This document shows, one piece after another, positions 1-64,000 of a stretch of DNA of 64,000 nucleotides. The stretch spans positions 1 to 64,000 of the forward strand of contig JABMPH010000274.1 of assembly GCA_013203805.1 (NCBI GenBank), in the 5' to 3' direction. The notes beneath the pieces are model-generated. The model was not told where the DNA came from. It was given only the letters and a program-made list of their open reading frames with translations, and ran no database searches. A program made the translations under genes and the position numbers. The DNA is from Bacteroidota bacterium (GTDB lineage: Bacteria > Bacteroidota > Bacteroidia > Bacteroidales > F082). The stretch's first letter is position 1. Every line of letters begins with the position of its first letter.

Positions 1-1
1 C

Positions 2-1249
2 AACAAAGCCAAAGAAAAATATATTATTTGTAATGCCGATGAAGGTGATCCAGGTGCATTTATGGACAGATCGGTACTTGAGGGTGATCCTCATTCAGTT
101 CTCGAAGGAATGATAATAGGAGCATATGCCATTGAAGCAACGGGTGGTGTTATTTATTGTAGAGCTGAGTATCCTCTCGCTATTGTCCGTTTGCAAATTG
201 CCATTGATCAAGCACGCAAAAAGGGATATCTTGGTAAAAATATACTTGGGATTCACGGTTTTAATTTTGATATCTATATAAAAGAAGGTGCCGGAGCTTT
301 TGTTTGTGGTGAAGAAACTGCGTTGATTGCCTCAATCGAAGGTGAACGAGGAATGCCACGCAAAAGGCCTCCTTTCCCAGCTGCTTCAGGTTTATGGAAA
401 CAGCCAACAAATATCAATAACGTTGAAACATTGGCAAATATCCCATGGATAATTATAAATGGTGCTGCTGAATATGCCAAATATGGAACCGACAGAAGTA
501 AGGGTACAAAAGTATTTGCTCTTGTGGGTAAAATTGCTCGATCAGGTTTGGCCGAAGTACCAATGGGAATGAGTATCAGGGATGTGATATTTAAAATTGG
601 TGGTGGAATTCAAAACAATAAAAAGTTTAAAGCTGTTCAAATGGGTGGCCCTTCCGGGGGATGTATCCCTGAACATCTACTCGATACAATTGTAGATTAT
701 GATTCGGTAAATGCTACCGGCGCCATTATGGGATCGGGCGGGATGGTTGTTATGGATGAAGATACATGCATGATCAATGTTGCGAAATTCTTCCTCGACT
801 TTACCGAAAAAGAGTCATGTGGTAAATGCACATTCTGCCGAATTGGAACAAAACGGATGCTAGAGATTCTAACCAGAATTACAGAAGGTGAAGGCAAAGA
901 AGGAGATATTGAAAAACTGGAAGAACTATCATACCAAATAAAAGACAGTTCACTTTGTGGTTTGGGACAAACGGCTCCAAACCCGGTACTAACAACTATT
1001 AAGTATTTCCGACACGAGTATGAGGCTCATATACACGACAAAAGATGTCCTGCCAAAGTATGTACAAGTTTACTAACCTATGAAATAATTCCTGATAAGT
1101 GTACAGGATGTACTATTTGCGCAGTGAAATGCCCAACAAATGCAATTGATGGAGCCCGCAAAGAGGTACACTTTATACGTGAGGGAGATTGTATTCAATG
1201 TGGTACCTGCCTTGCAAAATGCAGGTTCGATGCAATTAAGGTTTTTTAA
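2..1249 (+). CDS. NuoF-like NADH-binding iron-sulfur flavoprotein subunit (5' end cut by window)
   Basis: The reading frame is open from the first bases, so the N-terminus, including the usual NADH glycine-rich loop, lies outside the window. Visible parts are the FMN-site motif EGDPGAFMDR, the NuoF core, the N3 cluster cysteines (SCGKCTFCR and a later SSLCGLG), and a C-terminal two-cluster ferredoxin domain (CTGCTICAVKCP and CIQCGTCLAKC). This C-terminal ferredoxin domain is absent from respiratory complex I NuoF. It is typical of HndC/HydB-type subunits of NAD(P)-linked hydrogenases, formate dehydrogenases and electron-bifurcating enzymes. The protein should oxidise or reduce NAD(H) through FMN and pass electrons to the large partner encoded 28 bases downstream. 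A NuoE-like gene probably lies just upstream, outside the window. Confidence 0.9.
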   Translation, partial: NKAKEKYIICNADEGDPGAFMDRSVLEGDPHSVLEGMIIGAYAIEATGGVIYCRAEYPLAIVRLQIAIDQARKKGYLGKNILGIHGFNFDIYIKEGAGAFVCGEETALIASIEGERGMPRKRPPFPAASGLWKQPTNINNVETLANIPWIIINGAAEYAKYGTDRSKGTKVFALVGKIARSGLAEVPMGMSIRDVIFKIGGGIQNNKKFKAVQMGGPSGGCIPEHLLDTIVDYDSVNATGAIMGSGGMVVMDEDTCMINVAKFFLDFTEKESCGKCTFCRIGTKRMLEILTRITEGEGKEGDIEKLEELSYQIKDSSLCGLGQTAPNPVLTTIKYFRHEYEAHIHDKRCPAKVCTSLLTYEIIPDKCTGCTICAVKCPTNAIDGARKEVHFIREGDCIQCGTCLAKCRFDAIKVF

Positions 1250-1277
1250 ATTTTTTGAATAAAGAAAGATATTAGAA

Positions 1278-4200
1278 ATGAGTGATACTATTAATGTAAC
1301 ATTAAACGGGAAAATAACTCAGGCATACAGTGGTGAAACGATTCTTGATGTTGCCAAAAAAAATAATATAGAAATACCAACCCTCTGTCACGATCCACGA
1401 CTTAAGCCATTTACTTCATGCTATGTATGTGTTGTGGAAGTTCAGGGGTTACGAGGATTGCAACCTTCATGTTCCACCAAGGTAACCGAAGGAATGAATA
1501 TTGAAACTAATAATGATAAGGTTAGAAAAGGACGAAAAACAGCCCTCGACCTCATGCTCAGTAATCATTACGCCGACTGTACTGCCCCTTGCATACAAAC
1601 CTGTCCTGCTGGAGTTGATATTCAGGGATATATATCTCACATCGACAAAGGACAATATCGTGATGCTGTTGCTTTGATTAAAGAAACAAACCCGCTTCCT
1701 GCTATTTGTGGAAGAATTTGTGTTCGTCCTTGTGAAGTAGGATGCAGAAGAAATCAACTAGATGAAGGTGCTCCTGTTGGTATCGATTATATGAAAAGAT
1801 TTGCCTCGGATTGGGATCTGGAATCTGATGACAAATATGTTCCTGAAATTCAACCGTCAACAGGTAAAAAAATTGCAATTATCGGGGCAGGTCCTGGTGG
1901 ATTATCTGCAGCTTTCTTTCTTCAGAAATTAGGTCATCAGGCCGATATTTTTGAAGCAGCTCCTGCAGCAGGTGGATGGCTCAGATATGGAATACCAGAG
2001 TATCGATTACCTAATGATATTCTTCAAAAAGAAGTTGATAATATTACAGAAATTGGTGCTAATATATTCTATAACAAGAAATTTGGAGATAATCTTAAGT
2101 ACAAGGATATTAAAAATGATTATGATGCTACAATTCTTACCATTGGTTCACAAAAAGGAACTCTAATTGGTTGTGAAGGTGACGATGCTGAAAATGTATT
2201 TTCAGGCATTGATTTCCTTAAGGATATGGAAGTATCAGGAAAACCTTTCGACTTTACGGGCAAAAAAGTAGCTGTTGTTGGTGGTGGTAATACTGCCATG
2301 GACTGCTGCAGAACTTCAATTAGATGTGGATCAACTGAAGTTTATGTTATTTACCGACGTACAGAAAAAGAAATGCCGGCAAACCCAATTGAGATTCACG
2401 AATCTAAAATTGAGGGTGTTCAATATAAACTACTAACAAACCCAATTCGTGTAAACAAAGATGAAGAGGGTAAAGTTAAATCCGTAACATGTTTAGAAAT
2501 GGAGTTGGGTGAGCCTGATGCATCAGGAAGAAGACGGCCTGTTCCAATAGCAGGTTCAGAATTTGATTTAGAAGTAGATTATATTCTCGCAGCAATAGGA
2601 CAAAAGACAATAGTCGACTTTCTTGCAGATATCAATGGTTCAACTGATGAAGGTGAATTAAAAATAAACCGCTGGGGTGATATCGAAGCTAATCCGGATA
2701 CTCTACAAACCGGCATTAATTCTGTTTTTGCTGCCGGAGATGGCGTTACAGGCCCATCTACTGTTATAGCAGCTATTGCTCAGGCAAAAACGGCTGCTTA
2801 TAGTTGTAATCAATTTCTTAATAACCATGAGATCGTTGCTCCAAAGAATGAATTTTTAAGCAAGAAAGATAACTTCAAACTCCAAGACAGTGCCGTTTTC
2901 AAAGGTCAATATCCTGTGCAATTGCGAGAAGAAATGCCTACTCTTGATCCTGATAACAGAATCAATTTTAATGAGGTTGAGCTGGGATACACAAACGAAG
3001 AAGTTGCAAAACACGAAGCTCAACGATGTTTAGAATGTGGTTGTGTTAAAGTTTTTAATTGCGATCTAAAGGACTATTCCACCGAGTATGGTGTTGAGCA
3101 GAATAAATATGCTGGTGATTACAATGAGTACAAAGTTGATTTTCGTCATCCATTTATTGAAATCGACAACAACAAGTGTATCCTTTGTTCCAGATGTATT
3201 AGGATTTGCAAAGAAGTAGTTGGGGCAGACGCCCTTGGGTTAGTGAATAGAGGTTTCCATACCTACGTTGCTCCTAGTATGGCCGACAGACTTCAGGACT
3301 CTACTTGTGAATCGTGTGGCTTATGTATATCAACATGTCCTACAGGTGCCCTTAGTGAAAATGTATTGTTTAAACCCGGTCCAATAAAAACTGATAAAGT
3401 AGTAACAATTTGTAATTACTGTTCGGTTGGTTGTGAAATCGTTCTTAATCATAAGAGTAATTTCGTAATGAAAGTATCGGGAAGTGAGGGCATTGTAAAT
3501 CCAGATGGAAATATTTGCAAATATCCAAAATTTGGCTTTAATTATCTTAATGATAATGCGCGTATTACCAGGCCTTTACTTAAAGTAAAAGGTGTATTTA
3601 AAGAAATCAGCTTTAAAAAAGCATATGATATAATTACCGAGAAGATTACACAGGTTAAACCTGATGACAATGCATTTTTTGCCGGAGCCAGACTCACTAA
3701 TGAGGAAATGTACCTTATCCAGAAACTAGCCAGAGCAGGTGCAAAAACAAACAATGTTACCAGCCTGCATTATATAAATCGTGGTGATGGATATACATTC
3801 AACTCCAGAAGCAATGTTCCATTCAATCAAATTGAAGGTGCAAGTAAAATTTATCTTCTGGGATCAGAAATTAATGAAGATAATGCAGTTGTTGGTTTCA
3901 TGATAAACAATGCCCAATTCAATAATAATATCCCTGTTGAATTAATTACTATCCACGAAAATAGTTCGATGGAACGCAAAGTTGACAATATAATTAAAGT
4001 TAGCTCATATTATCACTTTATCAAGGCTGTTAATTATTACCTGGTTGCTAACAATTTTCACAATGCTATGTTTATTGGTGATAATTGCGAGGCTTACGAA
4101 GAATATCGGACTAATGTAATGCAAGAAAACTTCGGTGAACTTGTTAAGTTAAGTGGTGTTACAACTATGGATACGGTTGTTGAATTTGCCAAATCGTACA

Positions 4201-4976
4201 ATAATGAAATGAACGCAGTTATTGTATTTTCAGAAAAAGAAATATCGGCAAATGCAAGTTACGAGCTTTTCAATTTAAGTATGATTACTGGCAAACTTGG
4301 TAAAACTTCAAACGGACTTATTGCGCTTAAGGAGAAAAACAACTCTCAAGGGTTATTCGATATGGGAATTTGCCCGAAACTTGGTGTAGGGACTCAGCCC
4401 ATTGATGATCCTAAATTGATAAAATTGATGAAGAAAAAATGGAAAGTTGACGAATTACCATCAACCATAAATGAAAGTCAATTTATTAATTTAGAAGAAG
4501 GTAAGCTGAAAAATCTATTTATCTTTGGTGAAGATCCAATGGGAACAGCAAAGAATCCTGTTCGTATGGCAGGATGGATTTCAGTATCAGACTTTGTTAT
4601 GGTTCAAGATTCATTTATGACCAAAACAGCCAAAAGAGCCGATCTTATTCTACCGGCTTCTTTCCCAATTGAATCGGGAGGCAGTTTTACAAATACTCAA
4701 AAAGTGATTCAGGAATTTGAGCCCAAATTCAAATCTAAAGTTGATAGGCTATCATACCAGCAACTTATCGATCTGCTCAAAAAACTGGGTATAAAACAAA
4801 AGATCAATATTGAAGATATAAGAATGGAGGCTATGTCGTTGTTATCAACTGCAAAGGAAAACAAATTGAAATTTGTATATACTAATACTGATAATCAACA
4901 TCGCATTTTCGAATACGGATGTGATTCAATTGACAAATATTTTGAAGAGGCATTTGAAAGTGCATTTGAAGAATAG
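1278..4976 (+). CDS. Large iron-sulfur flavoprotein: 2Fe-2S + GltD-like FAD/NAD(P) module + ferredoxin + NuoG/FDH-like domain
   Basis: The 1232-residue protein has several modules. Residues 1-75 are a NuoG-type 2Fe-2S domain (Cys37, 48, 51, 65). About 97-156 is cysteine-rich, with His97, Cys101/105/109 and a GltD-type cluster at Cys144/148/152/156. About 198-520 is a GltD/NfnB-like FAD/NAD(P) reductase with GAGPGG at 203-208 and GGGNTAMD near 335-342. About 630-700 carries two 4Fe-4S motifs. From about 710 there is a molybdopterin-oxidoreductase Fe4S4 motif (CNYCSVGC...C) and a partial molybdopterin domain. The Sec/Cys that binds Mo or W in formate dehydrogenases is missing: the stretch after TNNV contains no cysteine. 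The C-terminal dinucleotide-binding domain also appears absent. It is therefore more likely a NuoG-like electron carrier than a formate dehydrogenase. With the NuoF partner it may form a soluble NADH/NAD(P)H/ferredoxin transhydrogenase or bifurcating complex (inference). Confidence 0.85.
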   Translation: MSDTINVTLNGKITQAYSGETILDVAKKNNIEIPTLCHDPRLKPFTSCYVCVVEVQGLRGLQPSCSTKVTEGMNIETNNDKVRKGRKTALDLMLSNHYADCTAPCIQTCPAGVDIQGYISHIDKGQYRDAVALIKETNPLPAICGRICVRPCEVGCRRNQLDEGAPVGIDYMKRFASDWDLESDDKYVPEIQPSTGKKIAIIGAGPGGLSAAFFLQKLGHQADIFEAAPAAGGWLRYGIPEYRLPNDILQKEVDNITEIGANIFYNKKFGDNLKYKDIKNDYDATILTIGSQKGTLIGCEGDDAENVFSGIDFLKDMEVSGKPFDFTGKKVAVVGGGNTAMDCCRTSIRCGSTEVYVIYRRTEKEMPANPIEIHESKIEGVQYKLLTNPIRVNKDEEGKVKSVTCLEMELGEPDASGRRRPVPIAGSEFDLEVDYILAAIGQKTIVDFLADINGSTDEGELKINRWGDIEANPDTLQTGINSVFAAGDGVTGPSTVIAAIAQAKTAAYSCNQFLNNHEIVAPKNEFLSKKDNFKLQDSAVFKGQYPVQLREEMPTLDPDNRINFNEVELGYTNEEVAKHEAQRCLECGCVKVFNCDLKDYSTEYGVEQNKYAGDYNEYKVDFRHPFIEIDNNKCILCSRCIRICKEVVGADALGLVNRGFHTYVAPSMADRLQDSTCESCGLCISTCPTGALSENVLFKPGPIKTDKVVTICNYCSVGCEIVLNHKSNFVMKVSGSEGIVNPDGNICKYPKFGFNYLNDNARITRPLLKVKGVFKEISFKKAYDIITEKITQVKPDDNAFFAGARLTNEEMYLIQKLARAGAKTNNVTSLHYINRGDGYTFNSRSNVPFNQIEGASKIYLLGSEINEDNAVVGFMINNAQFNNNIPVELITIHENSSMERKVDNIIKVSSYYHFIKAVNYYLVANNFHNAMFIGDNCEAYEEYRTNVMQENFGELVKLSGVTTMDTVVEFAKSYNNEMNAVIVFSEKEISANASYELFNLSMITGKLGKTSNGLIALKEKNNSQGLFDMGICPKLGVGTQPIDDPKLIKLMKKKWKVDELPSTINESQFINLEEGKLKNLFIFGEDPMGTAKNPVRMAGWISVSDFVMVQDSFMTKTAKRADLILPASFPIESGGSFTNTQKVIQEFEPKFKSKVDRLSYQQLIDLLKKLGIKQKINIEDIRMEAMSLLSTAKENKLKFVYTNTDNQHRIFEYGCDSIDKYFEEAFESAFEE

Positions 4977-4985
4977 AAACTGCTA

Positions 4986-5663
4986 TTGATAATCACTAAA
5001 GGAAATATAATATTCAGAAGACTGGTTCATGCCGACATTGAACTTGTTCGCCAACACCGGAATTCATCCGACGTAAGTCAATTTATGGAATACCGTCAAC
5101 ATATTTCTCGCGAAATGCAGGAGAAGTGGTTCGAGTCTATAAACAATAACAACAACTTATTTTTTGTGATTGAATACAAGGGAGAAAAGATTGGCCTTAT
5201 AAATGGTAAAGACATCAAATGGGAAGAGCATTCAATGGAAACAGGCATATTCATTTGGGATAAGAAATATCTAAACACGCATATTCCACTTCTGGCAGTG
5301 CTTATTTTTGGCGAATTGGGTATAATGACTTTTGGTTTAACCGCATACGCTCATATACTATCAACCAATAATAGAGCCAAGCGATATAACAAATTATTGG
5401 GTTTTCGGTTATGCGAAGGACAAGAAGGTGTTGAAAACCAGCTTTATGTAATGACGAAAGAATCGTACTTTAAAAAAGCCAAATTTATCCGTGGTGCATT
5501 TCTCAAATTAACGGGTAACGATGATACTATTCTTCAATTTGAAAAAAATGATTATCAAACTGACTTCGCTGATTTCTTATTAGAAAAATTAGACAACGAA
5601 AATGTAGCCCGAATTGAAGAAAATAATGGTATTAAGACATTATATTTTAAGGCACTGAGTTAA
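4986..5663 (+). CDS. GNAT-family N-acetyltransferase
   Basis: This 225-residue protein begins with a GNAT-like first strand and helix (FRRLVHADIELVRQHRN). It continues with a strand pattern like RimJ/PseH/WecD-type enzymes (VIEYKGEKIGLIN, then an acceptor region ending SNNRAKRYNKLLGF). The last 60 or so residues are an extension I do not recognise. TTG at 4986 is chosen because the first ATG lies inside the conserved fold; it sits 9 bases after the upstream stop codon. A WecE-type aminotransferase follows after one broken gene, so acetylation of an amino sugar is a reasonable guess, but the substrate cannot be read from sequence. Confidence 0.75.
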   Translation: MIITKGNIIFRRLVHADIELVRQHRNSSDVSQFMEYRQHISREMQEKWFESINNNNNLFFVIEYKGEKIGLINGKDIKWEEHSMETGIFIWDKKYLNTHIPLLAVLIFGELGIMTFGLTAYAHILSTNNRAKRYNKLLGFRLCEGQEGVENQLYVMTKESYFKKAKFIRGAFLKLTGNDDTILQFEKNDYQTDFADFLLEKLDNENVARIEENNGIKTLYFKALS

Positions 5664-5674
5664 GCTGAGATTTT

Positions 5675-5937
5675 CTATAACTCCTTACCATTTTTAACGC
5701 TTTTTTCCAGTTCTTCATCTGCTTTCACTTTATTTTGTTCAGCTCTGGAAGCACTTTTTTGAATTGGCTCTATGTTGGTAGGTTTACTAATGTCACTTCC
5801 ATTCTTGGTTTTTTCTTTTTTTGGGTATTAGTTTGTTCATTCTCACCCTTATTATTCTTTGGACTTATCCCCGTCTTTTGCGCATAAGAGTTTGAGAAAA
5901 TAAGTGGTAACACAATAATCAATACAAAAGTAGATAA
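5675..5937 (-). pseudogene. Frameshifted small secreted-protein gene
   Basis: On the minus strand a signal-peptide-like segment (LIIVLPLIFSNSYAQ, ending in an Ala-x-Ala-type cleavage site) runs into a charged Asn/Lys/Gln-rich stretch. It then meets a stop in the zero frame after a run of A residues (AAAAAAGAAAAAACC on that strand). One frame over, the coding pattern continues cleanly (KNGSDISKPTNIEPI through EELEKSVKNGKEL) to a stop at 5675-5677. No ATG is present at the 5' end; a TTG lies at 5920-5922. This looks like a small exported protein broken by an indel in a homopolymer, or a sequencing error there. It accounts for most of the 357-base gap between the flanking genes. Confidence 0.5.
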
Positions 5938-6020
5938 TTATTGATCAATATCGTTTTTCTTAAAACAAGCTAAAAAATAATTAATTTCGCAACCTAAGGT
6001 TTTTAAATCCATTTTATCAA

Positions 6021-7151
6021 GTGAAGATACCATTCAACAAACCCTGGTTTACGGGGAAAGAGATACAAAATATTACAAGTGCAGCATCATTTGGGCACAT
6101 TTCAGGGAATGGATTATATACCAAAAAGTGTCATGAGTTTTTTGAACGTAACTATGGATTTAAGAAAACATTTTTAACAAGCTCATGCACTGATGCAATA
6201 GAAATGGCAACCATACTAATGGGATTAAAAGAAGGTGATGAAGTAATTATGCCTTCATATACATTCGTTTCTACAACAAGTCCATTTATACTTCGTGGTG
6301 CGAAAATTAAGTTTGCTGATAGTCTTAATGATCACCCAAATATTGATCTTGATCATGCTGAAAAACTGATTACTGAAAACACAAAAGTATTAGTAGTTAT
6401 GCATTATGGTGGTGTTGCGGTTGATATGGACAAAGCTTTAGGCATCTGTAAAAAACATAACATTATTTTATTGGAAGATACGGCGCACTCTATCGACTCA
6501 CACTTCAAAGGCAAACCACTTGGGAGCTTTGGTCAGTTTGCAACTTTTTCGTTTCATGAAACCAAAAACATTAGTAGTGGCGAAGGTGGACTATTAGTAA
6601 TTAATGACGAAAAGTATATTAGTCGTGCTGAAATTGTATGGGAAAAAGGCACTAATCGTTCAGCATTTTCACGTGGTGATATCGATAAATATGAATGGGT
6701 AGATGTTGGCGCTTCCTATTCACCATCGGATATGATTGCTGCCTTTCTTTTTGCCCAGCTTTCACACATCAACGATATACAGGAAACCAGAATTAATATC
6801 TGGAATAGATACTATTCAAATTTGATTCCTTTAGCGAAAATAGGATTCTTTGAATTGATAGATATTCCTGATTTTGCCACCAATAATGGACACGTTTTTT
6901 ATCTCTTGACAAAGGATAAAGAACAGCGCGATGAATTACTTGACCATCTGAATAATACTATGATTCAAGCTGTTTTCCATTATTTACCTCTACACAACAG
7001 CCCATATTACAAAAAACTACACACAGGAGAAGAACTAAAAAATACAGACAAATTTGCAGAAACTCTTATCCGGCTTCCTCTATTCTACGAACTACCCCTT
7101 GAAGTTGTTGATATGATTTGTGAAAAGGTTAAGGAATTTTACAAATTATAA
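6021..7151 (+). CDS. wecE: dTDP-4-amino-4,6-dideoxygalactose transaminase (WecE/RffA type)
   Basis: The 376-residue protein is a DegT/DnrJ/EryC1-family, PLP-dependent sugar aminotransferase. The start is GTG, because the conserved N-terminus (IPFNKPWFTGKE) begins directly after it. Pyridoxal phosphate should bind Lys182 in SFHETKNISSGEGG; the cofactor-stacking region LLEDTAHS is at about 150-157. Overall similarity is to WecE, which converts dTDP-4-keto-6-deoxyglucose to dTDP-Fuc4N using glutamate, for surface glycans. No other sugar-nucleotide genes flank it except the GNAT gene upstream, so the final glycan is unknown. Confidence 0.85.
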   Translation: MKIPFNKPWFTGKEIQNITSAASFGHISGNGLYTKKCHEFFERNYGFKKTFLTSSCTDAIEMATILMGLKEGDEVIMPSYTFVSTTSPFILRGAKIKFADSLNDHPNIDLDHAEKLITENTKVLVVMHYGGVAVDMDKALGICKKHNIILLEDTAHSIDSHFKGKPLGSFGQFATFSFHETKNISSGEGGLLVINDEKYISRAEIVWEKGTNRSAFSRGDIDKYEWVDVGASYSPSDMIAAFLFAQLSHINDIQETRINIWNRYYSNLIPLAKIGFFELIDIPDFATNNGHVFYLLTKDKEQRDELLDHLNNTMIQAVFHYLPLHNSPYYKKLHTGEELKNTDKFAETLIRLPLFYELPLEVVDMICEKVKEFYKL

Positions 7152-7170
7152 ACTACAGTTTCAAACGCCC

Positions 7171-7187
7171 AAAACTGAAACAGTTTT
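7171..7187. terminator. Short hairpin between convergent wecE and nadD
   Basis: AAAACTG and CAGTTTT form a 7-bp stem with an AAA loop, followed on the plus strand by TTC. It lies 20 bases after the wecE stop and just before the nadD stop, where a shared terminator is expected. The stem is weak. Confidence 0.35.
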
Positions 7188-7196
7188 TTCTGTTAT

Positions 7197-7787
7197 TTAC
7201 TTTTCATAAAAATGCATTTCAATAATATAATCGTAAACCTTGGCAGGCATCCAGTAGTCCATCCCTTTTTTTAGTTTTATTGCTTTACGGATAAAACTTG
7301 ATGATATTTCCATTAAAGGTGCATTATATAATTTGACTGAAGTATGATTAATATATTTATCCAAACCGTATCCTGGTCGTGGATAAACATAAAGCTTATA
7401 CTGATTTAATATTTCATTATAATTTTTCCATTTATGAAATGATCCAAATATATCAGTTCCACAAATAACAATAAACTCTCGGTTCGGATATTCTTCATCA
7501 AGCCATGTTAAAGTATCAATGGTGTATGATGGCTTGGGCATATTAAACTCAATATTAGATACTTTGAGTTTATGATGATCTTCAACTGCCAGTCTGGCTA
7601 AAGCAAGACGATGATAATCGGCGAGCAGGCTACTTTTTTGTTTTAATGGATTTTGAGGAGAAACAACAAACCAAACTTCATCCAGGTCGGTGAACTCAGC
7701 CATATAATTAGCCAGAATCAAGTGTCCGTTGTGGATCGGATTAAATGACCCAAATAGCAAACCAGTTTTTTTCTTTTGTGCTTCCAT
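7197..7787 (-). CDS. nadD: Nicotinate-nucleotide adenylyltransferase
   Basis: The 196-residue protein has the nucleotidyltransferase signature GSFNPIHNGHL near its N-terminus and the C-terminal ISSSFIRKAI motif (the ISSTxIR element of the family). It converts nicotinate mononucleotide and ATP to deamido-NAD in NAD biosynthesis. ATG at 7787 is preferred over a TTG at 7805, because the upstream gene stops at 7807 and the family normally begins just before the lysine-rich first strand. It ends the yicC-gmk-MDR-nadD operon. Confidence 0.93.
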   Translation of the reverse strand: MEAQKKKTGLLFGSFNPIHNGHLILANYMAEFTDLDEVWFVVSPQNPLKQKSSLLADYHRLALARLAVEDHHKLKVSNIEFNMPKPSYTIDTLTWLDEEYPNREFIVICGTDIFGSFHKWKNYNEILNQYKLYVYPRPGYGLDKYINHTSVKLYNAPLMEISSSFIRKAIKLKKGMDYWMPAKVYDYIIEMHFYEK

Positions 7788-7806
7788 TACAAATCTTACA
7801 CTCAAC

Positions 7807-8805
7807 TTAAGGCTTAATCAATAACTTCCCCAAACTCATATCCGAAATATAGCTTCTTAATCCCTTCACAATATCATCCAAAGATGAAAAGCCTCTAATA
7901 TTTGTATGATACTTTCCCGATATAAATCCATCCTGAAGTTCTTCGGAAATCCTTACAAATTCCTCTTGTCCAATTTCTGCTTTCCAATCCATCAGGTTAA
8001 ATCCAGATATAATTTTATTATTAAAAATCAAATCCATTATATCCACTTCAGCTATCGGTTTACCGGAAAGCCCTCCATAAACTACCAACTCCGAGTCAGT
8101 TGATAAAGCATTAAACATCAACCCCGACAAACTTCCACCAACCGCATCATAGGCTACGGTTGCACCTAATTTTATAGATAAATTTCCAAGCTGTTCAACG
8201 AAATCCACATCCGTTTCAATTAGCACATGCTTGGCTCCTTCATTAACAAGCTTATTGGCACTTACTTGTTTTCTAACAATGTCTATTACTTCAATTCCAT
8301 TTTCTAAAGCCATTTTTCGAAGAAATGAAGCAACCTGACTTCCAGCAGCATTCTGAATTATTGCCTTACTTTCATATTGTAATGCGATTTCAAACATTCC
8401 GTATGCTGTAAACGGATTTACCGTAAAACAGGCTGCTTGATCCATATCCATTTCATCCTTCAAAGGAATAATGTCCTCAATATTTGCTATGATTGTGTCC
8501 GACCATGTGCCACTCCTATCGTCCTGCACAAAGCAACTTACTTTTCTGCCGATAAAATTTATTGCATTTTTTCCTGCATCAATTACTACCCCCGAACCTT
8601 CAAAACCGGGCACAGCAGGCAGAGATTTAACAACATTGTATGTTCCTTGAAGAAAAGCAATATCCGAGGGATTAACTGGTGCAGCATGAACTTTAATAAT
8701 TACATCGCTATCGCCTGGGATTGGAATATCAAGCTCTTCAATCTTGAGCCCTAACATTGACCTGATAATGTTTCTGTTATATGAAGGTAGTATTACTGAT
8801 TTCAT
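7807..8805 (-). CDS. Zinc-independent MDR-family NADPH:quinone / enoyl reductase-like protein
   Basis: This 332-residue medium-chain dehydrogenase/reductase has the GroES-like N-terminal half (VKVHAAPVNPSD, PGFEGSGVV) and a Rossmann half (AIIQNAAGSQVASFLRKMA, then VAYDAVGG). The catalytic and structural zinc cysteines are absent, as in quinone oxidoreductase and mitochondrial-type 2-enoyl reductase relatives. It probably reduces a quinone or an activated double bond with NADPH; the substrate is unknown. It sits between gmk (6-base gap) and nadD and looks like a later insertion into a conserved housekeeping operon. Confidence 0.8.
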   Translation of the reverse strand: MKSVILPSYNRNIIRSMLGLKIEELDIPIPGDSDVIIKVHAAPVNPSDIAFLQGTYNVVKSLPAVPGFEGSGVVIDAGKNAINFIGRKVSCFVQDDRSGTWSDTIIANIEDIIPLKDEMDMDQAACFTVNPFTAYGMFEIALQYESKAIIQNAAGSQVASFLRKMALENGIEVIDIVRKQVSANKLVNEGAKHVLIETDVDFVEQLGNLSIKLGATVAYDAVGGSLSGLMFNALSTDSELVVYGGLSGKPIAEVDIMDLIFNNKIISGFNLMDWKAEIGQEEFVRISEELQDGFISGKYHTNIRGFSSLDDIVKGLRSYISDMSLGKLLIKP

Positions 8806-8811
8806 AATTAC

Positions 8812-9396
8812 TCAATTGAGTTTAATAAAGTTTTTCACTAATTCAAGTGATTCTTTTTTAGCATGTTCAAGATTATCATTAATTATAATCATGTCAAACT
8901 TATTGGAGTATGTTAGTTCATGCTCTGCTTTTTCAAGACGAGTTTGTATGTCGTCAGAATTATCAGTTCCTCTTACAAGAAGCCTTTGTTTTAGTGCAGC
9001 TAATGATGGTGGCATCACAAAAATACTCAACGCTACATCGCCATAAAGTTTTTTAATATTTACTCCACCAACTACATCAACATCAAATACAACATGCAAA
9101 CCCTGATTTCTAATTCTCTCAACTTCTGATTTTAGTGAACCATAGTATCTGCCTTTGTAAACTTCCTCCCATTCAACGAATTCATTATTGGCAATCTTTT
9201 TTTTGAAATCTTCAACAGATAAAAAATAATAATCCAATCCATCAACTTCGTTACTTCTTATCTTACGACTGGTTGCCGATATCGAAAACAACAATGTGTC
9301 AATCTGACCCATTATATACTTAACCAATGTGGTTTTACCTGAGCCCGAAGGAGCCGAAAATATCAACAATTTTCCTTTCTGAATATTATCAAGCAT
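8812..9396 (-). CDS. gmk: Guanylate kinase
   Basis: The 194-residue protein has its P-loop SAPSGSGKTT at residues 14-23, followed by the GMP-binding region (SATSRKIRSNEVDGLDYYFLS) and the family pattern FVEWEEVYKGRYYGS. It phosphorylates GMP to GDP with ATP. The length is normal for the family. It begins 2 bases after the yicC stop, so the two are surely co-transcribed. Confidence 0.96.
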   Translation of the reverse strand: MLDNIQKGKLLIFSAPSGSGKTTLVKYIMGQIDTLLFSISATSRKIRSNEVDGLDYYFLSVEDFKKKIANNEFVEWEEVYKGRYYGSLKSEVERIRNQGLHVVFDVDVVGGVNIKKLYGDVALSIFVMPPSLAALKQRLLVRGTDNSDDIQTRLEKAEHELTYSNKFDMIIINDNLEHAKKESLELVKNFIKLN

Positions 9397-9398
9397 TA

Positions 9399-10274
9399 TT
9401 AAAGAATATTGAATAGTTGTTCTTTCATTTTTTCCAATTCATCTTTCATAAGAACAACAATCCGTTGTAAATTTGAATCATTTGCCTTTGATCCAAGAGT
9501 ATTAATCTCTCTGCCAATTTCCTGAGCTATGAACCCTAGTTTTTTACCCGAAGATTCTTCATTATTTAAATTCTCAAGGAAATAATTACAATTATTTTTC
9601 AATCTAACCTGCTCTTCCGTAATATCAAGTTTCTCAATATAGTATATCATCTCCTGCTCAAGACGATTCTTATCCGTATCAGGGTCACCCAAAAATTTAC
9701 TAATATTCCCAAGTATTCTCTCTCGAATTTTTAACGTTCTCTCTTCCTCATAATTATTAATATCAAGTAAGAGTTGTAGAATATTATTATTTCTGATTAT
9801 AAATTCCTTTTCAAGATCAGCACCCTCTATTATTCTGAAATTATCAACAGCAACCAGCGCTTGTTTAATACAATCGGTTACCATATCTAGCTCTTCTTCA
9901 TTAACCTCCACCTCTTTCTGAATAAAAACTTCAGGCATTTTAACAATAACCGACAGGTAGTCATTAAAATTCTCCTGATCAACAGACTTCGCAAGTAGCT
10001 TTAACTCAGAATAATAATGTTTTGCTAATTCTATATCTATTTGGGATGCCGATTCAACAGTATTTTGCTCAATAAAAATTGACACATCTATTTTACCTCG
10101 CTGCAGTATATTCGCCAAAGATTTTCTGATTTCAATTTCCCGATCTTTCAGATATTGGGGAACTCTAAGATTCAAATCCAGTTGCTTACTATTAAGAGTT
10201 CTAATTTCTACAGTGACTTTTTTATTATCTTTAGTGACTACATGTTTACCGTAGCCGGTCATCGACTTTATCAT
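9399..10274 (-). CDS. yicC: YicC-family endoribonuclease
   Basis: The 291-residue protein starts with the family signature MIKSMTGYG and ends with the conserved C-terminal domain (GKKLGFIAQEIGREINTLGSKAND, then QRIVVLMKDELEKMKEQ). E. coli YicC is an endoribonuclease; the role in Bacteroidota is inferred from family membership. It is the first gene of the operon with gmk. A -7 box (TATATTTG) lies 24-31 bases before the start. Confidence 0.93.
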   Translation of the reverse strand: MIKSMTGYGKHVVTKDNKKVTVEIRTLNSKQLDLNLRVPQYLKDREIEIRKSLANILQRGKIDVSIFIEQNTVESASQIDIELAKHYYSELKLLAKSVDQENFNDYLSVIVKMPEVFIQKEVEVNEEELDMVTDCIKQALVAVDNFRIIEGADLEKEFIIRNNNILQLLLDINNYEEERTLKIRERILGNISKFLGDPDTDKNRLEQEMIYYIEKLDITEEQVRLKNNCNYFLENLNNEESSGKKLGFIAQEIGREINTLGSKANDSNLQRIVVLMKDELEKMKEQLFNIL

Positions 10275-10297
10275 TATTTTTCCTATTGAATATTATA

Positions 10298-10305
10298 CAA
10301 ATATA
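10298..10305 (-). promoter_or_regulatory. Possible -7 box of the yicC operon
   Basis: On the minus strand TATATTTG matches the Bacteroidota TANNTTTG consensus upstream of yicC. No convincing -33 TTTG lies at the usual spacing, so support is limited. Confidence 0.35.
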
Positions 10306-10424
10306 GCAACAAATTATAGCCTCAGGTTTGAATTGATAAAAATGCAGTTGTTTATTTAATATCAAAACTAATTTAACATCAATAATCCCATATTTGGATT
10401 TTAATAGTATACCATATCTTTTAT

Positions 10425-10432
10425 TAAATTTG
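10425..10432 (+). promoter_or_regulatory. Possible -7 box of the TPR gene, near-leaderless
   Basis: TAAATTTG matches TANNTTTG and ends only 5 bases before the ATG at 10438. If used, the mRNA would begin at or near the start codon. No clear -33 element is seen at the right distance. Confidence 0.3.
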
Positions 10433-10437
10433 CAAGT

Positions 10438-11829
10438 ATGAGGATATTGATTGCTGCCATATTAATACTTAGTGCAACATATAGGGTTAACGCATCACCT
10501 ATAGAAGAAATTGATAGTTTGCAGGCTCAGCTATTGATTACACAAGCTGATGAAAAAGTAAAAACACTAATCACACTGTCGGAAGCATACCGAAATATAG
10601 TTTTTAACGATTGTATGAAATATGGTATCCAAGCACTTGAGTTATCCGACAAATTAAATAATAAAAGTTTAAAAGCAGCAACACTTAAATCACTGGGAAT
10701 AAGTAGTTATTACTCTGGTGATATGGATATCGCACTCACCTACTACACCCAAAGTTTTGAGATATATAAAGAGCTAAACGACAAAAAAGGGCAAGCAAAT
10801 TGCCTCAATAATATTGGTATTATTTATGAAGAATGGGCTAACTTTGACAAGGCTATTGAATATTACACACAATCATTTAATATTGAAGAAGAGCTTGATA
10901 ACAAAGAGGGAATGGCTATTTCATTAATTCAAATTGGGAATATTAGCTTCTATCGCAACGGTTATCAGGAGGCGATTGACAATTATTACCAGGCTCTGTT
11001 AATTTCTACTGAAATTGATGATAAGGATGGAATAGGCTATGCTTATAATAGCATTGGTATTATTTATGGCAAATGGAAGAAGTTTGATAAAGCTCTTGAT
11101 TATTATCAAAAAGCTGTAACCATATTTCAGGAAACCAATAATAAACGAGCTGTATCGCAGGCATTAACAAATATGGGCGAAATATATAATTTTGAATTGA
11201 AAGATTATAAAAAAGCCCTTAAAATATATAACGAAGCCCTCCATCTCAAAAAAAGTCAGGAAGACAAAGTTGGGATAGCCTTGGTATATAATAACCTTGG
11301 TACCCTTTATGGAAATATGGAAGATGGAAAAAAAGCATTTGAGTTTTTCCTGAAGAGTCTAGATTTATACAAATCAACGGGATCTTTAACCGGTGTTGTG
11401 ATGGTTAATTATAATATAGGTGAATTATATAGAGAATCGAATGATATTAGTACAGCTATTGAATATTTTAATAATAGTCTTACAATGGCAAAAGCAACCG
11501 GACAAGTAGATTTTATTGAAAGTAACTATGAGGCGCTTATTCATTGTTATGCTAAAACATGTGATTATGAAAATTTCGAAAATTGCTTTCGTCTGTTCAC
11601 AATTGGCAAGGATTCCTTAATTGAAAAACTCAATGAATTTGAGATGATTGAAATGGAAATCAAATACAAGGTAGAAGAAAGTATCCTCGAAAGTATTCAA
11701 TTACAAAAAGACAACACCGAAAAGGAATATCAAATTAGGAAATATAAATTTCTTCTTACCGGCTTGGCAGCCATTGCAATAATAATATTGTTTATCTATC
11801 TATTGTTTCTTAATATAAAAAAGAAATAA
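10438..11829 (+). CDS. Secreted/membrane-anchored TPR-repeat protein
   Basis: The 463-residue protein has an N-terminal signal peptide (about 1-19, cleaving near VNASP). About eight tetratricopeptide repeats follow (for example LNNIGIIYEEWANFDKAIEYY and AYNSIGIIYGKWKKFDKALDYY). A charged coiled-coil-like stretch and one transmembrane helix near the C-terminus (about 437-459) end in LNIKKK. This is the sensor part of the TPR histidine kinases and TPR-LuxR proteins common in Bacteroidota, but the protein stops directly after the membrane helix with no kinase or DNA-binding domain. Its stop codon overlaps the start of the next gene (TAATG), so the two are translationally coupled. Confidence 0.85.
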   Translation: MRILIAAILILSATYRVNASPIEEIDSLQAQLLITQADEKVKTLITLSEAYRNIVFNDCMKYGIQALELSDKLNNKSLKAATLKSLGISSYYSGDMDIALTYYTQSFEIYKELNDKKGQANCLNNIGIIYEEWANFDKAIEYYTQSFNIEEELDNKEGMAISLIQIGNISFYRNGYQEAIDNYYQALLISTEIDDKDGIGYAYNSIGIIYGKWKKFDKALDYYQKAVTIFQETNNKRAVSQALTNMGEIYNFELKDYKKALKIYNEALHLKKSQEDKVGIALVYNNLGTLYGNMEDGKKAFEFFLKSLDLYKSTGSLTGVVMVNYNIGELYRESNDISTAIEYFNNSLTMAKATGQVDFIESNYEALIHCYAKTCDYENFENCFRLFTIGKDSLIEKLNEFEMIEMEIKYKVEESILESIQLQKDNTEKEYQIRKYKFLLTGLAAIAIIILFIYLLFLNIKKK

Positions 11830-12902
11830 TGGATGTTAATAAACCATATCACCTTTTTAATGACCCGTTGAGGTACTATAACGAGATGATTGAGGATATT
11901 GAAAAAGCACAAAAATACGTCTATATAGAAACATTTAGAGTTGGCAAAGATGAAATTGGCGAACGATTCAGACGAGTTCTTTCGAAAAAGGCAAAAGAAG
12001 GTGTGGAGGTTAAATTACTTATCGATTATTGGGGTGCCGGACCAATCGACCACGACTATTTCAAGAAACTAATAAAATACAAAGGAGAGGTAAGATTTTT
12101 TGAAAAGATTAAATTCAATTCCGATATGTTCACGCGTAGTCATCGGAGGAATCACCGTAAACTTCTTCTAATTGACGATGAAATAACTTATATAGGATCT
12201 TCAAATCTTACTGGTTACAATATGAACTGGCGTGAATCGATGTTGAGGATGGAAAGCGATATTACTACAACTTTTGTAAAACTCTTCAATCAGGATTTTA
12301 AAGGATACAATAAGTATAGCTTTAATAGTCCTTACAAAACCAAAAGAGTAGTTCATGGTAGTTTTGAAATTATTAGAGATGTTCCATCAATAACTAGAAA
12401 ACTGATTAACAACAAGTTTATCAAACTAATTAAAAAAGCACAATCACAAGTAACAATAGAAACACCATATTTTTTACCAGGGTTTTTCCTCAGAAAAGCA
12501 TTGATGGATGCTGCTCAGAGAGGCGTAAATGTTAATGTTGTATTACCTCGACATTCTGATGTAACACTTATCGATATTCTTCGAAATAAATATTTTGGTA
12601 TGATGTATAAAGCCGGCGTTAACTTCCTTTTTTATGAGCTTAACAATCTTCATGCAAAAATGATGCTAATTGATAAAAAAATCTTTGCCATTGGTTCATC
12701 AAATTTCGATTATCGAAGCTTTAGATATATGTATGAAATAATGCTAATCGGCAATAACAATGAAATAGTAAAACAGGTTAATATCCATATGAAAAAAACA
12801 ATTTCTGATTCGATTAAATTCAACTATGCTCATTGGAAAAACCGACCTCTAATCAATAAATTCTTCGAGTGGATATTATTACCATTCCGGCATTTACTAT
12901 AA
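11829..12902 (+). CDS. Phospholipase D-family cardiolipin synthase
   Basis: The 357-residue protein has two HKD catalytic motifs: His109/Lys111/Asp116 (HRKLLLID) and His275/Lys277/Asp282 (HAKMMLID), each followed by IGSSN. These form one bilobal active site. It lacks N-terminal membrane helices, so it resembles ClsB/YbhO-type enzymes more than ClsA. It probably makes cardiolipin by phosphatidyl transfer at the inner membrane; other PLD activities are possible. It overlaps the upstream TPR gene by one base. Confidence 0.85.
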   Translation: MDVNKPYHLFNDPLRYYNEMIEDIEKAQKYVYIETFRVGKDEIGERFRRVLSKKAKEGVEVKLLIDYWGAGPIDHDYFKKLIKYKGEVRFFEKIKFNSDMFTRSHRRNHRKLLLIDDEITYIGSSNLTGYNMNWRESMLRMESDITTTFVKLFNQDFKGYNKYSFNSPYKTKRVVHGSFEIIRDVPSITRKLINNKFIKLIKKAQSQVTIETPYFLPGFFLRKALMDAAQRGVNVNVVLPRHSDVTLIDILRNKYFGMMYKAGVNFLFYELNNLHAKMMLIDKKIFAIGSSNFDYRSFRYMYEIMLIGNNNEIVKQVNIHMKKTISDSIKFNYAHWKNRPLINKFFEWILLPFRHLL

Positions 12903-13074
12903 TTCTTCAAAGTGTTTATTTACAATCAATCTCCAGAATAGTATAAGAATTATCTAACTTTACAAATACAATTTATTAACCCTAATTTATCCTAAAGGTT
13001 ACCATAAAAAGACTAATTTTGAAGTCTCAATTTAAAATCTGTTTTATATTTTTTAATTTTTAAATTTCATTCAA

Positions 13075-14298
13075 ATGGCAGAGATATTAACATCTAAAAC
13101 TGCAATGGAGTTGGAAGATAAATATGGCGCACATAACTATCATCCACTTCCAGTAGTACTTTCAAAAGGAAAAGGAGCAAAAGTATGGGATATTGAAGGT
13201 AAAGAATACTTCGACTTTCTATCAGCATATTCAGCTGTAAATCAAGGACATTGTCATCCAAAAATTATTGGCGCAATGGTTGATCAGGCAAATACACTAA
13301 CCCTAACCTCAAGAGCCTTTTATAGCGATGCATTGGGTATTTATGAAAAGTATATAACCGAGCTTTTTGGATACGATAAAGTACTACCAATGAACACCGG
13401 TGCTGAAGCTGACGAAACTGCTCTTAAATTATGCAGGCGATGGGCGTATGATGTAAAAGGCATTGAAACTGACATGGCAAAAATAATTGTTTGTGCTAAT
13501 AACTTCCATGGACGCACAATCTCAATTATTTCAATGTCAACTGATCCTGAATCAAAAGCTGGGTTTGGTCCGTACACACCTGGTTTTATTGTTATACCTT
13601 ATAACGATCTGAATGCATTAAAAAACGCTCTTGAAGATACAAATGTTGCAGGTTTCCTTGTTGAGCCAATTCAAGGAGAAGCCGGAGTGGTTGTTCCTGA
13701 TGAAGGATATCTTAAAACTGCTTACAACATGTGCCATGAGAATAACGTACTTTTTATTGCTGATGAAGTACAAACCGGAATTGCACGTACTGGAAAAATG
13801 CTAGCCTGTGACCATGAAGGTGTGCATCCCGACATCCTAATACTAGGAAAAGCTCTATCAGGAGGAACATATCCGGTATCAGCTGTACTGGCTGATGATG
13901 AGATTATGCTCACAATTAAACCTGGTCAACATGGTTCAACTTTTGGAGGAAACCCGGTTGCGGCAAGGATTGCTACTGCAGCGCTACAGGTTGTAATAGA
14001 TGAAAACCTTGAAGAAAAAGCTGAGGCTCTTGGTAATATTTTTAGAGCTGAAATGAAAAACCTCGACTCTGACATGGTAGAACTTGTTAGAGGTAAAGGT
14101 CTACTAAATGCCATTGTTATTAAACCAAAAAATGGTAAAACTGCAATGGATGTATGTATAAAGATGGCTGAAAACGGATTATTGGCAAAACCAACTCACG
14201 ACCATATTATTAGATTCGCACCCCCATTGGTAATTAGCGAAGAAGAACTTATGACAGCAATTGGAATTATCAGAGATTCCATACTGTCTTTCGAATAA
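13075..14298 (+). CDS. rocD: Ornithine aminotransferase
   Basis: This 407-residue class III aminotransferase matches ornithine-oxo-acid transaminases closely ([12 protein letters not shown] at the N-terminus; [25 protein letters not shown]). Asp230 (ADEVQTG) binds the PLP ring nitrogen and Lys259 (LGKALSGG) the aldehyde. It interconverts ornithine and glutamate semialdehyde, linking arginine and proline metabolism. It is monocistronic, with a strong terminator 22 bases after the stop. Confidence 0.95.
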
Positions 14299-14320
14299 TA
14301 AGAAAACAGATCATAAAAAA

Positions 14321-14354
14321 AGCTGTATCGCCTAAGGCGATACAGCTTTTTTTT
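14321..14354. terminator. Strong rho-independent terminator after rocD, probably bidirectional
   Basis: AGCTGTATCGCC and GGCGATACAGCT form a perfect 12-bp stem with a TAA loop, flanked by A and T runs on both sides. It can therefore terminate both rocD (plus) and tonB (minus). Confidence 0.93.
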
Positions 14355-14373
14355 GTTTTATTTTTTATCTCTA

Positions 14374-15051
14374 TTATTGAAGAGTAAATTTTACTGGTAA
14401 GTTATATGAAACCCTAACAGGTTTACCTCGTTGCATACCTGGTTTCCATTTTGGCATACCATTAACAACACGTATTGCTTCCTCATCGCATCCTCCGCCA
14501 ATACCACGTAGAACTTTTACATTTGAAATACTTCCATCGGGTTCAACAACAAAGTTGATAAATACACGTCCTTGAATATTTGTTTCTTTTGCAAACGGAG
14601 GGTACTTTATATTACTACTCAAGTAACCCATTAGTTTGGCCATTCCTCCAGGGAAATCCGGCATAGCTTCAACAACAGTAAAAATCTCGGCCTCAACAAT
14701 TTCCTCATCGTCATCTTCTGGCGGAATATATTCTTCCATTTCAGTTTCATCATCCGCATCAACATCTATGTCGATTTCATCATCAACCTCAACATCATCC
14801 TCAACAATAGTAATTTTTGTAACCTGCTTTGGTGGAGGTGGTGGTGGTGGTTTAACTTTTTGCTCGGTTATTGGAATAATTTCCTCTGGAGTATCATCAA
14901 CAGCACGAGCGGTTAGGTCAACAGTTATCTTATCATAACTTTTGTACTCAAAAGCAGCAAAAACTACTAATAAAGCTATAATCAGACCTATTTCAAAAAA
15001 GTAACCTTTTCTTCCTTCGAGGTCTGCTTTTTTTGTTTTTCTGGCTTCCAT
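14374..15051 (-). CDS. tonB: Energy transducer TonB
   Basis: The 225-residue protein has a short cytoplasmic N-terminus and one transmembrane helix (about 20-38). A proline-rich linker (KPPPPPPPK) precedes an unusually acidic stretch rich in Asp and Glu (about 80-120). It ends in a canonical TonB C-terminal domain (about 130-225: FPGGMAKLM, YPPFAKE, GRVFINFVVEPDG, KWKPGMQRGKPVRV). It passes proton-motive energy from ExbBD to outer-membrane receptors. It lies downstream of gcvH and the VanZ-like gene. Its C-terminal domain closely resembles the third repeat of the protein at 34496-35629. Confidence 0.93.
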   Translation of the reverse strand: MEARKTKKADLEGRKGYFFEIGLIIALLVVFAAFEYKSYDKITVDLTARAVDDTPEEIIPITEQKVKPPPPPPPKQVTKITIVEDDVEVDDEIDIDVDADDETEMEEYIPPEDDDEEIVEAEIFTVVEAMPDFPGGMAKLMGYLSSNIKYPPFAKETNIQGRVFINFVVEPDGSISNVKVLRGIGGGCDEEAIRVVNGMPKWKPGMQRGKPVRVSYNLPVKFTLQ

Positions 15052-15110
15052 TTCTAGTTAATTTATGTTTAAAAGTATAATCTGGCTAAAGTAATAAAAT
15101 CTTTAATTGA

Positions 15111-15506
15111 TTAGTTATTCACAATCTTCTTTTTGTAATTATGCAAATAGTATGCCAAGAACCCGATCAAAACACCAACAGCATCAGCGATAAAATCCCA
15201 TAAGCTACCATTCCTTCCTACAAAAACATATTTCTGAAGAACTTCTGTTAATAATGCAAATAATATTGTTGCAAAAATTATCAGAACACTAACTATATAA
15301 CGCTGTTTATCAGATGAATATTGCCCGCGAAAAGCGTACAATATTAATACGCACTGTATTCCAAAAATAAAAATATGAACTACTTTGTCAGGAGATAACC
15401 AATCCCAAAATGAGACAACGCTAGGAAAATAACTTCCGGGGACACCCGTCAGAATTAGAATAAATATTGCCCAAACCAGCGATGGCCATAATCTCCTGAT
15501 CATCAT
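15111..15506 (-). CDS. VanZ-family membrane protein
   Basis: The 131-residue protein has four predicted membrane helices and a VanZ-like pattern: DKVVHIFIFG at the end of the first loop and GRNGSLWDFIADAVGVLIGF near the C-terminus. Relatives of VanZ are widespread, and their function outside teicoplanin resistance is unclear. It starts 5 bases after gcvH and precedes tonB, an arrangement often seen next to sprA in Bacteroidota. Confidence 0.85.
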   Translation of the reverse strand: MMIRRLWPSLVWAIFILILTGVPGSYFPSVVSFWDWLSPDKVVHIFIFGIQCVLILYAFRGQYSSDKQRYIVSVLIIFATILFALLTEVLQKYVFVGRNGSLWDFIADAVGVLIGFLAYYLHNYKKKIVNN

Positions 15507-15511
15507 ATAGA

Positions 15512-15892
15512 CTAGGAGTCGATATTTTGTGAATATGCGTCTTTATCTAATAATTCATCAATTTCAGATTTATCAGCGAGTTTTATTTTCACAATCCAAC
15601 CTTCACCATATGGATCTTTATTAATAGATTCAGGATCCGACTCAAGATTTTCATTAAACTCAATAACTATTCCACTCACAGGCATGAACATATCACTTAC
15701 TGTTTTCACAGCTTCAATTGTACCAAATGAGTCACCTTTTTTAAGTTCTTCATCAAGTGTTTCAACTTCAACAAAAACAATATCACCTAACTCTTTTTGA
15801 GCATAATCGGTAACACCAACGAAAGCATAATCGCCTTCAACTCTAACCCACTCATGGTCTTCTGTGTAAAGTAAATTTTCAGGAATATTCAT
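15512..15892 (-). CDS. gcvH: Glycine cleavage system H protein
   Basis: The 126-residue protein has the lipoyl-attachment motif [11 protein letters not shown] with Lys63, the DHEWV N-terminal signature and the normal length. The lipoyl arm shuttles the aminomethyl group among the P, T and L proteins of glycine cleavage. None of the other glycine cleavage genes are in the window. Upstream, TAAATTTG (15919-15926, minus strand) may be its -7 box. Confidence 0.96.
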
Positions 15893-16083
15893 CGTTATAT
15901 ATTAATTAAAAACAGCTTCAAATTTAATTTATTTTTAGCGTAACGTGTTAGGTTATTGCATTTTTTTTCAACGATTTTATAACAATTATTGTTAGACTCC
16001 ACAGGGAAATAATTACATTTCCCCAAAAAAATAACTGTATTAATATGTGACTATCTATTGCACTAATAACTTGAAAATTATGA

Positions 16084-19000
16084 CTATTGAGCTAAATTAA
16101 ACCGCAAACTAAATCCCCCACTTGTTGTGGAATTAGGCATTTGTGAAGAAACATATGGATTACTACTTGTCCAATTATAATACAGTTTTAGTTGTATACT
16201 CTGGCTTAACATATAATCGCCGGCAAAGTTTAGGGTATATTGTTTGGTACCGGCAGATATTTGGTTATTAACTTCATCAATTCTTCGCAGAGTAGTTTTA
16301 TTATCTCTGATCCCGAAATCTAACTTGAGATTTAAATCACTTTTAAAATTAGAATTTTTTGGCCCCCCACTCAACGAACCAATTGTAAATTTGAGATTTT
16401 TTATTCTATACCCCATGCCTACAATTACTTCTGATCCAATTACTTCAGTTAGCTGATTATTTACAAAACTCAAATCAAGTTTTCTGGATTTCTTATACTC
16501 CACTTTTGCCGACAAGCTATTATGCATTGTAACATCAACTCCAATTAAAGGACTATATTGTTCCATAATTGAAACTATTCCAACATCGTATTGAGTAATG
16601 TAATTTTCAGAATTTTGAAATGTTTGATTTGCATTTTCTGGGTCGAAATTTACATTTGTAGTCCAACTCGAAATGCTTAACATTGAACGATAACCATGAG
16701 TAATATTAACAGTACGGAAAAGTTTTCCAATGGATTTGATATTTGTTAATCCATTAAATGTGATGCGCCAGTTTGGTATTGGTATTTTTGGGAATGGGCT
16801 ACTAGTATTAACAGAGGAGGTACCCTGACCAGAATATGCAGCCAAAAATGAATAGTATAATACCGACTGAGAAGTTGATGTATAGCCTCGAGGGAAAATA
16901 CCTCCAGCAAGGCTGTCATAAACCTCCACACCATCCCATGAGCTATTTTCGTTTGCCAATCGATATGCCACATCCTTTCTAGATCCTAGGAAATCAACAA
17001 ATGTATTTGAAACATCAGCACTGTTAGTTTTATCAAATGAAGTTCTGATAATGGAGTATGATATACTAAAATTACCACCGTCCTGAGGAGTAAATTCTGT
17101 GAATATTGGGTCATCAAATGAATTATTATTTCTAAAATATGATCGATAATTACTAGCATAAATCCTGTCGCCATCAATATCAATCTTAACTGCACTTAGT
17201 ATATCACCACTTATCTTATACGATAATGATTCCGTAGACTTTCGCATGTAAGGATTATTCAGAATTGTATCTTTGGTAATCCAACCATTTGCCGCGGCAT
17301 CCCATTTTATATCTCTCTGATCTCCAAACACAAAACCAAGTCCTGGAGCTGAAGAGCCAAGATTTATCCCCATTAACTCGGGCTCCTGATTAAATCCTGG
17401 CAACACCATACCATATCCTGAACTGTAGGTAACAGAGGCATTTTTAATTGACATAATTGTTTTTAGAACTCCTTCTCCAATTATTTTCCCGTAATTAACT
17501 TTCGGTTTTTCAATTGTATCATTAACATCTTCGGGTGGCTCAGGCGCTCCACCTCTTACCCTTGAAGTTGGTCGCGTAGAGCGTTTTTTGGAACTATTTA
17601 TCTTTTTAAAATAAGGAACCTTATCATAAAACTTATCCAGATCGAGTTTACCATTAAGTTGCTTTTGGTTTGAATTTTCGATGGTATTTCCCATCCTTTC
17701 CTGAATTGAAAATGGTGATGCTGACCATTTATAAAGAGCTTGATAACTCATCGCCACTGTAACCCAATCAATAATAGGTATTTTCTTAAGTGGAACATTG
17801 TATGTTGCCTTAAATGACTGGTTATAACGCTGCATTGTTCCTCCACCATAAATATCTCTCCAAACATCTTGTTTATACTCATCCCACTCCTGTGTATTCT
17901 TATCCGGATAAATTATTGGTTCTCTAATATAAGCATTTGCCCCCGCAGTAAATTCGAAAGTTAATGCTTTTGAAAAATCATATTTGAAATTATAATCTCT
18001 AGTCCATGCCCACTGCCTATCAATAGTTGGCTTAATTATAATATCACCAAGGCTCTTATCACGATATAACATTTTTCTGATTGATCGATCCATATCAGTT
18101 CTGAAACTAAAAGTTTTTGGCATTACATAAAAGTTAAAATCCTTTATTAGTTTTAGATTTTTATTGGAGAATAGCTTTGCCTTATTCAGCGGTTTAAAGT
18201 TTTTAGGTTTTGGATTGAAATTATAACCTATCCCTCCTCGATATTGATCCTGATTATCATACTCAAAATCAATATCACGATGATCATTTTGCGAATAGGC
18301 AAACGACACATCGAAGTTCTCAATATCGTAAATCCTTTGTTTTTTATTGGTTCCAACCCTATCTTTTCTAACGTTCATTAGGTTTATATTCTGCCTTACC
18401 GTTCTATCGATAACAAGACTACGAACGGAATCACGCTTACTTTTATCATCATATGAATCCAGCTCTTCATCCAGCAGTACATCAGGATCGAGGGGATTAT
18501 ATTCGGGAGTTATTGTTGTTAAGGCATAATCGTAATGCACAGGTATTCTAACACCTGCTTTCTCACCTAAAAATTTACCCATCTCCATATCGGTTGCAAC
18601 CATGAAATTCGTTATGTGTTCCAATGGAATCTGACTGATTTTCTTTTCAAGGCTTGCAAATCCAGCAGAACTATGTGAACTTGTAACAACTACCCTACCA
18701 AGATCAGCTAAAGTTGCCTCTACCCTACCTGTAGCAGCCCAACCGGCATTGTCATTAAAATCGGTAAGTCGTAATTCATCTACCCAAATAATAGCACTGC
18801 GTGGTGTTCCGTCATCATCTAGACTTGATCGCTGTTTTGGATTACGTACTCCAATCAAAATTCCTTTAACATCACTTATGCTTGGGCTACCCATTATTGT
18901 AACCTTTTTATTAACACCAATATATTCAGTATATGGTTTATCCAAACGTAAGTCGCTTTTTGGATCACGCATCGCTACATTTCGATTTTGCTTAATACGC

Positions 19001-22000
19001 ACTAACTCCTGAAGGTCGATGTCAAAATTATTGGCTTCGGGCCAAATGGAATCTACCGATGTGGCAATAGTCCCCCATTTGGTGAATTCAAGTGGTACTT
19101 CATACTCATAATAGTTATCGGTAAAATCAGAACCTACCCTTATAAATGCTGATAAATCACCTTTTTCCAAATCTTCACTTTCCACCAATTTCTCGGCGTG
19201 TACATACATTTTTAATCGCTTGTATTGCCTGAAATCAAAGTCGGTGGTTTTAAATACACCTCTGGCATCACCATCATAAAGTTTAGAAACATTTAACTCG
19301 ATCGACTGCTCGTTTTGAAGGACATAGCTGGTGGTTCCAAAATTAGATTCACGCTCTATACCCGGAGGAATTACATATGGTACAGGCTCCCGCTTTCCAT
19401 TTTCCTCGATATTTACAGTTGCTACTGTAAAATTTGTTTCATTACCATAGTCACCAGTTGGATAATCACCAGGTTCCAGTATCTGGTGATCATACCTTCT
19501 CCACTCACCACGTACTAGTTCAAAGGTAGCAAAACGAGCAACAATAGGGCGTTCAAAATTTTTCATGAACATTCTCATAAAACGAATTGATCTGAAGTCG
19601 CTTATATTACCAATTATATTATCAGGATTTTGAACTGGGATTTTAAACTGGTACCAGTGAACACTTGTAAGATCACCATTTGCTAACTTTATATCTTTTG
19701 ATTCAAAAACATCTGTAATATAGTTTTGCCCCACTTCCATTTTAGTTGGATCAAGCTCAACTTTATATTGGAAGTAACGTTCCGATTCACTCAATGTATT
19801 ATCGCGATTGATATCCTCAATATTCGGTAAATTAGTTGCCGCCGTTGGATAAGCTTCCGGGTTTTGTGCATCCGTAGGTGAATTGCCTTCTGAATTATTG
19901 AATTTTTTATATCTCTCAGTTACACTTGAATATTTTGCTTCCTGATCATAATCGCCACCCCTAAAATAGTGGTAGTTATCTGAAGATGGATCAACTTCTG
20001 CATCTGTAAATGCCTTGGAATTAGCCCCATACTTTTCTCTAATCACATCAAGATAAGTATTGTCGTACCATGATTTTTCATCCTCCGACATAAGTCCATC
20101 ATATCCAACATCCTGAAATTCGCGTGATCCACCGGCACTACTAAACGACTCAACCAAAGCTTGCAGTGATGGAATACGTCCCCATACTGTAGTATCAACA
20201 TTTTCTACAACTGCTGAAGTAGGTAATCCGTTTTCGTAACTTTTCCTACCATCCTTAAGAATGTCCTCAGAAATTTCTCCAAGGTTTATGTATAGCTCAC
20301 CCCTATTATCAATATCATCTGTAAAAGGATCCATCATCCAAAACTCGATATACTCAATATTTGCAGCTTCAAAATCCGATGACTCAATTTCACGCATCAT
20401 CCCTCCCCACCTTGATTCGGGATTAACTAATTCACCATTTTCATCAATTCCATCTGAATAAGCATTTTGATCCACATCATAGTTGTATGATCCTTTTTCG
20501 GATGGGAAATAGGCAAGGTTAAGTACAGCAATATTAGTAGGGATATTATTAAGATTATTATCCTTATTGGGGAAGACCTCTTTTTGTAGCACCTGACGCA
20601 CAGAGTTTTTGGAAATCTCGTTTTTATCAACATTTGAAGGTCTATAACCACCCCTTATATCATAAAAGAGCGGATCAATAATGTACCAAGCAAGTTTTGC
20701 CCTGTTCTTTCCATAAGCATACACATTAGTGGCAGATGGATCATTTATCTGGGCCTCAGGGAACAAATTTGGCTGACCTTGTGGTGTACTTGCCATAAAC
20801 CACATATTTGTATTTTTTAAATCAATTGACGAAGAAGCGCCCTCAAAATCATCGATATATGATGTTCCTGTTTTGCCAATTGCTTTACTATGCCCTGGTA
20901 TAAATTGAGCAAACTCACCATCAACATTAATTTTCGAAATTTCTTTGGTTGATATACCAGGTAATTTATCGATCATTTTTGTCATCCACCGCGACTCGGT
21001 ACGATAACTCATGTCGATTCCCCACATTGTATTCGATATGGGATCATCACCATAATTAACCTTTTGTGTAAGCGGTCTTTCATGTAAATTCAATAACGTA
21101 CCACCAATATGAAAATCCTTAGTTACCTCATGATCAATGTGTACGCCCATCATCCGCTTCTGTTGGATATTAAACATTGAGTTACTTTCGAGAGAAACAT
21201 TGATGGGTACTCCTGAATTCATAACACCATCGTTAATGATTTTTACACGACCAAGTGTATAATCAACAGTATAATCAACATTCTCAACTAATGGCACTCC
21301 ACCGGCAGTTACTTTTACAGAACCTTGAGGAACATTAAGTGCATTAAGGCTAATATCGGATCCCCCTGAGGAACTATACATACCTTCAAGAAGGAATTTG
21401 TTTTTATCAGGAAACTGTTCCGCTCCAGATTTTGTCATGGTGTAGAGAGAGTCGTAAGCATACATTTTTGCATACTCCGGATTATTCGGAAATATCGAAT
21501 CTCTGATATAGCTACCAAAGGGTTCAAGATTAGTAAAAAATATTCGTCCATTCGAAGATTGAATGGTTCCTCCATTTAGTGTTGCTCCATCAATGTAATC
21601 GAACATACCATCACCACCAGGAATGGGATTTAATTGATTATCTAAATAATCAAGACCAAAAAGATGAATAAGGGGTATTCCGGTTACACTTTCGGGACCT
21701 TCTGTAAAATATCCAGTTGGCACTCCCTGCTGATTACCAGAATAAAGGATATTAAACATAAAATTTTGTTTCTGAACTTGATATGCGCCTATGGCGTACA
21801 CGTTTTTCATCATCAGATCCCACATAGGCATATTAGTGCTAAGCGTATTACTTTTCAATAACTTAACAACAAGGTTGTCGGGAGAAACAATTCCCTGATC
21901 CGAAAATTCACCAACCTGATAAATACTATCACTTCCTATAACCGTATACTGATACGCAATTGCCAATACCTGATCGGACGATAAGGTTGTGTTTAATGAA

Positions 22001-23382
22001 ATAAATCCAAGCTTTTTGTTAAGTGAATACTCCGACTGACGAAGTTTACGTGCATTTTCAAGTTTAACATAATCCTCACCTGCTACAAAATAGTTTGTTT
22101 TACCAATATGAAATGGGTCACCACTTAGATAATTGGTAACGGTATTAATTCTTCTTACCTGATTTGTATCCAAGCTTCCCATTAAACTATTAGAATAGTT
22201 AGATGGTTTTAATCCGCCAGGTAAAGCATAAATATAGGGGCTATATATATCCTTTTTACTTCCTTCGCCAAGATCGGTAAAAGCAACAATATTTCTATTT
22301 TCTTCAGTGGCAGCACCAATGTTTGTAACCCATAGTTCCACCTTTGTTATATTTACATCGGAAGCAACAATTGGCAAACTCCTTAATGCTTTTGGATATA
22401 GGTCTCTGAACGAATGGGCAAAGAAGAAGTGTTTGTTTTGCTCATAATCAAGAGCTGTCATTGTAAACCTATTGGTTTGGGCTCCACCTTCAACAGTTAT
22501 ATTTTTAGTTTCGCTTTGCTGTTGCGAAAAAATTGCAGTAACATGAGTTTTACCAAACTGCAATTCAGTTTTAACTCCAAATAAACTCTGGCTTCCACTA
22601 ATTAATGTTGATCGCAAAGGGAGGCTAACATTACCAGCTTCAATCAGTTTAATAATTTCATCTTCTTTACCTTCGTATTTCAGTTTAAGCGTATTCTCGA
22701 AATCAAATGAAGATTCGGTATTATAGTTTGCCTTAAATTCAATCTTATCACCAATCTTAGCAACAACATTCATTTGAATCTTCATGTCGAAGTCGAAATT
22801 GGTAGTTTTTCGTTGCCTTACATCCAATGCAGGATCGTCACGTTTGGTGGAGAGAATTCCAAAGCTAACTTCAGCAGAACCCTGAGGACGAATATCGATT
22901 GTATTGCTTCCAAATATCCTATCGAAGGCTTCTCCACCTATATAAATTTTAGGGATTAAACGCTCACCATCCGATGTGCCAACAGTTTGCGTTCGCTCAT
23001 TCCAATAATCAGCAACATCTCTATTGAGTTCATATTGTTGATACTCATCAAAATCCATTTGTGTGGGTGCACGGTAATAAAAGTCACCAATTTTATCAAC
23101 AAATTCATAACTATTTGTTTCGGGATTGTAAATGATTTCACGCTCAATATTTGATGGCGGACTCATAAACAAAGGACTCGAATTTTGATTATCGATGTAT
23201 GGATTTCCTGTGAAGTCATTAAAGGGGAAAATCAAATCGATTTTAGATGTGTCGGGGCCTGAGGTTGAATCAGGATAGCTTACATCCTGTGATAATACCC
23301 CAACCGGATTTAATAGAAGCACAAAGAATACGCCTAAAAAAAGAAATTGTATAACTTTAGTATATATATTCTCCCTGTTCAA
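16084..23382 (-). CDS. sprA: SprA/Sov, outer-membrane translocon of the type IX secretion system
   Basis: This 2432-residue protein has a signal peptide (about 1-31, ending VGVLSQ) and the length and repeat architecture of SprA: N-terminal beta-rich blocks, the phrase GTSYIDDFEGASSSIDL near 860, and a C-terminal beta-barrel region ending in FSLRFNLAQ. In Flavobacterium SprA forms a very large outer-membrane beta-barrel that exports T9SS cargo. A cargo protein with a type A sorting domain lies in this window at 45947-49399. The gene lies between ruvA and gcvH, an order conserved in Bacteroidota. No frameshift or early stop is seen. Confidence 0.95.
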   Translation of the reverse strand: MNRENIYTKVIQFLFLGVFFVLLLNPVGVLSQDVSYPDSTSGPDTSKIDLIFPFNDFTGNPYIDNQNSSPLFMSPPSNIEREIIYNPETNSYEFVDKIGDFYYRAPTQMDFDEYQQYELNRDVADYWNERTQTVGTSDGERLIPKIYIGGEAFDRIFGSNTIDIRPQGSAEVSFGILSTKRDDPALDVRQRKTTNFDFDMKIQMNVVAKIGDKIEFKANYNTESSFDFENTLKLKYEGKEDEIIKLIEAGNVSLPLRSTLISGSQSLFGVKTELQFGKTHVTAIFSQQQSETKNITVEGGAQTNRFTMTALDYEQNKHFFFAHSFRDLYPKALRSLPIVASDVNITKVELWVTNIGAATEENRNIVAFTDLGEGSKKDIYSPYIYALPGGLKPSNYSNSLMGSLDTNQVRRINTVTNYLSGDPFHIGKTNYFVAGEDYVKLENARKLRQSEYSLNKKLGFISLNTTLSSDQVLAIAYQYTVIGSDSIYQVGEFSDQGIVSPDNLVVKLLKSNTLSTNMPMWDLMMKNVYAIGAYQVQKQNFMFNILYSGNQQGVPTGYFTEGPESVTGIPLIHLFGLDYLDNQLNPIPGGDGMFDYIDGATLNGGTIQSSNGRIFFTNLEPFGSYIRDSIFPNNPEYAKMYAYDSLYTMTKSGAEQFPDKNKFLLEGMYSSSGGSDISLNALNVPQGSVKVTAGGVPLVENVDYTVDYTLGRVKIINDGVMNSGVPINVSLESNSMFNIQQKRMMGVHIDHEVTKDFHIGGTLLNLHERPLTQKVNYGDDPISNTMWGIDMSYRTESRWMTKMIDKLPGISTKEISKINVDGEFAQFIPGHSKAIGKTGTSYIDDFEGASSSIDLKNTNMWFMASTPQGQPNLFPEAQINDPSATNVYAYGKNRAKLAWYIIDPLFYDIRGGYRPSNVDKNEISKNSVRQVLQKEVFPNKDNNLNNIPTNIAVLNLAYFPSEKGSYNYDVDQNAYSDGIDENGELVNPESRWGGMMREIESSDFEAANIEYIEFWMMDPFTDDIDNRGELYINLGEISEDILKDGRKSYENGLPTSAVVENVDTTVWGRIPSLQALVESFSSAGGSREFQDVGYDGLMSEDEKSWYDNTYLDVIREKYGANSKAFTDAEVDPSSDNYHYFRGGDYDQEAKYSSVTERYKKFNNSEGNSPTDAQNPEAYPTAATNLPNIEDINRDNTLSESERYFQYKVELDPTKMEVGQNYITDVFESKDIKLANGDLTSVHWYQFKIPVQNPDNIIGNISDFRSIRFMRMFMKNFERPIVARFATFELVRGEWRRYDHQILEPGDYPTGDYGNETNFTVATVNIEENGKREPVPYVIPPGIERESNFGTTSYVLQNEQSIELNVSKLYDGDARGVFKTTDFDFRQYKRLKMYVHAEKLVESEDLEKGDLSAFIRVGSDFTDNYYEYEVPLEFTKWGTIATSVDSIWPEANNFDIDLQELVRIKQNRNVAMRDPKSDLRLDKPYTEYIGVNKKVTIMGSPSISDVKGILIGVRNPKQRSSLDDDGTPRSAIIWVDELRLTDFNDNAGWAATGRVEATLADLGRVVVTSSHSSAGFASLEKKISQIPLEHITNFMVATDMEMGKFLGEKAGVRIPVHYDYALTTITPEYNPLDPDVLLDEELDSYDDKSKRDSVRSLVIDRTVRQNINLMNVRKDRVGTNKKQRIYDIENFDVSFAYSQNDHRDIDFEYDNQDQYRGGIGYNFNPKPKNFKPLNKAKLFSNKNLKLIKDFNFYVMPKTFSFRTDMDRSIRKMLYRDKSLGDIIIKPTIDRQWAWTRDYNFKYDFSKALTFEFTAGANAYIREPIIYPDKNTQEWDEYKQDVWRDIYGGGTMQRYNQSFKATYNVPLKKIPIIDWVTVAMSYQALYKWSASPFSIQERMGNTIENSNQKQLNGKLDLDKFYDKVPYFKKINSSKKRSTRPTSRVRGGAPEPPEDVNDTIEKPKVNYGKIIGEGVLKTIMSIKNASVTYSSGYGMVLPGFNQEPELMGINLGSSAPGLGFVFGDQRDIKWDAAANGWITKDTILNNPYMRKSTESLSYKISGDILSAVKIDIDGDRIYASNYRSYFRNNNSFDDPIFTEFTPQDGGNFSISYSIIRTSFDKTNSADVSNTFVDFLGSRKDVAYRLANENSSWDGVEVYDSLAGGIFPRGYTSTSQSVLYYSFLAAYSGQGTSSVNTSSPFPKIPIPNWRITFNGLTNIKSIGKLFRTVNITHGYRSMLSISSWTTNVNFDPENANQTFQNSENYITQYDVGIVSIMEQYSPLIGVDVTMHNSLSAKVEYKKSRKLDLSFVNNQLTEVIGSEVIVGMGYRIKNLKFTIGSLSGGPKNSNFKSDLNLKLDFGIRDNKTTLRRIDEVNNQISAGTKQYTLNFAGDYMLSQSIQLKLYYNWTSSNPYVSSQMPNSTTSGGFSLRFNLAQ

Positions 23383-23420
23383 TGTTTTTTATTTTATCGC
23401 TTAAGTTTAGCAGTAAACCA

Positions 23421-24002
23421 CTATAACATCTTTAATGATTCTTTAATTAATCCCTCTATGCTAATGGCATTGTTTGATTTAAGTACACTATCTAATGCTT
23501 TTTCCACTGCAGGTTTATTGAAGCCTAGTATCAGTAACCCTGATAACGCTTCTTCCCTGATTGTATTGTGGGTATTGTCTATTTTTTCGAGCTCAATTCC
23601 TGATTTCATCAATTTATCTTTTAAATCGATAATTATTCGTTGAGCTGTTTTACCACCGATCCCCTTAACTGCCTGTAACACATCTGCTTTTGACTGAACA
23701 ATTGCATCGAATGCTTCCTCTGTTGATAATGAGGACAAAATTAATCGTGCCGTATTGGTTCCAACTCCAGAAACGGTGATTAGATATCCGAATAAAAGTC
23801 GTTCGGGAACATCTGCAAAGCCATACAATAATTGAGCATCTTCACGAACCACAAAATGAATATATATTTTGATGTTTTCCTGATCCTTAATTTTAGAATA
23901 TGTTGTTAATGAGATATTTACCATATACCCTATTCCACCAACATCAAGAATTATATAGGTTGGGTTTTTTTCAACCAAACTCCCCTTCAAATAATCGTAC
24001 AT
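23421..24002 (-). CDS. ruvA: Holliday junction branch-migration protein RuvA
   Basis: The 193-residue protein has the RuvA OB-fold N-terminal domain (MYDYLKGSLVEK, VGGIGYMVNIS), two helix-hairpin-helix motifs (ITVSGVGTNTARLIL and VKGIGGKTAQRIIIDLKDK), and the C-terminal RuvB-contacting domain (about 145-193). It binds Holliday junctions with RuvB. It is upstream of sprA (38-base gap) and has a good promoter in front. Confidence 0.95.
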   Translation of the reverse strand: MYDYLKGSLVEKNPTYIILDVGGIGYMVNISLTTYSKIKDQENIKIYIHFVVREDAQLLYGFADVPERLLFGYLITVSGVGTNTARLILSSLSTEEAFDAIVQSKADVLQAVKGIGGKTAQRIIIDLKDKLMKSGIELEKIDNTHNTIREEALSGLLILGFNKPAVEKALDSVLKSNNAISIEGLIKESLKML

Positions 24003-24046
24003 TCTGCTTTATTAATTATGACTGGCTATAGCCAAATCTTAACTGG

Positions 24047-24076
24047 CAAAAATACAATTTATCATAAGATATGCAA
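24047..24076 (-). promoter_or_regulatory. Bacteroidota-type promoter for ruvA-sprA
   Basis: On the minus strand TTG (24074-24076) and TATTTTTG (24047-24054) are separated by 19 bases. This fits the -33/-7 (TTTG and TANNTTTG) consensus, about 45 bases before the ruvA ATG. Confidence 0.55.
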
Positions 24077-24088
24077 TGTGAAAATAAG

Positions 24089-25963
24089 CTATTGTATTCC
24101 TATTAGCGTGGCTACAATTCCATCTGCATCATATCCGCAAACTTGATGTAGAGTCTCAACTTTCCCATGACTTATAAACCGATCGGGGATTCCCAATATT
24201 ACAAGTTTATTATGATAATTGTATTTGTTTTTAAATCTTAATGCACTAGCTCCCAAACCGCCGGTAACAATACCATCTTCAACGGTTAAAACACTATCGT
24301 AATTATTAAAAACGTAATGAAGTATTTCCTCATCAATTGGAGTTAGGAAACGCATATCATAATGTCCGGGATATATATATTGTTTTGCTACTCTTGCAAT
24401 CGCATCTTTAACAAAATTGCCAGCGTGGCCCAATGATAATATTGCAGTTCCTTTTCCATCGGTTATCCGTTCACCTTTACCAATTTCCATTTTCTTAAAG
24501 GGGACATCCCAATGATCTAAAACGCCTCTGCTTCTGGGATACCTGATTGAAAATGGGCCTTCAAAATAAGTTGATGAGGTAAACAATAGGTTTCTTAATT
24601 CTACTTCATTCATGGGTGCGCTAATAACCATTCCCGGAATGCTATTCATAAATGCAAGATCGAATGCACCATGGTGAGTTGCTCCATCCTCTCCAACGAG
24701 TCCTGCCCTATCAACACAAAAAACAACCGGTAGCTTTTGGAGAGCAACATCATGAATAACTTGATCGTAGGCACGCTGAAGGAATGTTGAGTAGATTGTA
24801 CACATCGGCTTAAACCCTTGGGTGGCAAGTCCTGCGGCGAAAGTAACAGCATGTTGCTCGGCAATTCCAACATCAAAAACTCTTTCAGGAAATTTTTCCT
24901 TCATAAATGTAAGAGCCGATCCGGTAGGCATGGCAGGTGTTATTGCAACAATTCTATTATCATTTTCTGCAAGTTCAAGTAGTGTTTTTCCAAAAACTTC
25001 CTGATAGGTATCTGGTAGTTTTTCTGAATTAACCACTAACAACTCTCCTGTACTTCTGTTAAATTTGCCGGGAGCATGATAAACAGTTTGTTCTTCTTCA
25101 GCCTTTTTAAATCCCTTACCTTTGGTTGTTATTACATGGAGTAGTTTTGGTCCGTTAATGTTTTTAATTTCCGACAGAACCCTAACAAGGCTAGGAACAT
25201 CATGACCATCAATTGGACCAAAATAATTGAAATTCATTGCTTGGAACAAGTTGCTTTGTCGTTGAAATTTGCCTTTTATTGGATCATTTTCACTTGAAAT
25301 CGATTCAGTATATTTAATATCAATACCAAGTGATTTCCATGTTTTCCTTCCTGTTTTTGATGCAGTTGCTATTTGAGAAAAATAGCCTTTTAGAGAGCCA
25401 ATATTTTCGTCGATTGAAATACCATTATCATTAAGTACAACTAGTATATCAGCATTGGTGACACCAGCATTATTCAATCCTTCAATGGCAATTCCCCCCG
25501 TAAGTGCACCGTCTCCTATTACTGCAATATGTTTTCGATTAATCTCTCCCTTAAGATTTGATGCCTCAGCCATACCTAAAGCAGCCGATATGGAAGTTGA
25601 TGCATGCCCTGTTCCAAAAGCATCATATTCACTTTCTTCACGAACAGGGAAACCACAAATACCTCCATACTGACGGTTTGTAAAAAAATTATCCCGTCTC
25701 CCCGTTAAAATTTTATGTCCATAAGCCTGATGGCCAACATCCCAAATTAAACGATCGAAGGGTGTATTAAAAACATAGTGCAATGCAACAGTTAGCTCAA
25801 CAACTCCCAAACTTGAACCCAAATGACCAGGGTGAACACTTACCACATCCAATATAAAACTTCTCAATTCGTTGGATAGCTGAATTAATTCAGATTCAGA
25901 CAGTTTCCTAATATCAACTGGAGAATCAACTTTCGATAATATTGTGTCTGGTTTTGGTGTCAT
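24089..25963 (-). CDS. dxs: 1-deoxy-D-xylulose-5-phosphate synthase
   Basis: This 624-residue, thiamine-diphosphate-dependent transketolase-like enzyme has HPGHLGSSLGVVELTVALHY at the N-terminus, WDVGHQAYGHKILTGR, the GDGALTGG cofactor motif, and the DXS-specific DRAGLVGEDGATHHG. It condenses pyruvate and glyceraldehyde 3-phosphate to DXP, the precursor of MEP-pathway isoprenoids, thiamine and pyridoxal phosphate. HMG-CoA reductase is also encoded in the window, so its role here may be vitamin supply rather than isoprenoids (inference). Confidence 0.96.
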   Translation of the reverse strand: MTPKPDTILSKVDSPVDIRKLSESELIQLSNELRSFILDVVSVHPGHLGSSLGVVELTVALHYVFNTPFDRLIWDVGHQAYGHKILTGRRDNFFTNRQYGGICGFPVREESEYDAFGTGHASTSISAALGMAEASNLKGEINRKHIAVIGDGALTGGIAIEGLNNAGVTNADILVVLNDNGISIDENIGSLKGYFSQIATASKTGRKTWKSLGIDIKYTESISSENDPIKGKFQRQSNLFQAMNFNYFGPIDGHDVPSLVRVLSEIKNINGPKLLHVITTKGKGFKKAEEEQTVYHAPGKFNRSTGELLVVNSEKLPDTYQEVFGKTLLELAENDNRIVAITPAMPTGSALTFMKEKFPERVFDVGIAEQHAVTFAAGLATQGFKPMCTIYSTFLQRAYDQVIHDVALQKLPVVFCVDRAGLVGEDGATHHGAFDLAFMNSIPGMVISAPMNEVELRNLLFTSSTYFEGPFSIRYPRSRGVLDHWDVPFKKMEIGKGERITDGKGTAILSLGHAGNFVKDAIARVAKQYIYPGHYDMRFLTPIDEEILHYVFNNYDSVLTVEDGIVTGGLGASALRFKNKYNYHNKLVILGIPDRFISHGKVETLHQVCGYDADGIVATLIGIQ

Positions 25964-26113
25964 TAATATTTATCTTTCAGAAATAAAGTAGATACTTAAG
26001 ATTGTAATTCTGAGTCACACAAATCATTAAAAAAAATTCCTTTAACTGTGATTCATCAATTTGCTCAAAACGACAAAACCAAAGAGTGTGCAAATTTATG
26101 AGTTTTAAACCAA

Positions 26114-26875
26114 CTAAAGTAGTTTTGGAAAAATTGCTTTCCTATTTTTAGGATAGTCGGTAAACCGATGATAATACCAACGATGATGATCAACAGCACG
26201 TGGAATTAGATTGGCCATTGTCCAGATGGCAAATGAGAAACTTGGTAAACACCAACTCATTAATGCCCACCCTGTCCATTCTATTATTTCACCAAATAAA
26301 TTAGGTGAAGAAATATACTTAAACAATCCACCATAAGGAATATAATATCCTTTCTTATCTCCGTTTCTTAAATTAAAAAGGATATTATCAGATGAAATAT
26401 TAATATACATCCCAACAAAAAAAAGTATTAACCCAATAATAAATCTTGGATCATACAACCATGATAAATTGTATGCTGGACTAAGTGTTCCAAACCAGTA
26501 TCCATTAAAGAATCCATTGAAAAAATTAAAGAAAACAGCCATTATAATTATTGACCATGGCATTTGTTTGGCCTGCGATCTCATCTTAAATGGAAAAACA
26601 AATATTCTGTTCGCATAATGAAGCATAAAAAGTCCATAGAATATATAAACCGGAATTGATTTAGGTGCATCCCCTGTAAAAAAAAACCACGAAAACACTA
26701 TTACCACAGGAACTTCCATTAATATCCAACCAAGTCGATTATTTATTTTAGGTCCCCATGAACTTGAGGTATGTCTTCCATATGGGACAATTATCTTCAG
26801 AAGAATGGGGAAAATAACAATGGCCAGGGCTATCCAAATATAAAGGAAAGTGGAAAAAAGTTGTTCAGAAATCAT
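26114..26875 (-). CDS. Steroid 5-alpha-reductase-family membrane protein
   Basis: The 253-residue protein has about six membrane helices and the conserved C-terminal half of 3-oxo-5-alpha-steroid 4-dehydrogenases (SSDNILFNLR, GGLFKYISSPNLFGEIIEW and a final YYHRFTDYPKNRKAIFP). Family members reduce a carbon-carbon double bond next to a keto group with NADPH. ATG at 26875 is preferred because it leaves 2 bases after the upstream SDR stop; an earlier in-frame start would overlap it. Pairing with a 3beta-HSD-like SDR suggests reduction of steroid-like or other polycyclic or isoprenoid enones, but the substrate is not shown. Confidence 0.82.
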   Translation of the reverse strand: MISEQLFSTFLYIWIALAIVIFPILLKIIVPYGRHTSSSWGPKINNRLGWILMEVPVVIVFSWFFFTGDAPKSIPVYIFYGLFMLHYANRIFVFPFKMRSQAKQMPWSIIIMAVFFNFFNGFFNGYWFGTLSPAYNLSWLYDPRFIIGLILFFVGMYINISSDNILFNLRNGDKKGYYIPYGGLFKYISSPNLFGEIIEWTGWALMSWCLPSFSFAIWTMANLIPRAVDHHRWYYHRFTDYPKNRKAIFPKLL

Positions 26876-26877
26876 GG

Positions 26878-27855
26878 TTAAAAGTAATTGTTTTCTTTGA
26901 ACCAAAGATAAGTATCTGATAAAGTTTCCTTTAACGGTCTGGTGTTAAAACCTAATTCAATTTGCGCCTTATTGGAAGAAATTAACCTATTACCAGATTG
27001 CAGAATTGACAACGATTCGCGGGTATATATGGGTTTTGTATTTGTAACCTTTGCATATATATGCAAAAATGGAATCCCTATTCTGGCCAGCCATAGTGGT
27101 AATACAGGTATCTTTCTTTTCTTATTACTCACACTAATTAAAATATCTGCAAAATCCTTAATGCTTAACCAACTTCCCGAAAGCAAATAGCGCTCACCTC
27201 CTCTTCCCTTATCGATTGCCGCAATTGAAGCATCCACAATATCACGAACATCAACCCAGTCGTAACCTCCGGAGACTATACCGGGAAGTCTACCTTGATA
27301 TACCATGCAAATAAACTCACCCATTAAGGAAGGACCATTATCCTCAGGTCCGATAATCGACGTAGGATTCATTATAACAATATCGAAATCATTACTTTGT
27401 TGCTGCAGCACCCATTGGTCGGCAATTGCTTTTGTTCGTTCGTAAGTAATATTGGAATTGACAGCGATAGCTCTTGATTCATCCATCTCAATATCAAACG
27501 GTTCATGTATGAGGGCATGGATCGAACTAAAATGTATTAGTTTTTTAACGCCTGCTTTTTTTGCCGCAGTAACAAGATTCTTAGTTCCATCTACATTGGT
27601 TGAATAAACAGTTTTTTCTGAATCATTTCCGATCGAAATAAGGGCAGCAAGATGAAAAACAACCTCAACACCCTCACATAAACTAAACAATGATTCTATG
27701 ATTCGAAGATCTCCTTTGATTTTCTCAACCTCTAGTTCTTCTAATAACTTAGTGCCATTAAATACTAAAACTCTAACATCATGACCTAGTTGCACCAACT
27801 TCTTAACCAGGTTAATACCAACATGCCCACTAGCTCCTGTAACAGCAATTTTCAT
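26878..27855 (-). CDS. NAD(P)-dependent SDR, 3beta-hydroxysteroid dehydrogenase / dihydroflavonol-reductase type
   Basis: The 325-residue extended short-chain dehydrogenase has the N-terminal Rossmann motif TGASGHVG, VFHLAALIS, and the active-site pair YERTK (Tyr and Lys three residues apart). The general pattern is that of 3beta-HSD and dihydroflavonol reductase enzymes. It lies 2 bases upstream of the 5-alpha-reductase-like gene. The likely reaction is oxidoreduction of a hydroxyl/keto group on the same substrate as the partner enzyme; this is inference from gene order. Confidence 0.82.
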   Translation of the reverse strand: MKIAVTGASGHVGINLVKKLVQLGHDVRVLVFNGTKLLEELEVEKIKGDLRIIESLFSLCEGVEVVFHLAALISIGNDSEKTVYSTNVDGTKNLVTAAKKAGVKKLIHFSSIHALIHEPFDIEMDESRAIAVNSNITYERTKAIADQWVLQQQSNDFDIVIMNPTSIIGPEDNGPSLMGEFICMVYQGRLPGIVSGGYDWVDVRDIVDASIAAIDKGRGGERYLLSGSWLSIKDFADILISVSNKKRKIPVLPLWLARIGIPFLHIYAKVTNTKPIYTRESLSILQSGNRLISSNKAQIELGFNTRPLKETLSDTYLWFKENNYF

Positions 27856-27953
27856 TTGAGAAAAATTTTAGTTGCCAAAGATATTAAAGAAGGGATAACT
27901 TTATTAATATTCGGGATTTAATGTTGGAGTGAAAGTCTGAATAAAGTGTTAGC

Positions 27954-29480
27954 TTAAATATCTTTAATCAGAATTATTTTCTTAAGAATAATTCGAAATG
28001 TTGTACCCTTTCCAATGGTTGAGTTTTTAACAAAAAGTTTTCCTTTGTGGTAATCACAAATAATTCTTCTTGAGAGAGAAAGCCCTAATCCCCAACCACG
28101 CTTTTTACTTGTATAACCAGGATTAAATATAGCTTTTTGTTCAGTTGTGGAAATACCTTTACCTGTATCACTTATGTCAATGATAACACTTTTGTTTTCT
28201 TCATGCAGGTCAATTGTAATCAGTCCTTTTCCTGACATTGCGTCGATCGCATTTTTACACAAGTTCTCAATAACCCAACTAAAAAGAGAAGGATTAACAG
28301 GAACATAAAGTACATTATTTTCGTTGAAGTTGAGTTGATACCTAACTTTTTTTGATGTCCTGGGTCTTAAATATGTAATACTGTCTATAAGAATTTTAAT
28401 TAAATCTTCGCTTTCGAGTGTTGGAGTTGAGCCAATTTTTGAAAATCGTTCAGTAATCATTTCCAAGCGTTGCACATCCTTTTCAATTTCAGTGGTTGCT
28501 TGACTAACATTACTTTCGTCAATTTTAATTAATTCGAGCCAAGCCATTATGGATGAAAGTGGTGTGCCAATTTGATGTGCTGTTTCACGTGCCATACCAG
28601 CCCAAACCCGATTTTGTTCCGATTTACGTGCAAAGCTGAAAAGCAAGTATGCAATGGCTGCAAAAACAGCAATAATCAATATCTGCGTAAGCGGAAAATA
28701 TTTAATTATTGTAAGGAGTTCTGAATCCTGATAATAAATATATGAAGTACCCTGGTCACCAAAATTTACTTTGATTGGTCTGTTCTCATCAGCCATTTCT
28801 TCAAGTTTACTCTCAACATATGCAGAATCCTCCATTTTAATATCATCAAGATTTCCAAACTTTAGTACTTCATTATGAGTACTGTCGGTAATTATTACAG
28901 GAACACTTGATGAGTTTAAAGCGACTTCCGACATAAATGAAGCAACATAATTACTAAGTACGTCTTTCAACTCCGTAAAAAACCTTGAATCCTTGTAATA
29001 CAAATATCGATTGCGATTTGGTAAATATTGATAAACTATTGGCTCATAAACTGTAAACTCAGCCTTAATTTTACCAGATAACCGTAGAACTGTGTCAAGC
29101 TTAAAATCAAGATTCTTCGAATCCAGTATCCAACCTTTATCATCAGTTATTATAAGAGGTATTGTATTATTATCGCGAATTATATCTAGAAAGAAGTCAT
29201 ATTCCAATTGGTCTTCATCAAGCAGTTGGGTATAAACATTGGCTAATAATTCAACGCGTTTACGTTCCTGTTCTTGTAGTTGTCCGAAAAAGGACTCAGT
29301 ATATCGCACAAGTCTAGCTTTTCGTTGAACCGCATCTGCCCATAAACGAACATTTTTACGCTCTCCGGCAGCGAACTTCCCAACGATTAGGTTTGTATAG
29401 AATAATGACAAACCAATGATCAGTAGGCCAAGTATTGAGAGAGTTATCTTCCAAATTCTTTTTCTTGTATATATATCCAT
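27954..29480 (-). CDS. Sensor histidine kinase (orphan)
   Basis: The 508-residue protein has two membrane helices (about 11-33 and 262-284) enclosing a periplasmic sensor region of about 225 residues. This is followed by a HisKA domain with phospho-acceptor His302 (TAHQIGTPLSS) and a HATPase_c domain (NLCKNAIDAM, DTGKGIS, GWGLGLSLSRRI). No response regulator gene adjoins it. The MacAB-type exporter is transcribed divergently 306 bases away, so control of that exporter is possible but not shown. Confidence 0.9.
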   Translation of the reverse strand: MDIYTRKRIWKITLSILGLLIIGLSLFYTNLIVGKFAAGERKNVRLWADAVQRKARLVRYTESFFGQLQEQERKRVELLANVYTQLLDEDQLEYDFFLDIIRDNNTIPLIITDDKGWILDSKNLDFKLDTVLRLSGKIKAEFTVYEPIVYQYLPNRNRYLYYKDSRFFTELKDVLSNYVASFMSEVALNSSSVPVIITDSTHNEVLKFGNLDDIKMEDSAYVESKLEEMADENRPIKVNFGDQGTSYIYYQDSELLTIIKYFPLTQILIIAVFAAIAYLLFSFARKSEQNRVWAGMARETAHQIGTPLSSIMAWLELIKIDESNVSQATTEIEKDVQRLEMITERFSKIGSTPTLESEDLIKILIDSITYLRPRTSKKVRYQLNFNENNVLYVPVNPSLFSWVIENLCKNAIDAMSGKGLITIDLHEENKSVIIDISDTGKGISTTEQKAIFNPGYTSKKRGWGLGLSLSRRIICDYHKGKLFVKNSTIGKGTTFRIILKKIILIKDI

Positions 29481-29786
29481 CTACAAAAGACAATAATTTG
29501 TTTAACTTAACAAATGTATAACTTATTATCAATTACAATATTGCACGATGAATAAAAATGGAATGCTATATTTTTTCACAAAACCAAAGCAAATCAAACT
29601 ACATATTGATTTGTAAATAATCATTGTAAACAAAACAAATATGATCGATTTCGCACACACTATGTAAAATTCCCGAACACTATTTTTCTTACCGATTTTT
29701 ACTATAAACACATAATCAATCACATACATACAATGGCATAATTATGGCTAGTAGCACATAGTTTTATCGATAAACCTATTACAACA
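29481..29786. other. Divergent intergenic region between the kinase and the exporter operon
   Basis: This is 306 bases of AT-rich sequence. It contains the kinase promoter (29511-29538) and, presumably, the promoter of the ABC operon, for which I cannot point to a clear TANNTTTG box. A 66-codon minus-strand open frame here has no recognisable protein character and is not called. Confidence 0.6.
29511..29538 (-). promoter_or_regulatory. Promoter of the sensor kinase gene
   Basis: On the minus strand TTG (29536-29538), 17 bases, then TACATTTG (29511-29518) fit the Bacteroidota consensus about 31 bases upstream of the kinase ATG. Confidence 0.45.
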
Positions 29787-30500
29787 ATGATTAGTCTTGA
29801 AAATATAAATAAAACCTATTATACAGGCAAAACAAGCTTACACGTCCTTAAAGGCATTGACCTAAATATAAATCAGGGCGAACTGGTTTCCATTATGGGA
29901 TCATCTGGTTCAGGTAAATCAACATTACTTAATATAATAGGTATGTTGGATAACTACGATCAGGGTACTTTTAATTTAAACGGGGAATTAATTAAAAACC
30001 TTAATGAAAAGAAAGCCGCCTTCTATAGGAACAAATTCATTGGATTTGTATTTCAGTCATTTAATCTTATTTCATTCAAAAATGCAATGGAAAACGTTGC
30101 TCTTCCTCTATATTATCAAAAAGTAAACAGGAAAAAGAGGAATCAACTGGCAATGGAATATTTGGATAGAATGGGATTAGCCGACTGGGCTCACCATCTA
30201 CCAAACGAATTATCCGGAGGGCAAAAACAAAGACTGGCAATTGCTAGAGCTCTAATATCAAACCCTAAAGTAATATTGGCAGATGAACCAACAGGAGCAC
30301 TTGATTCAGCAACTTCAATTGAAGTAATGAAATTGTTTAAAGAAATTAACAAAACCGGAATTACAATTCTCATAGTAACCCACGAAAGAGAAATTGCTGC
30401 TGAAACCGACCGAATCATCAGATTAAAAGATGGACTTATTGATACTATTATTGAAAATGGCCAGAGAAAAGAATGGCTGGCTGCCCAACATATGGCATAA
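29787..30500 (+). CDS. ABC transporter ATP-binding protein, MacB/LolD type
   Basis: The 237-residue ATPase has Walker A GSSGSGKST (38-46), the Q-loop FVFQSFNLI, signature LSGGQKQR, Walker B VILADEPTGALDS and the H-loop VTHE. The sequence is of the MacB/LolD (lipoprotein and antimicrobial exporter) subfamily. Two FtsX-type permeases and a MacA-like adaptor follow, so it powers a tripartite exporter. Confidence 0.93.
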   Translation: MISLENINKTYYTGKTSLHVLKGIDLNINQGELVSIMGSSGSGKSTLLNIIGMLDNYDQGTFNLNGELIKNLNEKKAAFYRNKFIGFVFQSFNLISFKNAMENVALPLYYQKVNRKKRNQLAMEYLDRMGLADWAHHLPNELSGGQKQRLAIARALISNPKVILADEPTGALDSATSIEVMKLFKEINKTGITILIVTHEREIAAETDRIIRLKDGLIDTIIENGQRKEWLAAQHMA

Positions 30501-30511
30501 AAATACTGAAT

Positions 30512-31744
30512 ATGTTCGACATCGATAAATGGCAAGAAATATTTAACACCATAAGTAAGAACAAATTACGCACCTTACTTACGGGCTTTAGTGTAGCATG
30601 GGGAATTTTTATGCTTGTTATACTACTTGGTTCGGGTTATGGTCTTGAAAATGGTGTAAAAAAAGAATTTGAAGGTGATGCCGTAAATTATATTACAATA
30701 AACTCAGGAGTAACATCAAAGGCATACAAAGGCATGAAACCAGGAAGGCGTGTTAGATTTAGCAACCAGGATTATAATATGTTAAGCGACATGGAAAATG
30801 TTGATCATACTTCCACCAGAACCGGACTCTTTCAGAACAACGTGCTGTCTTATAAAAACGAATACGGAACATTCGACATATTCGCAATAACACCTGATTA
30901 TAAATATGTTGAATCACTTAAGATGACCACAGGAAGATTTCTTAACAAGAATGACATGGATGATTTTCGAAAAGTGGTGGTTCTTGGAAGGCTGGTTTAT
31001 GAAGCATTATTTAAAGGGGGAGAAGAAAGTATTGATAGTTATGTTAAAGTTAGTGGAGTACCCTTTAAAGTTATTGGTGTTTTTGACGATCCCGGTTCCG
31101 ACCGCGACCTGTTACGAGTTTACATTCCCATTTCAACAGCTCAGAAGGTATTTAACATGGGCGATTTTATCCGGTCTATACATTTTAATCTTGAAGGTGG
31201 GTCAGTTGCTGAAAGTATGGCAGTAATTGAAGAAGCTAAAACAAAATTATCAGACAAGCATAAGTTCGACCCCGAAGACCGAAGAGCAATTTTCATCTTC
31301 AATAGTATTGAAAATTTTCAGCAGTTTATGAGTCTTTTCGCGAGTATCAGGCTATTTATTTGGGTAATTGGTATAGGAACAATAATTTCAGGAATAGTGG
31401 GTGTAAGCAATATTATGATGATTGTTGTTAAGGAGCGAACCAAGGAAATTGGTATTCGAAAAGCACTTGGAGCAACACCTTTTTCAATAGTAAGTCTTAT
31501 TCTGCAAGAATCAATTTTAATAACAGCAGTTGCAGGTTATATCGGACTAGTTATAGGTGTTGGGTTGCTCGAACTGGTTTCAAAATCACTACCTTCTGTC
31601 GACTATTTCGCCAATCCAGAGATAAATATGAATGTAGCTTTAACAGCGACTGCCTTGTTGGTATTGGCTGGAGCAATTGCTGGTTATGTTCCTGCTAAAA
31701 AAGCAGCTTCCGTAAAACCGGTTATTGCATTACGAGATGAATAA
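30512..31744 (+). CDS. MacB-type ABC permease 1
   Basis: The 410-residue protein has an N-terminal membrane helix (LLTGFSVAWGIFMLVILLG), a large periplasmic MacB_PCD domain and three C-terminal FtsX helices (GVSNIMMIVVKERTKEIGIRKALGATP is the family hallmark). ATG at 30512 is chosen because it precedes the conserved FDIDKWQEIF and avoids overlap with the ATPase gene. It is paralogous to the next gene and probably heterodimerises with it. Confidence 0.92.
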   Translation: MFDIDKWQEIFNTISKNKLRTLLTGFSVAWGIFMLVILLGSGYGLENGVKKEFEGDAVNYITINSGVTSKAYKGMKPGRRVRFSNQDYNMLSDMENVDHTSTRTGLFQNNVLSYKNEYGTFDIFAITPDYKYVESLKMTTGRFLNKNDMDDFRKVVVLGRLVYEALFKGGEESIDSYVKVSGVPFKVIGVFDDPGSDRDLLRVYIPISTAQKVFNMGDFIRSIHFNLEGGSVAESMAVIEEAKTKLSDKHKFDPEDRRAIFIFNSIENFQQFMSLFASIRLFIWVIGIGTIISGIVGVSNIMMIVVKERTKEIGIRKALGATPFSIVSLILQESILITAVAGYIGLVIGVGLLELVSKSLPSVDYFANPEINMNVALTATALLVLAGAIAGYVPAKKAASVKPVIALRDE

Positions 31745-31881
31745 ACTAAAACACTAAAGAAAAACTAAAATAAAAAGCGAGCTAAGTTATTTAAAAATGG
31801 AAAATATCAATAAGAAAATAGAATATTCCAACTTACACCTTCTCATAACTATTGTTGCTCAAGGCACTCAAAACTAATATT

Positions 31882-33150
31882 ATGTATTTGTTTGATAAAG
31901 ATAAATGGACCGAAATAATGAGTGCTCTTAGTAAAAATAAACTAAGAACATTCTTCACAGCATTTGGCGTTTTTTGGGGAATATTTATGCTCGTTATAAT
32001 GTTGGGTTCCGGAAAAGGGTTGGAAAACGGAGTTAACCAAGGTATGGGTGATATGGCTAACAACGCATTATTTATGTGGACTATGCCAACCACACAGCCT
32101 TATAAAGGATTCCCCAGGGGAAGAAGATATAACTTCAGAAATGACGATACAAAAGCTCTACGAGAAAATCTACCCGAATTAGAATATATTGCTCCCAGAT
32201 TACAAGTTTTTAGCGCTCAGGGCGATAACAATGTTGTAAGAGGAGAACGTACCGCTGCTTATTCAATCCAAGGCGATTATCCTGATATGAATAAAATTGA
32301 CCCTATGAATATTCATGAAGGAAGATTTATTAATTATAAAGATATTGAAAATAAGCGAAAAGTAATCGTAATTGGCACAAGAGTGAAAGATGAGATGTTT
32401 GATGCTGATGAAGATCCAATTGGTGATTATCTAAGGATTCGAGGTGTATACTTTCGTGTTGTGGGAATTTTCTCATCAAAGAAAAACGATCAGCAGGCTG
32501 AACGAGAAAACCAGCAAATATTTATGCCATTTACAACACTTCAGCAAACTTATAATATGGGTGATATTGTTGGATGGTACTCAATGACTTCATATAAAGA
32601 TGTTCCAGCATCAGTTGCTCTTGAAAAAGCTAAAAAAATTGTAAGAGAACGCCATTCAATAGCACCTGATGATGATAGGGCGGTGGGATCGTTTAATGTT
32701 GAAACCGAATTCCAAAAAATGGAAAACCTATTTGCCGGAATAAATGGATTAATCTGGATTGTTGGGGTTGGAACATTATTAGCCGGTGTAATAGGAGTTA
32801 GTAATATTATGCTAATTGTAGTTAAGGAACGAACAAAAGAAATAGGGATACAAAGAGCTATAGGAGCAACACCTATGGCAATACAAAGTCAAATTGTACT
32901 CGAATCAGTTTTTTTAACTGCAATGGCTGGATATATTGGATTGGTTCTAGGGGTCGGAATACTTGAGCTCATAAACTATCTACTTGTTGAATTTGGCGCT
33001 TCTACAGATATGTTTGCGCGACCGGAAGTTGACTTCGACAAGGCAATAGTTGCTTTAATAATATTAATAATATCAGGTGCGTTAGCAGGTTTAATTCCTG
33101 CCAGACGTGCCACACAAATAAAACCAATTGATGCTCTCAGAGATGAGTAG
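31882..33150 (+). CDS. MacB-type ABC permease 2
   Basis: The 422-residue paralogue of the preceding permease shares its layout: N-terminal helix (FFTAFGVFWGIFMLVIML), MacB_PCD domain and FtsX domain with GVSNIMLIVVKERTKEIGIQRAIGATP. The start at 31882 matches permease 1 (LFDKDKWTEIM against FDIDKWQEIF). The two likely arose by tandem duplication and form one transport pore. Confidence 0.92.
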   Translation: MYLFDKDKWTEIMSALSKNKLRTFFTAFGVFWGIFMLVIMLGSGKGLENGVNQGMGDMANNALFMWTMPTTQPYKGFPRGRRYNFRNDDTKALRENLPELEYIAPRLQVFSAQGDNNVVRGERTAAYSIQGDYPDMNKIDPMNIHEGRFINYKDIENKRKVIVIGTRVKDEMFDADEDPIGDYLRIRGVYFRVVGIFSSKKNDQQAERENQQIFMPFTTLQQTYNMGDIVGWYSMTSYKDVPASVALEKAKKIVRERHSIAPDDDRAVGSFNVETEFQKMENLFAGINGLIWIVGVGTLLAGVIGVSNIMLIVVKERTKEIGIQRAIGATPMAIQSQIVLESVFLTAMAGYIGLVLGVGILELINYLLVEFGASTDMFARPEVDFDKAIVALIILIISGALAGLIPARRATQIKPIDALRDE

Positions 33151-33213
33151 GTTAATGATTAAATCAAAAGACATGGGTAGTTCCATATGACTAAAAAAAT
33201 TAAATAATAACAC

Positions 33214-34293
33214 ATGAAAACATTTTTCAAAGTATTAGTAGGATTGATAATAGTAGGAGCAATTGGCTATACTATGTATTTTCTTTATCAGAAATCACAA
33301 GATGAACCTATTGTTTACGAAACAGATTCACCAGTAGTTATTGATATTGTAAAAAAGACAACAGCTACCGGATCGGTAGTTCCTCGTAAGGAAATAGAAA
33401 TTAAACCTATTGTTTCAGGAATTATTGAAGAAATTTATGTGGTAGAAGGAGAAATGGTGAAAAAAGGTGATCTGATTGCCAGGATACGCATTATTCCTAA
33501 TATGATTAATGTTAACAATGCCAAGTCGAGAATTGAAGTTGCCAAGATTAACCTTAAAGAAACAAAAACAAATTACGATCGGCAACTTAGCTTACTTGAA
33601 AAAGGAGTTATAGCTAGAGCCGATTTTGAATCGTATGAAACCGGTTACAAAAGCGCTTTGGAAGAACTCGAAACTGCCCAGGAAACACTTGATCTTATTC
33701 AGGAAGGTCAAACTAAAAACTCCGGAGGCAAAACAAACACTCTTGTTAGATCCCAAATAGACGGGATGATATTGGACATCCCTGTGGAGATTGGTTACCA
33801 GGTAATTGAAGCCAACAATTTTAACGCTGGAACAACAATAGCAAATATTGCCGATATGGGGAAAATGGTTTTCGAAGGCAACATTGATGAAACCGAAGTT
33901 GGTAAAATTAAAGAAGGAATGCCTCTTATTCTCGTTATCGGAGCCATTGAAGATATTCAGTTTGAGGCACTGCTTGAACATATTAGCCCTAAAGGTGTTG
34001 AAGTAAATGGTGCGGTTCAATTTGAGATAAAAGCTGATGTAGTACTTAGGGATGACCAGTTTATAAGGTCTGGCTACAGTGCCAATGCAAATATTGTCCT
34101 CGACAAGGCCGATAGTGTACTCGCAATCTCAGAAAGCCTACTACTGTTTGAAAATGATACCGTTTACGTTGAAGTTGAAACATCACCTCAGGTATTTGAA
34201 AAAAGATATATTAAAACCGGCCTTTCAGATGGAATAAACATAGAAGTTTTGGAAGGTCTAACAAAGGAGGACAAAATCAAAAAACAGCAATAG
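33214..34293 (+). CDS. MacA/HlyD-type periplasmic adaptor protein
   Basis: The 359-residue protein has an N-terminal membrane anchor (about 4-26), a split lipoyl (barrel-sandwich) domain (VVPRKEIEIKPIVSGIIEEI and, after the hairpin, VRSQIDGMILDIPVEIGYQV), an alpha-helical hairpin (about 105-165) and beta-barrel and proximal domains. It connects the ABC permeases to an outer-membrane channel. No TolC-like gene is adjacent, so the channel is probably encoded elsewhere. Confidence 0.9.
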   Translation: MKTFFKVLVGLIIVGAIGYTMYFLYQKSQDEPIVYETDSPVVIDIVKKTTATGSVVPRKEIEIKPIVSGIIEEIYVVEGEMVKKGDLIARIRIIPNMINVNNAKSRIEVAKINLKETKTNYDRQLSLLEKGVIARADFESYETGYKSALEELETAQETLDLIQEGQTKNSGGKTNTLVRSQIDGMILDIPVEIGYQVIEANNFNAGTTIANIADMGKMVFEGNIDETEVGKIKEGMPLILVIGAIEDIQFEALLEHISPKGVEVNGAVQFEIKADVVLRDDQFIRSGYSANANIVLDKADSVLAISESLLLFENDTVYVEVETSPQVFEKRYIKTGLSDGINIEVLEGLTKEDKIKKQQ

Positions 34294-34359
34294 AAAAGCT
34301 TTTAGTTAATACCTAGTAATTATTATTTTCAAATTGTTAATATTTTCTTTTCAAAAATT

Positions 34360-34400
34360 CAAACCTACTCGTCAAATAAACAGATGAGTAGGTTTGTTGT
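34360..34400 (+). terminator. Terminator of the exporter operon
   Basis: CAAACCTACTCGTC (34360-34373) and GATGAGTAGGTTTG (34383-34396) form a 14-bp stem with one G-T pair and a 9-base loop, followed by a T-rich tail. It lies about 66 bases after the adaptor gene. Confidence 0.85.
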
Positions 34401-34456
34401 TTTTATACAAAGGTTATTTATTTATCCCCCTATCCGATTTCATACGAAATTTGATT

Positions 34457-34464
34457 TATTTTTG
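34457..34464 (+). promoter_or_regulatory. Possible -7 box for the triple-TonB-domain gene
   Basis: TATTTTTG matches TANNTTTG and lies 31 bases before the ATG at 34496. A clear -33 partner is not seen. Confidence 0.35.
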
Positions 34465-34495
34465 ACTTGATAGAAAAATATAACCCAAAAAAATA

Positions 34496-35629
34496 ATGAA
34501 TTACAAACGAGCATTTCAAACAGTATTATTTATCGTCTTTGCTTTAACTAATTGTTTTCAGGTTAAATCGCAATCAGTAGTAGATACGAATATTTATACT
34601 TTTGTAGAAATAATGCCTGGGTATCCCGGGGGTCATTATTCAATGCACCATTTTATTGCTAGTACAATTCACTACCCAAAAATTGCTTTTGAAAATGATA
34701 TAACCGGAATAGTTTATGTTAGTGCTATTGTTGAATCCGACGGAAGCCTAACGAATATTAAACTATTAAAGGGCATTGGGTATGGGTGTGATGAAGAAGC
34801 AATAAGGATTACTACACTTATGCCAAACTGGAACCCTGGAGTCCATGAAGAAAAAAATGTTAGGGTTTCTACTACTATTCCTATTACTTTTCAAATATTA
34901 CCCGAAAGTACTGGACCAATTTATAACAACGCTCACGTGCTACCTGTGTTTACTGATAGCCTATTTGATTTTGACTATTATATTAGTACAAATATGAGAT
35001 ATCCAGCTGGGATTTCAATAGAAAATATTATTGACACTGTGAATATCCTGTATGTTGTAGAAACAGATGGTAGTCTTACCAATGTCTTTTTAAGAGATAG
35101 CACAAGTAATCTTGATGCATTTGCTTATGAAGCTATCCGTATTATGAATAAATTATCTGGTGCTTTCGAACCGGCGTATATTGACAATATGCCTGTTCGT
35201 GTTAGACTGACAGTATCGATTGTTTTTGATTACAATAAAATTGACACCATAGATTGTGAGTTGATCTCTTGTAAATATGAGGATATTGAATATAGATATT
35301 ATAAGCAAGAAGATGTTGTTTGTACCGTAGTTGAAGAAATGCCCGAATTTCCAGGAGGTATGAATAAGCTAATGACTTTTCTTGGCAAGAATATTAGCTA
35401 TCCTATGGAGGCAAAAAAAAATAAAGAACAAGGAAGAGTGTTTATAAATTTTGTAGTAGAAAAGGACGGTAATATATCAAATGCCAAAGTTATGAGAGGA
35501 GTTTCGCCCTCTCTTAATGCTGAAGCATTGAGGGTTATAAATTTAATGCCAAAATGGAAACCAGGAACACAACGAGGGAAGCCTGTTCGTGTTAGTTACA
35601 ATATTCCGGTGAAATTTACCATCAATTAA
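34496..35629 (+). CDS. Secreted protein with three TonB C-terminal domains
   Basis: The 377-residue protein has a signal peptide (about 1-26, ending FQVKSQ), then three successive TonB_C-like domains. The first, at about 36-138, has PGYPGGHYSMHHFI and GIGYGCDEEA. The second, at about 150-255, is divergent and lacks the glycine motif. The third, at about 280-377, has FPGGMNKLM, GRVFINFVVEKDG and WKPGTQRGKPVRV. The third copy is very similar to the C-terminal domain of the tonB product at 14374. There is no membrane anchor or proline-rich linker, so it cannot act as a classical energy transducer. It may be a periplasmic binding or decoy module for TonB-box partners (inference). Confidence 0.8.
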   Translation: MNYKRAFQTVLFIVFALTNCFQVKSQSVVDTNIYTFVEIMPGYPGGHYSMHHFIASTIHYPKIAFENDITGIVYVSAIVESDGSLTNIKLLKGIGYGCDEEAIRITTLMPNWNPGVHEEKNVRVSTTIPITFQILPESTGPIYNNAHVLPVFTDSLFDFDYYISTNMRYPAGISIENIIDTVNILYVVETDGSLTNVFLRDSTSNLDAFAYEAIRIMNKLSGAFEPAYIDNMPVRVRLTVSIVFDYNKIDTIDCELISCKYEDIEYRYYKQEDVVCTVVEEMPEFPGGMNKLMTFLGKNISYPMEAKKNKEQGRVFINFVVEKDGNISNAKVMRGVSPSLNAEALRVINLMPKWKPGTQRGKPVRVSYNIPVKFTIN

Positions 35630-35725
35630 TAGAAAAAACAAATAGTATTGTATATTACTTTAGAAGATTTCAGAATATAATATTTACATTTGTATCCTTT
35701 AACACCATTACTCAAAATCAATAAT

Positions 35726-37354
35726 ATGAAGAAGATCAACTTACTAATAATTATTCTCGGAGCAATTATCACCTTTGCAGGATGTGAGCAAAAGAAAGAA
35801 GCTACAGAAAAACCTTGTGAAATGAAAAAGTATGCAAAAGTTAAGCTTACTGCCAATATTAACCACCTGAGTGATAATCAAAAGGAAATGCTGAAATTAC
35901 TTTTTGATGCTGCCAAACTAATGGACGAAATTTTTTGGGTAGAAAATGTTGAAGAAAAAGATGCTTTTCTATTAGGTATCGATAACGAAAAAGATAAACA
36001 ATATGCAATTATTAATTATGGCCCATGGGATGAGTTAAATAACCTTGAACCTTTTATAAAAGGATATGGTGCTAAGCCTGCCGGTGCACAGTTCTATCCT
36101 GAGAATATGACTGTTGAAGAATTCGAAAAATTTGAAGACCCCAACAAAACTAGTCTTTATACATTGATTAGAAGAAATAACAAGTCCGGTGAACTAGAAA
36201 CAGTTTGGTATCACGAAGGATTTAAAGAAAGAATACAAAAAGCTGCTGCATTGCTTGAAAAAGCTTCTCAATTAGCGGAAGACGAAGGGTTTAAAAATTA
36301 TCTTAATCTAAGGGCTCAGGCACTTCTAACTGATGACTATTATGCAAGTGATATGGCCTGGCTCGACATGAAAGACAATTTAATTGATATGGTTGTTGGC
36401 CCTATTGAAAATTATACCGACGGACTATTTGGCTACAAAGCTGCTCATGAGGCTTTTATATTAATCAAAGATGTTGAATGGAGTGATAAACTGGCAAAAT
36501 ATGCACAATATCTTCCTGAACTTCAAAAAGAACTACCTGTTGATCAGGCCTACAAAAATGAAGTGCCCGGTTCAGATGCACAATTAAATGCCTATGATGT
36601 TATTTATTATGCCGGCGATTGCAATATGGCAAGTAAAACCATTGCCATTAATCTTCCCAACGACGAACGTGTACAACTTGAAAAAGGAACACGCAAACTT
36701 CAGTTAAAGAATGCAATGCAGGCCAAATTTGATAAAATATTAGTTCCTATAGCTGATGTATTAATTAGTGAAGATCAGCGTAAGCATATAACATTTGATG
36801 CATTTTTCTCGAACACTATGTTTCATGAAGTTGCTCATGGAATGGGAATTAAAAATACGATAAACGGAACAGGACCAGTCCGTAAGGCACTTAAGGAAAA
36901 GTATTCAGCAATTGAAGAAGGTAAAGCTGATATTCTTGGATTATTCCTGGTTACAAAACTAAACGAAATGGGTGTTTTCAATGAAACCGATTTAATGGAT
37001 AACTATGTAACATTCATGGCCGGTATTTTCCGTTCTGTACGATTTGGAGCATCAAGTGCTCACGGTATGGCCAATATGCTTCGATTCAAATTCTTCCTTG
37101 AGAAAGGTGCTTTCACTCGTAACGAAAATGGGACGTACTATGTAGATTTTGATAAGATGAAAGAAGCATCAAATGAACTAACTGAAAAAATATTAGTTCT
37201 TCAGGGCGATGGAAACTATGAATTAGCAAAATCATGGATTGAGGCAGATGGTAATATTAGTCCTCAGCTTCAGCAAGATCTGGACAGAGTAAGTGCTCTG
37301 GGCATTCCTTCTGATATATATTTTGAGCAAGGAGCAACCGTTGTTGGGTTGTAG
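35726..37354 (+). CDS. M49-like (dipeptidyl peptidase III-related) zinc metallopeptidase lipoprotein
   Basis: The 542-residue protein has a lipoprotein signal ending in a lipobox (TFAGC). ATG at 35726 places the signal at the N-terminus. Zinc ligands are His367 and His371 in HEVAHG and Glu398 in EEGKAD, the arrangement of the M49 family. Classical DPP III has a six-residue HELLGH and a longer spacing, so this is the shorter HExxH branch. Expected function is release of dipeptides in the periplasm. It lies upstream of an S46 dipeptidyl peptidase gene, suggesting a peptide-degradation locus. Confidence 0.8.
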   Translation: MKKINLLIIILGAIITFAGCEQKKEATEKPCEMKKYAKVKLTANINHLSDNQKEMLKLLFDAAKLMDEIFWVENVEEKDAFLLGIDNEKDKQYAIINYGPWDELNNLEPFIKGYGAKPAGAQFYPENMTVEEFEKFEDPNKTSLYTLIRRNNKSGELETVWYHEGFKERIQKAAALLEKASQLAEDEGFKNYLNLRAQALLTDDYYASDMAWLDMKDNLIDMVVGPIENYTDGLFGYKAAHEAFILIKDVEWSDKLAKYAQYLPELQKELPVDQAYKNEVPGSDAQLNAYDVIYYAGDCNMASKTIAINLPNDERVQLEKGTRKLQLKNAMQAKFDKILVPIADVLISEDQRKHITFDAFFSNTMFHEVAHGMGIKNTINGTGPVRKALKEKYSAIEEGKADILGLFLVTKLNEMGVFNETDLMDNYVTFMAGIFRSVRFGASSAHGMANMLRFKFFLEKGAFTRNENGTYYVDFDKMKEASNELTEKILVLQGDGNYELAKSWIEADGNISPQLQQDLDRVSALGIPSDIYFEQGATVVGL

Positions 37355-37650
37355 TTTTGAAGAGAAGACTCGATGAATAAAATGTCAATTTCACTACAAT
37401 CCTACTATTTATACCCCATCCAATCGGCCATCATCAATATGTCCGAAACAAACAAGTATCTGTGCGATTATGAACACTCTAATGAAAGGGGCATTGGTTT
37501 CAAATTTATATACAATTAATTACCATTATGTTATTATAACTGGTATAATTTATGATGGTGTTCACTTTTTATATATTATCAACATAAACTAAATTATCAA
37601 CTCTGTCAAAGTCTTTAATTTGAATAAGGCAGAAAAAAAAATCAAAACGA

Positions 37651-39903
37651 ATGAAAAAATTATCTTATTTACTTGCTTTCATTATACTGTTTGGCGGTAT
37701 AAAAGTAAAAGCCGATGAAGGCATGTGGCTACCCATTTTTCTTGAGAGATTGAATTATGTGGATATGGAAAAAATGGGGCTAAAGTTAACCCCTGAAGAA
37801 ATTTACAGTGTTAATAATGGCAGCTTAAAAGATGCCATCGTTGGATTAGCTGATGGACCTACACCTCAAGGTTTCTTTTGTACAGCCGAAATAGTATCAA
37901 GCGAAGGTTTGATGTTTACCAATCACCACTGTGGTTTTGGCAATATCCAGAAACATAGTAGTGTTGAGCACGATTATCTTGCTGATGGATTTTGGGCAAT
38001 GAGTCATGATGAGGAATTACCCAACGAAGGTCTTTCAGCTTCAATTCTGTATCGTATGGAAGATATTACTGATAGCATTATCCCAAATATAAGCGATACT
38101 CTAAAAGGACAAGATCGTAGTGCAGCAATTAAAGAAATTACAACTCGTATTAAAAAGAATTCATCAGAAGATGGAAAATACAATGTGGTTATCAAGAGTT
38201 TCTTTAGCGGAAATGAGTATTATATGTTTGTTTATGAGGTTTTTACAGATGTTCGCTTGGTAGGCGCTCCTCCTTCATCAATTGGAAAATTTGGTGGTGA
38301 TACCGATAACTGGATGTGGCCGCGACATACCGGTGACTTTAGTATTTTCAGAATCTACACCGCCCCTGATGGAAGCCCTGCTGACTATGCTGAAGAAAAC
38401 ATTCCTTTAGTTCCGAAACATTTTCTTCCTGTAAATCTTGACCCAATCAAAGCAAATGATTTTTCGATGATTTGGGGATTCCCGGGAGGAACAGAACGTA
38501 ACCTAACATCTTCAGGTATTGAGTTTAAAGTAAACAACTTCTACCCACCGATTATTGAAGGTTTTGGTAAAAAGCTTGAAGTTTGGAAAGAACACATGAG
38601 TAATAATCAGGAGGTGAAAATTAAATATGCTTCTAAATATGCAGGAACTGCAAATGGTTGGAAACTGTTTATTGGTCAGATGAAAGGAATTAAAGACCTT
38701 GATTTATACAATGAAAAGAAAGCTTTTGAAGATAGTTTCCAAACTTGGGTTGAAGACGATCAGGCAAGAAAAGAAAAATACGGAGATGTACTAGAAGTGA
38801 TTTATCAATCGAATAAAGATAAAGCTGATGGCTATTCCACTTTAATACTAGCCAGTCTTTCAGGAATGGGCGGAGCTGAATTATTGGGTTATGCAAGTGA
38901 TTTTTCTGCATTAAAATCATTCATGGAAGGATACAAAGAGGAAAAAGACAAAAAGAAGAAAGAGAAAAAACTTGAGCAAATTGATAAAGAGGTTGCAAAA
39001 CTTAAAGAAGGAATAACAGGTCAATTTGAGAATTATGATATGGAAACTGACGAAGATGTATTTGCTGCTTTAACAGAATTATATTTTACTAAAGTTCCCA
39101 AAGAAATGCATCCTGAACTACTTGTTGATCTGGTTAAAAAGTTCAAAGGAAATTATAATGAAATAGCAGCCTATGTTTTTGAAAAATCAAATTTCTCAAC
39201 TGAAGCAAAAGTTTTGGCATTTCTTGAAAAACCATCGTTAAAGACATTAGATAAGGATCCAGCATTTGTTCTTGCTTCAGAGTTTAGGACATCAATAATG
39301 GCAGCTTCGGGTAATATTAATAGAGGCGGTGATGAAGTAAAAACTGCCAACAGACTTTTTGTTGAAGGTATTAGAGAAATGCAGCCAGACAAAAAGTTTT
39401 ATCCTGATGCTAATTCAACACTAAGATTTTCTTATGGAAAAGTATTGGATTACTACCCAAAAGATGCTGTACATTTTGATTATGTTACTCACTTAAGTGG
39501 AGTAATTGCCAAAGAAGATCCTGAAAATGACGAGTTTATTGTTCCAGCAAAGCTTGTTGAATTATACAACAATAAGGACTATGGCAGATACGGACAGGAT
39601 GATAAAATGATAGTTTGCTACCTATCTAATAATGATATCACCGGAGGTAATTCTGGATCACCAGTTATGAATGGTAATGGTGAGCTCAAGGGAATTGCAT
39701 TTGATGGTAACTGGGAAGCCATGAGCAGCGACATTGCTTTTGCTCCAAAACTCCAGCGTACAATTGTTGTAGACATTAATTATGTGCTTTTCATTATTGA
39801 CAAATTTGCCGGAGCAAAACATCTTATTGATGAACTATCAATTGTTGTAACTCCTCCTGCACCAATGCCATTAGTGGAAGAAGCTGCAGTTATCATTAAC
39901 TAG
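37651..39903 (+). CDS. S46-family dipeptidyl peptidase, DPP7 type
   Basis: The 750-residue protein has a signal peptide (about 1-21) followed by DEGMWLP, the S46 mature N-terminus. The chymotrypsin-like triad is His in TNHHCG (about 92), Asp229 (HTGDFSIFR) and Ser668 (GGNSGSP); a helical domain is inserted at about 370-510. Eighteen residues after the serine is Gly (FDGNWE), as in DPP7 with hydrophobic P1 preference. DPP11, specific for Asp/Glu, has Arg there. It releases N-terminal dipeptides in the periplasm, typical of asaccharolytic Bacteroidota. Confidence 0.93.
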   Translation: MKKLSYLLAFIILFGGIKVKADEGMWLPIFLERLNYVDMEKMGLKLTPEEIYSVNNGSLKDAIVGLADGPTPQGFFCTAEIVSSEGLMFTNHHCGFGNIQKHSSVEHDYLADGFWAMSHDEELPNEGLSASILYRMEDITDSIIPNISDTLKGQDRSAAIKEITTRIKKNSSEDGKYNVVIKSFFSGNEYYMFVYEVFTDVRLVGAPPSSIGKFGGDTDNWMWPRHTGDFSIFRIYTAPDGSPADYAEENIPLVPKHFLPVNLDPIKANDFSMIWGFPGGTERNLTSSGIEFKVNNFYPPIIEGFGKKLEVWKEHMSNNQEVKIKYASKYAGTANGWKLFIGQMKGIKDLDLYNEKKAFEDSFQTWVEDDQARKEKYGDVLEVIYQSNKDKADGYSTLILASLSGMGGAELLGYASDFSALKSFMEGYKEEKDKKKKEKKLEQIDKEVAKLKEGITGQFENYDMETDEDVFAALTELYFTKVPKEMHPELLVDLVKKFKGNYNEIAAYVFEKSNFSTEAKVLAFLEKPSLKTLDKDPAFVLASEFRTSIMAASGNINRGGDEVKTANRLFVEGIREMQPDKKFYPDANSTLRFSYGKVLDYYPKDAVHFDYVTHLSGVIAKEDPENDEFIVPAKLVELYNNKDYGRYGQDDKMIVCYLSNNDITGGNSGSPVMNGNGELKGIAFDGNWEAMSSDIAFAPKLQRTIVVDINYVLFIIDKFAGAKHLIDELSIVVTPPAPMPLVEEAAVIIN

Positions 39904-39924
39904 AAATATTGTTAGTATAAAATC

Positions 39925-39958
39925 AAAAGCCGTTTTGAACATTATCAAAACGGCTTTT
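39925..39958. terminator. Terminator between the S46 peptidase gene and the MobB-like gene
   Basis: AAAAGCCGTTTTGA and TCAAAACGGCTTTT form a perfect 14-bp stem with a 6-base loop and T runs on the plus strand. The minus strand is also T-rich after the stem, so it may serve both convergent genes. Confidence 0.92.
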
Positions 39959-39982
39959 TTATTACCATTATTAAAAAAGAAA

Positions 39983-40558
39983 CTAATTCATATTAAGAGT
40001 ATTTTGCATAACTTTTTTAATCTGCCAGTCACCGGAATTATAATTCACCTGAAAATTAATGGACTCTTGAGAAAAATCTTCTTGTAGTATTATTTTGTTG
40101 GCCTTATCTAAATTTGAAATATATGACTCTTTTGTTTCATCAGCATTTTCACCTACAACCAGTATATGATATCCTGGTTTGTAAGAACTGGCAAAGGATC
40201 CTGATTCACAAACAATCGGGGAGTTATCAGGAATCAACTTTCTAAGTACGTTATAGATAAAAGGTAGGTCATTATCGGTACACCGAACAAAGTAAACTGA
40301 AGAAGCTCCGGCAACTAACATTCGCGAACTGTCCTTTCCTGATCTTGTATCAAGTTCGCGATAAATACTAAATCTGTGATCTTCATAAACAAGCACCTGT
40401 TTATTTTCAGTTATGTGAAAATGAGGTGAGATCTTCAATCCAGTTACTTGGTCCGTCTTTGCCAACTGACTTATTATATGACAGGCTACGGTAGTTTTAC
40501 CGCAATTACGACCAGAGCCAGATATCAGGATTACGTTGTTAAAATTAATTTTCGCCAT
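39983..40558 (-). CDS. MobB-like P-loop NTPase
   Basis: The 191-residue protein has the P-loop SGSGRNCGKTT near residue 15 and a layout like MobB (molybdopterin-guanine-dinucleotide accessory protein): GLKISPHFH, SRMLVAGASSVYF, ESGSFASSYKPG. ATG at 40558 is chosen because an earlier in-frame codon overlaps the upstream gene. MobB proteins bind GTP and help MobA attach nucleotide to molybdopterin. The match is by pattern, not strong identity, and the C-terminal 60 residues are unusual. It is downstream of tauE in the same transcript; a mobA-like gene lies at 54764-55330. Confidence 0.6.
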   Translation of the reverse strand: MAKINFNNVILISGSGRNCGKTTVACHIISQLAKTDQVTGLKISPHFHITENKQVLVYEDHRFSIYRELDTRSGKDSSRMLVAGASSVYFVRCTDNDLPFIYNVLRKLIPDNSPIVCESGSFASSYKPGYHILVVGENADETKESYISNLDKANKIILQEDFSQESINFQVNYNSGDWQIKKVMQNTLNMN

Positions 40559-40563
40559 GTCCA

Positions 40564-41307
40564 CTAAATCCAAAACAATTTAATACTTGCTAATAATAAT
40601 ACAAAAGCAAGTAAATACCTCAACCTAACTAATGAAAACCTGTAGCTGCCACTATAGGCGCCTAGTATGCCGCCAACCAAGGCAACAATTACCCAGGACA
40701 TCAATTGAGGGCTGAAACTTATATCAGTTGTTAATAGTCCAAAAATTCCGGCAGCAGAGTTTAAGAAAATAAAAAGAGCAGAAATTGCTGCTGTTTCTTT
40801 AACATTTGCCCATCCCAACAAAAGCAATATTGGGCTCAATATAATACCACCCCCAATTCCTATCAAACCAGAGAAAAATCCCAATAACGCTCCAATTATA
40901 AGAGCTATAATGAAATTGAATGGTATAATTTGCTGCTGATTTTTATTAGGTGTATAAACCATCCTGGCAACAGCAACAATTAAAAATACTCCGAGTATAT
41001 ACTTAAATATCTGAGGATCGATGAAAATACGAGCGCCAATAAACGCCATTGGTATTGAACCTATTATAAAGGGTAGTAATAATTTTCTCTTAAAATATCC
41101 ACCTTTATAATATGCATAAAACGAAACTCCGGCAACAAAAAGGTTTAATGTTAGTGCTGAGGCTCTCATGAAAATTGTGGAAATACCAAACAAAGCCATC
41201 AAGGCCAGATACCCACTGGCTCCTCCGTGTCCAACAGAAGCATACATGAAAGCCACTATAAATAATGCAAACAAAAACAATATGTTGAGTTCCATAAACA
41301 CAAGCAT
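40564..41307 (-). CDS. TauE/SafE-family (TSUP) membrane transporter
   Basis: The 247-residue protein has eight predicted helices and the two family repeats, ASVGHGGASGYLALMALFG and GLIGIGGGIILSPILLLLG. TSUP proteins move sulfite, sulfonates or other oxyanions. ATG at 41307 is used because it lies 7 bases after GGAG; longer versions would run into the structured leader. The leader (41308-41481) and the MobB-like gene downstream suggest a link to molybdate, tungstate or cofactor metabolism, while cysteate synthase elsewhere in the window would fit sulfite. Confidence 0.85.
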   Translation of the reverse strand: MLVFMELNILFLFALFIVAFMYASVGHGGASGYLALMALFGISTIFMRASALTLNLFVAGVSFYAYYKGGYFKRKLLLPFIIGSIPMAFIGARIFIDPQIFKYILGVFLIVAVARMVYTPNKNQQQIIPFNFIIALIIGALLGFFSGLIGIGGGIILSPILLLLGWANVKETAAISALFIFLNSAAGIFGLLTTDISFSPQLMSWVIVALVGGILGAYSGSYRFSLVRLRYLLAFVLLLASIKLFWI

Positions 41308-41481
41308 TACAAAACTCCGCCTACAATGGAAATGGGTAAAACAATCCCATGGATTGTTAACATACCTCCTTTCCAAGTCATTCTGCAATAGCAGAAATCG
41401 GGAGGATGATTGGTTTCCCTATCATCCCATCGGTACTATTTCCATGTGTAACTACATTTAGGGAAAAGCACTCGGAGTTTT
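41308..41481 (-). promoter_or_regulatory. Structured 5' leader, riboswitch-like (possible Moco/Tuco family)
   Basis: Read on the minus strand, a 9-bp closing stem (AAAACTCCG at 41473-41481 with CGGAGTTTT at 41311-41319) encloses a multibranch structure. ATGGAAAT pairs with ATTTCCAT (41438-41447 with 41323-41333). Three hairpins lie inside: GGATGAT/ATCATCC with loop AGGGAAACCA (41404-41427), TTCTGC/GCAGAA (41381-41396) and AACAATCC/GGATTGTT (41340-41358). CTCC/GGAG (near 41401 and 41366) can close around the second hairpin. The GGAG Shine-Dalgarno of tauE, 7 bases before its ATG, is inside the closing stem, so folding should block translation. Gene content suggests the molybdenum/tungsten cofactor class, but I recall its consensus only roughly. 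Confidence 0.6.
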
Positions 41482-41516
41482 ATTATTTAAAAATAATATG
41501 CTTAATAAAGCAATCG

Positions 41517-41524
41517 CAAAAGTA
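41517..41524 (-). promoter_or_regulatory. -7 box of the tauE-mobB-like transcript
   Basis: On the minus strand TACTTTTG fits TANNTTTG and lies about 36 bases before the closing stem of the structured leader. That would start the RNA some 25-30 bases ahead of the fold. No convincing -33 element. Confidence 0.4.
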
Positions 41525-41769
41525 GTTTTTTTTAAGTTGAAACGCAGGGTATCTTTGGTGATTATTTTATTGTCAATCCGAGAATAATAATGGGGTAAGA
41601 AATTCATCGTAAGCCATCGTTTGTTAATTGTTATATATTAACCGTTATGATGAGTAATGTGTTTCAATTAGACGATTATTGCAATAAATCAACTTATCCC
41701 ATAAACCAAATATCATAGACAATTCGTTATCGAACAATTGCACTATTCGTTCAATTCCAGGAAAAGGCA
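41525..41769. other. Intergenic region upstream of the tauE promoter
   Basis: This stretch separates the tauE promoter from the stop of the 609-residue protein gene at 41770. Together with the leader it forms a gap of about 460 bases without protein genes. I see no repeat, hairpin terminator or coding pattern in it. Confidence 0.4.
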
Positions 41770-43599
41770 CTATGAAGAAGTTACAACAACAGGAGTAAGT
41801 TTGTGTCGCTTTTCAATTTCCATATAGAGAATATGCAAGGCTTGTTTACTTGCTTCAAGATCACTCATTATCTTTGATTTTGTATCCTCAAACTTATCCT
41901 TCATCTCATCAAACAAACCTGAATAATAGCTTACACCTTCCTTTAAATTATTTGCAAAAGTTAGCAAATACTTCTCCTGTTTGTTAGTCCTTGATATTTT
42001 GGTTTCTTCAATCTTATTTTTAAGATATTCAATATAGATACTAAGCTCTTTAATAAACATATTTGGGCGATCATTTCTTGTGATGATATTCGACCTGCCA
42101 TAAATATGATCTATCATTTCTTTCAAACTTTTAATTTTTGAAAAATATGCCAAATTTGGACCTGGACAAACTGATACTCCTTCACCTTCTACTTTTGTAT
42201 CAAGTTTATTAATCAACAAAGTTGCTGTGCTTAATCCAACACAAATACATGATTTATCAATTATCTTATCATAACTCTTTTGATGTTCATTGGATGATAA
42301 TCCTTTGGCATCTAATTCTTTTATCTTCAATCGTTGATATCGATGAGATGCAGTACAAATTGGTTTTTCGGTAAATTCAGTGTTTGATACGAGGAATTTT
42401 TTTGGACATAAACTTCCCGGTCTACCCTTTTCAGCTAAAGCCAATTTTTCGATATCTTTAGTATTCCCCCTGAGGCTATTAAAAGGAACTCCCAATGGTG
42501 AAATATTGCTTAAATAAAGATCGTCTTCTGTTGCTTCAGCTAACTCATTTAGAGTATAATCATCCACATTTGTTACTTCGGGAACCAATAAGAAAGGACT
42601 TCCCCAACCTACTGAATCCATTCCATAATGATCCATTAAAAACTGATGTTCTTCCGCAGTTCCAACACCCCCTTGAGCGGTAATTTTAAGTGGCAGAACC
42701 TCAGCTGGTACCGTACGGTTTTTGGCAGCTAAGGCAGCTGCTAAAATTTCATGTATGGAATATGTGAGGTCATTCCTGTTCTGTTTAAACTCAGATAAAA
42801 TTGGTCCCAGCAGAAAACCATCGGTAGCAAAGGCATGACCTCCACAATTAAGACCTGATTCGATTCTATATTCACTAACCCACAATCCTTTTTTAGCAAA
42901 GAATTTACCCTGAATTAATGCTGAACGATAATCGCTAACTTTCAGAATAATTTTCTTTTTAATAAAACCTTCCTCATTTGGGAAGAAATCATTAAAACTT
43001 TCCATATAGCTGTATAATCTTGGGCTCATCCCTGCCGATATTACAACAGACGAGTTTAGATCACTTGTTGCAAAACCTCTAATAGCCGCATGTGCATCAT
43101 TATATTCAATTGGCAACTTCTCACCGTTAGCGTAGTTAGCCTTATCAATTTTGGTCATGATATTAACATCAATACTACCCATTGATAAATTTTCTTTAAG
43201 CCATTTTTTTATTTCAACAACATTAAAGTACTTTTCGGTTAAACTTTCGAATTCCTTTTTAAGTTCAGAGGTATCGGGCAACATACTGAAGTATTCTTTT
43301 ATCTCATGCCTTTTTTCAAGTGTAGCATTTTTGAATTCTTCAAATTTCTTTTCTGCCTGCTCATTGAGCAGGTTTAAATATGACCTTATACGTTTAGCAC
43401 GGAAATCTTCGAATTTTTCTGTAATCTCATGATATGGTACTTCGAATTTTTCACTATACATTTTTCTTAATTTCTCAAGAAGAACATCATCTACTAAGGA
43501 TATAACTGAATCTATACCAAATTGACTCACTTTTAACGGAGTATCAACTGTAAATCCAATTCCCATTACCGGTATATGAAACGAATGCTTTTTATTCAT
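41770..43599 (-). CDS. Conserved protein of unknown function with a TIM-barrel-like core and cysteine-rich region
   Basis: I do not recognise this 609-residue protein by name. The first 120 residues are charged and helical after a start like an FMN-barrel strand (PVMGIGFTVDTPLKV). The middle (about 160-400) has barrel-like motifs (FATSDLNSSVVISAGMSP, NCGGHAFATDGFLLGP, KITAQGGVGTAEEHQFLM) reminiscent of nitronate monooxygenase, PfaD or glutamate-synthase-type flavoenzymes. At about 405-500 several cysteines follow (SLCPKKF, KPICTASH, KSCICVG, VCPGPN) and could hold an iron-sulfur cluster. The C-terminal 100 residues look coiled-coil. There is no signal peptide, so it is cytoplasmic. It is monocistronic. 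Confidence 0.75.
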   Translation of the reverse strand: MNKKHSFHIPVMGIGFTVDTPLKVSQFGIDSVISLVDDVLLEKLRKMYSEKFEVPYHEITEKFEDFRAKRIRSYLNLLNEQAEKKFEEFKNATLEKRHEIKEYFSMLPDTSELKKEFESLTEKYFNVVEIKKWLKENLSMGSIDVNIMTKIDKANYANGEKLPIEYNDAHAAIRGFATSDLNSSVVISAGMSPRLYSYMESFNDFFPNEEGFIKKKIILKVSDYRSALIQGKFFAKKGLWVSEYRIESGLNCGGHAFATDGFLLGPILSEFKQNRNDLTYSIHEILAAALAAKNRTVPAEVLPLKITAQGGVGTAEEHQFLMDHYGMDSVGWGSPFLLVPEVTNVDDYTLNELAEATEDDLYLSNISPLGVPFNSLRGNTKDIEKLALAEKGRPGSLCPKKFLVSNTEFTEKPICTASHRYQRLKIKELDAKGLSSNEHQKSYDKIIDKSCICVGLSTATLLINKLDTKVEGEGVSVCPGPNLAYFSKIKSLKEMIDHIYGRSNIITRNDRPNMFIKELSIYIEYLKNKIEETKISRTNKQEKYLLTFANNLKEGVSYYSGLFDEMKDKFEDTKSKIMSDLEASKQALHILYMEIEKRHKLTPVVVTSS

Positions 43600-43788
43600 C
43601 TTTCACTATATTTTGAATGAAATTCCTTGTCAAACGCTAATTTACAAGCAATTGAATAATTCAAGAGACTTCACTTTTTCGTAATTACTAGCCACAAAGA
43701 TACAACAAAACTGGACCAACGGGTGTTATAAAATCATAAATAATTATGTATTACGATATTGCAGATTATATTTAGCCTAAATATCTAT

Positions 43789-44574
43789 TTATTTAATGCT
43801 TGTAAGAAACTCATTAACAGCAATCCAATACTCCTCTCCCCCTCGTTGTGATTTCCAAAGCGCACGAGAACCGTGATGGCCTTCACCTAAAGGCTCAAAC
43901 AATATTTGACTATCATTCATGTCTACATTTTGCAAAAGTGATTTAACTCCTTCAGCCTCTCTTTTTGATGAAGTAACAAACATTGGTTTTTCAAATCCAG
44001 ACAAGACATCGATTAGTGAACCTTTGTAATCTGATAAGTAATTACCCGGACTAAATGCAACAACAGCACCTACATTATTATTTTCTGCAGCTATGTACAA
44101 TGCCAAAGTGGAAGAATATGAACTTCCCCAAAGGATAATTGGTTTTCCGTACCTTGCAACTGCATAGTTAATCGCAGCTATAATATCAGGTTCAGCATCA
44201 ATATAATCGGTATCTTTTCCATCTTCCAAAGCTCGAATTGCAGTTTCGTTAATTTTGTTACCAATTGGACCTCCCGATCGTTGATCAATTGCTATACAAT
44301 TAAAACCCAGCTTATTCAATTTTTGAGCTATACCTTCATATTCAAACTTATTAAATCGTGCCTGATGACAGAGAACAATAACCGGTGAGTCCTTACTTAT
44401 ATCGTAAATATTGGCGCTTATCATTAAACTATCCAGAGAAGGAAACTCCACAGCAATTGGATCACTAACTTGCTTAGCATCTGCTATATTCTCTTGCGCC
44501 GAAGAACTGCCTTGGTTGCAACAATTCAATAGGATTGCACTTATTAATACCGTGATTAAAATTATATTTTTCAT
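43789..44574 (-). CDS. Alpha/beta-hydrolase lipoprotein
   Basis: The 261-residue protein has a lipoprotein signal (lipobox LLNCC) and an alpha/beta-hydrolase fold. Its nucleophile elbow is GSSYSS, in the strand LWGSSYSS, with a probable acid in the following strands and a His in EGHHGSR near residue 235. VLCHQARFNKFEY provides the oxyanion region. This resembles dienelactone-hydrolase or esterase-like families; the substrate is unknown. It lies 3 bases downstream of the SDR gene, so they form a two-gene operon. Confidence 0.8.
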   Translation of the reverse strand: MKNIILITVLISAILLNCCNQGSSSAQENIADAKQVSDPIAVEFPSLDSLMISANIYDISKDSPVIVLCHQARFNKFEYEGIAQKLNKLGFNCIAIDQRSGGPIGNKINETAIRALEDGKDTDYIDAEPDIIAAINYAVARYGKPIILWGSSYSSTLALYIAAENNNVGAVVAFSPGNYLSDYKGSLIDVLSGFEKPMFVTSSKREAEGVKSLLQNVDMNDSQILFEPLGEGHHGSRALWKSQRGGEEYWIAVNEFLTSIK

Positions 44575-44577
44575 TGT

Positions 44578-45513
44578 TTAGGTTTTGGGATAATCTGTTT
44601 TTATTATTTCTTTAATACCATCTTTATATGAAGTAGGTTTATACTTAAATCTGTTTTCAAATTTGCCACTATCAAAAACATAATCTCTGTTGTATTGATA
44701 TATCATTTCAACCATCTCTTTCATGATTGGTACAAATAACCCAATTATTCTAACGAGGAATTTTGGTACTACCTGATACTTTGAAGCCACTTTCATTTCT
44801 TTGGCAATTACACTAATCCACTCTTCGCCTGTTAAAGGATTTGAAGCTGTTGGTAAATGCCAAACCTGATTATATGCATCATCTGTATTACCAAGAATTG
44901 CGGTTGATTTACCGGCATCGGGTGTATATGTAAATGAGTGCTTGAATTTTGCTGACCCCATCCAATTTGCTTTTTTACCCAGACTTAAGGGCTTGAAAAC
45001 AGTTTCGGTTAACATGCTTGTGTTTGCTATTGAAGGGCCATAAAAATCAGCACATCTGGCAATTAATGCCACTAGTTTTCCTTTCGTAACTTCATCCATT
45101 ATCAATGCAGCCATCATAGCCCTAACCTTTCCCTTTTTACTTGGAGGATTAATTGGTGTTTCTTCAGTCATTCCATCCAAATAATTGGAATCGTACATGT
45201 AAATATTATCGAAAAAAACCAATTTGGCATTATGCTTTTTACATGCTGAAATTACATTTGAAATTAGTATTGGCCAGTTTTCCTTCCATGTTTTTAAACT
45301 ATATGGAAATCCCACCGTTACATAAACAATATCTGAACCCTCAACTGCTTTATCCACCTCATCGGGAACAAGCAAATCAGCTGACATAATTATATCCGTT
45401 TCGTTTACTTTTACTGGCTTTCTACTTACTAATCTTATATCATCAGTATATTCCCTTAGTGCTTTTGCGAGTTCTATTCCAATTGCTCCACCTGAGCCAA
45501 GTATTGTTTGCAT
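44578..45513 (-). CDS. Atypical NAD(P)-binding SDR-family protein
   Basis: The 311-residue protein starts at ATG 45513, directly before the nucleotide-binding motif LGSGGAIGIELAKAL. Features include DIVYVTVGFPYSLKTW, KLVFFDNIYMYDSNY and ARCADFYGPS, typical of extended epimerase-like SDRs. The YxxxK active-site pair is not evident, so it may bind NAD(P) without classical dehydrogenase chemistry. It pairs with the lipoprotein hydrolase gene. Function unknown. Confidence 0.75.
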   Translation of the reverse strand: MQTILGSGGAIGIELAKALREYTDDIRLVSRKPVKVNETDIIMSADLLVPDEVDKAVEGSDIVYVTVGFPYSLKTWKENWPILISNVISACKKHNAKLVFFDNIYMYDSNYLDGMTEETPINPPSKKGKVRAMMAALIMDEVTKGKLVALIARCADFYGPSIANTSMLTETVFKPLSLGKKANWMGSAKFKHSFTYTPDAGKSTAILGNTDDAYNQVWHLPTASNPLTGEEWISVIAKEMKVASKYQVVPKFLVRIIGLFVPIMKEMVEMIYQYNRDYVFDSGKFENRFKYKPTSYKDGIKEIIKTDYPKT

Positions 45514-45670
45514 AGTTATAGAGTTTTTATTAAACAAAAATATACAAATGACCATATAAAATAGATCGCTATAAAATTAAATCAATAACAGTTTTATATT
45601 CGTACCACAATCTTTCACAGCTATATATTCGCAAAACCTCAGTTGAATATCCTTTTGAAATTACATCAAA

Positions 45671-45694
45671 CCACCTTCGGTGGGAGTTTTTTTT
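45671..45694 (+). terminator. Orphan terminator hairpin (possible 3' end of a small RNA)
   Basis: CCACC, loop TTC, GGTGG, then GAG and eight T residues. No plus-strand protein gene ends upstream, so it may end a small RNA from the preceding 100 bases. Confidence 0.5.
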
Positions 45695-45880
45695 GGATAT
45701 GTTAATTAGTTGAGATAGCAGGTTCTGGAGGTCTATAATTAGTTAACTGTTTTATTTTCCGATTTTCCCCTTCCAATTGGTATATTCATTTTAATAAACA
45801 GCGAGCTGTTTTTTGTGCCGGAAATATTTTCATCATATCTACAAAACCTTAGTAATATTTATCCTTTCTATAAATCTGGT

Positions 45881-45888
45881 TACTTTTG
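45881..45888 (+). promoter_or_regulatory. Promoter box of the PNGase-like gene
   Basis: TACTTTTG matches TANNTTTG; TTTA lies 19 bases upstream (45858-45861) at the -33 place. The leader would be about 50 bases to the ATG at 45947. Confidence 0.45.
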
Positions 45889-45946
45889 TAACAACCATTT
45901 TTATGACTGGGTTGTCATAATTTTACAAACACTAATAAAATACACT

Positions 45947-48900
45947 ATGAAAATTATTCTTACTTTCTGCCTGGCGATATTAACATCGGCGCTTATTGCA
46001 CAATCTGTTAGTGACACTATTATTATCTCAACTTTTAATTATTCTCAAACTTCTGGCAGTGGTAACCGTGATACTTTAATTGACTTTCCGAATGATCCGG
46101 GCCAATCTTATGAGAAGATTATTATGATGTATAATATGCGATGTAAAGATGGATTAGTATCTATTCCCGGAAATACAAACAGGGGCTGTGGTGAATGGGA
46201 TTACTCATGCAACACATATATAATCGACTCGTCAAGAGTTGATTCGGTACTTAGCTATACCAACTCGCATACAATATCGGCATTTTCAGGTTCATCATTT
46301 GACTATCTTGAAACACCCTTGTACGACTATTATCAATATCGTCAAAAGGAAGTCCAAATAAATAATACCATAAGTGAAACGTTATCAACAGTTGGATCTG
46401 GCAATTTACCCCTATCCCATACATTGGCAACCGATAATAACTCCGGAAAATCACAATACCTTTACTTACAATCTGAATTATCATCAAGTGGAATCATTGC
46501 AGGAGGCTTGGAAGGTATCCTACTAAATGTAATAGGTACCAATGCAAATGCCGACTACTTAAGTGTTAGAATTAAACATACGGACAAAACAAATTTAGAA
46601 GGTAATGATCCTGATAATGATGATTTTACCGAAGTTTATTTTCATGACTACCCATTGGTTAGCGGGTCGAATAGAATTCAATTTCATACTCCATTTATGT
46701 GGAACGGAACCTCAAACATCCTGATAGAATTTTCATTTACAAATAACATAATAAGTAATGCACTTAATATTGAAGGTGAAAACACAGGAATAGTTTCGGG
46801 TATTTATGCTGTTAATGGTTATTGCCTTAATTCTATCAATGGTAAAATTGACATACCAACTGCGCCCTTTTCAAGTATTTCTGAAGAAATAACAATTTCA
46901 TTCTGGTGTTATGGAAACGAGGCTGTTCAACCAATTCATAACAGTATACTTCATGGTGTTGACAATAACAATAACCGACAAATAAACCTCCATTTACCAT
47001 GGGGAAATTCAAGCATATATTTTGATTGCGGAAATGATGGAACAGGTTATGACAGAATCGATAAGGCCGCCACTCCTGATGAGATAAAAGGAAGTTGGAG
47101 TCATTGGGCAATCACAAAGAATGCGACTACCGGCAACATGAAAATTTATCATAATGGCGAATTATGGCATTCAGGTACAGGCAAAACTAGACTTATTGAC
47201 ATTCAGGAATTTATTATCGCAACAAGTGGAACTGCCGACCGCTCATACTATGGTAAATTTGATGAATTTAGAATTTGGGATGTTGAACTTAATCAGGAGA
47301 CCATTCAAAACTGGATGTATAAACCTGTTGTTTCGTCTCATCCAAATTACAGTAACATGGTGGCTTACTACAATATGGATGAAGGTAGCGGAAATACTAT
47401 AGCTGATGTAACTCCCAATGCTGAGGTTGGTACAATATCTGAATTTTTATATTGGATGTACGAGCGTGGCAACAGCCTGAAACGTGGATTTATGGAAACC
47501 AATGAACGACCTAACATTACTTTTGCACAAGGTGAATACACCCTTACAATTACAGATCAAATTGTTACCGATTCTGTATTATTAACACCAAATATTGTTA
47601 GAGAATATGAGATTATTCCTAGATATGGAACTATGTTACACGATAGCATTAATCAAGTTTCTGTTACTGAATTATGGGAAGCTCAATACCAGCATATTTA
47701 TAATCCGGAAGGAGTTGCCATCGATTCAACATTTGCTACAGCAACAGGAACCATTGAAATAACCGAATTAACTTATTATGCCAGATATCCATCTCAAAAT
47801 GAAATAATGTCGTTTGTAACACCTTATGGAATTTATCTTGATCTAGGAATGGATGGAGAAACATGGGGGTTCGATGTAACCGATTATGCACCAATCCTAA
47901 AGGGCCCAAAACGTATGGTAATTAGAAGAGGTGGACAGCGTCAGGAAGATATGGATATTAAATTTCTATTTATTCTTGGAACACCACCACATGATGTGTT
48001 GGATATTAATCAAATATGGAGACCTGACAGTAAGGGCTACCAAAGTATAATCGACAATAGAGCTTTTGAGCCCCGTAATTTCTATTTCAACCCTGATGGT
48101 GATATGTTTAAGCTTCGTTCGGTTATTACGGGTCATGGCCAACAGGGTGAGTTCCAAGGACGATACCATAATTTCAACATTAACGAAGGTGATATTGAAT
48201 ACGAATGGAAAGTTTGGACAGAGTGTGCCGAAAACGCCATTTACCCTCAAGGAGGAACCTGGATTTACGACAGAGCAGGATGGTGTCCGGGTGCCCCAAG
48301 TACTTTATTTGAATACAATATTACTGAGCATGTTACAGCCGGACAAAGTCACATTATCGACTACGGACTCGATTATGCAAGTGGAACATCAAACTACATT
48401 GTAAATAATCAGCTAGTTACTTATGGTGAACCAAATTTTAATTTGGATGCAGCAATTGTAAAAATATTAGAGCCAAATAGTGATGAGGCAAGTGTAAAGC
48501 GGTTTAATCCTGCTTGTTCATATCCTGAAATTGTGATTCAAAACACAGGTTCAACAACAATTACTAAGTTGGAATGTGAATTTTTTGTTGATGGTGGTGA
48601 AACCGAGACTCACACATGGAATGGGTCATTGGATTTCCTTCAGAAAGACACCATTATACTTCCCATTGATGACCTTACTTTTTGGATTAGTGGATCAAAC
48701 ACTTTTACCGTTAACATATTAAATGTAAATGAGCAGGAAGACGATTATGAATATAATAACACATATTCCACATCCTTCGAAGACATTCATGTTTATCAGG
48801 AAGGGAACTCCTATACGGTAAAATTAAAGACCAATAATTTTGGCTACCAAACTTCGTATACACTTAAAAATGGTGCCGGAACACAGTTATATGAACGTCA

Positions 48901-49399
48901 TAACTGTGATGACAATACAATCTATGAAGATGAATTTTACCTATTACCAGGCTGTTATGAATTACGAATTGATGACACTGGAGATAATGGGTTGGAATTT
49001 TGGGCTCAACCAAATCAGGGTGTTGGGTATTTTAAGATATTCAATCCCGCTGGAATTCATCTTTATACATTTGATCCCGACTTTGGTGGATTCGCAAGTT
49101 TTGAGTTTGGAATAGGTAATATTACTGAAATTGATGAAGTTAACAATCCATTTTATTTCAGTGTTTACCCTAATCCTGTTACGGATAAATTAAATATTAA
49201 CATCCAAGGTACCGGGGACGTATTAGTAGTTGCCAAACTTACAAATTCGGTAAGTGCTGTAATTACTACAAAAAAATGGAGTTCTGTTACCAAAGAAACT
49301 GCTACTACAATCGATATGAATAGTTTGCCTGCAGGTGTATATTTTTTAACGATTGAATATGGAAATCATACCAGGACAGAAAAAGTGATTAAGTATTAG
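45947..49399 (+). CDS. Secreted PNGase F-related protein with LamG-like insert and T9SS type A sorting domain
   Basis: The 1150-residue protein starts at ATG 45947, which gives a clean signal peptide (about 1-19, ending ALIAQ). N-terminal PNGase F-like domain: GCGEWDYSCN carries the Asp equivalent to the catalytic Asp of PNGase F. About residues 285-490 are a concanavalin/LamG-like fold (ITISFWCYG, WSHWAITKN, KIYHNGELWHSG, FDEFRIWDVEL). The PNGase F C-terminal domain follows, with GTWIYDRAGWCPGAPS near 770. The last 85 residues are a type A T9SS signal (FSVYPNPVTDKLNI, MNSLPAGVYFLTI, EKVIKY). It is exported through SprA and probably binds or cleaves N-glycans; activity is not certain. Confidence 0.88.
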   Translation: MKIILTFCLAILTSALIAQSVSDTIIISTFNYSQTSGSGNRDTLIDFPNDPGQSYEKIIMMYNMRCKDGLVSIPGNTNRGCGEWDYSCNTYIIDSSRVDSVLSYTNSHTISAFSGSSFDYLETPLYDYYQYRQKEVQINNTISETLSTVGSGNLPLSHTLATDNNSGKSQYLYLQSELSSSGIIAGGLEGILLNVIGTNANADYLSVRIKHTDKTNLEGNDPDNDDFTEVYFHDYPLVSGSNRIQFHTPFMWNGTSNILIEFSFTNNIISNALNIEGENTGIVSGIYAVNGYCLNSINGKIDIPTAPFSSISEEITISFWCYGNEAVQPIHNSILHGVDNNNNRQINLHLPWGNSSIYFDCGNDGTGYDRIDKAATPDEIKGSWSHWAITKNATTGNMKIYHNGELWHSGTGKTRLIDIQEFIIATSGTADRSYYGKFDEFRIWDVELNQETIQNWMYKPVVSSHPNYSNMVAYYNMDEGSGNTIADVTPNAEVGTISEFLYWMYERGNSLKRGFMETNERPNITFAQGEYTLTITDQIVTDSVLLTPNIVREYEIIPRYGTMLHDSINQVSVTELWEAQYQHIYNPEGVAIDSTFATATGTIEITELTYYARYPSQNEIMSFVTPYGIYLDLGMDGETWGFDVTDYAPILKGPKRMVIRRGGQRQEDMDIKFLFILGTPPHDVLDINQIWRPDSKGYQSIIDNRAFEPRNFYFNPDGDMFKLRSVITGHGQQGEFQGRYHNFNINEGDIEYEWKVWTECAENAIYPQGGTWIYDRAGWCPGAPSTLFEYNITEHVTAGQSHIIDYGLDYASGTSNYIVNNQLVTYGEPNFNLDAAIVKILEPNSDEASVKRFNPACSYPEIVIQNTGSTTITKLECEFFVDGGETETHTWNGSLDFLQKDTIILPIDDLTFWISGSNTFTVNILNVNEQEDDYEYNNTYSTSFEDIHVYQEGNSYTVKLKTNNFGYQTSYTLKNGAGTQLYERHNCDDNTIYEDEFYLLPGCYELRIDDTGDNGLEFWAQPNQGVGYFKIFNPAGIHLYTFDPDFGGFASFEFGIGNITEIDEVNNPFYFSVYPNPVTDKLNINIQGTGDVLVVAKLTNSVSAVITTKKWSSVTKETATTIDMNSLPAGVYFLTIEYGNHTRTEKVIKY

Positions 49400-49443
49400 T
49401 TTCTATTATAACCTATATTTGCATGCACGAATTTGCAAATAAC

Positions 49444-50859
49444 ATGGCAATACAAAAGAAAAAATTACTACTAATAAATCCTCTAAACTCTGGTACCAAA
49501 GGACTAATAATACACAAACAAGTAATTTACCCACCTTTGGGTCTTGGCATAATTGCAACCCTAACTCCTGATAATTGGGAAGTGGAATTGCTTGATGAGA
49601 ATTTTGATGAATTTGAATACCGTAAAGCTGATCTGGTAGCATTAACCGCTCTTACATCCAGTGTAACCAGGGCATATGAAATAGCTGCAACATATCGTGA
49701 AAAGGGAATACCCACAGTACTTGGTGGAATTCATGCTTCGATGATGCCTGAAGAGGCGAAAAACCTTGTTGACACAGTTGTTATTGGTGAAGTAGAAAGT
49801 GTTTGGAAAACACTAATTGAGGACTTTGAAAAAGGAGAGCTAAAAAAACAGTATTTGGGCAAATTATTGTCGATGGAAAATGCTATTCGACCCACAAGAA
49901 GTCTGTTCCATAAAGATTACAATTTCGCCAGTGTCCAAACAACTCGTGGTTGCCCAATGAGTTGTGATTTTTGCTCGGTGCATACATTCAATGGAAACTG
50001 TTACAGATTAAGGCCGGTTGAAGAAGTTCTGGATGAGCTTGAAACAATAGAACACAACATGGTTTATTTTGTTGATGATAACCTTATCGGATATGGGAAA
50101 AAATCGCAACAAAGAGCCATTGAATTATTTAAAGGAATTATTGATCGTGGAATAAAGATTGAATGGTTCTGTTCAGCATCCATGAACTTTGCTGATAATG
50201 AAGAAGTATTGGAATATGCATCCAAAAGTGGATGTAGAATGGTTCTTCTTGGAATCGAGTCGGAGCGTATTGACCAGCTACAAGACATGAATAAAAAGCT
50301 TAATGCTAAAATGGGCATCGATAGCTACGACAAGGTTTTCAGCACAATACACAAATATGGCATTGCAGTTATGGGAGCTTTTATTTACGGATTACCAACT
50401 GACACACCAGAGACCATGGCAGCGCGCACCGAATATATCAACAATGCATCAATTGATGCAGTACAGGCAACCATATTAACGCCTCTTCCCGGAACAGGTT
50501 TATTTAATCGTATGATTGAAGACAACAAAATTACTCTCAATAATTACCCCGAAGATTGGCAACATTATCATTTTGGCAAAGTAGTTTTTAAACATGAACT
50601 GATGGATCATGAAACCATTAGTAATGAAATTGCATTAAACTGGGATAAGCTTTATAACGAAAATACACTGAAAAAGAAATTCATCCGAACTCTAAAACAA
50701 ACAAAAAGCCCCATTGCAGGTATCTGGTCCTATGGATCAAATCTTCAATATTATAATCTGGTTTTTGAACATGATGAAAGTAGGCCACATCTTGATTTAG
50801 TCGATATTTTTGGATTAAAGGAAATTGGCGAGAACCCTTTTATCAAGCAACAATTGTAA
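49444..50859 (+). CDS. B12-binding-type radical SAM protein, copy 1
   Basis: The 471-residue protein has an N-terminal cobalamin-binding-like Rossmann domain (KLLLINPLNSG, LGLGIIATLTPDNWEVELLDE, VALTALTSSVTRAYEIA, VLGGIHASMMPEEA). It lacks the DxHxxG base-off motif. The radical SAM core follows, with cluster cysteines 170, 174 and 177 (RGCPMSCDFC), then a C-terminal domain like that of HpnP-type enzymes. ATG at 49444 is used. It is a tandem paralogue of the next gene, which begins one base after its stop. Such enzymes methylate or join unactivated carbons, often in lipids or natural products; the substrate is unknown. Confidence 0.85.
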   Translation: MAIQKKKLLLINPLNSGTKGLIIHKQVIYPPLGLGIIATLTPDNWEVELLDENFDEFEYRKADLVALTALTSSVTRAYEIAATYREKGIPTVLGGIHASMMPEEAKNLVDTVVIGEVESVWKTLIEDFEKGELKKQYLGKLLSMENAIRPTRSLFHKDYNFASVQTTRGCPMSCDFCSVHTFNGNCYRLRPVEEVLDELETIEHNMVYFVDDNLIGYGKKSQQRAIELFKGIIDRGIKIEWFCSASMNFADNEEVLEYASKSGCRMVLLGIESERIDQLQDMNKKLNAKMGIDSYDKVFSTIHKYGIAVMGAFIYGLPTDTPETMAARTEYINNASIDAVQATILTPLPGTGLFNRMIEDNKITLNNYPEDWQHYHFGKVVFKHELMDHETISNEIALNWDKLYNENTLKKKFIRTLKQTKSPIAGIWSYGSNLQYYNLVFEHDESRPHLDLVDIFGLKEIGENPFIKQQL

Positions 50860-50860
50860 T

Positions 50861-52222
50861 ATGTTGGATAAGAAATATAAACTACTGCTCATCAACCCCC
50901 TTAGCACTAAACGATCTGGGTTAATTCTTGATCAGAAATCCATTTATCCACCAATGAGTCTGGCTATTATAGCTGCATTAACACCTGATAACTGGGAGAT
51001 AGAACTACTCGATGAAAATTTTGACAGATTTCAGTATAAAGAAGCTGACTTGGTTGGACTAACGGCTTTAACCTCACAGGTTACACGGGCTTATGAAATT
51101 GCCCAAATCTACAAAAAGAAAAATATCCCGACGGTTATCGGAGGAATTCATGCTTCTGTAATGCCCGAAGAAGCAAAGAAGTTTGCTAATACAGTAGTTA
51201 TTGGTGAGGCTGAAAGTGTTTGGAAAGATGTTATAAATGACTTTGAAAATAACAAGCTCAAGGAAATTTATAATGGAAACCTGCAGCCTATGGTAAACTC
51301 ACCACAACCTCGTATCGACCTTTATAATCCGGGTTATGCATTCGGTAGCGTTCAAACTACACGAGGATGCCCAATGAGTTGTGATTTTTGCTCAGTTCAT
51401 ACTTTTAACGGAAAGCAATACCGTCCGCGCGAAGTAAAAGATGTAGTTGACGAATTTGAAAAAATACCCCAGGACAAAGTCTATTTTGTGGATGATAATT
51501 TTATAGGTTATTCAAAAAAATCAACCGAAAGAGTAAAGGATATATGTAAAGAAATTATCCGGCGGGGCATTAAAAAAGACTGGTTTTGTGCAGCTTCAAT
51601 GAATATTGCCGACCATGACGAAGTATTACAACTGGCAGCCGAAGCAGGGTGCAGAATGATATTTCTGGGTATCGAATCGGAACTTATCGATCAGCTCGAA
51701 TCGGCAAATAAAAAAATGAACATTAAAATAGGTATTGATAATTTTTCTAAAGTTTACGATAAAATCCATAAGTATGGTATTGCCGTACTTGGTGCATTTA
51801 TTTACGGACTTGATACAGATACACCGGAAACTATAGAAAACAGGACAAAATATATTATTGATTCTAACATTGATGCAATGCAGGCAACAATACTCACACC
51901 ATTGCCGGGAACCCCTCTGTTCGACCGCATGTTAGAAGAAGACAGGTTGATTTATAACGATTTCCCAGTAGATTGGTCACGTTACGATTTTGTTGAAGTT
52001 GTTTTTAAACCAAAGCTAATGTCGGCTGGGACCCTTACAAACTCAATTGATAAAGCATGGAAAATGCTTTATGATAATAAAAGGTTAAAAAGGAAATTCA
52101 TTAACGCATTAAAATCAACCAAAAATCCTGTTTCAGCATCGTGGTCTTACAACTCAAACCTTCATTACCACAACCTTGTATTTGAAATGCAAAGTAACAA
52201 GATTGATTTTGATAATAAATAA
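50861..52222 (+). CDS. B12-binding-type radical SAM protein, copy 2
   Basis: The 453-residue paralogue of copy 1 has the same domain order and motifs (LLLINPLST, TPDNWEIELLDENFD, VIGGIHASVMPEEAK, radical SAM RGCPMSCDFCSVHTFNG, and C-terminal TPLPGTPLFDRMLEED). ATG at 50861 follows the upstream stop by one base, which indicates tight co-translation. The high similarity throughout suggests duplication followed by specialisation, perhaps acting at two positions of one substrate or as a heterodimer. Cysteate synthase starts 13 bases downstream. Confidence 0.85.
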   Translation: MLDKKYKLLLINPLSTKRSGLILDQKSIYPPMSLAIIAALTPDNWEIELLDENFDRFQYKEADLVGLTALTSQVTRAYEIAQIYKKKNIPTVIGGIHASVMPEEAKKFANTVVIGEAESVWKDVINDFENNKLKEIYNGNLQPMVNSPQPRIDLYNPGYAFGSVQTTRGCPMSCDFCSVHTFNGKQYRPREVKDVVDEFEKIPQDKVYFVDDNFIGYSKKSTERVKDICKEIIRRGIKKDWFCAASMNIADHDEVLQLAAEAGCRMIFLGIESELIDQLESANKKMNIKIGIDNFSKVYDKIHKYGIAVLGAFIYGLDTDTPETIENRTKYIIDSNIDAMQATILTPLPGTPLFDRMLEEDRLIYNDFPVDWSRYDFVEVVFKPKLMSAGTLTNSIDKAWKMLYDNKRLKRKFINALKSTKNPVSASWSYNSNLHYHNLVFEMQSNKIDFDNK

Positions 52223-52235
52223 AAAGATTTAGATT

Positions 52236-53531
52236 ATGAGCAGTTCATTTTCCAGAACAGAATACAAATTAATGTCGGTTGAAACAGGGGCAATTTTTAA
52301 CGACAAAGGCTGGACTCTCGATGCACCGGGTGAATCCAAACCATCATTAATTAGAGCAATATATAATGATAAGCAACTAATTCAAAAAGATGATTCGTTT
52401 GGAATTTACAAATTTTCGTCCTGGTTACCAATACACAAAACGTTACATGGTTCAAATGCTCCTGTTACTTTTAAAAGCAAAGGTTTAGCTGCTAGTTTGG
52501 GGCTTTCAAATCTATACATTACCTTTAGTGGATATTGGCCCGAACGCGGTATTGAAATGAAAACCTGCTCGTTTAAAGAAACTGAATCATATAGTGTTTG
52601 TGCTCGGATGGACAATAACGAGAAAAAAATACTGGTTGTAGCGTCTGCCGGAAATACTGCCCGCGCATTTGCACAGGTATGCTCCAACAATAAGATAAAT
52701 CTGCTATTAAGTGTTCCGGAGGATAATTTGAATGCCCTTTGGTTTGACGCCCCTCTTAACGACTGTGTTAAACTAATTTCCAGTAAAAGTGGAGGCGATT
52801 ATTTCGATGCAATTCATCTATCAAATATAGTATGCGAGCTTGATAATTATTTTGCAGAAGGTGGAGCTAAAAATGTTGCCCGCAGAGATGGAATGGGAAC
52901 AACAATGTTATCAGCAACTACAAAAATTGGTGAGATACCTGAATACTATTTTCAGGCTATCGGCAGTGGTACCGGTGCAATAGCGGCATGGGAAGCAAAC
53001 CTGCGACTGATTGAAGATGGTAGATTTGGCAATCGAAAGATGAAATTGATGGTTAGCCAGAATTACCCCTTCCACCCAATTTATGATGCATGGAAAGCTG
53101 ATTCAAGATCATTACTTCCATTTGATGATATGGAAGCCCGTAAACAGGTTGAAATAATTGATGCAAAAGTATTATCAAACAGAAAGCCACCCTACTCAAT
53201 TACCGGCGGATTATTTGATGCGATGAAAGATGCCGGTGGTGATGTATTACTTGCAACCAATGAAGAAGCAAGAGAAGCTGCACAGATATTCCTCCAAACC
53301 GAAGGTATTGATATCCATCCTGCCGCAGCAGTGGCAACAGCAACACTAATTGATGCAGTTAAAAACAAAGACGTTGAAACAGATAGTTTGATAATGTTAA
53401 ACATTACCGGTGGTGGTGAAAAGAGATTTGAAAAAGAACACAAGTTACATTATCTGAAACCACAACTTGTATTTGATGTTAACCCTGATGAAGATGAAGT
53501 AAAAGAGCATGTAGGAAAACTAAAATGGTAG
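52236..53531 (+). CDS. Cysteate synthase (threonine-synthase-like PLP enzyme)
   Basis: The 431-residue protein matches the cysteate synthase family. PLP lysine is Lys114 (KTCSFKETES), preceded by FSGYWPERG. ASAGNTARAFA and the phosphate loop GSGTGAIAAWEANLRL are typical of the threonine synthase fold. The methanogen enzyme makes L-cysteate from O-phosphoserine and sulfite for coenzyme M. In Bacteroidota, cysteate is the head-group precursor of capnine and sulfonolipids, which is the more likely role here. It is co-directional with, and 13 bases after, the two radical SAM genes. No capnine-forming acyltransferase is in the window. Confidence 0.82.
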   Translation: MSSSFSRTEYKLMSVETGAIFNDKGWTLDAPGESKPSLIRAIYNDKQLIQKDDSFGIYKFSSWLPIHKTLHGSNAPVTFKSKGLAASLGLSNLYITFSGYWPERGIEMKTCSFKETESYSVCARMDNNEKKILVVASAGNTARAFAQVCSNNKINLLLSVPEDNLNALWFDAPLNDCVKLISSKSGGDYFDAIHLSNIVCELDNYFAEGGAKNVARRDGMGTTMLSATTKIGEIPEYYFQAIGSGTGAIAAWEANLRLIEDGRFGNRKMKLMVSQNYPFHPIYDAWKADSRSLLPFDDMEARKQVEIIDAKVLSNRKPPYSITGGLFDAMKDAGGDVLLATNEEAREAAQIFLQTEGIDIHPAAAVATATLIDAVKNKDVETDSLIMLNITGGGEKRFEKEHKLHYLKPQLVFDVNPDEDEVKEHVGKLKW

Positions 53532-53552
53532 TTGTTTATTGAAAGACTATCA

Positions 53553-54764
53553 CTAAGAAGAACTCTGCTTTTCCTTAAAAAATTGTAGCCAGCTATCGGC
53601 CATAGCCAGTGGCAACAGCAACGACCTTACCGGATGTTTGATTATTTCTTTTGATTTGGGTAATAATGAAATCATCTCAGGCAGCGCACTAAAGGCCAGT
53701 CCTATTGATTGATAAAACTTTCCCATACCTACTTTCATTAAAAATAATTTTACTTTGCTATTTCTTAATTCAACACTAATGGCAGAAAAACCAACAACCA
53801 CAAACAACGCTCTTACCATCATTTCAATTCCGGCGTACATACCTTCCAACTGAAATAGCACAACCTCATCTTTATCATTTTTCCAAAACAATGCCGACAG
53901 GGCAACAATCAATATCAACTGAACCCAAAAAATAGGCTTTCGAAGCCTACGTAAGGCAAAACGATATCGGTATCCAATTACAAAAATATAGGCTGTTACA
54001 AATAAATAGCCATACTTCCCATCACTTACATTTAGCAGAAATAGGCCTAAGGGAATTGCAATAATGTGCACAAAAAGCATTGGAATTGATGTATGTTGAT
54101 TGTCCTCTATTTTAAAAAAATCGTTTTTTGGAATGTGGTTTTCTTTGATGCCAACGCCACTGTATTCTTGACTAATTAAAACTGCTTTTCGTCCGGCATA
54201 ATAACCCAAAGTAGCTGCTATTGTGCCCAGTAATGTATAAAACACAAGTAAAACCGTAAGAACCTGAACAGGTTCAGCCTCATCAATTCTTAATTGTTTT
54301 AATCCAAAATTTATGACGTTAATATAAACTTGTATCAAATCGTAACCATAAAAAACAATCATACTGAATATCTTATAAAACAGAGCACTCGATACACTAA
54401 AAATGCCGGCAATCAGATATCCAATAAAATTGCGTCCCAGTATCAAGATAACAAGTTCAATTAGTATTGCCTCTAACATTATTCCCATCATAGGACCCAG
54501 AATTATTGCTGATGGGGATACCGATTTCATAATTGCAGTAATTAGTCCTGCCCTAATAATTAGCCCCCTTTGAGGCCATAGTTGATAATAACCAATAAGT
54601 AATATTGTGCCAAAAAATGCAAGGGTGGATCCTGCCATGGGCAATCTGGCATTATGTAAAAAGCTACCTATTATTATTTCTAAAGATGCCCATAATCCGC
54701 CAACAACAGCAGCTTTAAGCCACAGGTCGCTTTCTTTATTATTATGTGATTTGGCCGATTCCAT
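53553..54764 (-). CDS. Polytopic membrane protein, ECF-transporter-like (S-like plus T-like halves)
   Basis: The 403-residue protein has about ten predicted helices. The N-terminal half (about 10-190: GGLWASLEIIIGSFLHNARLP, KSVSPSAIILGPMMGIMLEA) looks like an ECF transporter substrate-binding subunit. The C-terminal half (about 230-400, with RYRFALRRLRKP and a helical SIGLAFSALPEMISLLPKSKE) resembles a CbiQ-type T subunit. Residues 205-225 are a hydrophilic linker. The assignment is by pattern only. Its ATG overlaps the stop of the mobA-like gene by one base (TAATG), so the two are translationally coupled. No ECF ATPase gene is adjacent. Confidence 0.5.
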   Translation of the reverse strand: MESAKSHNNKESDLWLKAAVVGGLWASLEIIIGSFLHNARLPMAGSTLAFFGTILLIGYYQLWPQRGLIIRAGLITAIMKSVSPSAIILGPMMGIMLEAILIELVILILGRNFIGYLIAGIFSVSSALFYKIFSMIVFYGYDLIQVYINVINFGLKQLRIDEAEPVQVLTVLLVFYTLLGTIAATLGYYAGRKAVLISQEYSGVGIKENHIPKNDFFKIEDNQHTSIPMLFVHIIAIPLGLFLLNVSDGKYGYLFVTAYIFVIGYRYRFALRRLRKPIFWVQLILIVALSALFWKNDKDEVVLFQLEGMYAGIEMMVRALFVVVGFSAISVELRNSKVKLFLMKVGMGKFYQSIGLAFSALPEMISLLPKSKEIIKHPVRSLLLPLAMADSWLQFFKEKQSSS

Positions 54765-55330
54765 TAAGTAAGATCTTCTGGTGAATTCAGATTCTTAAAC
54801 TGTGAAGATGAGCCAGGTAATTCATCAACACTTATGGCTTTAAAATTAACCTTCGAGAAGAGATTAATAAGCTTGTAATCATTAGATTTAATTGACTCCT
54901 CCAATGTAGGAAGTATATTAGAAGAGTAATACGATGCAAGAGGTTCGTAATAAGAATTTGCATGTTGAGGGACTACAATATCCCAATCCTGCCCAACCAT
55001 CAAAACATGCCTTAATAATGCTGAATTAAGAAATGGAGTGTCGCATGATACAATAAGATTGTGGATAGACTTTGATTGTTTAAGACAACTTAATATTCCA
55101 CCTATTGGACCAATACCATGAAATTCATCTTCGATAATTTGGTAGCCAAATTTTTTATATCCTTCAGGATTATTAGTACTTATCAGAATTGTATCGCAAA
55201 TAGGCAGTAGTATATCTATTGAATACTTAACCAGCTCCTTACTGTTGTAAATACACAATCCCTTATCTTTCCCCATCCGCCGGCTAGCTCCTCCCGCAAG
55301 AATGATTCCGGTAACTGTTTGCTTATTCAT
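54764..55330 (-). CDS. mobA: Molybdenum cofactor guanylyltransferase (MobA) or related NTP transferase
   Basis: The 188-residue protein has the nucleotidyltransferase signature GIILAGGASRRMGKDKGL near the N-terminus, then EDEFHGIGPIGGILSCL and VSCDTPFLNSALL, all conserved in MobA. It would link GMP to molybdopterin to form MGD. It is slightly shorter than E. coli MobA. It is coupled to the ECF-like membrane protein gene and lies 19 bases after the phosphatase gene. Related NTP transferases for other cofactors cannot be excluded. Confidence 0.75.
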   Translation of the reverse strand: MNKQTVTGIILAGGASRRMGKDKGLCIYNSKELVKYSIDILLPICDTILISTNNPEGYKKFGYQIIEDEFHGIGPIGGILSCLKQSKSIHNLIVSCDTPFLNSALLRHVLMVGQDWDIVVPQHANSYYEPLASYYSSNILPTLEESIKSNDYKLINLFSKVNFKAISVDELPGSSSQFKNLNSPEDLT

Positions 55331-55349
55331 AGGAGGAAATCGATAATAA

Positions 55350-56087
55350 TTATCGTGGTGTACTATAGCTTACATCATCCATTAACGACTGAATAACATA
55401 TTTCATACTTCCCAGTTCAAGAGCAACAAGATTGCCATATCCCACTCTATCGTTAAAATAAACCCCATTATCTAAATCAATGAATTTGTATGAAGAACTA
55501 TTAACTGCCAGTTCAATAAATTCTAAATTTACGGGGACGTGTCCGTGAATAATTTTCTTATTTGGAATTTTATCCTGGTCTACCTTAAAATCTCTAATCC
55601 AAATCATTGCTCGCTTGTCAGAAAATGGATCTTCCACTTTAAAATTCAAACCTGCATGAACTATAATAAAATCATCAACTTCAATAAAATAGGATAGATT
55701 TCGCATCCAATTAATATACTTCTCATTTATATCTTTTGGTGATTCTGCATTGAAGCTTTCCATAGTTTGCAAGCCTCCATGCATCTCCCATTCTTTTTGA
55801 ACCTTTGTTTTAGATCTAAACCCTAGAAATCCCCTATGTTTACTATCCTCTTCGTAGGCCTTAATACAATAATCCTCATGGTTACCCAACAATGCGGTAA
55901 CGTTGTATTCATTATTTTCAAGATCCATTACATAATCAATAACTCCCTTACTATTCGGTCCACGATCGATATAGTCACCTAAAAATATTAAGTGATCATT
56001 CTTATTTGGTTTTATCTGATTTTCAATAAGAGTTGACAATGTGCGAACACATCCATGTATATCAGGGATTACCCACTTTTTTACCAT
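55350..56087 (-). CDS. Metallophosphoesterase of the PPP (serine/threonine phosphatase / Ap4A hydrolase-like) family
   Basis: The 245-residue protein has the binuclear metal motifs DIHG (VIPDIHGC), GDYIDRGPNS, GNHE (LLGNHEDYC), a middle His (VHAGLN) and a C-terminal GHVP. This is the PrpA/ApaH-like layout. It dephosphorylates phosphoproteins or hydrolyses dinucleoside polyphosphates; the exact substrate is not evident. It starts 5 bases after gpmA. Confidence 0.88.
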   Translation of the reverse strand: MVKKWVIPDIHGCVRTLSTLIENQIKPNKNDHLIFLGDYIDRGPNSKGVIDYVMDLENNEYNVTALLGNHEDYCIKAYEEDSKHRGFLGFRSKTKVQKEWEMHGGLQTMESFNAESPKDINEKYINWMRNLSYFIEVDDFIIVHAGLNFKVEDPFSDKRAMIWIRDFKVDQDKIPNKKIIHGHVPVNLEFIELAVNSSSYKFIDLDNGVYFNDRVGYGNLVALELGSMKYVIQSLMDDVSYSTPR

Positions 56088-56092
56088 ATTAA

Positions 56093-56839
56093 CTATTTAG
56101 CTTTTGCCTGATTTGCAACTTTGTCCATTAATGCTTTTATCTCGTCCGGATCACCTAGAAAATAATCTTTTACAAAATTAAGATCATCATCAAATTCAAA
56201 TACATAGGGTACACCGGTTGGAATATTAAACCCAAGAATTTCTTCGCGACTCATATTTTTCAGGTGCATTACTAATGCTCTTAAACTATTGCCATGTGCT
56301 GTTACAAGCAGGTCATTATTTTCATGAAGAGCGGGCATAATTTCAGTTTCCCAATATGGCATTAGTCGCTCGATTACTTCTTTAAGCGACTCTGTCATTG
56401 GAAGTTCAGCAGCAGTCAAATCTGCATATCTGGCTTCAAATCTTGGATTTCTTTCATCATCGGTGGTTAATGGTTCAGGAGGTGTATCAAAACTTCTTCT
56501 CCAAAGTTGTACCATATCAGCACCATATTTCTCCGCTGTCTCTATTTTATTAAGACCCTGCAAAGTTCCGTAGTGTTTTTCATTCAAACGCCAGCTTTTT
56601 CTAACTTCAATCCACATGGAGTCCATTTCTTCCAGCATTAGCCAAAGCGTTTTTATTGCTCTGGTTAAATATGAAGTATATGCTAACTTAAAGTTGAAAC
56701 CTTCATCCTTTAATATTTTCCCTGCCTTAATGGCTTCACTAATTCCTTGATCGGAAAGTTTTACGTCTTTCCATCCTGTAAATCTGTTTTCCTTATTCCA
56801 AACACTCTGTCCGTGACGTACAAGTACTAATCTTTTCAT
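56093..56839 (-). CDS. gpmA: 2,3-bisphosphoglycerate-dependent phosphoglycerate mutase
   Basis: The 248-residue protein has VRHGQS with catalytic His9, followed by [18 protein letters not shown], the [12 protein letters not shown] motif, [15 protein letters not shown] with the acid Glu, and the second histidine in [11 protein letters not shown]. It interconverts 3- and 2-phosphoglycerate in glycolysis and gluconeogenesis. It is the first gene of a four-gene minus-strand operon with phosphatase, mobA and the ECF-like gene. Two hairpins lie in its leader. Confidence 0.96.
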
Positions 56840-56856
56840 GCGTTATTATTTTTTAT

Positions 56857-56909
56857 AGGTTACATGGAATACAACCTGTTTGACAACACTATCACCTCCT
56901 GTTGGTGAT
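56857..56909 (-). promoter_or_regulatory. Two hairpins in the gpmA leader
   Basis: The RNA could form an 8-bp hairpin (AGGTTGTA/TGTAACCT, 56857-56877) and, upstream, ATCACC/GGTGAT with a 7-base loop (56891-56909). Neither is followed by a T run, so they are not simple terminators. A regulatory role is not shown. Confidence 0.3.
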
Positions 56910-56980
56910 TATTCAATCATGGCTATTTCATATATCTTCATGTACTGGGATTATAAATTTTTAACAAAACTAACAAATAG

Positions 56981-57012
56981 TTGCCTATAATTCAGTCACT
57001 ATAGTATTTTTG
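56981..57012 (+). promoter_or_regulatory. Promoter of the polysaccharide deacetylase gene
   Basis: TTG (56981-56983), 21 bases, then TATTTTTG (57005-57012) fit the -33/-7 consensus. The ATG at 57020 is 7 bases further on, so the transcript may be leaderless. Confidence 0.5.
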
Positions 57013-57019
57013 TTTAATA

Positions 57020-57628
57020 ATGAATGTAAAATCTCCCTACATATTGAAGAAATTGTTTCCCGGATTGATTTGGGAGATTGAAACAGCAAAAAAAGAGATA
57101 TTCCTAACATTTGATGATGGCCCCCATCCTGAGATAACACCCTGGTTATTAAATTGTCTGGACGAATATAATGCAAGAGCAACTTTTTTTTGCGTAGGCG
57201 AAAACGTTTGCAAATATCCTGACACATATAATACAATAATTAACAAGGGGCATATGGTTGGTAACCACAGCTACAACCACTTAAGTGGATGGAAAACTAC
57301 TATTGATGAATATATTGAAAATATTGAAAAGGCGGGAGAATTAATTAAATCAAGACTGTTTCGCCCCCCCTATGGCCGTATTACACCATCACAAATAAAA
57401 ATACTTAAGCATGATTTTAGGATAATAATGTGGTCGATTCTAACATATGATTATGATGTGAAGGTAAGTAAGGAACAGTGTTTAAAAAACTCTATTAAAT
57501 CAACAAAACCAGGGTCAATTGTGGTATTTCATGATAGTGCAAAGTCATCCAAAAACTTACATTACACTCTTCCATTGTTTCTTGAGCACTTTACTAAAAA
57601 AGGGTTTTCGTTTAAGCCAATGCAATAA
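57020..57628 (+). CDS. Polysaccharide deacetylase (NodB-family, CE4)
   Basis: The 202-residue protein has the five CE4 motifs: TFDDGPHP (Asp32/Asp33), HSYNH with metal ligands His83 and His87, RPPYG, a WSILTYDYD motif and VVFHDS. There is no signal peptide, so it is cytoplasmic or anchored through a partner. It should remove N-acetyl groups from an oligosaccharide or lipid-linked sugar by metal-dependent hydrolysis. Confidence 0.9.
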   Translation: MNVKSPYILKKLFPGLIWEIETAKKEIFLTFDDGPHPEITPWLLNCLDEYNARATFFCVGENVCKYPDTYNTIINKGHMVGNHSYNHLSGWKTTIDEYIENIEKAGELIKSRLFRPPYGRITPSQIKILKHDFRIIMWSILTYDYDVKVSKEQCLKNSIKSTKPGSIVVFHDSAKSSKNLHYTLPLFLEHFTKKGFSFKPMQ

Positions 57629-57695
57629 TGATCACACAATCAGCCACAACTATTCACAATATTTCGCATCTTTGTATCCAATAAAAACAAATTGT

Positions 57696-59471
57696 GTGAG
57701 AAGGTTTTACTGGTATATTTTTATCGTTGTAATTGCGTTTATTACTTCCCAATGTGCAAATTCGATTAGTCCACCCCAAGGAGGCCCAAAAGATGTTCGA
57801 CCACCGGAAGTTATTGAAACCACACCAAAAAATGGAAGTCCTAATTTTAAAGGTAATAAATTCACGGTTAGTTTTGATGAATTTGTTAAACTTGATAATG
57901 TTGAACAATCAGCATTAATTTCACCACCCATGAAAAAAGCACCTGACTTTAGGGTTAAGGGCAAAGCGGTTCAGGTTAAGTTTAATGAAGAACTTAAACC
58001 CAATACAACTTATTCAGTATATTTTGGAGATGCAATAGTTGATATTACCGAGAATAATCCAATAAGTAACTATACATACATTTTCTCAACTGGCGATTAT
58101 GTTGACTCATTAAGTCTTTATGGGAATGTGAAAAATGCTTTTAACCTAACTCCTGTTGAAGGGGCATTTGTGATGTTATATAAGGATAATAATGATACAA
58201 TTGCATTTGATTCGTTGCCGTATTTTGTGGTTCCATACTATTTAAGTAAGACAAATATTGAAGGAAAGTTTCAGTTTACAGGTTTATCAAATGATGACTT
58301 TCTGTTATTTTCATTATTGGATCAAAACAGCAATTTTATTTTTGATCAGCCAGGAGAACAAATTGCATTTTTGGATTCACTTATTCATCCATCATTTATT
58401 TCGATGCCCAATAAGGATACAATTAATGCGGATAGTATTGTAAATATTGAAATAGAATCTGACTCAATTTTAATAATAAAGGATTCAATAGCAAAAAGCA
58501 TTGAAGATAAAATTATTGAAAAAAACAGTGTTGATTTATTTATGTTTTTAAGTCCTGATACCATCCAGAGAATATTAAAAGCTGAAGTTCTCGTGAAAAA
58601 TAACATTAGATTTTCCTTTTCACAATCTGCAAAAAATGTGAATTTTGAAATTCTAAGTTATCCTATGAACGATTCATTGTTTGTTGAAGAATATTCAATT
58701 GATGAGGACACCTTAATATGGCATTTAAACAACCCTCCAATTGACTCTCTTGAGCTACTGCTTACACAATATAATGATACTCTGGGAACAATATATTTAA
58801 AACTTGACCCTGAAAAGAAAAGTGCCAGATTAAAGAAAAAAGACAAGGATGAGGAAAAGAAGGAATTTCTAACATGGAAATCAAATGTTGCAGCAAATAA
58901 GCTCGATATAAATAAACATCTGGAAATAATTTTTGGTCAACCACTGGTAAAATTTAATGATATCGATTCTTCATTATTAATAGCCGGATCTGACACAATT
59001 TGGAATCCTGAATTTTACTTTTCCGACAGCTTAAACATGAAAATTAATTTTCCATTTGATTTGCTTGAAGATACTAAATATCAGGTTTTTTTCCCTGACT
59101 CGGCATTTACAAGTTGGAATAATATACATACAGAAGCTATTGATATTAAATTTAGCACCCTACCACTTAAGGATTATGGAATTCTAACTTTTAATCTGCA
59201 ACCCAACAAAAAGCAAAATTATATTTTCCAATTAATGAATGACAAGGAGAAAGTACTTAGGGAAGAATTATTTAATAAAGACACAATTATTACTTTTGAG
59301 TATTTGAAATCAGCAAATTATCTATTCAAAATTATATATGACAATAATAATAACGGTGTTTGGGATCCAGGAAATTATGGATTAAAAATTCAACCGGAAG
59401 GGGTGATTTACTATCTTAAAGAGGTAAAAGTAAGGGCAAATTGGGAAATCGAAGAGGATTGGGGATTCTAA
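57696..59471 (+). CDS. Lipoprotein with N-terminal bacterial Ig-like (SbsA-type) domain
   Basis: GTG at 57696 is chosen because it gives a lipoprotein signal ending in ITSQC about 20 residues in; the open frame extends upstream but overlaps the deacetylase gene. After the lipid anchor comes the Bacteroidota pattern NSISPPQGGPKDVRPP and a Big_5/SbsA Ig-like domain (about 35-140, NTTYSVYFGDAIVD). Several beta-rich repeats follow. The C-terminal part includes DNNNNGVWDPGNYG, a calcium-binding-like EF/dockerin-like motif. It is probably exposed in the periplasm or outer membrane; function unknown. 591 residues. Confidence 0.75.
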   Translation: MRRFYWYIFIVVIAFITSQCANSISPPQGGPKDVRPPEVIETTPKNGSPNFKGNKFTVSFDEFVKLDNVEQSALISPPMKKAPDFRVKGKAVQVKFNEELKPNTTYSVYFGDAIVDITENNPISNYTYIFSTGDYVDSLSLYGNVKNAFNLTPVEGAFVMLYKDNNDTIAFDSLPYFVVPYYLSKTNIEGKFQFTGLSNDDFLLFSLLDQNSNFIFDQPGEQIAFLDSLIHPSFISMPNKDTINADSIVNIEIESDSILIIKDSIAKSIEDKIIEKNSVDLFMFLSPDTIQRILKAEVLVKNNIRFSFSQSAKNVNFEILSYPMNDSLFVEEYSIDEDTLIWHLNNPPIDSLELLLTQYNDTLGTIYLKLDPEKKSARLKKKDKDEEKKEFLTWKSNVAANKLDINKHLEIIFGQPLVKFNDIDSSLLIAGSDTIWNPEFYFSDSLNMKINFPFDLLEDTKYQVFFPDSAFTSWNNIHTEAIDIKFSTLPLKDYGILTFNLQPNKKQNYIFQLMNDKEKVLREELFNKDTIITFEYLKSANYLFKIIYDNNNNGVWDPGNYGLKIQPEGVIYYLKEVKVRANWEIEEDWGF

Positions 59472-59483
59472 AGTCCTGATAAA

Positions 59484-59783
59484 TTAGAATTCATTACATC
59501 TATTCACGCAATCAATTATTTCAGTTAGTATTAAACTACGTAGAGCATAATATATCTTTTTGCCGTCACGTTTCGAAATAAGCACACCTTTATTTTTCAA
59601 TATACTGAGATGATGAGATGCTGTAGCCTGCTCAATATCAAGAGCCTGATAGATATCTGTGACGCTTAATTTTTCACCTTTTGATAACAGGTCAATAATA
59701 GCAATGCGCATAGGATGTGAAATGGCACGCAGTTTACTTGCTGCAGTTTCGAGCTTATTTACGTCTATATCAATTCTATTCAT
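59484..59783 (-). CDS. ArsR-family winged-helix transcriptional regulator
   Basis: The 99-residue protein has the ArsR winged-helix core: ISHPMRIAIIDLLSKGEKLSVTDIY, recognition helix EQATASHHLSILKNKGVL and wing KRDGKKIYYAL. Start ATG 59783 matches the domain start; an earlier in-frame codon overlaps the promoter. It has only two cysteines (Cys near 92 and 96, CVNRC) and no classical metal-sensing ELCVCDL motif, so a metal ligand is not clear. It is encoded close to adenine deaminase, but a target is not known. Confidence 0.88.
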   Translation of the reverse strand: MNRIDIDVNKLETAASKLRAISHPMRIAIIDLLSKGEKLSVTDIYQALDIEQATASHHLSILKNKGVLISKRDGKKIYYALRSLILTEIIDCVNRCNEF

Positions 59784-59797
59784 CCTTGTTTTTTTTG

Positions 59798-59830
59798 CAA
59801 AATTAGAAAATATGATGCATAGAGTGCCAA
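59798..59830 (-). promoter_or_regulatory. Promoter of the ArsR-type regulator
   Basis: On the minus strand TTG (59828-59830), 22 bases, then TAATTTTG (59798-59805), 14 bases before the ATG at 59783. This fits a short leader. Confidence 0.45.
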
Positions 59831-59884
59831 CAAATATATACATATATTGCTATATCTAAGATTTATATTAGTTCTAAATAAGAA

Positions 59885-61525
59885 CTACAATACAAATAAA
59901 TCCGTAAAGCTAAATTTTATGCCATCAAAAAGTCCCTTATCACTCAATTTCAATTCTGGTATAACGAGTAATGCCATAAAGGATAATGTCATATAAGGAG
60001 CTCGTAATTTTGAACCCATTTTGTGAACCTCATCATCTATAATTTGGTAACTGGTTGCTACTCTATATCCGTCACAGGTCGACATCAGTCCGGCAACCGG
60101 GAGTGGGATTACTTTTTTCTCGACATTATTAATCATCGAAATTCCACCTTCTTCTTTAATTACCAGATTAATTGCTTGTGTTATAGCCTCATCACTTGTG
60201 CCAACAGCAACAATATTATGGCTATCGTGGGCAACACTTGATGTGATGGCTCCACTTTTAAGATTAAAATTCTTAATAAATGCTATAGCCGGCTCAGCTT
60301 TTTCATATCTATTAAGAACTACTAATTTTAATATGTCGTTATCCACATCGCTAACTACATTATTATTGTCAACTTTAAAATCTTCCAACAAGAAACCCGT
60401 AATTAGCTGTCCATCTAAGGCTTCAATTACCTTTAACTTATTACCTTTAGGTTCTATCTTTAGCTGATCGGCAGTGATTGGTGCTGCATGAAAATTATTT
60501 GGCTGATCCTCAGGAACAGAATCTATATATGATGTTCCATTATCAGCCACCAAAACTCCATCAACATAAGTTTGCAATATTTTAAATTCATCAAGATTAT
60601 TTACAACTATCATGTCAGCTGGGTCGTTAACCTGCAGTGTTCCCACCTCAAGACCATAGTGATCGATGGGATTTAATATCACACTACGGAGTACTTTCAT
60701 TGGTTCGTATCCCTTTTTTATAGCTCTAATAATCATTTCATTAATATGCCCCTTTACTAGATCGTTAGGGTGTTTATCGTCGGAACAAAATAGAACTTTA
60801 TCCGAATGATCTTGCATCAAATCAATTAATTCCTCAAAGTTTTTAGCAGCGCTCCCTTCACGAATCTGTATTTTCATCCCAAAAGAAATTTTGTCTAGGG
60901 CTTCCTTAATTGTAAAACACTCGTGATCGGTAGTAACACCAGCTTCTGCATATTTTTGGGCATCTTCACCTGTAACTCCAGGAGCGTGCCCATCAACGGG
61001 CTTATTGTATTTTTTGGCAATCTCTATCTTTCTCATTTCCCATGCATCCCGGTTTATAACTCCGGGGAAATTCATCATTTCACTTAGGTATTTTATCTCT
61101 TTCATACCAAGAAGTTCTTCCATTTCCTTTTCATGAAATTGGAAACCTGAAGTTTCGAAAGGTGTAGCCGGCACACATGCTGAAGCTCCAAAGTAAAACT
61201 TAAATGGAACCTTGTTACCATTGGCAATCATATATTTAACGCCATCAATTCCCAATACGTTGGCAATTTCGTGAGGGTCGGATACAGTTGCTACTGTTCC
61301 ATGAACAACTGCAAGCTTAGCGAATTCAGAGGGTATAAGCATCGAACTCTCAATGTGAATATGCGAATCAATTAGCCCCGGAAGTATATAATGATCTTCC
61401 AAAACTTTTTCTTCAACAATTTTGGAAATGATGCCATTGTCAACATGAACGGTTCCCTTAAATATTTTCTCTGCTCTAAGATCAATTATATTGCCTGAGA
61501 GTTTATAAGTGTTTTTTGATTTCAT
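59885..61525 (-). CDS. ade: Adenine deaminase
   Basis: The 546-residue amidohydrolase has metal ligands in GLIDSHIHIESSML, VDGHAPG, TTDHECFT and CSDDKHPNDL, and the C-terminal domain typical of bacterial adenine deaminase (SVAHDSHNIVAVG, with GGISMINN and LMSTCDGYRVA). It converts adenine to hypoxanthine and ammonia for purine salvage. It has a strong promoter just upstream. Confidence 0.94.
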   Translation of the reverse strand: MKSKNTYKLSGNIIDLRAEKIFKGTVHVDNGIISKIVEEKVLEDHYILPGLIDSHIHIESSMLIPSEFAKLAVVHGTVATVSDPHEIANVLGIDGVKYMIANGNKVPFKFYFGASACVPATPFETSGFQFHEKEMEELLGMKEIKYLSEMMNFPGVINRDAWEMRKIEIAKKYNKPVDGHAPGVTGEDAQKYAEAGVTTDHECFTIKEALDKISFGMKIQIREGSAAKNFEELIDLMQDHSDKVLFCSDDKHPNDLVKGHINEMIIRAIKKGYEPMKVLRSVILNPIDHYGLEVGTLQVNDPADMIVVNNLDEFKILQTYVDGVLVADNGTSYIDSVPEDQPNNFHAAPITADQLKIEPKGNKLKVIEALDGQLITGFLLEDFKVDNNNVVSDVDNDILKLVVLNRYEKAEPAIAFIKNFNLKSGAITSSVAHDSHNIVAVGTSDEAITQAINLVIKEEGGISMINNVEKKVIPLPVAGLMSTCDGYRVATSYQIIDDEVHKMGSKLRAPYMTLSFMALLVIPELKLSDKGLFDGIKFSFTDLFVL

Positions 61526-61545
61526 TGTTTGAGATTTAGATTTTG

Positions 61546-61576
61546 CAAAGTTAGTAATTTACATTCTACACTCAAA
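61546..61576 (-). promoter_or_regulatory. Consensus Bacteroidota promoter of ade
   Basis: On the minus strand TTTG (61573-61576), 19 bases, then TAACTTTG (61546-61553) match the -33 and -7 consensus exactly. It lies about 20 bases before the ade ATG. Confidence 0.7.
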
Positions 61577-61675
61577 TTTATATACTTCCATCAAATTGGT
61601 TTCCGGTTTATACTAAATTAGGACTACAATTAATTTCTAAGAAACAGGTATTATTCTACTATTAAAAGTGGAGAG

Positions 61676-61707
61676 TACTTGTCCTCTTGAGCAAAGCGAA
61701 AGATCTC
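61676..61707. repeat. Copy of a short intergenic repeat (GAGCRAAGCGAARGATCT type)
   Basis: The bases TTGAGCAAAGCGAAAGATCT (61688-61707) resemble the widespread dispersed repeat whose core is CCTGAGCGAAGCGAAGGATC, known from many Bacteroidota and other genomes. Only one copy is seen in this window, so the call rests on recall of the motif. Confidence 0.45.
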
Positions 61708-61843
61708 AATTTTGAGTTTAAAGATGCTTAACTGCTTTCAGCATGATAAAAATGCGTTACGGTTAGTTTTTTTCATATTCACTAAAAATATATATCTTCA
61801 CACTCTAATTAACATAATCATTATAACTCTAATATTATTTATC

Positions 61844-62497
61844 ATGACAGAAGCATCGATAGAAGCGTTAAATGGGATAAGGGACTTTTCTATGCTAAAG
61901 TGGTATGTAATACCATTACTTGCAATTGTACTATACATATATGTTAAAGAAATTAAAGATGGAAAAAAAACCGGGAATTTCGATGCAGTATTTGCCGGGC
62001 TAACGGTTTTTGGATTGGACTTTTTTAATGAAACCTGGAATGGTTGGATTCTAATTTTTACAAATCGCTCGGCTTTCTGGACTGCACCCGGAGATACTGC
62101 CTTACGCACTCTGGTTGGTTGGAATATTGAGATAATGTTTATGTTTCTCATAGCAGGAATTATATGGTATCATACACTTGAAGAAGACAAAAAGAAGAAA
62201 ATACTGGGGCTTCCAAATCCACTTTTCTGGGCAATCGGATACTCAGCATTTAGCGTTTTTGTTGAATGGTTTTTAAACGATGGCAACCTCCTTATCTGGG
62301 AATACCCAATGTGGACTAATACCTTTTCAGGGATGATTCTTATTTTTCTTTTTGGATATCTTTATTTTTACCTGGGAGCATGGTTTGTTATTTCAAGAAA
62401 AACTATTAAAGATAAGATTATAACAATTCTGATAATCTATTCTGTTCCGGTTATAATGAATATCATTGGGTTTGGAATATTAAAATGGGTATATTAA
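61844..62497 (+). CDS. Polytopic membrane protein of unknown function
   Basis: I do not recognise this 217-residue protein. It has about six hydrophobic helices (WYVIPLLAIVLYIYV, EIMFMFLIAGIIWY, FWAIGYSAFSVFVEWFL, GMILIFLFGYLYFYLGAWFV, IITILIIYSVPVIMNIIGFG). Several polar or aromatic residues lie in loops (FNETWNGW, WTAPGDTAL, NDGNLLIWEYPMWTN) and could form a periplasmic or ligand site. There is no signal peptide beyond the first helix. ATG at 61844 gives a compact protein. It sits alone between ade and the GHMP kinase gene. Confidence 0.7.
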   Translation: MTEASIEALNGIRDFSMLKWYVIPLLAIVLYIYVKEIKDGKKTGNFDAVFAGLTVFGLDFFNETWNGWILIFTNRSAFWTAPGDTALRTLVGWNIEIMFMFLIAGIIWYHTLEEDKKKKILGLPNPLFWAIGYSAFSVFVEWFLNDGNLLIWEYPMWTNTFSGMILIFLFGYLYFYLGAWFVISRKTIKDKIITILIIYSVPVIMNIIGFGILKWVY

Positions 62498-62583
62498 TTG
62501 GCTGAAACCCTTTAAAAAATATAATTCTTTGAAGATAAAATTAACAACTGGAAGAATAATCAGCACTAAAGTAAGCCCTCAGT

Positions 62584-63507
62584 TTATAAAATAAGTTCAT
62601 CATACGAAAAAACAGGTACGAATCCTTTACCCTTCATAGTTTTCCTAAAATCACTATCCGACTCTGTGTTTGTGATTAAAACAAAATCACCTCCCCAGGC
62701 ACCTAGAGATTTTACTGCCCCGGGATAGTCAGGGAAATATAAGGATTTGACGGTTGGCAGCTTAAGAATACCTGATATAATTGACTCATGCTCCATGAGC
62801 AACTCTTCAAACGTGGTAAGATCGTTTGCAACTATTATTTCTTTTGTGATGTTGGATATTGAATCAATCTCTAGTGACGAAAATTTGCAATTCTTTCTAA
62901 AATTAGAAATACTCTCAGCTGAATTTTGCTTTTTCCCGAGATAAACGAAATACAGGTTATCTTTAAAATCAGGCTCAAACTTCGCATCCCTGACTTTTAT
63001 TTCATCACCAAAACGATGAAAAAGAATCGATTCAGAACTCCTTGCACAAGCAATATCGTATCCCGATCCTCCAAAGGTAAGATCTAAAAGCTTGTATGGA
63101 TCAACATCGGCCCAATTTGCTATATTTGAAATAAGTGTTGAGCTTGTTCCAAAACCAAAATCAGGATTAAAATCAAGGTGGGTAACAATATCCAACCCAA
63201 AATTATCTTGCAAAAAATCTGGAGATAAACGTCTTACGACTAAAAGTATTTTTGCTAAATTTGAAGCTAAATCTATATTGTCAGTAACTATTAATTCAAG
63301 AGATGGTAAACTAAATTCTACTCTAAACCATAATCCACCCGGTTTATTAGCTTTCCAGCGAAGTAACTTATTATCAGTTTGGTTTACAGTTAACGACTGA
63401 CCTTTATTGATTGGCAAAGCAAGCGATAGCGCTCCCTCCATCACAAGGTATTCCCCTGTTAGAAGAAGCTTTCCATTGGAACTCCATGTGTTAGGATTGC
63501 GGCTCAA
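62584..63507 (-). CDS. GYDIA-family GHMP kinase
   Basis: The 307-residue protein has GHMP kinase motifs: GKLLLTGEYLVMEGALSLALP at the N-terminus, FGFGTSSTLISN (the phosphate-binding loop) and the family name motif GYDIACARS. Family members in Bacteroidota are associated with mevalonate-pathway genes. The start is TTG; its first base pairs with the stop of HMG-CoA reductase (TTGA overlap), indicating coupled translation. It may be a mevalonate or phosphomevalonate kinase-like enzyme; the exact step is not shown. Confidence 0.8.
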   Translation of the reverse strand: MSRNPNTWSSNGKLLLTGEYLVMEGALSLALPINKGQSLTVNQTDNKLLRWKANKPGGLWFRVEFSLPSLELIVTDNIDLASNLAKILLVVRRLSPDFLQDNFGLDIVTHLDFNPDFGFGTSSTLISNIANWADVDPYKLLDLTFGGSGYDIACARSSESILFHRFGDEIKVRDAKFEPDFKDNLYFVYLGKKQNSAESISNFRKNCKFSSLEIDSISNITKEIIVANDLTTFEELLMEHESIISGILKLPTVKSLYFPDYPGAVKSLGAWGGDFVLITNTESDSDFRKTMKGKGFVPVFSYDELIL

Positions 63508-64000
63508 TTTTCTCGAAGGTTTTCAATAAACTTCTGAACTGCACCATAAGAAACTTTATGAATTACAAAATGCTCAACAGCCATATCTTTTTCATCTTTA
63601 GTAGCTTCTATATGATTTAGGATATTATACAGGTGCATTTTCATATGACCAATTTGAATGCCTTTTGTTACCAGAGATCGGATGGCTGCAAAATTATTTG
63701 CCAGTCCCACAGATGCAACAATCATCATAAGTTCCTTAGCAGAAGGATTTCCCAGCATTTCCAACGAATGTTTAGCTAATGGGTGAAGAGAAGTTAGGCC
63801 TCCTACTGTTCCCAAAGCAATGGGTATATTTAATTCGTATAAAAACTTTGTGCCAGATAAGGTTACCTTGGTCAGGCTTCTATATTTTCCATCGCGTGCT
63901 GCATATGCATGCCCTGCAGATTCAATGGCACGAAAGTCATTCCCGGTGGCAATCGCCACGGCATCCACACCATTAAAAATGCCCTTATTATGAGTAGCGG
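63504..64000 (-). CDS. HMG-CoA reductase, class II (5' end cut by window)
   Basis: Only the C-terminal 165 or so residues are present; the frame is open to the window edge. The visible part begins THNKGIFNGVDAVAIATGND, which carries the catalytic Lys, followed by DFRAIESAGHAYAARDG, LGTVGGLTSLHPLAKHSLEMLG and the C-terminal QIGHMKMH with the general acid His, all typical of class II (bacterial) HMG-CoA reductases. It reduces HMG-CoA to mevalonate, committing carbon to isoprenoids. It precedes and overlaps the GHMP kinase gene. The rest of the mevalonate pathway would lie beyond the window. Confidence 0.92.
   Translation of the reverse strand, partial: ATHNKGIFNGVDAVAIATGNDFRAIESAGHAYAARDGKYRSLTKVTLSGTKFLYELNIPIALGTVGGLTSLHPLAKHSLEMLGNPSAKELMMIVASVGLANNFAAIRSLVTKGIQIGHMKMHLYNILNHIEATKDEKDMAVEHFVIHKVSYGAVQKFIENLREN

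Follow-up and report, generated by a model that had tools for sequence, protein, structure and literature searches.

The window analysed here is a 64,000-nt stretch of DNA from a Bacteroidota bacterium. Its minus strand carries a leader RNA with a riboswitch aptamer, followed by a two-gene operon:

41350..41489 (−), Moco/Tuco aptamer RF01055, lacking P3 (cmscan; covariation in 21 TSUP-linked leaders)
41433..41471 (−), P2 hairpin (cmscan alignment, covariation)
41403..41428 (−), P4 hairpin with GAAA tetraloop (cmscan alignment, covariation)
41373..41402 (−), P5 with an extended hairpin (cmscan alignment, covariation)
40564..41295 (−), TSUP/TauE-family membrane protein gene, start ATGGAA; proposed molybdate/tungstate importer (PF01925, context)
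39983..40558 (−), MobB-like P-loop protein gene, after a gap of 5 nt (P-loop GSGRNCGKTT; gene pair in relatives)
39925..39958 (−), intrinsic terminator ending the operon (14-pair stem, T run)

The TSUP protein scores 110 bits against PF01925 (cut-off 32.6) and belongs to a clade marked by the N-terminal motif [AS]SVGHGGASGY. Its AF2 model (40564-41307, −; pLDDT 83) is an all-helical membrane fold. The top fold match was BacA/UppP, an undecaprenyl-pyrophosphate phosphatase (Z 11.5, 226 residues, rmsd 4.5), which gives no information on the TSUP substrate. The fold search returned no transporter of known substrate, we found no solved structure related by sequence to the window TSUP, and a search for TSUP in viral contigs found nothing. 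The earlier note had proposed that the riboswitch precedes a TSUP gene and a MobB gene. The arrangement stands, with a P-loop gene in second place, but the MobB label is weak: the window protein scores 18.3 bits against PF03205 (cut-off 26.6), the best copy reaches 25.3, and every MobB-like copy tested falls under the cut-offs of both Pfam PF03205 and NCBIfam TIGR00176. Upstream of the riboswitch lies a gene for a 609-aa protein (41770-43599, −), a neighbour kept in several genomes of the same genus, for which no Pfam or NCBIfam family scored above cut-off.

The leader RNA and its family

When the whole window was compared with Rfam by cmscan, RF01055 (the Moco/Tuco riboswitch) was the sole match at or above the gathering score. 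It lies at 41489-41350 on the minus strand, scores 69.5 bits (gathering score 36; E 1.1e-14), and spans the model at full length (positions 1-135). The suspicion of a Moco-class riboswitch in the earlier note is thus borne out, and the new class that it had also entertained is ruled out by this score. Matches to CRISPR-DR66 and Rev72 were far under cut-off and are attributed to chance. The cmscan alignment shows the CUCCGAG core, the GAAA tetraloop of P4 and the GGAAAGGAG strand of P1 in the window aptamer, and the CUCCGAG/GGAAAGGAG junction core and the tetraloop are conserved in 21 leaders. P2 also contains a receptor-like CCUAA...AUGG, which may contact the P4 loop.

The positions of the P3 stem are deleted in the alignment of the window aptamer to RF01055, and this stem is missing from 21/21 TSUP-linked leaders. 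About a third of the family members described by Regulski et al. 2008 (58/176) are without P3, and these were associated with tungsten-cofactor genes (PMC2408646). Given this correlation and the absence of P3, the window aptamer is predicted to be of the Tuco subtype. We conclude that the leader belongs to the known Moco/Tuco class, as a P3-less, predicted Tuco-type variant. Its ligand would be Moco or Tuco, and control of the downstream genes would respond to the cofactor.

The earlier note had set covariation in homologous leaders beforehand as the point on which its reading turned. Such covariation is present. In an alignment of 21 distinct TSUP-linked aptamers, 91.7% of cells are paired and 23/33 aptamer pairs show two-sided changes, a result approached by 0/500 shuffles and by no slid register. 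P1 is near invariant (two-sided change in 2/4 pairs) and the inner P5 pairs show no two-sided change; because these pairs barely vary, they provide little information alone. Position is conserved as well: among 61 relatives, 12/12 RF01055 matches lie directly upstream of the same TSUP gene, and 10/14 further TSUP loci tested carry the riboswitch before TSUP, which confirms conservation of the leader upstream of tauE orthologues.

A phylum-wide rule linking riboswitch and TSUP was considered and rejected, as other classes have the riboswitch before moaA, ChrA-like and ECF-like genes, with no TSUP. By eye, Moco riboswitches in L015, L019, L025, L030 and L033 precede carboxymuconolactone-decarboxylase-like, ChrA-like (chromate-transporter-like) and moaA genes, the ChrA-like proteins appearing as another oxyanion-transporter family under this control. 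In L027, also by eye, riboswitch and MoaA are followed by a SulP/MOT1-like transporter. Seven loci (L017, L018, L020, L022-L024, L026) show the riboswitch, an ECF-S-like protein and then a T-component-like protein, mostly with a TonB-receptor-like ORF. The window itself encodes a membrane protein (53553-54764, −) homologous (2e-15) to the ABC_cobalt/ECF-S-like protein found behind the Moco riboswitch elsewhere in the phylum. The ABC_cobalt/ECF-S-like module is possibly another Mo/W uptake system.

Competing folds and the expression platform

Downstream of, and partly within, the aptamer lie the elements of a second fold:

41473..41481 (−), strand a, the 5' strand of P1 and of the alternative closing stem (cmscan, fold)
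41365..41374 (−), strand a', GGAAAGGAGG, which holds the P1 3' strand; its partner in the alternative fold is a2
41340..41358 (−), P6 hairpin between a' and a2, AACAAUCC-AUG-GGAUUGUU (MFE fold)
41328..41337 (−), strand a2, matching the 5' arm of the relatives' terminator, degenerate here (ACCCAUUUCC vs CCUCGUUUCC)
41311..41319 (−), strand a2', CGGAGUUUU, the 3' strand of the alternative stem, equal to the 3' arm of the relatives' terminator, CGGGGUUUUUU
41307..41363 (−), 18-codon leader ORF overlapping ATG 41307 (TAATG), kept only in two near-identical genomes

The 9-bp perfect closing stem, the second long-range helix and the three hairpins described in the earlier note all recur in our folding. 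AAAACUCCG (41481-41473) and CGGAGUUUU (41319-41311) of the minus strand form a helix without mismatches, and in the MFE fold of 41489-41305 (−65.4 kcal/mol, z = −5.9, 0/200 shuffles as stable) this stem encloses hairpins P2, P4 and P5 plus one more helix, formed by 41374-41365 and about 41337-41328 around a small hairpin. Hairpins similar to P6 were seen by eye in the leaders of relatives. In the cmscan alignment, aptamer P1 pairs CUCC 41477-41474 with GGAG 41369-41366. Since the closing stem and P1 use the same CUCC, the two are mutually exclusive. The Rfam fold was recovered when the aptamer was folded alone or P1 was forced, and the full leader with P1 forced reached −52.4 kcal/mol. This falls 13 kcal/mol short of the alternative fold, and hence switching must be kinetic. 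The 9-bp closing stem is a competing ligand-free structure and not part of the aptamer.

The same strands have further roles in related leaders. Intrinsic terminators (−9 to −20 kcal/mol, with U tracts) are predicted between aptamer and start in eight leaders from other genera (L004, L007, L008, L009, L011, L093, L099, L104), and three more were recognised by eye (L106, L112, L117). In the nearest genera the terminator arms are CCUCGUUUCC and GGGCGGGG-U6. Terminator arms are complementary to the P1 3' strand (GGAAAGGAGG), with duplex energies of −10 to −16 compared to about −6.7 for P1 itself, and in the nearest genera an arm is also complementary to the P1 5' strand (AACUCCG). In L006, L012 and L109, the P1 3' strand is the Shine-Dalgarno sequence of the TSUP gene. 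Both designs, terminators in some genera and SD-in-P1 in others, predict OFF on ligand binding, and the architecture of the riboswitch-TSUP family as a whole is predicted to be that of an OFF switch.

A terminator search found none in the window's own leader. In the window genus the U tract and the 5' arm of the terminator have been lost, and 5/5 sequences retain a 3' arm complementary to the P1 5' strand; in L010 one A-U pair of this helix has apparently become U-A. By the mechanism that we propose, scarcity of the cofactor would leave the P1 strands to pair downstream, a with a2' and a' with a2, and binding of the cofactor would allow P1 to form, setting a2 and a2' free. In other genera the freed strands would then make the terminator, or P1 would cover the TSUP ribosome site, and import would be shut off by feedback. 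In the window genus, where the terminator arms have decayed and the a/a2' stem is retained, we infer by analogy that the window copy shares the sensing logic of its relatives; its output step may be transcriptional or translational, and may be of either sign.

A GGAG lies 7 nt upstream of ATG 41307, inside the closing stem, just as the earlier note had reported; both sequence and fold confirm it. This arrangement is a counterpoint to an OFF switch, since a/a2' hides the GGAG in the ligand-free state and the sign would be opposite if ATG 41307 were used. It would suit an exporter or overflow valve for molybdate/tungstate that the cofactor turns ON, with the GGAG freed from a/a2' and translation starting at ATG 41307. 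The GGAG-ATG spacing is correct, both elements lie in the window's alternative stem, and exporters exist among TSUP proteins. However, ATG 41307 is restricted to the window genome and a 95%-identical sister, whereas related leaders share the start ATG(GAA/GAU), whose window counterpart is 41295, 12 nt downstream of 41307; on these grounds ribosomes probably bind mainly at a site other than this GGAG. The relatives' terminators and SD-in-P1 designs imply OFF, and an exporter would not substitute for importers in MoaA/MoaC genomes. We regard export as improbable and favor an importer under feedback control. The translational switch envisaged in the earlier note, with the SD hidden in the closing stem, is not upheld: the stem is the ligand-free fold, relatives do not conserve the GGAG/ATG pair as their start, and in related genera these strands serve as arms of intrinsic terminators. 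The leader ORF (41307-41363) is probably without function, and the idea that its peptide (41363-41307) serves in translational coupling was set aside, the ORF being conserved in no more than two near-identical genomes.

TSUP genes and the molybdenum cofactor

We surveyed 80 relatives of the TSUP gene, nearly all from Bacteroidota. By seed search, Moco genes could be recognised no farther than 6 kb from TSUP in 74/80; adding L115, which has the riboswitch, and L160, which has XdhC and a MobA-like gene, gives 76/80 with Moco genes, molybdoenzyme-maturation genes or the riboswitch. Gene order varies. The operon reads TSUP-MobBlike-MoeA-MoaA-MoaC-MOSC/MoaB in L079, L080, L081 and L093, TSUP-MobA-MobBlike-MoeA-MoaA-MoaC-MOSC in L083, L098, L100, L102 and L109, and MoeA-ModE(HTH)-TSUP-MoeB-MoaE-MoaC/MoaB-MoaA in G006, where no riboswitch was found. 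A ModE-type HTH adjoins TSUP in many Bacteroidota clusters, the one in G006 having a ModE domain. As a control, the 61 relatives hold about 120 TauE proteins (counted from a table), 14 of them in the TSUP clade, and among the remaining 106 or so, 0 are on a contig near MoaA. These data rule out a general TauE-Moco link. They also bear on the idea that the riboswitch is real and TSUP a mere regulatory passenger with no function in Mo/W metabolism. Gene neighbours may stay conserved within one lineage, although this consideration is not specific to TSUP; the 76/80 loci are spread across Bacteroidota with rearranged order and with a riboswitch or ModE-type HTH as neighbour, and the other TauE proteins lie away from MoaA. 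We consider a passenger role highly improbable.

Short ModE-type HTH proteins stand beside TSUP, with no riboswitch seen, in L074 (G006), L119, L123, L125 and many loci of Flavobacteriia, where RNA and protein control seem to have been exchanged. At several loci (L073, 181-984; L081, 713-1513; others) MoaA is short, at about 266 aa, with a partial Mob_synth_C match and some copies under cut-off.

We compared the distribution of TSUP with that of two known importers, ModABC and WtpABC, through their ModB/WtpB permeases. In 18 of the 61 relatives, all of which have MoaA, the ModB model finds a permease at about 128-149 bits, and G052 additionally has a true ModB over cut-off. The neighbour of the permease in the window genome is WtpA above the NCBIfam cut-off, and hence these permeases are most likely WtpB. 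Among the 31 MoaA genomes, 11 have TSUP only, 16 a ModB/WtpB-like permease only, 2 both and 2 neither (Fisher p 1e-4, in a test that ignores phylogeny). Both are present in G005 and in the window genome (G000), where the WtpB-like gene sits on a contig of 4.2 kb and the assembly has 5.5% contamination; the two genomes with neither are assemblies 77% and 83% complete. TSUP and ModB/WtpB are exchanged even within genera (g1: G003 and G007 vs G004; g6: G012 vs G026).

A similar pattern was seen in a phylum sample of 197 genomes besides the window's, separate from the 61 relatives. TSUP occurs in 24/197; of these, 24/24 have MoaC and 0/24 ModB/WtpB, compared to a ModB/WtpB match in 64/93 other MoaC genomes. 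Fisher p values are 1.4e-10 overall and 2e-6 when family f43, which is heavily sampled, is left out, again ignoring shared ancestry. With the sole exception of G250, every TSUP match scoring over about 245 bits has MoaC on its contig no more than about 4.2 kb away; among the weaker matches, only that of G228 is near MoaC. Operon context, conservation and complementarity with Mod/Wtp all strengthen the Mo/W role that the earlier note had suggested for TSUP.

As to the metal, the absent P3 points to a tungsten cofactor, by the correlation of Regulski et al. The window genome has an AOR-family protein near MoaA, several PF00384 proteins, one of NarG size, and a WtpABC set on the 4.2-kb contig. 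AOR is missing in half of the TSUP relatives, and L160 has XdhC and a MobA-like gene, making molybdate likely to be a substrate as well. Elsewhere in the window, 1278-4976 (+) encodes a 1232-aa, formate-dehydrogenase-like protein with Fer2, Pyr_redox and Molybdopterin (PF00384) domains, alongside a NuoF-like ORF (2-1249); from its domains, it is a possible Mo/W enzyme client.

Characterised TSUP proteins act on sulfur anions, not molybdate, a point against a molybdate/tungstate importer. Given these sulfur-related functions (PMC5840216; Weinitschke 2007, as cited in PMC3597751), TSUP might instead move a sulfur anion (sulfite, thiosulfate or a sulfide donor) of Mo/W enzymes or cofactor synthesis, hence the co-regulation, and a polysulfide/thiosulfate-reductase-like molybdoenzyme or rhodanese does adjoin TSUP in L079, L081, L084, L104 and L105. 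Yet TSUP is constant while its molybdoenzyme partners differ (AOR, NarG-size and XdhC contexts), and sulfur transport leaves the absence of Mod/Wtp from 24/24 phylum TSUP genomes unexplained. We judge it unlikely. Family membership, covariation, the mutually exclusive folds, operon context and Mod/Wtp complementarity are computed results. The P3-less Moco/Tuco riboswitch probably controls an operon for a TSUP molybdate and/or tungstate importer and a MobB-like protein, where ligand, substrate, transport and its direction, and regulatory sign are those that comparative sequence analysis suggests. It also seems reasonably probable that the [AS]SVGHGGASGY clade comprises new single-component secondary-carrier molybdate/tungstate importers, which have repeatedly displaced ModABC/WtpABC across Bacteroidota, with Tuco-type riboswitches as their regulators in one group and, possibly, ModE-type repressors in others.

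Among bacteria that use Mo, one survey counted 278 without a known Mo/W transporter and proposed further uptake systems (PMC6147048). The TSUP clade is a concrete Bacteroidota candidate for this missing uptake, with its riboswitch offering a ready-made readout of the regulated metabolite. If the proposal is true, some database entries now annotated 'sulfite exporter TauE' would shift to metal-oxyanion uptake. The TSUP-linked leaders also form a natural P3-less set for asking whether P3 decides between Moco and Tuco.

Comparison with known systems

Searches of the open-licence literature for TSUP, TauE or DUF81 with molybdate, Moco or riboswitch returned no report linking TSUP to Mo/W transport. 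What is new here is the conserved coupling of a riboswitch to a distinct TSUP clade with a pattern of Mod/Wtp exclusion. The leader resembles the RF01055 RNAs of Regulski et al. in its whole-model score, CUCCGAG core, GAAA tetraloop, GGAAAGGAG strand and loss of P3. Their targets were molybdate transporters, Moco-synthesis and Moco-enzyme genes (PMC2408646), whereas that of the window leader is a TSUP gene, and the phylum list in the abstract of that paper does not name Bacteroidota (PMC2408646). Compared to RF01055 elsewhere, the window genus differs in its terminator arm, which has decayed and yet retains pairing with the P1 5' strand.

The MobB-like gene is like MobB (PF03205) in its P-loop start and, in relatives, in its position beside MobA or MoeA; with the window protein under the profile cut-offs, agreement there is in operon context only. 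The TSUP clade shares with PF01925 (TSUP/TauE-SafE) the profile score, the all-helical membrane fold and a C-terminal GIGGG motif. It differs from other TSUP/TauE proteins by the [AS]SVGHGGASGY motif, Moco operons and complementarity with Mod/Wtp, and requires no link to sulfur metabolism. ModABC and WtpABC have the same proposed substrate and metabolic place, and are found instead of TSUP in related genomes. Unlike these systems, TSUP is a single membrane protein, with no ATPase and no binding protein.
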